Source: a virus
DNA: 24,939 nt
IMG/VR virus record: IMGVR_UViG_3300025671_000487
Coordinates: 1-24,939 of that record
Direction: 5' to 3' (one strand)
Below, in pieces: positions 1-24,939 of the stretch (its first letter is position 1; each line of letters starts with the position of its first letter). Under the pieces are notes generated by a model, which saw nothing but the letters and a program-made list of their open reading frames with translations, had not been told where the DNA came from and made no database searches. A program made the position numbers and the translations under genes.

Positions 1-1
1 C

Positions 2-262
2 TGGCGACGGCGCGGCGAAAACCCGAAGACGGCGCGCGACAAGCCCTTCGAGGCGTTTAGCGCGGCCATTAAAAAAGCCGAAGCCGAAGCGCAACGCGAA
101 CTTGTTCGACGCATCGCGAACCCGGACGCCGACAAGGCGAAGGGTTGGCAACGCTGGGCTTGGTTGCTCGAACGGCGCTGGCCCGAAGTCTGGGCGCAAC
201 GTCAACCCGAGGCCGCCCAGCGCGAAGAGATCGTCGTTGACCTGGTCGAGGGCGGCGACTGA
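2..262 (+). CDS. terS: Terminase small subunit, C-terminal part (5' truncated by window edge)
   Basis: The open frame enters from the left edge and ends at TGA 260-262, so only about 86 C-terminal residues are visible. They are helical and charged. An Ala/Glu-rich helix (KKAEAEAQRELVRRI) is followed by the Trp-rich segment WQRWAWLLERRWPEVW and an acidic end. From memory of the family, this matches the C-terminal half of phage small terminases of the phBC6A51-like HTH type, where the pattern WqAaaWLLERryPerW recurs. The stop shares its A with the ATG of the large terminase, which is the usual TerS-TerL arrangement. TerS would recognise the packaging site and regulate the motor. The DNA-binding N-terminus lies outside the window, so identification rests on the C-terminal pattern and context. 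Confidence 0.75.
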   Translation, partial: WRRRGENPKTARDKPFEAFSAAIKKAEAEAQRELVRRIANPDADKAKGWQRWAWLLERRWPEVWAQRQPEAAQREEIVVDLVEGGD

Positions 263-1470
263 TGGCGACGCTCATCGCGAAACCTCATCGCGTGCAACGC
301 GCCTTTCTACGCGACCCGGCGCGCGTTCGCCTCTTCGTCGGCGGCATCGGGTCGGGCAAGACCTGGGCCGGCGCGCTCGAAGTCGTACGCCAGCCGGGCG
401 GAACTCGCGTTATGGTCGTCGCGCCGACCTATCGGGTCTTGAAGGATGCGACCTTACCGGCTTTCATGGAAGCGGCGCGGCCCCTTGTTCGCTCGCATCG
501 CCGCGCCGAATTGGTTACGGAGCTTGTCAACGGAACCGAAATCCTATGGCGTACGGCGACCGAACCCGACCGGCTTCGAGGTCCGAACCTGGGCGCGGTG
601 TGGATTGACGAAGCGGCGATGATTAAGACCGCCGACGCCTTCGAGGTCTTAGTCGGTCGCTTGCGCCTCGACCCTGGGCGGCTTTGGGCGACGACGACGC
701 CGAAGGGCTTCAATTGGCTACACGACCTCGCGCAAGACCCGAAGACCGGCGTGCATCACGCATCGACGCGCGACAACGCCGCGCTTCCTGACGACTTCGC
801 CGACTTCGTCGCCGACCGCTATACGACCGACCTCGCCGAACAAGAACTCGAAGGGCGCTTCGTGGACTTGTCGGGCGGCTTGTTTAAACGGGCGTGGTTG
901 CCGATCGTCGCCGGCGCGCTGCCCGAACCGGCGTCGGGCAAGCGTTATCGCTTTTGGGACCTCGCCGTTTCGACGAAGACCAGCGCCGACTATACGGCGA
1001 CGGCGCGCGTTACGGTTACGACCGACGCTCGAATCGTCATCGACGGAATATGGCAAGGGCGCGCGGCATGGCCCGAAGTCAAACGACGCATCGTTGACAC
1101 GGCCCGATCTGAACCCGACACTATCGTCGGGGTCGAGACGATCGCCGGCTTCGAAGTCGCCTTCGCCGAGCTGGTCGAAATGCCGGCGCTGGTCGCTTGC
1201 GGCTTGCGGTCAATCAAGCCTTCAAGGGATAAAGCGACGCGCGCCGCGCCGCTCGCCGCGCGAGGTGAGCAAGGCAAGGTCTGGATCATGCCCGGCCCCC
1301 ATAGCGAAGCGCTGGTCGGGCAAGCCGTCACATTTCCGCACGGCGCACACGACGACCTGGTCGATGCCGCCGCTGGCGCTTTGGGAATGACGGTCGGGTC
1401 GATAGGTCAACGCATTAGGGTTCAATCGGCGACGGATCGCCGTCGAAGTAGGAGATCGGTCGAATGGTAA
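262..1470 (+). CDS. terL: Terminase large subunit (packaging ATPase/nuclease)
   Basis: This 402-aa protein is the DNA-packaging motor that docks on the portal, hydrolyses ATP to drive DNA into the prohead and cuts the concatemer. Walker A is GGIGSGKT (residues 27-34). Walker B is VWIDEA (113-118), with the catalytic Glu next to the Asp. A TTTPKG coupling motif lies at 144-149. The C-terminal RNase-H-like nuclease shows FWDLA (D233), VGVETIAG (E292) and HDDLVDA (363-369), which supply the acidic metal-binding residues. At 402 residues it is somewhat short for the family, but all motifs are present. The ATG overlaps the TerS stop, and the portal start lies inside its last codons. The tail is basic (RRRSRRSVEW). 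Confidence 0.96.
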   Translation: MATLIAKPHRVQRAFLRDPARVRLFVGGIGSGKTWAGALEVVRQPGGTRVMVVAPTYRVLKDATLPAFMEAARPLVRSHRRAELVTELVNGTEILWRTATEPDRLRGPNLGAVWIDEAAMIKTADAFEVLVGRLRLDPGRLWATTTPKGFNWLHDLAQDPKTGVHHASTRDNAALPDDFADFVADRYTTDLAEQELEGRFVDLSGGLFKRAWLPIVAGALPEPASGKRYRFWDLAVSTKTSADYTATARVTVTTDARIVIDGIWQGRAAWPEVKRRIVDTARSEPDTIVGVETIAGFEVAFAELVEMPALVACGLRSIKPSRDKATRAAPLAARGEQGKVWIMPGPHSEALVGQAVTFPHGAHDDLVDAAAGALGMTVGSIGQRIRVQSATDRRRSRRSVEW

Positions 1471-2873
1471 ACACAAAGACAATCCCCGTTCAGCTTGCCG
1501 AAGACGGTTCAGAGGTCGCGACCTATCGCGGAACGTCGCTTGTCGTCAAGCCCGCCGACTGGCTTCATAGGGCGACGCGCACGGGCATACCCTTTCACAT
1601 CGGGCGACAAGAGCTAGAGCCAACCCAAACCTTCAAGCCGACACGGGCGCGCGGTCGATCGGGCGACGTCGGCGAATACTGGCGACTCGCGACGACCGAG
1701 CCGCTTGTGCGAAGCGCCGTCGGGCAAGCCGTAAGCGCAATCGCCGCCGCGCCGTGGCGCATCGAACGCCCGAAGCTCCCGACGTACCTTCAAGGCAACG
1801 CCGCCGCCGAAGCGGCCCTTGACCGTCAATACAACTTCGCGTCGCGCGTTTGGGCGCGCTGGACCTCGACCGGGGCCGATCGTGTCTGGTCTGATTTTAT
1901 CGCCGATGTGTTGCAATTCAGCCTGATTTCAGGCTTCTACATCGGCGAGCTGACGGCGACCGTCGAGCGCATCAAGACGAACGGCGTCGAGCGCGATTAT
2001 CTCATTCCGGCGCTACCCTTCGCGCTTATGCCCTGGACCGTCGATGAGTGGGTCTTCAGAGGCAACCCGGATTCGGGCATGGTCGCAATCGTTCAGGAGA
2101 CATACGACCAGATCGACACCTACGGCGACGCCGGGGCCGGTTATAAGGTCATCCCATGGGAAAAGTTGATCCACGTCGCGCACTTGCCGGCGTCTAAGGG
2201 CGACCTCGAAGGCCGGTCAATCCTTCGCGCTTGTGCCCAGTTGATCCGAATGAAACAGAAAGCGTTGCAACTTCAAGCACTCGCGACCGAAGTCAACGCC
2301 CTGGGCGTCGCCGTCGTCACACAAGACGCCCAGCGCCCGTTGACCGAAGACGCTATCGACCGAATCGAAACGCAACTCAACGAACGGACCGCCGAGCACG
2401 TCGCGCACGTCATCTTTCCGCCGGGCGCTCATAAGCTCGAAATTGTGCGACCAGCCGACGCGATTCCCGACCTAGGTCCTCAGATTGACCACCTGGACCG
2501 ACAAATCGGTCATGCTCTCGGCAACGTTCATCAACTGATGAGCCTTCAAGGTACGGGCTCATACGCGGCCCGAAGCGACGCCAGCGGCGAAGCGCGCGAC
2601 GCATACGACGCGCTAGCCGATATGCCGGCGCGCGCCGCCGAGCGGCTGTTACGGCGCTTTCTCATCCTCAACTTCCCAATGGACGCCCGAATGGGGCTTG
2701 TTTTCGCGCCCAATGTCGCCCATGCCGTCGTCGAAGAGAAAGACAACTCGAAGAGGGCTTCGACGCTCGCGACGCTCAAAAACGCCGGGCTGATTACGCC
2801 GACCGCTCAAATCGAAGCCCAGCTCTTGAAAGAAAACGACCTCGCGCAAGGCGTCGTTGACGAAGAGGGTTGA
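1464..2873 (+). CDS. Portal protein (Mu gp29 / DUF935-like)
   Basis: A 469-aa protein that starts inside the last codons of terL, with an AGGAG Shine-Dalgarno about ten bases upstream. Portal proteins form the dodecameric ring at the capsid vertex through which DNA passes. Supporting features are the position after terL and before the protease and capsid genes, and the length. A C-terminal segment near residues 345-395 (IGHALGNVHQLMSLQGTGSYAARSD..., given in part) resembles the stem and wing region of Mu-type portals, where a GSYA motif follows a run of helices. The middle part has the alternating beta and helix pattern seen in portal clip and wing domains. The family is assigned by pattern memory; assignment as a portal is strongly supported by synteny. 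Confidence 0.9.
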   Translation: MVNTKTIPVQLAEDGSEVATYRGTSLVVKPADWLHRATRTGIPFHIGRQELEPTQTFKPTRARGRSGDVGEYWRLATTEPLVRSAVGQAVSAIAAAPWRIERPKLPTYLQGNAAAEAALDRQYNFASRVWARWTSTGADRVWSDFIADVLQFSLISGFYIGELTATVERIKTNGVERDYLIPALPFALMPWTVDEWVFRGNPDSGMVAIVQETYDQIDTYGDAGAGYKVIPWEKLIHVAHLPASKGDLEGRSILRACAQLIRMKQKALQLQALATEVNALGVAVVTQDAQRPLTEDAIDRIETQLNERTAEHVAHVIFPPGAHKLEIVRPADAIPDLGPQIDHLDRQIGHALGNVHQLMSLQGTGSYAARSDASGEARDAYDALADMPARAAERLLRRFLILNFPMDARMGLVFAPNVAHAVVEEKDNSKRASTLATLKNAGLITPTAQIEAQLLKENDLAQGVVDEEG

Positions 2874-2883
2874 TCGGGTTCAC

Positions 2884-2912
2884 TTGACGATTGTAAAGCC
2901 GCGCCCTAACTA
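2884..2912 (+). promoter_or_regulatory. Weak candidate promoter upstream of the KTSC gene
   Basis: TTGACG (2884-2889) is a good -35 match. Seventeen bases later TAACTA (2907-2912) is a poor -10, while TATAAA at 2911-2916 looks better but lies 21 bases away. The 70-bp gap is unusually long for this tightly packed cluster and directly abuts the dyad at 2914-2935, so a regulated promoter is reasonable but unproven. Confidence 0.3.
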
Positions 2913-2913
2913 T

Positions 2914-2935
2914 AAACCGAACGTTCGGTCGGTTT
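2914..2935. promoter_or_regulatory. Operator-like nested palindrome
   Basis: ACCGAACGTTCGGT (2916-2929) is a perfect 14-bp palindrome. It is nested in a second dyad with arms AAACCGA (2914-2920) and TCGGTTT (2929-2935). The ACCGA...TCGGT layout is the kind seen in many TetR-family operators. It sits between the portal stop and the ATG at 2944, next to a possible -35/-10. It could also form a hairpin in RNA, but no T-tract follows, which argues against an intrinsic terminator. Confidence 0.5.
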
Positions 2936-2943
2936 GAGGAACC

Positions 2944-3876
2944 ATGGCACTTACGCCCGTATCAAGTTCAAACGTCGATGCCGTCGGCACATCGGGTAAA
3001 GACCTCCGGGTCATTTTCCGAAGCGGCGGCGTTTACGATTACATCGGCGCGGCGAAAGAGCTTCGTACCATGCTCGCCGCGCGCTCGAAGGGCGTCTATC
3101 TTCATTGGCTCATCAAGGGCGTTTACCCGTACAAGCGCGTCGCCCAGCTCGCCCAGCTCGCCGACGGTCGCACGAAGGCCCAAACGCCAGCGCCGCCGCG
3201 CGACCGGGTCAAGGGTAGCAAGCGAAACCCGAAGGGGTCGGCGGCGACGACGCGCGGCGGCATCAAGATTGACGCGGCGACCGAAAAGGCGTTGCGCAAC
3301 AAGGTCGAGGACCTGAAAGGAAAGCGGCGCGTTGACATCGGCACGCTCAAAGCCGTTTACCGGCGCGGCGCTGGCGCTTTCTCAACGTCGCATCGGCCCG
3401 GCATGACGCGCAATCAATGGTCAATGGGCCGCGTCAACGCCTTTCTAAAGCTACTGAAGACGGGTCAACGTAAGAAAGCCTATACGACCGACCTCGACCT
3501 CTTACCGAAGTCACACCCGCAATCGACGCGACAAAGCGAGGACACGGTTAAGCCCTTGCCGTCGATGCGTCGCGCCGCGAAATGGGCGCTCGAACAACGC
3601 GCCGCCGCGCCGCCGAGCAAGCGCGCTGGTACGCCGGTCGGCATCGCACGGGCGCGCGACCTGGTCGCCGGTCGCCCGATGAGCATCGAGACCTTGAAGC
3701 GCGTTCGCGACTTCGTCAACCGTAGCGCCTCGACCGCCGACGCCCAGCCGCCGCGCGACGAAGCCGGCGACGTGCCGAAGGCGAAACAAGCGTTAGGGCT
3801 TTGGGGCGCGCGGCGCGGCAAGTCGGTCGCCGAATGGGCCGCGCGTCAAGTCCGCCGATTGGAGTCGAAGAAATGA
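2944..3876 (+). CDS. Three-module KTSC-domain virion or head-assembly protein
   Basis: A 310-aa, strongly basic protein with a GAGGA site just before its ATG. Residues 4-66 match the KTSC domain, a small domain often found in phage and lysyl-tRNA-synthetase-associated proteins. The pattern is PVSSSNVDAVG...LRVIFRSGGVYDY...SKGVY...IKGVYPYKR. A basic, Pro-rich linker follows at 67-105. The second module (about 129-182) carries YRRGAGAFSTSHRPGMTRNQW and MGRVNAFL...DLDLLP, a motif set I recall from phage head-region proteins (DUF5824-like). The third (about 205-308) has VGIARARDLVAGRPMSIETLKRV and an LGLWGARRGKSVAEW end, also recurrent next to phage proteases. Each module is recognisable, but the biochemical role is unknown. 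Its place between portal and protease suggests a head-assembly or internal head protein. Its stop overlaps the protease start by 4 bp. Confidence 0.7.
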   Translation: MALTPVSSSNVDAVGTSGKDLRVIFRSGGVYDYIGAAKELRTMLAARSKGVYLHWLIKGVYPYKRVAQLAQLADGRTKAQTPAPPRDRVKGSKRNPKGSAATTRGGIKIDAATEKALRNKVEDLKGKRRVDIGTLKAVYRRGAGAFSTSHRPGMTRNQWSMGRVNAFLKLLKTGQRKKAYTTDLDLLPKSHPQSTRQSEDTVKPLPSMRRAAKWALEQRAAAPPSKRAGTPVGIARARDLVAGRPMSIETLKRVRDFVNRSASTADAQPPRDEAGDVPKAKQALGLWGARRGKSVAEWAARQVRRLESKK

Positions 3877-4994
3877 GAACTGGTCTAGTCCTCACAATGC
3901 CGGGCTTGCCGCCCAAACCGAAAGACCCGGGCGGTCGTCTTGTCCGTTGGGTCTTGCTTGCGCAAGCGCCGGGCTTCGTCTATCGCGGCGAAGAGTTCAA
4001 GGTCGACGGCGAATGGCTCGACGACCGGGTCGGCGAATATCGTCAGTTGCTCAAAGGCGACTATACCGCGCCCTTGTTGCGCGAGCATGATAGGGACGGC
4101 GAGCGACATGGCGACATTCTCAAATTGCAACGCTACTCGATTGACGGTAAAGACTCTCTTATCGCGGCGGTTGCGTTCGCGGATCCCGACGCCGAAGACA
4201 AGATCAAGCAAGGTCGCATCAAGTATCTTTCGCCAGCGTTCGGCCCCGTCGAAGATGACAGGGGTCGGCGCTTCGCTTTCGCGTTGCGCGAGGCGTCGCT
4301 TGTTGCGGCCCCTCATCAGAAAAACATGTCGCCCGGCGATACGCACGTTTTGGGCGGCGAACATCAGGAGGGCGACATGCCCGATCATTACGACGACAAG
4401 TCGCCCGAAATGATGGACGACGACAAGCCCGAAGCGCGCCTCGACATCCTCGAAGCGAAGGTCGACAAAATGGCGACGGCGCTCGCCGAGCTGGCCGAGC
4501 TTAAAGAGCTGATGGAAAAGGCGCTGGCCGAAATGCCCGAAGAGGTCGCCGACGACGCCGAAGAGGTCGCCGCCGAAATGGGCGAGGTCGAAGAGGACGC
4601 GGCGATCGTCGCGATGCGCGAAGAACTCGCCCAGTTGCGCGAGCAACGCGACCGCGCCGTCTTCGAGCAAGTTCAGCCGGCGTCGTTGACCTGGACGCCC
4701 GGTCTCGCCGCGCTCATCTTCAATGTGTGGCGCAACGATAAAGACCGCGTCGGCGCGGTCCTCGCCGATGCGACGCCAGCCGAAGCCGCGCCCGTCGTCA
4801 AGATGAGCGAGCCGGCCCCGTCGAACCCCTGGGCGGTTCGTTTGTCTGAAGACGTCGCGCCGGTCGAGGCCGAAGCCGTCGCGTTGACCGACGACGACAT
4901 CGAAGCGAAGGCGATCGAAATGGCCGAAGGCGACCAGATCAAAGCCTACGAGATCTATAAGCAACTCAAACGCGCCGCACTCGCGCGCAACTGA
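3873..4994 (+). CDS. Prohead maturation protease fused to scaffold (Mu gpI-like)
   Basis: The 373-aa reading starts at ATG 3873, which has a GGAG site eight bases upstream and overlaps the previous stop; longer upstream starts lack support. The N-terminal ~150 residues resemble Mu-I-type serine proteases. APLLREHDRDGERHG holds the probable catalytic His72, and IKYLSPAFGP the probable nucleophile Ser120, followed by the AFALREASLVAAPHQKN strand typical of the family. The rest is very acidic and helical. A heptad-rich segment (about 179-215) resembles coiled-coil scaffold. As in Mu and lambda, the protease would process itself, scaffold and capsid during maturation. The ends of the two domains are my estimate. 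Confidence 0.88.
   Translation: MRTGLVLTMPGLPPKPKDPGGRLVRWVLLAQAPGFVYRGEEFKVDGEWLDDRVGEYRQLLKGDYTAPLLREHDRDGERHGDILKLQRYSIDGKDSLIAAVAFADPDAEDKIKQGRIKYLSPAFGPVEDDRGRRFAFALREASLVAAPHQKNMSPGDTHVLGGEHQEGDMPDHYDDKSPEMMDDDKPEARLDILEAKVDKMATALAELAELKELMEKALAEMPEEVADDAEEVAAEMGEVEEDAAIVAMREELAQLREQRDRAVFEQVQPASLTWTPGLAALIFNVWRNDKDRVGAVLADATPAEAAPVVKMSEPAPSNPWAVRLSEDVAPVEAEAVALTDDDIEAKAIEMAEGDQIKAYEIYKQLKRAALARN
4366..4371 (+). promoter_or_regulatory. Internal Shine-Dalgarno AGGAGG inside the protease gene
   Basis: A perfect AGGAGG lies inside the protease reading frame, five bases before an in-frame ATG at 4377. Only one other gene here (17079) has so strong a site. Placement exactly at the protease/scaffold junction indicates an intended internal initiation site. 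Confidence 0.75.
4377..4994 (+). CDS. Nested capsid scaffold protein (in-frame internal start)
   Basis: In-frame ATG 4377 (Met169 of the protease) would give a separate 205-aa protein: the acidic linker, coiled-coil helices and a conserved-looking C-terminus. It omits the catalytic His and Ser. Phage Mu makes scaffold gpZ from inside gene I, and lambda makes Nu3 from inside C, in the same way. The perfect ribosome-binding site supports it directly. The scaffold would direct capsid-subunit assembly and then be degraded by the protease. Confidence 0.75.
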   Translation: MPDHYDDKSPEMMDDDKPEARLDILEAKVDKMATALAELAELKELMEKALAEMPEEVADDAEEVAAEMGEVEEDAAIVAMREELAQLREQRDRAVFEQVQPASLTWTPGLAALIFNVWRNDKDRVGAVLADATPAEAAPVVKMSEPAPSNPWAVRLSEDVAPVEAEAVALTDDDIEAKAIEMAEGDQIKAYEIYKQLKRAALARN

Positions 4995-5007
4995 AAGAGG
5001 TTCAACC

Positions 5008-5400
5008 ATGTCTGACAAGACAAACAGTGTGCTCGCGATCGCCGCAAGCGCGATCACCGCTTACCGCTTCGTCAAACTCGACACGGGCGACGCGACCAAA
5101 GTCGCGCAAGCGACGGCGACCGATCTCGCGCTGGGCGTCGCCCTTGCCGCTTCGGCCGCCGACGGTTCCGAAGCCCTGGTCGCGATTGACGGTTACGCCC
5201 TTGTTGACTTCGCCGAAGAGGTTCAGCCGTACACCGAAGTTGAGGTCGGCACTGACGGCAAGGCGGCGAGCGCCGCAACCGTCGGCGCTTTCATTCCCGG
5301 TTACTACTGCCCTGAACCCGTTGACGGGGCCGTGTCTGCTGTCGCCGCCGGCGCGCGCGGTCGCATCGTGCTTTACAACTACAAGGGCCGCACGTCCTGA
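5008..5400 (+). CDS. Capsid decoration/cement protein (DUF2190-like)
   Basis: A 130-aa protein preceded by AAAGAGG seven bases before the ATG and placed between the scaffold and the major capsid gene, where decoration proteins usually lie. The sequence is Ala/Gly/Val-rich with alternating beta strands. It includes ALGVALAASAADGSEALVAI and an IPGYYCPEP...GRIVLYNY end. I recall this pattern from the DUF2190 family of head fibre or cement proteins, which stabilise the expanded capsid. Residues near the front (YRFVKLDTGDATKVAQAT) fit the family's opening strand. A different small capsid-associated role remains possible. Confidence 0.75.
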   Translation: MSDKTNSVLAIAASAITAYRFVKLDTGDATKVAQATATDLALGVALAASAADGSEALVAIDGYALVDFAEEVQPYTEVEVGTDGKAASAATVGAFIPGYYCPEPVDGAVSAVAAGARGRIVLYNYKGRTS

Positions 5401-5429
5401 TAACGACGTCTAGCAGAGGAGCATAGACA

Positions 5430-6509
5430 ATGAGCATTCCATACGCTGTTACAGACGTCGATATTAATCGCGTCTCGAAATCCTTCGTTCAGTCCAACCT
5501 GGGCGACTTCGCGATCTCGACCATGCCAAAGGCGCTTTGCCTCGACCGGTTTACGGGCCGCTCGAACAAAACCGACTATGACCTCGCGTCGTTGTCGAAC
5601 GCCTTGCTCGAAGGGACCAACCTTCGCGACTGGTCGCCCGGCATCGACCCGCCGGCCCCTGGTACGCTCGACGAAAGCGCCGTGTCTTTCACGGTTCGTA
5701 TTCGTTCGACTCAAAGCATCATCCGCCCGATGAAGCGCGGTCAGACGATGGAGCATCGGTTCTCCGACCTCGAAAACAACATTGTCCCGATTCAGCTTTC
5801 GAAGGTCTATCAGGCGCACGACGCCGACATCGCCGCCGCGATGACCAACGGCGCGCTCTTCGATGAGATCGCGTTCACGGGCTCGACCGGCGAAGGGCTC
5901 GACCAGCCGACTGACTACGCGAACCAAAACCCCGTGCGCGACATCGAAGAAAACCTTGTTCTTCTTCGCCCTTACTCGAACTTCGCCGGGCTCGAACTCC
6001 GTTGTTACATGTCCGGCAAGGTCGCGAGCGTGCTTTCGACTCACCCCGCCTACACGGGCGGCGGCACGGGTTCGGCGGTCGCGTCGGGCTTGCCTCGCGC
6101 CGACTTCATCAACCGCTTTTCGAGCTTGCACGGTTGCAAAACCTTCGTGTTCGACAACCTCATCAACACTGGCGCGCTGGGCGGCACGGTTTCGATCGTC
6201 GAAACCTTCAACCAGACGAACGCCGGCGCGGTCCTCTTCTTCGGCTTGTTCGATACGCGCGCCGCGTCGTTCGACTTGCGAAGCGAAAGCACGAACGACG
6301 CGCCCGACGGTTGCTTGGTTTGGGCGTCTTCTCAAGATCCCCGCGTTGACCAATACCTTGACGAGCGCAAGCAAGTGCAAGAGTTCTGGGGCCGTTGCGG
6401 ATACACGATCTATTCGCCGCGCGGTACCAGCGCCGGCCCCGCCGCCGACCTGGGCTTCTTTATGAAGGCTGTCACCGCCGGCGCGTCGCTCGGCATCTTC
6501 AAGACCTGA
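5430..6509 (+). CDS. Major capsid protein (HK97 fold expected)
   Basis: A 359-aa protein with AGAGGAG eight bases upstream. It follows protease, scaffold and decoration genes and precedes the connector genes, the standard slot for the major head protein. The composition is typical: mixed alpha/beta, few lysines, many Asn/Asp/Phe. There is no long N-terminal delta domain, in agreement with a separate scaffold. Residues about 120-160 (MEHRFSDLENNIVPIQLSKV, AAMTNGALFDEIAFTGSTGEG) could form the spine helix and E-loop region. It would assemble as hexamers and pentamers forming the icosahedral shell. The fold is inferred from context; I do not recognise a specific subfamily. Confidence 0.88.
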   Translation: MSIPYAVTDVDINRVSKSFVQSNLGDFAISTMPKALCLDRFTGRSNKTDYDLASLSNALLEGTNLRDWSPGIDPPAPGTLDESAVSFTVRIRSTQSIIRPMKRGQTMEHRFSDLENNIVPIQLSKVYQAHDADIAAAMTNGALFDEIAFTGSTGEGLDQPTDYANQNPVRDIEENLVLLRPYSNFAGLELRCYMSGKVASVLSTHPAYTGGGTGSAVASGLPRADFINRFSSLHGCKTFVFDNLINTGALGGTVSIVETFNQTNAGAVLFFGLFDTRAASFDLRSESTNDAPDGCLVWASSQDPRVDQYLDERKQVQEFWGRCGYTIYSPRGTSAGPAADLGFFMKAVTAGASLGIFKT

Positions 6510-6554
6510 TGAATGAACCGGCGGCGACCAGGTCGTCGCCCGTTCAACCCTTCG

Positions 6555-6587
6555 CCCTTCGGCGCGCTCGACCAGCGCGTCGAAGGG
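6555..6587 (+). terminator. Strong hairpin downstream of the major capsid gene
   Basis: Arms CCCTTCGGCGCGCT (6555-6568) and AGCGCGTCGAAGGG (6574-6587) pair over 14 bp with one G-U, around a 5-nt loop. A weaker imperfect dyad sits just upstream (about 6520-6541). No T-tract follows, so it may be a leaky or Rho-assisted terminator, or a 3' stabilising structure that raises capsid mRNA over downstream connector genes. Confidence 0.55.
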
Positions 6588-6612
6588 CCGCGCACACTTG
6601 GAGGCTTGCGAC

Positions 6613-7131
6613 ATGGCGACCGTTCAAACCTTCGGCGTTGACGCCGACCGAATCCTCGCGAGTCTTCCTCAAATCATCATCGACTCCGGCACGGGTATTC
6701 TACTCACGACCACGCGAGCGACGACGCTCATCAACGCCGAAGCGGCCCGGATTAACGGGCTCATCGACGGCGCGTTCGGGTCGGGTACAAGTGCCGACAT
6801 CGCGACCGATACGGCGAGCGTCGAATATGCGAACGCGCAACGACTAGTCGTCGCCGCCGCGATTCCGCCGATCCTTCGGGCGTCGCATCATCCGACGACG
6901 ATTGACGCCGACACTCGCGCGTTGCTCGACGACCTCGCCGCTCAACTTGACCTATTGATGACCGACCCGTCGCGCGCGTTGGGTCGCATCGACGCGACCA
7001 GCGTTAGCGCGCCTCGAACGCGCTTCGCCGACCTGAACCTCTCGACAACCTTAACCGCGAAGAGGGCGCGCCGCCGCTTCGACGGGCGCTCGAACTTGCT
7101 GGGCGTTGACGAAGGGGGCTTCGAGTTTTGA
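6613..7131 (+). CDS. Head-completion/adaptor protein (gp36-like candidate)
   Basis: The 172-aa reading uses ATG 6613, which has GGAGG eight bases upstream; a TTG at 6598 lies on top of this site and is rejected. The protein is mainly helical, with repeated Ala/Asp/Thr-rich helices (AEAARINGLIDGAFGSGTSADI, in part) and a basic segment TAKRARRRFDGRSN near the end. First gene after the capsid, it sits where the head-tail adaptor (HK97 gp6-like or Mu gp36-like) is normally encoded. Such proteins bind the portal ring and extend the DNA channel. I assign the role from position and helical build only. Confidence 0.5.
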   Translation: MATVQTFGVDADRILASLPQIIIDSGTGILLTTTRATTLINAEAARINGLIDGAFGSGTSADIATDTASVEYANAQRLVVAAAIPPILRASHHPTTIDADTRALLDDLAAQLDLLMTDPSRALGRIDATSVSAPRTRFADLNLSTTLTAKRARRRFDGRSNLLGVDEGGFEF

Positions 7132-7499
7132 GCATCAAAGGTCAAGACATCTTCGCGCGCGCGCTCGACCGCTTGCCGACCGACATCGACGAAGAAATGG
7201 TCGAGGTCATCGACGAAGCGATCGTCGGCGAGTTCGTTCGCCAGCGCGCCGAAATCCCCTTCTACGAAGGGCGACCATATACAGACAAATACGGGCGGCA
7301 CGGCGGCCCGTTGCGCGACAGTTTGACCTCGACGACCGACCCCTTTCATCAAGTCGGCGTCGTCGGCAATGCCGTCGAGGTTCGCACACTGGTCGAATAC
7401 GCGAAATATAACGCCCTACCAGAGCCGGACGAACGCGCGGTCGAAGTCGCCTTGACGCGGCTTATGTTGAACCGCCTTCGCGATGGGGGCGCTAAATGA
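7128..7499 (+). CDS. Neck/connector protein, HK97 gp10-like
   Basis: A 123-aa protein with TTG start at 7128, overlapping the preceding TGA. A GGGGG tract about ten bases upstream is the likely ribosome-binding site, and no better start lies nearby. The pattern is helix, then PFYEGRPYTDKYGRHGGPLRDSLTST, a beta stretch VGVVGNAVEVRTLVEYAKYN and a final helix. It recalls HK97-gp10-like proteins, where a GxLrdSl motif precedes a strand and a Yaxyve-like segment. These proteins join head and tail. The next gene starts within its stop codon. Confidence 0.6.
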   Translation: MSIKGQDIFARALDRLPTDIDEEMVEVIDEAIVGEFVRQRAEIPFYEGRPYTDKYGRHGGPLRDSLTSTTDPFHQVGVVGNAVEVRTLVEYAKYNALPEPDERAVEVALTRLMLNRLRDGGAK

Positions 7500-8062
7500 G
7501 CATCGTCATCAATCAAGGCCATTACACCTTGTTGAAGACGGCGAAGACCGTCATTCGCGACAACTTCAACGCGGCGCGCACGGCGCTTGTCGGCGAAGGC
7601 GTCGACGACTATTTACCCGACGCCCGGCAAGACGGCGCGACGCTCAACGGTCGCAATGTGTACGTTTCGCAAGGCGACCGAATACCGCCGCAAGCGACGC
7701 AATACATCCTTTTAGCCGCGCGCAAGGTCGGCGAGCCGAAGAGGACCGCCGCGCTCGCCGTCGAAGATCAAGATTTCGAACTGGTCGTCTTGTGCGGCGT
7801 CAAGGGTTACGTCCTCGCCGCGTCGGGCAACGACCCGGCCCCGACGCCCGAAGATGCCGGCTGGCAAACCGCCGGCGTCCTCGAACAGATTGCGAGCTAC
7901 TGTTTGAGGCGTTACCTTTGCGCGGCGACCTCTTCGAGCGCGTACAACATAACGCCGACGGGGAGCGACCCGGTTCCGTACAATCGGCGCGACCCGGCGC
8001 GCTTCGCCTATACATCGCGGTTCACGGTTACTATGCGCGTCCTCGACGCAAGGGGATTATAG
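7496..8062 (+). CDS. Tail terminator/completion protein candidate
   Basis: A 188-aa protein whose ATG overlaps the previous stop (ATGA). It lies between the gp10-like neck gene and the tail tube gene, where lambda gpU-type terminators lie. The sequence has a helical N-terminus (LLKTAKTVIRDNFNAARTAL) and several beta strands in the middle (DFELVVLCGVKGYVL). It ends with a strand RFAYTSRFTVTMRVLDARGL like the last tube-facing strand of terminator proteins. The function is inferred from order and strand layout, not from a diagnostic motif. It would cap the tail tube and provide the joining surface to the head. Confidence 0.5.
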   Translation: MSIVINQGHYTLLKTAKTVIRDNFNAARTALVGEGVDDYLPDARQDGATLNGRNVYVSQGDRIPPQATQYILLAARKVGEPKRTAALAVEDQDFELVVLCGVKGYVLAASGNDPAPTPEDAGWQTAGVLEQIASYCLRRYLCAATSSSAYNITPTGSDPVPYNRRDPARFAYTSRFTVTMRVLDARGL

Positions 8063-9229
8063 ATGAGCGAGTCAAAACTAATCATTCCAGCGATCGGTAA
8101 AGTCCTCGCGAAGGTCGAATCGACCAGCGGCACGAAAGAGGCGCTTACCGATTCCGAAGCGGTCTTCTTTGAAGAGATCGAATGGCAATACGAAAGCGAC
8201 AACATTCAACGGTTGCCGCTTGCGCCAGAGCGACACGGCGTTCGATCGGTCGAGGGACCGACCCGAATCAGCTGGTCGGGCTCGACTGAAATGGCGTTGC
8301 CCGACCAGTTCGACACGGCGAGCGACGTTCCACATCCTGACGTCTGGTTGAAGTCTTGCGGCTTCGCGCGCGAGGACTTCAGTTCAGTCGCCCATGAAGT
8401 TTCGTTTTACGCCCTTCAATCGACGAACCATTCGAGCATTTCGTTCGAAGCCTACGAATACACCGCCGACGGCCTGGACGCCGATTACATTCAAGCGCGC
8501 GGCGCGCGTTGCGGTTGGGAGTTGTCGATTGTTGACGGCGAGCGCGTCAAACTCAACTTGACGGGCGGTCTTGCGACCGAAGCGGCGACGGCGTCGCAAA
8601 CCTATCAAGCGTCGACGAGCGAGTCGAAGGCCGTCACGTACTATACCGACAAGCCCTTCGTGGCGAATCGTGGGGTTTCGAGTGTCGAGCTGGTCAACCT
8701 GGTCAACGACGACGTCTTCGGCGGCGGTACGCCCGGTTCGCCCAGCGGCTTGTTTCAGGTCGTAAGCGCGACCTTCAACGGCAATATGGAACCCGAAGAG
8801 CAACGGGGCCTGGGCGCGTCGCGTAACCGACTCGGCGGCGCTGGCCCGGTTACAGGGACGATCATTATCGAAGAGGGCTTGATTAGCAACGCGAGCGCCT
8901 TCGACCCCTACGCCCTTCGACGCGACGCGACCCCGCTTGAATTTCGCTTCAAGATTGACCAGACCGACGCGACCGGCGACGACACTTTCTTCGCGGTCAA
9001 CGCCTACGTCCAGATCGTCGGCGTCAACCACACCGACGCCGGAAAGCGCCGGGTCTATGAGCTTGAAGTCGAGGTTAAATACCCTGAAGACGCGAGCGAC
9101 GGCGACCCGGCGGTCGGCGCGTCGCCGTCGCAAGTGTTTGACTACGCGGCGAACAATGGGCTTTACGTCGATATTACGCCGACGATCGTCGGGGTCTTCG
9201 CGATTACCTTTTACAGGGACGCCAGTTGA
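8063..9229 (+). CDS. Major tail tube protein
   Basis: A 388-aa, acidic, beta-rich protein directly upstream of the tail-assembly chaperone and tape-measure genes, which is the fixed slot for the tube protein in siphophages. Two similar-looking halves of strands are separated by a Gly/Ser/Pro loop (FGGGTPGSPSGLF, about residues 219-231). The C-terminal ~80 residues (GLYVDITPTIVGVFAITFYRDAS) may form an added surface domain. At 388 residues it is longer than minimal tube proteins (about 150-250 aa), in line with an Ig-like or decorating domain on the tube exterior. Its TGA overlaps the next ATG. Confidence 0.8.
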   Translation: MSESKLIIPAIGKVLAKVESTSGTKEALTDSEAVFFEEIEWQYESDNIQRLPLAPERHGVRSVEGPTRISWSGSTEMALPDQFDTASDVPHPDVWLKSCGFAREDFSSVAHEVSFYALQSTNHSSISFEAYEYTADGLDADYIQARGARCGWELSIVDGERVKLNLTGGLATEAATASQTYQASTSESKAVTYYTDKPFVANRGVSSVELVNLVNDDVFGGGTPGSPSGLFQVVSATFNGNMEPEEQRGLGASRNRLGGAGPVTGTIIIEEGLISNASAFDPYALRRDATPLEFRFKIDQTDATGDDTFFAVNAYVQIVGVNHTDAGKRRVYELEVEVKYPEDASDGDPAVGASPSQVFDYAANNGLYVDITPTIVGVFAITFYRDAS

Positions 9230-9630
9230 TGAGCTACTTCAAGAAACGCGAGCGCATCTTCGCCAGCCTGGACGCCGACCGCGTTGACCCGGCGACCTTC
9301 GTGCCTGAAAGCAAGGATCACCCTTGCTTTGTACTGGTCGCCGTCATCACGCTAGCAGGGGCCGAAGCGATGTCGGTACTTCAAGGCGACTCGCCAGCCG
9401 ACAACATTCGGGCTATGGCGAGCGGCGCGGCGGTCATCATCGAACGCCTCGAAGGGCGCTGGGATTACTATCCGGGCGGCGGCGCGGACTGGCCCCAACG
9501 TTGGGCCGACGCCGACCACGAAGGGCGTTGCGCCATGGCGCGCGAGTTCGCCGCCGAAGAGTTGGTCGCGCTCGCCAGCGCATCGCAACGCAAGACGACG
9601 TTGAGCGACGCCGAAAGAAAGGAATCGTAA
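9229..9630 (+). CDS. Tail assembly chaperone, short form (gpG-like)
   Basis: The 133-aa frame starts at ATG 9229, sharing its A with the tube gene's TGA. It lies between the tail tube and tape-measure genes. Chaperones here typically come as a short protein and a frameshifted long form that coat the tape measure during tail assembly. The protein is mostly helical: FKKRERIFASLDADRVDPATF, a middle Cys/Val strand, and a C-terminal helix EFAAEELVALASASQRKTT. The overlapping -1 frame stays open across its whole 3' half and continues to 9866, just four bases short of the tape-measure ATG. Confidence 0.7.
   Translation: MSYFKKRERIFASLDADRVDPATFVPESKDHPCFVLVAVITLAGAEAMSVLQGDSPADNIRAMASGAAVIIERLEGRWDYYPGGGADWPQRWADADHEGRCAMAREFAAEELVALASASQRKTTLSDAERKES
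9618..9621 (+). other. Candidate -1 frameshift site (A AAG)
   Basis: Near the stop of the short chaperone, the zero-frame codons are GCC GAA AGA AAG GAA TCG TAA. The P-site lysine tRNA on AAG can slide back one base to AAA. No canonical X XXY YYZ heptamer is present in the overlap, so the site is a weaker A-AAG type and remains a hypothesis. Confidence 0.4.
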
Positions 9631-9866
9631 GGGGCGTTCGCCTTATCAAGTCGGGGGCCGGGTCGGCGGTCGCCCGATGCGTTTCGCCCTTCGTGCTCTG
9701 GCATTTGAACTTACATGCCGACGTCGCGCCCGAAATGGGCGGCTTGATTCCATGGCGCAAAGGCGCATTATATGACCAGCCGGCGCGCGAGGTTCTCGCC
9801 CAGCGCGCGATTAGAGCGGCATGGAGCGACCTTCGGGCGAAGGATCGTAAAAAGCGTAAAGGGTGA
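9621..9866 (+). CDS. Frameshifted C-terminal extension of the tail assembly chaperone (gpGT-like)
   Basis: The -1 frame relative to the short chaperone adds about 81 residues if the ribosome shifts at A AAG 9618-9621, giving a fusion of about 212 aa. The segment contains LWHLNLHADVAPEMGGLIPW and ends in a basic helix (AIRAAWSDLRAKDRKKRKG), so it looks like real protein. Independent initiation is poorly supported: the only in-frame candidates are GTG 9693 and TTG 9705, without a Shine-Dalgarno. The chaperone long form normally binds the tape measure, whose ATG follows at 9870. Confidence 0.55.
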   Translation, partial: GIVRGVRLIKSGAGSAVARCVSPFVLWHLNLHADVAPEMGGLIPWRKGALYDQPAREVLAQRAIRAAWSDLRAKDRKKRKG

Positions 9867-9869
9867 TTT

Positions 9870-11783
9870 ATGGCCGGGTTCGACATCGTTGCAAACGTTA
9901 TGGTCGAGGGCCTGGACACTCTTCGCCGCCTTGTCGAGGTCTCGAAAGAGGTCGCCGACAAACTCGACAAAACCGCCGACAAACTCGCCGACGTTCGCGA
10001 AGAGGCCGAAGACGCCGCCGGCGCGGCGAAGAAAGCCGGCGACGCCGCCGAAGAGGCCGGCGAAAAAGCCGAAGATGCCGGCAATAAAACAAAGAAAGCC
10101 GGCGACAAGACGAAGCAAGCCGGCAAAGAGGCGAAGAGGGCAGGGGCCGACCTGGGCGAAGCCGCGTCGCAATTCCGCGCGATGGGGGCTTCGGGCACTT
10201 TCGCCGGCGATACGCTCGAACGCTTTAGCATCATTACCAGCGGCCCCATGGGCGCGGCAATCGGCGGCGCGATTGTAGGCATTGCCGGGTTGACCGCCGC
10301 CGCGCACGGGTTGACCGCCGCCATTAACGCCGGCATCGAAACAAATCAGGAGTATACGCGGCAATTCGGCACACTCAAAAGTGAGCTAAACAAGACGCTC
10401 GCGATCTTCGGGCATATCATCCTTGACGTCATCGACTTTGGAAAAGTCCTTGACGAAAGCTCGAAGAAACTCAAAGAGTTCAACAAGGGCGCGGTTAAAG
10501 ACAGCAGTGGGATCGCCGACGCGCTTCGGTCGGTCTTGTCGGGCGTTGTTCAGGTCATCAAATTTATCGGCAACGCGGTTCTAGGCATTTCCGGCGCGTT
10601 TGAGATCGTCGGCGTCGGTCTTGCGGCGCTGGGCGTCGCCGTCGTCGATACGCTTCAAACCTTGCCGCTTTATGCGTCAATCGCGATGACGAAGTTTTCA
10701 AAGGTCATTCGCGACGGCTTCGCGTCGGCGCTTGAATCGATCGGCTTGCCGACGACCGTCGTTGATCAGGTCTTAGGGTCAGAGTCCGAATTTCAAGCCC
10801 GAATGGGCGAGCTTCGCAAGGCTGGCCGCGCAAGCATCGCCAGCGCCGACGCCGCGAAAGCGGGGATTAAAGCCGACTTCGACGCGATCTTTAGTCGGTT
10901 TGAAGCCTTCAACAATCGAATGGACAACTTGATCGCGAAGCTTGCGGCGGATCGCGGCAAGGCGGTCGGCGTCGAGCTCGACCGCGATCCGACGGGCGGC
11001 GGCGTCGCGCCGGGCGACCAGGTCGCGCCCGAACGCATTTCGGTCGGTCTAGGTCTCGGCGAACTCGCGATCCGGCGGTCGCTTCAGATCGCCGAAATGC
11101 GAAAGCAAAACGAAAAAGACTTCGCCGAAATCAACGCACTCGCAACTGAAGCGATGCGAAAACTAAAAGCGATAGGCGATCAAACGCTTCAAAGCGAAGC
11201 GCGAAAGCGCGAACTCGACAAGATAAGCAAGGCGACCGAAGATCTTAATAAGCGCCTCGACGCCGCCGACGAAGCCGCGAAAGACCTCGCCGTCGGTTCA
11301 TTGAGTCAATTAGGCTCGTCAATTATGCAAACTATGGGCGCGTTTACCGTCGGCGCGTCGAGCCTTCGAGACTTCGGCGACGCTATGGCCGACCTAGCCG
11401 CGCGCATCGCTTCAGACTTCGGGTCGTTGTTCATCAAACTAGGGGCCGGCTTCGTCATTACGCCCGGCTCGCAAGCCCTGGGCGCTGGCATGATCGCCGC
11501 CGGTCTGGGCTTGCAATTTCTTTCGGGCATATTGGGCGCGAAGGGTAGCGCAAACGCCGGCGGCGGCGGCGGCGGCGGTCGAGCGGCGGCGGCATCGACC
11601 GACAACAGTATCGCGCGCGAGGTCAGTCGGTCGCTTCGACCTTCGGGCGACGACGGGCCGGCGATTACGAACATCGAAGTCGTCATCGGGGGCCGGTCGA
11701 TTCAACCCGAAATGGTCGGCATTATCGACGACATCGTTCGTCAACGACGGTCGCGCTATTTGGGCCGGCGAGCGGGGATTTAG
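9870..11783 (+). CDS. Tape measure protein
   Basis: A 637-aa protein with AAAGGG just upstream. Residues about 25-110 are an almost uninterrupted Ala/Glu/Lys heptad helix (KTADKLADVREEAEDAAGAA, in part), followed by hydrophobic Gly/Ala-rich segments near 125-157 and 225-262. Another hydrophobic Gly-rich region lies near 520-550, and a seven-Gly run follows. These features and the position after the chaperone define a tape measure, which fixes tail length and forms a membrane channel during DNA entry. At roughly 1.5 angstrom per residue it predicts a tail near 95 nm, a moderate siphovirus tail. No peptidase or transglycosylase motif is visible. Confidence 0.92.
   Translation: MAGFDIVANVMVEGLDTLRRLVEVSKEVADKLDKTADKLADVREEAEDAAGAAKKAGDAAEEAGEKAEDAGNKTKKAGDKTKQAGKEAKRAGADLGEAASQFRAMGASGTFAGDTLERFSIITSGPMGAAIGGAIVGIAGLTAAAHGLTAAINAGIETNQEYTRQFGTLKSELNKTLAIFGHIILDVIDFGKVLDESSKKLKEFNKGAVKDSSGIADALRSVLSGVVQVIKFIGNAVLGISGAFEIVGVGLAALGVAVVDTLQTLPLYASIAMTKFSKVIRDGFASALESIGLPTTVVDQVLGSESEFQARMGELRKAGRASIASADAAKAGIKADFDAIFSRFEAFNNRMDNLIAKLAADRGKAVGVELDRDPTGGGVAPGDQVAPERISVGLGLGELAIRRSLQIAEMRKQNEKDFAEINALATEAMRKLKAIGDQTLQSEARKRELDKISKATEDLNKRLDAADEAAKDLAVGSLSQLGSSIMQTMGAFTVGASSLRDFGDAMADLAARIASDFGSLFIKLGAGFVITPGSQALGAGMIAAGLGLQFLSGILGAKGSANAGGGGGGGRAAAASTDNSIAREVSRSLRPSGDDGPAITNIEVVIGGRSIQPEMVGIIDDIVRQRRSRYLGRRAGI
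11559..11579 (+). repeat. GGC microsatellite encoding a seven-glycine run
   Basis: Six GGC codons plus GGT in the tape measure form a simple tandem repeat. It separates the last hydrophobic segment from the C-terminal part of the protein, likely a flexible linker and a site prone to slippage by whole codons. Confidence 0.85.
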
Positions 11784-11786
11784 ACC

Positions 11787-12671
11787 ATGTCAGACTTTAC
11801 GCGATGCGCGTTCAGCTTGCCCTATAAGGTGACGACGGCGACTCAAATCAGGTTGACGTTGACGAACTCCGCGATCGGCGCGACGACCGTAACGGCGACG
11901 GCGGCGATCGGCACATATTATAACGACCTGGACGTCTCCGGTGTTGTGCTCGGCGTCAACCTGCTTCGACACTTGCTCGACCAGCTAGCCGCCGAAGAGG
12001 CTATCGCCGGCACGAACGGCACGTATATTTTAGTTCTTCAGTCGGGCGACTATCGGGGCCGGTACACAATCCAGCGCACACAAGGCGACGCCGCCGACAA
12101 TGTCGCGAGCCTCGAAATCCTCGCCGGCGGCGAGGTCACGATGCAAACCTTCGGCTATACCTCGACCGCGCCGACGCCGACCAGCGGCACGGCGAACCCG
12201 GCGGTCTTCGAAGCGCCGAACCGCGCCGCCGGTCATTGGATCATCGACGACTATCCGGGCTTATGCGCTGGCGATGAAGAGGTCTTCGAAACGACCGTCT
12301 TATCGGCGACCTCGCCCGACGGCACGACCGCGCGCGATACATACGGCGACGTAACGCGAAAGACGATTATGTTGATGACCTTGCCGGCGGCGAGCGTCTT
12401 TCGGTATTGGACCGACGACGCCGACTTCGCGTCGGGTTTGGGTTGCGCGACGGGCGACCCTAACGCCAGCCTGGACGAACTTCGGCGGCTATGGTCGAGG
12501 CTCGACGCCGACGTCTATTGTCGATATACGCCGAACATCGGTTCGATCTCGACCTTCGTTCAACTTCAACCCGGCGCGCGCGACGAATGGCTCGCGCGTT
12601 TGCCGGCTGAACGTGTTTCGTCGAACCCCTTGCTCTACGATGTGACCTTAACCGCTTTCGTGGTGAGCTAA
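11787..12671 (+). CDS. Distal tail protein candidate
   Basis: A 294-aa, beta-rich, acidic protein starting three bases after the tape-measure stop. The gene after the tape measure usually encodes the distal tail ring (Dit-like) that joins tube and tail tip. The N-terminal part is Thr/Ala-rich with short strands, followed by YILVLQSGDYRGRYTIQRTQ. The C-terminal half is more compact, with VFRYWTDDADFASGLGCATG and LRRLWSRLDADVYCRYTPN and five Cys overall. No diagnostic motif is recognised, and the assignment comes from order. Its TAA shares an A with the next ATG. Confidence 0.45.
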   Translation: MSDFTRCAFSLPYKVTTATQIRLTLTNSAIGATTVTATAAIGTYYNDLDVSGVVLGVNLLRHLLDQLAAEEAIAGTNGTYILVLQSGDYRGRYTIQRTQGDAADNVASLEILAGGEVTMQTFGYTSTAPTPTSGTANPAVFEAPNRAAGHWIIDDYPGLCAGDEEVFETTVLSATSPDGTTARDTYGDVTRKTIMLMTLPAASVFRYWTDDADFASGLGCATGDPNASLDELRRLWSRLDADVYCRYTPNIGSISTFVQLQPGARDEWLARLPAERVSSNPLLYDVTLTAFVVS

Positions 12672-14932
12672 TGCCGCGCTACTTACATGCAATCAAGGTC
12701 GAGGGCCTGGGCGACGTCGAAGCATCGACCGCAACCGACAAGCGATATCGCATCGGCTACGGGCGCGCGCTTATGGACAATGCATCAAGCGCCGACCCCG
12801 ACGGCTTGCTCATCGACGGCTTGTTGATGTGGCCTTCGGAGTTGAGCGCCGACGTGGACTTTCGCGAAGGGTCGTCGAGCTTGTCTTCGCAATCGTTCAG
12901 CCTTCGGGCGACGACGACGACGCGAGGTCTATTCTATAGGCTTCGACACGCTCTCAGCGCCCGTCTAACGGCTTCGATGACGGCGACGCAAACAAGTATC
13001 ATCGTCGATACGGGAAGCCTTGACGGCGCGTATACGCTCGAACGCGAGCGCATCGACATAGACGGGTCAACACAAACGCCGGTCGTCGGCGGCTTCAGTT
13101 ACACTTGCGCGCGCGGCGCGCTGGGCACACTCGCCGCCGCGCACGGCATCGACACAACCGACGACGTCGAACTGTACGCGACGCTACACACACTCGCCGG
13201 GCGGCTGGTCGAGCTGGTACGCATTCCGCTTGATGCGTCGAGCGTCTATACCGAAGAGGTCGTCTTATGGTCGGGCGTATTGCGCGAGGTTTCGACCGGC
13301 GACACGGGCCTAACGATAGACCTCGAAGTCGATAGCTTGCTAGGTCTGGTCGAAGAGCAACGCATCTTAACCGACCGCTTTCAAGGCGAAATGTCGGGGG
13401 CCTGGTTAGACCCTGAACGACCGCGCCTCGACCGGCTGGGCTTTAACATCGTCGCCCAGCGCGCGCCGGCGGCCGGGTCGGGCGTTTCGAGCGACCCGGT
13501 TCAAGCGCTATTCATGGTCGGCGAAGACTTCGTCGCGCGAGGCACTTACGACCTGGTCGAGCGCGGCGCGGCGATTCAAGTCAACGTCTTAGCCGATTCG
13601 CAAGTCTTCGCCGGCAAGCCCTTACCCGACGACCTGGGCGTCTATACGAAAGCGCCGGCGCGCGAGGTCTTCACGACGCGCGCCGACGCGCCGTCTAACG
13701 TAGACCTCGCCAGCGTATCGACGAACACACTTCCCTTGTCGAAACACCCGGGCAAGCTCATTCTACAGCTTCTCACGACGACGCTAAACAACGACGCCGC
13801 CGGCAACAACGGCGCGTATGACACGGGAATCAACGCTCTCGCCGGTCGCATTCCGGCGAGTCTGGTCGATATCGACGGGATCGTTCGATGGGGCGACGAA
13901 GTCGGCGTTACCTTCGATGCGCTTTACCTGGGCGTCGAAGAGGGCGGCCGGCCCCTGGGCGAGGTCATTCGCGAGCTGCTAACGCCCTTGCTTAGCGCGC
14001 TGGTCGCGACGCGCGACGGCAAGTTGACGATCGTTCGGCTTCGCGACGCCGCCGAATACGGCTCGACGACGACGCTTGCACAATCGCAAGTGCGCGCCGC
14101 CCAGATCACGCACACTCGAAACCTCATCGACGCGGTCGACCGGGTCGAGCTCGAATACAATGTCGAGCCCGGCATCGACCCCGATGTCGTCAACGCAACC
14201 GACACGGTCAAGTTCAAGCGCCAGCCGCCGGGCGAGTCCTCTTCGATGAGCCTTCGCCTTGCCGGCGTTCGACGGCGCGACATCGCGACGCAAGTCGTAC
14301 AAACGATCATTCAACGCTATCACGACCCGATTCCGGTCCTCTTCGTCGAAGTCTTGCCGACGGTCGAGCTAGAGCTGGGCGACATCGTTCGCGTAACACA
14401 CGACAAGATACCAGCCGGCGACGGGTCGAGGGGCCGGACAAGCGCGGCGATGCTTGTCGCCAGTCGGCGCGAGGCGTTCAGCGGCGCGCCCGGCGAAATG
14501 GGCGAACACGTCTTCGTTTACGGCTTGCTCGACGTGTCGTTGATTCATCCTCGCGACGGCTGGATCGCGCCGTCGGGCATTGTTCAGGCGAGCCCGACGC
14601 CGACCTCGACCGTTTTTACGATCGGCGTCAACGACTTTACCGAAGTCGGGTCGGGGCCCTTCGACGCCGACATTGAAGGCTTCGCCGTCGGCGATGCTAT
14701 CGACATCCTCGACGAATTTGGTACGCCGGTCGATACGGGCTTGTTCATTCAAGGGATAAGCGGCAACCAGATCACGTTGACCGTTGCGGCGAGCCCAGCG
14801 CCCAGCGCCGGCGACATCATTCGCCCGTCGGCGTATTCTCAATGTGTGTCGAGTCAACAAGACGACTGGACCTTCGTCGCCGACGCCGACGACCAGCTCG
14901 CGAGCGACGACCCGAAGACCTATCGGAGTTGA
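12671..14932 (+). CDS. Tail hub / tail-tip baseplate protein
   Basis: At 753 aa this is the largest tail-tip protein here, starting inside the previous stop. It is beta-rich with repeated Asp/Thr/Leu patterns. The segment around residues 415-460 (LGEVIRELLTPLLSALVATR, then DGKLTIVRLRD) recalls the hub domain of phage tail proteins (gp27-like or lambda-gpJ-like), where a helical stretch precedes a strand pair reading test data of the membrane side. The C-terminal ~120 residues (VQASPTPTSTVFTIGVNDFTE onward, in part) look like a separate beta domain. It would form the central ring or cone at the tail tip and pass DNA. No catalytic motif is visible. Confidence 0.6.
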   Translation: MPRYLHAIKVEGLGDVEASTATDKRYRIGYGRALMDNASSADPDGLLIDGLLMWPSELSADVDFREGSSSLSSQSFSLRATTTTRGLFYRLRHALSARLTASMTATQTSIIVDTGSLDGAYTLERERIDIDGSTQTPVVGGFSYTCARGALGTLAAAHGIDTTDDVELYATLHTLAGRLVELVRIPLDASSVYTEEVVLWSGVLREVSTGDTGLTIDLEVDSLLGLVEEQRILTDRFQGEMSGAWLDPERPRLDRLGFNIVAQRAPAAGSGVSSDPVQALFMVGEDFVARGTYDLVERGAAIQVNVLADSQVFAGKPLPDDLGVYTKAPAREVFTTRADAPSNVDLASVSTNTLPLSKHPGKLILQLLTTTLNNDAAGNNGAYDTGINALAGRIPASLVDIDGIVRWGDEVGVTFDALYLGVEEGGRPLGEVIRELLTPLLSALVATRDGKLTIVRLRDAAEYGSTTTLAQSQVRAAQITHTRNLIDAVDRVELEYNVEPGIDPDVVNATDTVKFKRQPPGESSSMSLRLAGVRRRDIATQVVQTIIQRYHDPIPVLFVEVLPTVELELGDIVRVTHDKIPAGDGSRGRTSAAMLVASRREAFSGAPGEMGEHVFVYGLLDVSLIHPRDGWIAPSGIVQASPTPTSTVFTIGVNDFTEVGSGPFDADIEGFAVGDAIDILDEFGTPVDTGLFIQGISGNQITLTVAASPAPSAGDIIRPSAYSQCVSSQQDDWTFVADADDQLASDDPKTYRS

Positions 14933-14936
14933 GGCA

Positions 14937-16430
14937 ATGGCATTCAAAAAGCTAGACAGCGCGGCGGTTGACTCGACCTTAATGCGACCCGTCGACGCCT
15001 TCGTCGCGCAAGGTATGGACGCGAACGTTCGCGCGGCCTGGACGTCGCGCGGTCGAGGCGCTGGTAAGTCATTCGGGGCCGATAAGCGCCCGACGCTCGC
15101 AAGCGCGACCGTGTCTTGCATACCGCTTACGCCGTGGCTTGTGTCGCCGGGCTGTACCGAAATCACTTGCAAACTTCGAGGGCTCGCGACCGGCGACGGG
15201 GCCGGCGGCACGGCGCTTTATCTTCGGCTTATGGCGCAAACGCTGGGCGGCACGATTTATGACGACCTCGACAACGCGACGATCCTTGACGACGCCAGCG
15301 CCCAGGAAAAGGAATTGACGATTGACGTCGCCGCGCTCGAAGGTCAAGTCGTCATCATTTGGCTTGTTTATCAATCTGAACTGAACACGGGCTCGACGGC
15401 GACCGACGTTCGGCACAATACGGACATAGACGGTTTCGGCTATAAGCTCGACCTGGGCAATACCATCGGCGCGACCTTCGACGACTCGAAACGCTGGCAA
15501 CTGACGATTAGCGAGGACTCAAGCGGTTCGACGCCCGAAGAGGCTTATAGCTATCCGGGGCCGTCAATGATCGTCTATGATGCCGGATCAAACATCGTCT
15601 ATGTCTTGCCGCGTCTAAATGGCCGGTTGCTCGACTATCATACCTTTCAAGCGACGATCGTCGAGCTAGGTCGCTTCGAACTTTACGGCTGGTCGTTGAC
15701 CGAAACGACATTGACCGAACCGGCGGCGTTGACCGACGCCCTTCGCCCGGCGAGTGTGCCGCGCGCCCGGTCTTTTTCCGAAATCTATCGGCGCGAAAGG
15801 GCGCTCGCCGCCGAACGTACGCGCGTCGTGTCGGTCGGGGGCTCGCCCGACTTCGAGGACAACGGGCGGCGATGGGGCTTCGCCGATACCGCCGACCCCG
15901 ACGCGAATGCAATCGAAGCCTATCAAGCGCTGGGCGGCGAGTTGCCGACGTATCGCGTCAACAGCGCGACGGCGACGCTTGTCTATCGCCGTCGCTATAG
16001 GGTTCTCGCGCTGGTCGCCGGCGTCACAATGGCCGAAGGCGCGCATATGGGCGCGTCGCTCGACATACGGATCGCCGACCTGGGCACGGGCAACACACAT
16101 CAACCGACCGTAACCGGCAACGCCGTCGAGGTTACGCCGCTTCGTTGGTTCGAAGGCAACCAGATCGCAAGCTCCGATCGAATTTGGATCGAGTTCGACA
16201 CGGGTCATCACCTCGACGGTTCGTGGCTTTACGACGACGTCGTTAACGGAAAGCATGGTTTACGCTTGCTCGACGGCACGTTCGAAGAGGCGAGCCCAGC
16301 GGCATCAACGGCGACGCGCGTTATTCAGGTTCGCGTCCAGGTCGACCAGCTCGACGAACTCGAATACAACGTCGATTCCGTTCGGTTCTATTTTCCGGCA
16401 TGTACGACGCTCGTCGATGAGGGGTTCTAA
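14937..16430 (+). CDS. Tail-tip/minor tail protein of unknown family
   Basis: The 497-aa reading uses ATG 14937, four bases after the hub stop with GGAG at 14925-14928; the longer upstream frame lies inside the hub gene and is a shadow. The protein is beta-rich with many Thr/Asp/Gly residues and repeated IDG/LDG turns. It includes TALYLRLMAQTLGGTIYDDL and a stretch of aromatic-rich strands near 390-450. I do not recognise a family. The position between hub and the small fibre-like genes suggests a tail-tip or fibre-attachment component. The next ATG overlaps its stop. Confidence 0.6.
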   Translation: MAFKKLDSAAVDSTLMRPVDAFVAQGMDANVRAAWTSRGRGAGKSFGADKRPTLASATVSCIPLTPWLVSPGCTEITCKLRGLATGDGAGGTALYLRLMAQTLGGTIYDDLDNATILDDASAQEKELTIDVAALEGQVVIIWLVYQSELNTGSTATDVRHNTDIDGFGYKLDLGNTIGATFDDSKRWQLTISEDSSGSTPEEAYSYPGPSMIVYDAGSNIVYVLPRLNGRLLDYHTFQATIVELGRFELYGWSLTETTLTEPAALTDALRPASVPRARSFSEIYRRERALAAERTRVVSVGGSPDFEDNGRRWGFADTADPDANAIEAYQALGGELPTYRVNSATATLVYRRRYRVLALVAGVTMAEGAHMGASLDIRIADLGTGNTHQPTVTGNAVEVTPLRWFEGNQIASSDRIWIEFDTGHHLDGSWLYDDVVNGKHGLRLLDGTFEEASPAASTATRVIQVRVQVDQLDELEYNVDSVRFYFPACTTLVDEGF

Positions 16431-16981
16431 TGGCGATTCAAAACCGAACCTTCTTTCGGGTGCTGGGCGGCATCGCCGACGAAACCGGCGCGAGTCAAAT
16501 AAGCGTCGCCGACGGCGTCAATATCATCGGCGGCGGCGCGGTTCACGAACAAGAGATCCTGTTAGAGAACTCGAATCACGTCTATTCGACGGTCAACCGC
16601 CGGGCCTTGCTTGATGTCTGGTCAATCGGCGTCGTAACCGACTCAACGACCGAATACGTTTACAAAGAGGCGACAAGCGCCGCGCCGACCTTCGAGGTCG
16701 CGTTAGAGTCGCCGGCGCTGGTCGGCGTCGAGCGCCAGTCGTTGACCTGGACGGCGCGCTATCAAGGGCGAATCAAGGTCGAGGTCTTTCGAACCGACAC
16801 GGGCGCGTCGCTTTCCGCGTATACGGGCGGCAACGAAGCAAGCCCGACGAACGAATCGCAAACCCAAACATGGTCAACGGTCGAAGACGTGTTTATCCGC
16901 GTATCCCTTTCGCCCATTGCATCGACGACCGACGCGATCTTGTGGGGCTTTCGCGCGCTCGAAGACCAGTCGTCGTTATAG
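16430..16981 (+). CDS. Small beta-rich tail protein, unknown
   Basis: A 183-aa protein that starts in the preceding TAA (TAATG). It is beta-rich and Ser/Thr-rich, with VEVALESPALVG-type strands, one WTARYQGRIKVEVFR stretch and a C-terminal FIRVSLSPI...ILWGFRALE. The layout resembles a small sandwich domain of tail fibre or tail-tip accessory proteins. No known family is recognised. A 97-bp gap follows, the longest in the tail block, so the gene may be the end of a transcription unit. Confidence 0.55.
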   Translation: MAIQNRTFFRVLGGIADETGASQISVADGVNIIGGGAVHEQEILLENSNHVYSTVNRRALLDVWSIGVVTDSTTEYVYKEATSAAPTFEVALESPALVGVERQSLTWTARYQGRIKVEVFRTDTGASLSAYTGGNEASPTNESQTQTWSTVEDVFIRVSLSPIASTTDAILWGFRALEDQSSL

Positions 16982-16989
16982 CCGCGCGC

Positions 16990-17017
16990 TTGAATCTCAG
17001 CCCTAAAACATTACATT
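16990..17017 (+). promoter_or_regulatory. Weak promoter candidate before the small fibre genes
   Basis: TTGAAT (16990-16995) and TACATT (17012-17017) are separated by 16 bases. Each matches four of six consensus positions. The sequence between them is A-rich for this genome, and the gap is unusually long. It could drive the receptor-binding and lysis genes. Confidence 0.3.
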
Positions 17018-17027
17018 GAAGCCGACT

Positions 17028-17044
17028 CGAAGCGTTCAGCTTCG
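17028..17044. other. Short hairpin in the 5' leader of the 98-aa gene
   Basis: CGAAGC (17028-17033) and GCTTCG (17039-17044) form a 6-bp stem with a GTTCA loop, 21 bases before the AGGAGG ribosome-binding site. Short stems are common in a GC-rich genome, so it has little weight alone. Confidence 0.3.
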
Positions 17045-17078
17045 CCGCGCAAGCGGTACACACTAGGAGGTCAACACA

Positions 17079-17375
17079 ATGGCCAGAGTCATCGCTCATA
17101 TTGTGCCGAACGCCGTCGGCATGTCTCAAAGCGTCGTCGGGGTTACGACCGCCGACGGCGAGGTCCTCGCCGCTGGTGTTCGTAAATACTTGCTCGTTCA
17201 GAACATCGGCGCGAACACCATTTATTTGACCTTCGACGGCGACACGGCGAGCTCGACGACCGGGTTCAAGTTGACCGCCGGCAACGCTTTGGAGTTCGAC
17301 ACGTCGATCCCTTCGGGTCAGATTCGCGGCATCGCCGAAACGGCGACGACTAATCTTGTGATCTTGCAAGGTTGA
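17079..17375 (+). CDS. Small structural protein, decoration- or fibre-like
   Basis: A 98-aa protein preceded by a perfect AGGAGG (17065-17070) eight bases before its ATG, one of the strongest initiation sites in the window, so high expression is expected. It is a beta-rich small domain, with GVRKYLLVQNIGANTIYLTF, TGFKLTAGNALEFDT and an IRGIAETATTNLVILQ end. This pattern recurs in small phage structural proteins with a beta-barrel that bind virion surfaces. Its role is unknown; context suggests a fibre-associated or tail-tip protein. Confidence 0.6.
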   Translation: MARVIAHIVPNAVGMSQSVVGVTTADGEVLAAGVRKYLLVQNIGANTIYLTFDGDTASSTTGFKLTAGNALEFDTSIPSGQIRGIAETATTNLVILQG

Positions 17376-17384
17376 GGGGGCGAC

Positions 17385-18200
17385 ATGGGTTTGCTTGATT
17401 TCGGCTCGACGCCCGAAGGCGGCGTAAAGGGGCCGTATACGGATTACGACACGGCGTTAACCGCGCTTCGCGCCGATGCGACGGCGAGCGACGGCGATGT
17501 CTATCAGCTCACCAGCGGCCAACTCTTCGCGGCCTACACAAGCGAAGGGCCGGGCATTTTGATCCCTTCGGATCTCTATCCTCAGATCGATGCATATGTA
17601 AGTAACGCGACGGGTATCGCGCATCAAACCATTGATGATACGCAAGCCGACCTGGTCGCGCGCGGCTGGACTACACCAACAAGCGGCAGCGGCACGATCA
17701 CCGGCGGCGACGGATCGGCTTTCCGGCTTGATACTGTGACGGGTAGCAGCACAAGCGCCGAGATTCAATTCGCCTCATCGACGAATACGCCGCGCGTCTT
17801 GATGCTCACAAAGATTCAACCGATCGTCGGCACGACCCTATCAGTGTCGCGGCACCGTGTTTTCAGCGGCGCGCGCTATCTGCAAATGTCTTCTACCGAC
17901 GGCGTCCTAGGTCAATTCGACACATACAACTTCGGAAGCAATGCGCGTGTGTCGGGCACAATCGGGCAATTTACCGACACGACCGCGCAGTGGTTTATGA
18001 TGGTGTACAATGAGGACAGCACCAATAATGTCGCATATTGGACGCGCCTCGACGGGCCCCCAGAGGAGCGCGTCGCCGTGCAGATCGGCGCGCTCCCAAC
18101 AAACACCGGCTTGTTTTTGGGTCATGCCGCTGTGCGGGGATCGGTCGGATCACAGTGTTCTTTCGACGTGTACGAAACACACGCTTTGGAGATGACATGA
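17385..18200 (+). CDS. Receptor-binding/tail fibre protein candidate, recently acquired
   Basis: A 271-aa protein whose first ~90 residues (LLDFGSTPEGGVKGPYTDYD and on) look like a virion-attachment part. The rest is beta-rich, with RVLMLTKIQPIVGTTLSVSR, QWFMMVYNEDSTNNVAYWTR and a C-terminal FDVYETHALEMT. This is the strand pattern expected of a concanavalin-A/LamG-like lectin sandwich. Codon choice differs from neighbours, with more T- and A-ending codons. It also carries five GCAG/CTGC tetramers, a motif almost absent elsewhere. These features fit a horizontally exchanged host-range protein. Its TGA overlaps the next ATG. The lectin fold is inferred from strand spacing only. Confidence 0.6.
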   Translation: MGLLDFGSTPEGGVKGPYTDYDTALTALRADATASDGDVYQLTSGQLFAAYTSEGPGILIPSDLYPQIDAYVSNATGIAHQTIDDTQADLVARGWTTPTSGSGTITGGDGSAFRLDTVTGSSTSAEIQFASSTNTPRVLMLTKIQPIVGTTLSVSRHRVFSGARYLQMSSTDGVLGQFDTYNFGSNARVSGTIGQFTDTTAQWFMMVYNEDSTNNVAYWTRLDGPPEERVAVQIGALPTNTGLFLGHAAVRGSVGSQCSFDVYETHALEMT

Positions 18201-18526
18201 GAGTTTATCAACACCTTGATCTTGATGGTGTTGCGCCGTCAAGGATCGGCCTGCGCGCCGCCGCCGGCTATCTCATTTCCGAAGGCTCGCCGCGCCTCGC
18301 GCTCTATTGCGCCAGCGCCCAGAATGTCGCATTGACGGCGACGACGATTGACACCGTTGACACCGGCCTGACGCTCGACGAAGCCTTCGAGGACCTGACG
18401 AACGGTCTAACCAAAGCCGACCTGGTCGCGCTGGGCGACGACTTCGGGTTGACGCTTTCCGATTCGTCGCTCAAGTCCGAATTGCTCGACGCGATTCGCG
18501 CACACCTTGAAGGGCTCGCAACATGA
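18197..18526 (+). CDS. Small virion-associated protein with SAP/HeH-like C-terminus
   Basis: The 109-aa reading uses ATG 18197, which overlaps the previous TGA and has GGAG six bases upstream; the longer upstream frame is a shadow of the receptor-binding gene. The N-terminal ~55 residues form a small domain opening with RVYQHLDLDGVAPSRIGLRA. Residues 71-106 (LTKADLVALGDDFGLTLSDS, then SLKSELLDAIRAHL) match the helix-extended-helix pattern of SAP/HeH/Rho-N-like motifs, which bind nucleic acid or act as small protein-binding modules in phage proteins. Its place between the fibre and hydrolase genes leaves the role open. Confidence 0.6.
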   Translation: MRVYQHLDLDGVAPSRIGLRAAAGYLISEGSPRLALYCASAQNVALTATTIDTVDTGLTLDEAFEDLTNGLTKADLVALGDDFGLTLSDSSLKSELLDAIRAHLEGLAT

Positions 18527-19572
18527 CGAAAACCATTCAAGTCGGGGCATGGATTGACGGGCCTCACCCGGGCATGGGCGCGACGGCGCTTGATTCCTGG
18601 GCGTCGCTCATCGTTCGCGATTGCGGGATCACCGCGCCGGTCATCGTCTCGAACGCCGGCGTTCAGCCGATTCATATTTCGCGCTGGCCCGTCGAGCATC
18701 TTCGAAACGCGATCGTCGCGCTTCGCAACGCGGGGGCCGAAGAGGTCGGCGTTATGGTGTGGCCAGTCGCGACCTCGAAGGCGGTCGGCGAGTTGGTCGA
18801 AAACGTCGGCGAAATCTACGGCGCGAACTCGACCGACGTACCGTCGCGCGAGCGCGTGCCCGACTTCATTTGCATCGACGCCGAAGGCAACCATAACGGA
18901 TCGGGTTGGGGCCCGGCCGGCGCGGTCCTCGCCGATGATTTGTGCGACGGGCTCGAAGAGGCGCAAGCCGCGCACGGCGCGACGTACCTATCCGTTACGG
19001 CGATTCCGCCGCGTCGAGGTCTTCGCCTTCAAGATGCGTCGCTTATCCGGCACGAAGCCGTTAGGGTCGCGACGCCGCAAGCCTACAGCCAATATCAAGG
19101 CCCGAACCACTGGTCGGCGAATCCGTATTTCAGGGTCGGGCCGATTCAGCGGGGGACATGGGAAACATGGTCGCCCTTGCTCGAAGACGGGCACGTCGAT
19201 GCAATCAAAATGGGTTGCGCGATCTACGCCCAGAACCACCCGACCGGCCCGACGGGCGTCGAAGCCTTGCGACAAGCCGCCGAGATCTGTATCGACCTGG
19301 GCGCGCGCCGCTTGTGTTACTGGTCGTTTAAGCACTTCCGAAGCGCCTCTAAGACCCACGCGGAGCGCCGCGCGTTTCTTCGCGAGCTGAGTCAAACGCT
19401 ATGCCCCGACGCGCCCGAAGGGTTCAGCTTCGCCGATGCGCTCGACCAGCTCGTCTTCGGCGACGGCGAATATCAAGCGATCGCCCGACCGCACGGTCAA
19501 CGCATCTTGACCGCCGAAGACACGACCGCTGACGACTGGCGCTTGATTAAGGTCGAGGGGCCGACATCATAG
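18523..19572 (+). CDS. GH25-like TIM-barrel hydrolase, putative endolysin
   Basis: A 349-aa protein starting inside the preceding stop. Strand-like segments recur at TIM-barrel spacing: VGAWID (7-12), VGVMVWP (about 76-81), FICIDAEGN (115-123), YLSVTAIP (155-162), VATPQAYSQ (192-200) and CYWSFKHF (275-282). The D119-x-E121 pair on the fourth apparent strand is the layout of the catalytic acids in GH25 lysozymes, and a Trp-rich last strand fits too. It would cleave peptidoglycan at the end of infection. No signal peptide is present, so export would need the holin. Location directly before the lipoprotein and holin candidates supports a lysis role. A virion-bound hydrolase is the main alternative. 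Confidence 0.6.
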   Translation: MTKTIQVGAWIDGPHPGMGATALDSWASLIVRDCGITAPVIVSNAGVQPIHISRWPVEHLRNAIVALRNAGAEEVGVMVWPVATSKAVGELVENVGEIYGANSTDVPSRERVPDFICIDAEGNHNGSGWGPAGAVLADDLCDGLEEAQAAHGATYLSVTAIPPRRGLRLQDASLIRHEAVRVATPQAYSQYQGPNHWSANPYFRVGPIQRGTWETWSPLLEDGHVDAIKMGCAIYAQNHPTGPTGVEALRQAAEICIDLGARRLCYWSFKHFRSASKTHAERRAFLRELSQTLCPDAPEGFSFADALDQLVFGDGEYQAIARPHGQRILTAEDTTADDWRLIKVEGPTS

Positions 19573-19583
19573 GAGAGGGTTCG

Positions 19584-19877
19584 ATGAACGGAAAGGTTAA
19601 GCGAGATTGTACGATCGTCGTCTTGCTAGTGCTCGCGCTGGCGTTGACGGCTTGCGCATCGAAGAGGCCGCAGGGGGCCGGCGTAGACTGGTCAGACCTC
19701 GCGCGATCGGCGGCGACGCCCGAATTCGGCGAGGACGCTTGTGGTCAAACGCTGGTCTGGTCGTATGAACTCGGTCGATGGGAAATCAAAGACGGTCGCG
19801 AGGTCGTCGCCGAAAACCGCACGGTCGTTCGGGTCGATTGCGAAGAGGCCGGCGAGCCGAAGCCGGTCGCGCGCTGA
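19584..19877 (+). CDS. Phage lipoprotein, o-spanin-like candidate
   Basis: A 97-aa protein with an AGGAGAGGG ribosome-binding site. The N-terminus has a basic region (K4, K6, R7), a hydrophobic core VVLLVLALALTA and the lipobox LTAC, so lipidation of Cys24 is expected. The mature part is about 74 residues with two further Cys (in GEDACGQTL and VDCEEAG), which could form a disulphide in the periplasm. In a lysis cluster a small lipoprotein is a good candidate for the outer-membrane spanin subunit. However, it lacks the Pro-rich build of Rz1, so superinfection exclusion or another envelope role is possible. Confidence 0.6.
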   Translation: MNGKVKRDCTIVVLLVLALALTACASKRPQGAGVDWSDLARSAATPEFGEDACGQTLVWSYELGRWEIKDGREVVAENRTVVRVDCEEAGEPKPVAR

Positions 19878-19898
19878 AATGTGGCGAAGGGGTCAACA

Positions 19899-20135
19899 AT
19901 GGATCAAGGTAAAAAGAAAGCCGGCGGCCCGCTCGACCTGGACGGCGACGGCAAGCAATCGTCGCAAGAAACGGCGATCGGCGTCGCGCTGGTCATCGTC
20001 GGCGGCGCGCTCGCCGGATACTTGATGTATTTGACGACGACCGGGCAAGTAACCGAAGAGACGATCAAGCCGTTGATCGTCATCCTCGCGTGGATTACCG
20101 GGCGCGAAGGCGTTAAACGATTGACGGGGGTTTGA
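19899..20135 (+). CDS. Two-TM holin candidate with EF-hand-like loop
   Basis: The 78-aa reading starts at ATG 19899 with AAGGGG six bases upstream; a GTG at 19881 lies before that site and is rejected. Residues 26-46 form a clear TM helix (AIGVALVIVGGALAGYLMYL) and 56-68 a second, shorter one (IKPLIVILAWITG), with a basic tail. Holins of this two-TM build make inner-membrane holes at a set time. Just before TM1, residues 13-24 read DLDGDGKQSSQE, which has Asp at 1, 3 and 5, Gly at 6 and Glu at 12 of a calcium-binding EF-hand loop. It ends two bases before the next ATG. Confidence 0.65.
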   Translation: MDQGKKKAGGPLDLDGDGKQSSQETAIGVALVIVGGALAGYLMYLTTTGQVTEETIKPLIVILAWITGREGVKRLTGV

Positions 20136-20137
20136 AG

Positions 20138-20404
20138 ATGAGCGACGAAACGACGAACCCTTCGGCGGCGATGCCGTCGAAGTATGCAGCCGCCGCGCTC
20201 ATCATAGCGGCGCTAACCGGCGGCGGTGTCGGATCAACCGTTAGCCTTGTTTCAGCGCCCGACCTCGAACTCGCGAAGCGCGACGCGGTCGACACTGCGC
20301 TAGAGCGAATGCGCGCCGAAGTTGATCGCGAGATCGCGCCGATGCGCGGTCGCCTCGAACGCATCGAAGAAAAGCTCGACCGGCTCATCGAACGGGCCGA
20401 TTGA
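20138..20404 (+). CDS. Single-TM coiled-coil protein, i-spanin-like candidate
   Basis: The 88-aa reading starts at ATG 20138 with a GGGGG tract about seven bases upstream. Residues 16-39 form one hydrophobic segment (KYAAAALIIAALTGGGVGST, in part). Residues 43-88 are a charged heptad-type helix (ERMRAEVDREIAPMRGRLER, in part). An N-terminal anchor with a periplasmic coiled coil is the build of inner-membrane spanins (Rz-like), which pair with a lipoprotein to fuse the membranes. Here the lipoprotein gene lies upstream with the holin candidate between, so the order is unusual. A holin-type or tail-associated membrane role cannot be ruled out. Confidence 0.55.
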   Translation: MSDETTNPSAAMPSKYAAAALIIAALTGGGVGSTVSLVSAPDLELAKRDAVDTALERMRAEVDREIAPMRGRLERIEEKLDRLIERAD

Positions 20405-21849
20405 TGAGTTGGGTTAGCGCTAGCGAAGCGGCCCGACATTGGGGCCTGGGCCACTATCAAGCGGTTCATAAACGCGCGCGCCGACATCCTGACAAATACC
20501 CGTCAAGACCTCATCCGACGCGCAAGGGCTGGCGTCAATATTGGATCGGCGACGAACCGCCGCCGGGCGCTCATCGCGAGGACCTGGGCGACCAGCTCGC
20601 CGCGCCGCCGGCGCTTAAGCATTCGCCCGTCGAAGGTTGGGTCGAGCGCGAAGGCTATGTATACGACGGCCGGCGCGACGTGTACGTCTTGACGCTTCCA
20701 AGTCATCGCCGACCCTTCGTCTTAGACGGCGCGCGGCTTCGTCAGATATGGCGACGATACGCCGGCGACAAGGCGAACATCGACGAAATATGTCGCGACT
20801 TCGGCTTCGACCGTCAAACCTTTATCGACCTCAAACGGGCCCTTCGATTGACGAAGACGCGCGCGCCCTTTACCGACGAAGAGCTCGACGCGCTGGGCGA
20901 AGAGGACCTGGTCGCCGACGTCTTGCGCGCGAAAGAGCAGCGGGTTATGGCGCGCGCGCAAGCGTCGAACTGGCGACGGATCGAACGCCTCGCGCACAAC
21001 CGGCAATGGTTGCGCGAAACGGTTCGCGCGGCGTTGACCGACCTGGTCGGGCCGGTCGAGTTGCCGCCGCCGGTCGGCGAGCCCGAAGAGGTCGCCGTTG
21101 TCGTCGGCTGGTCAGATCTTCACGTCGGCAAGCGCGCCGCCGGGTCGAGCGTCGGGCTCGACGTTCAGCTCGCGAGGCTTCGGGCGCTCGCCGCCGATGT
21201 CGTCGCAAGGGTCGCCGCGCTAAGCCCTTCGCGCGTCATCGTCGCTTGCACGGGCGATCTTGTTCATTCTGATACGCAATCCCAAACGACGACGAAAGGC
21301 ACACCACAAGGGCCACAAAGCGAAGGGTCTACTTCAATGGCGCTTCGCGGCGCTTGCGAGCTAACCGCCGGGCTCATCCTCAAATTGACCGAAGTCGCGC
21401 CGACGGTCGAAGTCGTCGTCGTACCCGGCAACCATGACGAATTGCTTTCGCGCGCGGTCGGGTTCTACCTCGAAGCGGCGTTCGACGGGTCCTCGCGCGT
21501 CATCATCGACGCCGACGAACGACGCCGGCGTAAATGGTCGCGCTGGCGCGAGGTCCCGATCTGTTTCTTTCATGGGGATAAGTTGAAGGGCGACCGGCTC
21601 GCCGCGTTGCCGGGTCGCGAGTGCCCGGTCGGGGCCGATCCTCGACGCGCCGTCTTGTTCCACGGGCACTATCACAAGCGCGCCCTTCGTCAAGACGTCG
21701 TCGGCGGCTTCGATGTCGTGTGTTTAGCGTCGCCAGCCGGCCCCGACGACTGGCATCACGAACACGGCTTCGAGGGCGGCGCGAAGGCGATAACGCTTGC
21801 CGTCATCGCGCCGTCGGGGTTGACGGCGCTTGAATGGGTTCGAGCCTAG
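20404..21849 (+). CDS. Calcineurin-like metallophosphoesterase with N-terminal winged-helix domain
   Basis: A 481-aa protein starting at ATG 20404, which overlaps the previous TGA. The full metallophosphoesterase set is present: SDLH (D238, H240), TGDLVHSD (D285), PGNHDE (N343, H344), FFHGD (H390) and FHGHYHKR (H422, H424). The N-terminus (VSASEAARHWGLGHYQAVHK, then RRHPDKYP...WRQYWIGDE) looks like a winged-helix DNA-binding domain, and a second HTH-like stretch lies at 127-160. The whole therefore resembles a DNA-targeted nuclease or phosphodiesterase; the substrate cannot be read from sequence. It is the last + strand gene, after the lysis cluster, and converges with the leftward genes. Confidence 0.88.
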   Translation: MSWVSASEAARHWGLGHYQAVHKRARRHPDKYPSRPHPTRKGWRQYWIGDEPPPGAHREDLGDQLAAPPALKHSPVEGWVEREGYVYDGRRDVYVLTLPSHRRPFVLDGARLRQIWRRYAGDKANIDEICRDFGFDRQTFIDLKRALRLTKTRAPFTDEELDALGEEDLVADVLRAKEQRVMARAQASNWRRIERLAHNRQWLRETVRAALTDLVGPVELPPPVGEPEEVAVVVGWSDLHVGKRAAGSSVGLDVQLARLRALAADVVARVAALSPSRVIVACTGDLVHSDTQSQTTTKGTPQGPQSEGSTSMALRGACELTAGLILKLTEVAPTVEVVVVPGNHDELLSRAVGFYLEAAFDGSSRVIIDADERRRRKWSRWREVPICFFHGDKLKGDRLAALPGRECPVGADPRRAVLFHGHYHKRALRQDVVGGFDVVCLASPAGPDDWHHEHGFEGGAKAITLAVIAPSGLTALEWVRA

Positions 21850-21853
21850 CGAA

Positions 21854-21888
21854 GGGCGCGACCTGAACGCCGCGCCGGGTTGAATCAG
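21854..21888 (-). repeat. 3' trailer repeat, copy 1 (contains stop codon and hairpin)
   Basis: This 35-bp element matches 22216-22250 at 29 of 35 positions. It runs from the TGA stop of the acidic 103-aa gene through the hairpin. Differences are mostly in the loop. The shared stop plus hairpin suggests duplication of a whole gene-end unit. Confidence 0.75.
21855..21876. terminator. Hairpin between convergent genes
   Basis: GGCGCG (21855-21860) and CGCGCC (21871-21876) form a 6-bp stem with a 10-nt loop in the 35-bp gap between the convergent stops. It could end both transcripts. No T-tract follows on either strand. The same element recurs behind the pentapeptide gene (22216-22239). Confidence 0.45.
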
Positions 21889-22196
21889 AAAGGCAGGTTT
21901 TCAGCGTCGAAGGATGTGTCGAAGTTCAGCTCGACCTCTTCGGTCAAGTATTCGATGACATCATCCCAAACGTCGGCGACCTCTTCGACCTGGGCGGCAT
22001 TGTAGCCGTAGAACGTGATCTCGTTCAAGACGACCTCGCGCCCTTCGGTGTGCATGATTTCGAGGGCGTGTTCGACGTCGTGTTCGCCGTTCGAGGTCAA
22101 GTGGTCGATGAGCAAGCAACGCGCGGCCGCGCGAGCGGAGTCGAAGAGGAGGCCGGCGTATTCGCCGTTCAGGATTTCGAGGGCTTCGGTGTTCAT
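21885..22196 (-). CDS. Small, highly acidic protein of unknown function (moron gene)
   Basis: A 103-aa protein read leftward, with AAAGGA ahead of ATG 22196. I recognise no family. It has 24 Asp/Glu against 3 Arg and no Lys, giving a net charge near -21 before His. The acidic residues are spread across helices (LYNAAQVEEVADVWDDVIEY-like spacing, residues 67-83), with a C-terminal beta-like ELNFDTSFDAENLPF. Small, strongly acidic phage proteins often work as DNA mimics against restriction, CRISPR or host regulators; this is inference. The gene shares its leader and 3' trailer with the pentapeptide gene, which it follows in the same transcript. Confidence 0.75.
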   Translation of the reverse strand: MNTEALEILNGEYAGLLFDSARAAARCLLIDHLTSNGEHDVEHALEIMHTEGREVVLNEITFYGYNAAQVEEVADVWDDVIEYLTEEVELNFDTSFDAENLPF

Positions 22197-22210
22197 GGTT
22201 TGTCCTTTGG
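22190..22210 (-). repeat. 5' leader repeat, copy 1
   Basis: A 21-bp segment identical to 22447-22467. Read leftward it carries the ribosome-binding site and start, CCAAAGGACAAACCATGAAC. The two genes therefore share start region and first codon (Asn2). A related leader with AAGGACAAAC precedes the gene starting at 24482. Confidence 0.9.
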
Positions 22211-22215
22211 GTTAT

Positions 22216-22250
22216 GGGCGCGACCAGCTCGCCGCGCCCGGTTGGTTCAG
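22216..22250 (-). repeat. 3' trailer repeat, copy 2 with 7-bp hairpin
   Basis: Second copy of the trailer. GGGCGCG (22216-22222) and CGCGCCC (22233-22239) form a 7-bp stem with a 10-nt loop, right behind the TGA of the pentapeptide gene. It may act as partial terminator or as 3' stabiliser between the two genes. Confidence 0.75.
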
Positions 22251-22453
22251 TAGAAACGCGCGCCGGTCGTGTCGGCGTTGGTCAAGAACGCGCCGCGCAA
22301 GTCCGCGCCGCGCAAGTCGGCGTCGCGCAAGTTCGCGCCGACGAGGCTCGCGCCTCGAAGGTCCGCGCCGCGCAAGTTCGCGCCGGCGAGGTTCGCGCCG
22401 CGCAAGTCGGCGTCGCGCAAGTTCGCGCCGGGTTTGATATCAATGGTGTTCAT
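22247..22453 (-). CDS. Minimal pentapeptide-repeat protein (moron gene)
   Basis: The 68-aa reading starts at ATG 22453, which has AAAGGA upstream; the longer upstream frame covers the leader hairpin and is rejected. After MNTIDIKP the protein is twelve contiguous pentapeptides such as [15 protein letters not shown] and GASLV, ending GARFY. The central position is Leu in ten of them. Four pentapeptides make one turn of the right-handed quadrilateral beta-helix, so three turns are expected. Larger family members such as MfpA and Qnr mimic DNA and bind gyrase; this one is much shorter than they are, so a gyrase role is only a possibility. It is the first gene after the promoter at 22502. Confidence 0.9.
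22304..22340. repeat. 37-bp direct repeat, copy 1, inside the pentapeptide gene
   Basis: A perfect 37-bp match to 22394-22430, exactly 90 bp (six pentapeptides) apart. The spacing by whole repeats shows that the gene grew by in-frame duplication of a multi-repeat unit. Confidence 0.9.
22394..22430. repeat. 37-bp direct repeat, copy 2, inside the pentapeptide gene
   Basis: Partner of the copy at 22304-22340. Both encode the run from GANLR through DADLR and GADLR on the - strand. Sequence identity at codon level, not just protein level, suggests recent duplication or gene conversion. Confidence 0.9.
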
Positions 22454-22467
22454 GGTTTGTCCTTTGG
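22447..22467 (-). repeat. 5' leader repeat, copy 2
   Basis: Identical to 22190-22210 over 21 bp and contains the start and ribosome-binding site of the pentapeptide gene. A short hairpin (GGGGC 22474-22478 with GCCCC 22485-22489) lies just upstream in the leader RNA. Confidence 0.9.
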
Positions 22468-22473
22468 TTCGAG

Positions 22474-22489
22474 GGGGCTTCAATGCCCC
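22474..22489 (-). other. 5' UTR hairpin upstream of the pentapeptide gene
   Basis: GGGGC and GCCCC arms of 5 bp enclose a 6-nt loop, between the promoter start region and the ribosome-binding site. It may protect the transcript 5' end; the stem is short, so this is tentative. Confidence 0.4.
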
Positions 22490-22501
22490 GTCCATGAATC
22501 C

Positions 22502-22530
22502 AATATAGACGCGCTAACCCTTGCGGTCAA
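22502..22530 (-). promoter_or_regulatory. Sigma70-type promoter of the moron cassette, with AT-rich UP-like element
   Basis: Read leftward: TTGACC (22530-22525), 17-bp spacer, TATATT (22507-22502), each five of six consensus matches. Upstream, 22531-22554 is A/T-rich (TTAAATTATTTTAAGGAAAA), far from the local composition, and fits an UP element. It is the best promoter in the window. The -35 includes the TGA stop of the upstream 108-aa gene, whose last codons make up the AT-rich part. It would start transcripts near 22495 and give the pentapeptide and acidic genes expression independent of their neighbours. Confidence 0.8.
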
Positions 22531-22853
22531 TACTTTTCCTTAAAATAATTTAAGAGTGTAAGTGTTGAAGGGGCTATCTCGACCGGGTCAACCTCGACCA
22601 GCTCGACGACTGGCCAGCCGATACGGGCGACGGGCGACCAGCCGGCGATGCCGTCTTCGGCGTTTCGGGCTTCGCGAAGTAGGCTCGCGAGGTCTTGATA
22701 GCGCTTCGCCGCCCATGCATAGGCGAAGTCGCCGCGCGGCTCGACGATGAATAGCGCGCCGCTGGCGTGTTTCATCAAGCGCGCTCGACCTGGTCGGTCG
22801 GGGCCGTCGGCGGTCAACGCGCCCGGCGCGGCGAAGAGGTCGAGCTGGTTCAC
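22527..22853 (-). CDS. Hypothetical 108-aa protein
   Basis: The reading starts with GTG 22853, supported by a strong GGGAGG (22866-22861) seven bases upstream, and overlaps the RusA stop. It opens NQLDLFAAPG, a motif common at the front of small phage replication-region proteins. The middle (FAYAWAAKRYQDLASLLREA) is helical and the end (TLLNYFKEKY) is unusually AT-rich in its codons because it overlaps the moron promoter. No family is recognised. Translational coupling with RusA suggests co-expression with recombination functions. The AT-rich end may reflect insertion of the cassette promoter next to it. Confidence 0.7.
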   Translation of the reverse strand: MNQLDLFAAPGALTADGPDRPGRARLMKHASGALFIVEPRGDFAYAWAAKRYQDLASLLREARNAEDGIAGWSPVARIGWPVVELVEVDPVEIAPSTLTLLNYFKEKY

Positions 22854-23332
22854 AACTCAACCTCCCAAACTTCAATGATCATCGACGGGCCTTCGCCTTC
22901 GGCGGCGTACCATTTCCGGGCGACCAGCTCGACGACCGAACGGTCATCGTGAATCACAACCGGTCGTCGCTTCGCCGGGTCGCCTTGAAGCGCATCAAGC
23001 GCCGCTTTCGCAAAGTTGTCTACGTCGGGCGTCGTCGGTCGAGCAACCCGGCCCGGCGTCGCTCGCCAGCGCGCCGCCGACCAGCCGCAAGACTTAAGCG
23101 CCGCCGGCAAGCTCTTCGGTCGAGCGGTTACGGCATCGACGACAATGCGAAGCGGCCCGCTTAAAGGCGTTGATTTAGACCATAGAGGCCAGATCGCCAG
23201 CGCGGCGGCGTCGTACCAGACTTCAAGGCTCGAAGGGCTGTAGACCCGTCTAGAGCGCCCGGCGAACCGTGGGCGTTGCCAGCTTTGAGGCGGGCCCGGA
23301 ATGACGACCCTAAACGTCGATTCATCGCTCAT
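22850..23332 (-). CDS. rusA: RusA-family Holliday junction resolvase
   Basis: The 160-aa reading starts at ATG 23332 with GAGG eight bases upstream; the longer frame would extend deep into the preceding gene. Near the front lies IPGPPQSWQRPRF, the typical RusA opening strand and loop. The catalytic region is TPDVDNFAKA (D103, D105, N106, K109), then VIHDDRSVVELVARKWYA (D129, D130, K140), matching the family's acidic metal site and following lysine. RusA cuts four-way junctions during recombination or before packaging, so it would resolve branched replication products. It overlaps the HTH gene by 11 bp and the 108-aa gene by 4 bp. Confidence 0.92.
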   Translation of the reverse strand: MSDESTFRVVIPGPPQSWQRPRFAGRSRRVYSPSSLEVWYDAAALAIWPLWSKSTPLSGPLRIVVDAVTARPKSLPAALKSCGWSAARWRATPGRVARPTTPDVDNFAKAALDALQGDPAKRRPVVIHDDRSVVELVARKWYAAEGEGPSMIIEVWEVEL

Positions 23333-23897
23333 CGTCGAAACCTCGCGCGATTGCTTCGAGCGCCGCTTCGCGCGTCGAATACGCGGCATAGTCGTCGCCC
23401 GGTTCGAGGACAATATAACGACCGACTTCGACTTCGTCGCCGCGATCGGTCAACCGGGCGATCTTGCCGGTCGCGATGTGCGACCATGCTTCGTCGTCGT
23501 CTTCGCGGTCGAGCAAGCGCCAGCGCCCGACGATCGGCCCCTGGGCGAAGACCGACGCGCCGCCGCCGCGTCCTCGAATCTCGACACCCTCTTCGAGCAA
23601 GACGCGCCGAACAGAGTTCGCGCCGATGCGCTCGCGCTTCATAATCTTATTGATCGGCTCGCCGGCTTTGTAGGCTTCGGCGATGCGACGTCGCATCGCG
23701 TTCGGTAGCTTGTGAACCTTGCGGGGCTTCGCGGCTTTCGAGCGCCGCCGCCCAGCTCGCCGGAGCAAGGCATAGACCGACGACAAGGGATAGCCGGTTT
23801 TCGCGGCGATTTGAGGGCCTGAAAGCCCGGCGTCGAATAGCGCGGCGACCTCTTCGACTTGGACGGCCGTATAATTTGAGTGTGCCTTCTTTTTCAA
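23322..23897 (-). CDS. DNA-binding protein with two helix-turn-helix segments
   Basis: Starting at TTG 23897, with GGGG six bases upstream, gives a 191-aa protein. Two HTH-like segments are clear. One, at about residues 10-50, is LSGPQIAAKTGYPLSSVYAL; the other, at about 64-108, is INKIMKRERIGANSVRRVLL. Both resemble the resolvase-type (Hin-like) HTH fold. Residues 47-62 are basic, and a mixed alpha/beta C-terminus follows (VGRYIVLEPGDDYAAYSTRE). It may regulate early genes, or bind repeats like those in the gap upstream. The start is uncertain: TTG 23909 and TTG 24056 are also in frame, but the latter would translate through dyads and a T-arm-like sequence. The stop overlaps RusA. Confidence 0.75.
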   Translation of the reverse strand: MKKKAHSNYTAVQVEEVAALFDAGLSGPQIAAKTGYPLSSVYALLRRAGRRRSKAAKPRKVHKLPNAMRRRIAEAYKAGEPINKIMKRERIGANSVRRVLLEEGVEIRGRGGGASVFAQGPIVGRWRLLDREDDDEAWSHIATGKIARLTDRGDEVEVGRYIVLEPGDDYAAYSTREAALEAIARGFDDER

Positions 23898-23985
23898 CGC
23901 CGGCCCCAATGGAAAGCGACGCCGGTCATAAAGGCCGAAAGGACAAACAAGAAACCCTCTTATACGACCGGCGTCGAAGTCGAGG

Positions 23986-24002
23986 TCGGGGTTTGAACCC
24001 GA
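23986..24002 (-). other. tRNA T-arm-like hairpin (candidate att core or tRNA fragment)
   Basis: Read leftward, the stem TCGGG/CCCGA is perfect over 5 bp with the loop TTCAAAC, which meets the TTCRANY rule of tRNA T-loops. The following 7 bases CCTCGAC can pair, with one G-U, with GTCGGGG (24023-24017). Only 21 bases separate that arm from the T-stem instead of the normal 48, so no whole tRNA exists. Confidence 0.4.
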
Positions 24003-24043
24003 AAGCCGCCGACCGGCCCCGACAAAGCCCGTGTGTTTTGCTC

Positions 24044-24061
24044 CATACTTGGACAAGTATG
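24044..24061. promoter_or_regulatory. 18-bp palindromic operator candidate
   Basis: CATACTTG (24044-24051) and CAAGTATG (24054-24061) are perfect 8-bp arms around a 2-bp centre. AT-rich arms stand out in this genome and match the size of phage repressor sites. The neighbouring double-HTH protein is a possible ligand, by position only. Confidence 0.5.
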
Positions 24062-24067
24062 TTTGAA

Positions 24068-24100
24068 TCGCAAGCCCGACACGGGCGAACGCGCTTGCGA
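24068..24100 (-). terminator. Inverted repeat after the 123-aa gene
   Basis: TCGCAAGC (24068-24075) and GCTTGCGA (24093-24100) form an 8-bp stem. The 17-nt loop can pair again (CCCG/CGGG, the CGGG using a base next to the stem). It follows the stop at 24111 on the - strand. There is no T-tract, so termination is only one option. Confidence 0.4.
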
Positions 24101-24110
24101 CATGAACGGT

Positions 24111-24482
24111 CTACGCGCGCAACCATGCCCGAAGTTCGCCCTTCGTCAGTCGCGTACCATCGACCCAACAAGCGCAAGACGGTTCGTCGTCATCGTCGCG
24201 CCGGCCGACCTCTTCGCCCATCGTCGCGATTTCGGCGGCGACGTTTCGCGATCCAACCGCGCCGTTGAATTGCCAGAGGCAGTCGTCGAAGAACAGCTCG
24301 ACGCCGAAGATCCGAAGATGGTCGAGGCGCTGGTCGGCTTTGAAGCCCAAAACGCGCAACCACGTTGCCAGCTCGGCGAGCGCGCGCCGCTGGTCTTTCG
24401 GGTCGTCGGTCAATCCCATAGTGCGCGCCGTCGCGCCCAGCGCCGCGCAAAGTCGTCGAACGGTATCGGTATAAGTGCTCAT
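24111..24482 (-). CDS. Hypothetical 123-aa protein
   Basis: Starts at ATG 24482, overlapping the TGA of the upstream gene by ATGA, with AAGGA nine bases upstream. The first half is helical (YTDTVRRLCAALGATARTMG) and includes DQRRALAELATWLRVLGFKA. The second is acidic (RRDDDDEPSCACWVDG) with a CxC pair. No family is recognised. Translational coupling to the Cys-rich gene upstream suggests a shared operon. Its leader contains the AAGGACAAAC motif also used by the two moron genes. Confidence 0.7.
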   Translation of the reverse strand: MSTYTDTVRRLCAALGATARTMGLTDDPKDQRRALAELATWLRVLGFKADQRLDHLRIFGVELFFDDCLWQFNGAVGSRNVAAEIATMGEEVGRRDDDDEPSCACWVDGTRLTKGELRAWLRA

Positions 24483-24718
24483 CGTTGTTTGTCCTTACAT
24501 TCATGGGGTTTGTATCCGATGCGCGCGTTTCGAGGCGCGCTTCGAAGGTCGATGACGCGGCCCGTCAAAACTTCGCCGCGCCGCGTTATGAAGAGGTCCT
24601 CGCCGTCGCCGACGACGCAAGCCCAGAGCGACGCGCCGACCAGCTCGCCGCCCGGCAAGCGAACGCAAGCCGCGCCGCAAGCCGGGCAAAATTGCGACCT
24701 GGTCGGCGAAGGGCTCAT
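24479..24718 (-). CDS. Small Cys-rich protein, zinc-ribbon-like
   Basis: A 79-aa protein with ATG 24718 overlapping the preceding stop (TGATG). FCPACGAACV (C11, C14, C18) is a zinc-knuckle half. C34 and the PHEC end (H72, C74) could supply the remaining ligands, so one zinc site is plausible. Small zinc-ribbon proteins are common in phage early regions, where their job is usually unknown. The last codons (CKDKQR) encode the ribosome-binding site of the next gene. Confidence 0.7.
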   Translation of the reverse strand: MSPSPTRSQFCPACGAACVRLPGGELVGASLWACVVGDGEDLFITRRGEVLTGRVIDLRSAPRNARIGYKPHECKDKQR

Positions 24719-24939
24719 CAGTACATCTCACACTTAGTCTTGCGCGCGATAAAGCCGGCGGCGTCGCCGATGTAGGTTCGCATCGCTTCGGGCACGTCGT
24801 GCAAACCCCGATGCGTCTTCGGCGTCCTCATAAACGCCGACGCCCAGCTCGCGACGATGAACGCGCCGATCTGGTCGGGCCGCGCCGAACCGCGCGTCGC
24901 GAGGACGCTGTAGAGGTCGCGCGTAACTTGCTCCCAAAC
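24718..24939 (-). CDS. C-terminal fragment of an unknown protein (5' end outside window)
   Basis: An open frame enters from the right edge and ends at TGA 24720-24718, giving 73 residues. The segment reads VWEQVTRDLYSVLATRGSAR and continues mainly helical with SWASAFMRTPKTHRGLHDV and an end IARKTKCEMY. It overlaps the ATG of the Cys-rich gene by one base, as in the other coupled genes, so it is real. No family is recognised from this part. Confidence 0.7.
   Translation of the reverse strand, partial: VWEQVTRDLYSVLATRGSARPDQIGAFIVASWASAFMRTPKTHRGLHDVPEAMRTYIGDAAGFIARKTKCEMY

Follow-up and report, generated by a model that had tools for sequence, protein, structure and literature searches.

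A conserved structured RNA with a tRNA-like domain in an intergenic gap of an uncultured tailed-phage group

What does a tRNA T-arm do between two genes of a phage? The locus considered here lies in a 24,939-base virus record with linear ends (the whole of which we call the window), in a 213-nt gap that extends from the TAG stop of one minus-strand gene to the TTG start of the next. A sequence-only reading had found in this gap a T-arm, an acceptor-like pairing, an 18-bp palindrome and an 8-bp inverted repeat, and had suggested a control or integration site. As shown by comparison with related contigs, the gap encodes a conserved structured RNA of an uncultured tailed-phage group, on the strand of the flanking genes. 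The dyads, whose lack of conservation had been named beforehand as counter-evidence, are kept in the relatives, which supports the first half of the suggestion in the sense of a control or RNA element, whereas the integration half did not hold up.

A conserved structured RNA between two phage genes

Taken one at a time, the features of the gap carry little weight. The T-arm is present on the minus strand with five Watson-Crick pairs and an intact GTTCRANNC (read on the plus strand, its base at position 56 is T). In simulations a window is expected to hold 0.12-0.25 all-Watson-Crick T-arms over its two strands, or 0.37-0.69 if G-U pairs are allowed; one other T-arm lies at 7023 on the minus strand. 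The acceptor-like pairing is there as well (GTCGGGG with CCTCGAC, 7 bp including one G-U), the simulated expectation for a T-arm with a 7-bp acceptor being 0.05-0.13 per window. The palindrome has the form 8+2+8, of which about 1.3 are expected per window in simulation, and is therefore uninformative by itself. Judged by chance alone, T-arm and palindrome are only mildly unusual. The inverted repeat proved real and its count did not, as there are two of 8 bp (GCCCGTGT with ACACGGGC, and TCGCAAGC with GCTTGCGA, the latter within an 11-nt, 91% pair), interleaved in the fashion of an H-type pseudoknot; a 14-nt, 93% complementary pair (the long helix of Table 1) was missing from the earlier description. 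When folded, the interval 23898-24110 scored near expectation (z -1.55; 16 of 200 shuffles), and 23965-24030 alone did no better than shuffles (z +0.45), the T-arm not being formed. It is the joint retention of these singly weak features in relatives, with compensatory changes, that settles their reality.

Relatives were found among viral contigs: L002 (IMGVR_UViG_3300032087_005280; exonuclease 78%), L007 (IMGVR_UViG_3300022187_006391) and L019 (IMGVR_UViG_3300025151_007521). The upstream protein, which has no family in Pfam or PHROGs, has homologues that are 69% and 76% identical to it, the latter in L007. The RNA is present, always in gene sense, in all four contigs found to span the junction between this gene and the helix-turn-helix gene, and since L002 and L019 closely resemble one another these four represent about three lineages. 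In each of them the stop codon of the same upstream gene lies 10-14 nt before the RNA, and the same helix-turn-helix gene comes after it, in gaps of 213 (window), 324 (L002), 330 (L019) and 260 nt (L007). Contigs L012-L016, with a 100% identical portal, and L018, with a related one, end before the RNA locus and are uninformative either way; L004, L006, L008 and L017 are the same record as L002 and were left out of the count. Searching viral contigs with each of the two flanking proteins singly gave nothing useful, an alignment search with RusA returned the L002 record again and nothing else, and a wider alignment search with the upstream protein returned L007 and the L002 record, with no others. 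Cultured phages yielded no close relative by DNA and protein search, RusA and terminase matching distant homologues there, and a protein search of plasmids yielded no match. Among the 301 genomes of the phylum of G001, model R1 had one match, whose E of 0.0093 is at chance level over so many genomes; the portal protein had none in 25 genomes of the order of G001, an empty answer that is uninformative in that search.

Some further observations concern these relatives. L002 and the window are permuted contigs, the L002 record having about 6.9 kb (helicase, methylase) that are not in the window and lacking roughly 9.1-17 kb of the window; at L002:9312-10727 (+) it encodes a 471-aa protein in which a ParB-like N-terminal part is fused to an N6/N4 DNA methylase. 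A 3.2-kb piece with sharp ends, 95% identical to L002, lies in an Anaerolineales MAG (L003:6000-9174, CP070811.1). It breaks the exonuclease at residue 389, with a tRNA-Leu about 590 bp beyond, and may be either the remains of a prophage or a chimeric assembly; the adjoining 18-kb stretches, L010 and L011, have no phage match. The helix-turn-helix gene varies in length (window 23322-23897 (-), L002 6361-7062 (-), L007 6591-7331 (+)), the window copy being without about 40-50 residues, including a helix-turn-helix stretch, that the L002 copy has.

Pairing was counted over 26 named pairs on an alignment of the four sequences (A11), giving 104 cells. Paired cells make up 98.1% of these, against 37.5-49.0% when the structure is slid; seven pairs change on both sides, as many as in 1 of 500 shuffles, and ten cells hold double changes, which none of 500 shuffles reached. 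On four of five measures only 0-1 of the 500 shuffles came as far, further pair types being ordinary (194 of 500), and these controls flatter the structure because the sequences counted are those it was drawn from, with L002 and L019 forming a close pair. Compensatory pairs occur in helix b (3 of 8), the T-stem (3 of 5) and the acceptor (1 of 6), with none in helix a. MAFFT placed the window's 3' domain, TCCAA hairpin stem and short arm out of register; these were judged by folding and by eye, and the misaligned hairpin stem was for that reason left out of the count. A covariance model built from the three relatives, with the window excluded, matches 23976-24098 at 57.8 bits (E 3.9e-10), its next match in 140,147 bases reaching 13.2 bits (E 0.67), and the same alignment without base pairs finds the window at 14.3 bits (E 0.0028), so that most of the signal is pairing; all these E-values are rough, coming from short calibrations.

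The window-excluded model and its pair-free control refute the notion that the dyads arose by chance in GC-rich DNA, which the near-expected frequency of the single features would favour and against which conservation and covariation also stand. Recoding, in which translation would pass the upstream stop and continue into the next gene, could appeal to a frame that is open in the window for 71 codons from the stop to the TTG start. However, reading on in the frame of the upstream gene meets 0 stops in the window, 3 each in L002 and L019 and 2 in L007, the L007 gap is out of frame, and on these sequences the gap does not look coding. Chance or recoding thus has next to no probability in our judgement, and both were set aside.

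From 5' to 3', the element, which measures 180-225 nt across the homologues, runs through the 5' arms of helices a and b, three bases, the 3' arm of helix a, 35-49 nt with the TCCAA-loop hairpin, the 3' arm of helix b, a YUU spacer, the tRNA-like domain (44-58 nt), a UUY spacer and a long, slightly interrupted helix (14-17 pairs) that encloses shorter hairpins (Table 1). Because the 3' arm of helix a lies between both strands of helix b, a pseudoknot results if helix a forms. Helix a is likely, on the basis of conserved sequence and not of covariation, and it competes with nested pairings in pseudoknot-free folds. In such folds of all four homologues its 3' arm (24068-24075, minus strand) has an alternative partial pairing inside helix b, which makes a two-state switch possible. 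The palindrome region is in the relatives a hairpin with a conserved TCCAA loop and not a symmetric operator; a DNA operator was set aside. The 3' domain folds strongly in the four homologues (z -4.3 to -6.2; 0 of 200 shuffles each), despite arms that differ in sequence among the window, L002/L019 and L007.

Table 1. Coordinates of the genes and RNA features in the window
Feature	Position	Strand	Basis or remark
Terminase and portal genes		+	
Exonuclease gene	20401-21849	+	
RusA-like resolvase gene		-	Minus-strand block, with P0001 and P0002
P0001, downstream gene, 191 aa, multi helix-turn-helix protein, TTG start	23322-23897	-	
P0002, upstream gene, 123 aa	24111-24482	-	Pfam and PHROGs searched
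Whole structured RNA, about 184 nt	23917-24100	-	Four homologues, covariance model, pair counts
Pseudoknot helix a, 5' arm TCGCAAGC	24093-24100	-	Core GCARGC/GCTTGC in all four; no double changes
Helix b, 5' arm GCCCGTGT	24079-24086	-	100% of cells paired; 3 of 8 pairs changed on both sides
Pseudoknot helix a, 3' arm GCTTGCGA	24068-24075	-	Inverted-repeat search, pair counts
Hairpin with TCCAA in loop (18-bp palindrome)	24044-24061	-	TCCAA and hairpin here in all four
Helix b, 3' arm ACACGGGC	24027-24034	-	Pair counts
tRNA-like domain	23979-24023	-	Same shape when folded alone, all four
Acceptor	24017-24023 with 23979-23985	-	
Short arm	24005-24017	-	Base 24017 common to acceptor and short arm
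T-arm TCGGG-TTCAAAC-CCCGA	23986-24002	-	
Predicted RNase P cut, 5' of acceptor G1	24023-24024	-	Inferred; U-1 and G1-C72 in all four
3' domain	23917-23976	-	Long helix 23963-23976 with 23917-23930, closing shorter hairpins

The tRNA-like domain and the attachment-site question

Folded alone, the tRNA-like domain takes the form of an acceptor, one short arm (two in L007) and a T-arm in all four homologues, and barely beats mononucleotide shuffles (z -0.9 to -1.9). The acceptor helix adjoins the T-arm, as seen in sequence, fold and covariation. The T-stem is TCGGG/CCCGA in the window, GGAGG/CCTCC in L002 and L019 and AGGGG/CCCCT in L007, and the corresponding loops are TTCAAAC, TTCGAGC and TGCGACT; GTTCRANNC with a 5-bp stem is found in the window, L002 and L019, the L007 loop departing from it once. 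Two features of RNase P substrates, U-1 and G1-C72, are present in all four homologues. A 3' RCCA is absent, C72 being followed by UUC or UUU, the acceptors are imperfect in the relatives, and the full-length minimum-energy fold of L007 is without the usual acceptor, which the isolated L007 domain does form.

Rfam has no match at its gathering thresholds in the window, and none over the RNA up to E 5 in the window, L002 and L007 (tRNA, tmRNA and ribozymes included). No anticodon arm occurs in any of the four homologues and ARAGORN finds no tRNA or tmRNA gene in the window, L002 or L007; together with the maintenance of the stems through compensatory changes, this makes a decayed phage tRNA gene very improbable, even if a kept acceptor and T-arm with the anticodon arm missing is what such a gene might leave behind. 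That reading was set aside, and tmRNA was rejected on the negative ARAGORN and Rfam results.

T-arm and acceptor-like sequence are also what an attachment site built from the 3' end of a host tRNA would offer, and the T-arms differ between the phages as if each fitted the tRNA of its own host. The earlier remark that no integrase is in view agrees with PHROGs and Pfam scans of 19 window proteins, and the integrase that was to be sought outside the window did not turn up among 7 L002/L009 proteins, from the relative carrying the part missing in the window (PHROGs, Pfam); in both cases the proteins scanned are a subset of the ORFs. The helix-turn-helix protein and its homologues match resolvase/invertase families through the helix-turn-helix alone. 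The 24-mer of T-arm and acceptor occurs, at up to two mismatches, in 0 of 301 genomes of one phylum, a weak search since this phylum, which may not be the host's, was chosen only for a MAG with an L002-like piece. Covariation, as read from the alignment, is a stronger argument than this absence: helix b and the 5' strand of the acceptor co-vary with their partners, a coupling for which an attachment core would have no need, leaving the attachment reading unsupported, and the L007 T-loop is off the tRNA consensus. We consider an attachment site extremely improbable.

Possible roles of the RNA

Our preferred reading, to which we give a probability of roughly 0.4, is that the RNA may be a processing or punctuation element of an operon transcript, possibly an early one, that is cut by RNase P and protected by its pseudoknot. 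According to this model, the acceptor and T-arm, stacked on each other, would be what host RNase P recognises, with cleavage immediately 5' of acceptor G1 (24024/24023). This would leave the upstream message with a compact pseudoknot at its 3' end, a barrier to 3' exonucleases. The downstream message, for the helix-turn-helix protein and RusA, would start close to the stable hairpin, or at it after further trimming. In this way the two parts of the operon could differ in expression level.

Li and Altman reportedly described, in 2003, RNase P acting on polycistronic operon mRNAs. Hairpins made of acceptor, T-stem and T-loop are efficient model substrates of bacterial RNase P, according to the available portion of PMC11143913, and in MALAT1/mascRNA RNase P cuts a tRNA-like structure that comes after a protective fold (available text of PMC6888369). 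Hammerheads flanking prophage genes were proposed, in the accessible part of PMC3088659, to divide phage transcripts. A type II hammerhead (Rfam RF02276; 37.3 bits against a gathering threshold of 37) lies at L007:8252-8316 (+), between two genes downstream of RusA, in the same gene block as the RNA. Up to E 5, Rfam finds no hammerhead in either the window or L002, and a loose hammerhead core pattern gives none in L002 and three matches in the window, all inside genes and looking like chance. The precedents of RNase P substrates, MALAT1 and hammerheads lead us to judge processing of the operon message the likeliest role, while the lack of RCCA, the imperfect acceptors and the full-length fold of L007 lower our certainty about it. 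RNase P reportedly needs a 3' RCCA to cleave one synthetic pseudoknot substrate (PMC12710915, in the portion available).

One may speculate further, in a form that is possible but that we hold as doubtful, that this is a new phage RNA family in which pseudoknot, minimal tRNA mimic and branched hairpin would act as one unit, hijacking host RNase P, splitting the operon mRNA and capping both new ends. Such a family would be a phage counterpart of the end-forming device of MALAT1/mascRNA.

A free-standing, trans-acting RNA is unlikely, though it deserves some weight. Its tRNA-like domain would recruit or titrate a host tRNA-handling factor, such as RNase P, the CCA-adding enzyme, a T-loop modifying enzyme or a tRNA-targeting defence, the rest serving as scaffold. 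This would fit the retention of the whole 180-225 nt unit with its stable 3' domain, and of the T-loop consensus in three of four homologues while the stems vary. However, the fixed place of the RNA between the same two genes in all four contigs suits an operon role, and simple scans of 23700-24500 show no promoter-like site (by a sigma-70-type consensus) and no terminator-like site on the minus strand.

That constant position before the same gene would equally suit a cis-regulatory leader of the helix-turn-helix gene, in which GCTTGC re-pairs between helix a and a nested pairing in helix b and thereby switches expression, perhaps upon binding of a phage DNA-binding protein or a host factor, and mutually exclusive pairings are indeed visible in the folds. 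Yet we find such a leader, although a serious alternative like the trans-acting RNA, rather unlikely: the element stands at differing distances from the start codon, in gaps of 213-330 nt, a conserved occlusion of the start region was not found when looked for unsystematically, and the T-arm is left unexplained.

Should RNase P cut the element, as in the preferred model of operon punctuation, phages would be using a host tRNA enzyme for dividing transcripts, and biochemistry would gain a natural compact RNase P target. Whatever its function, this is a covariation-supported RNA unmatched in Rfam 15, and it comes with a concrete model for metagenome searches.

Comparison with known systems

Transfer RNA-like structures are well known in RNA viruses; dedicated tRNA-like elements are, to our knowledge, rare in DNA phages. 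The helix order of the phage RNA resembles what we take to be that of the pistol ribozyme and presumably differs from that of HDV, there being no P3 between the two helices of the phage RNA; pistol and HDV-like ribozymes were both rejected, as neither gives an Rfam match. With tmRNA and phage tRNAs the RNA shares a consensus-loop T-arm and an acceptor stem, but it has neither anticodon arm nor CCA and is negative with ARAGORN and Rfam. Theta (HDV-like) ribozymes are likewise structured RNAs beside a tRNA-type fold in phages, as far as the available text of PMC10879173 goes, whereas the present RNA has no Rfam ribozyme match. Hammerheads that flank phage genes are also RNA elements lying between such genes, and the accessible part of PMC3088659 proposes that they divide long transcripts; in contrast, the phage RNA has no hammerhead match and its proposed cleavage is by a host enzyme.

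The structures cut by RNase P in bacterial polycistronic mRNAs, and minimal RNase P substrates, resemble the RNA in their intergenic helix of acceptor and T-arm, with G1-C72 and U-1; the phage RNA differs in being a conserved, dedicated element with a pseudoknot domain and a 3' hairpin, and in having no RCCA. The 3' end of MALAT1 with mascRNA, from a eukaryotic long non-coding RNA, likewise combines a compact stabilising fold with a small tRNA-like structure directly downstream, which RNase P cuts (PMC6888369, in the text available). Here the stabilising fold is likely a pseudoknot rather than a triple helix, the setting is a phage operon, a long hairpin is added downstream, and cleavage is predicted. 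In the titles and opening lines of abstracts of open-licence PMC papers, no such element appears among the matches listed for phage RNAs that are structured or tRNA-like, operons cut by RNase P, and ribozymes next to phage tRNAs. The element therefore appears to work like known tRNA-like structures, in a combination that appears to be new.
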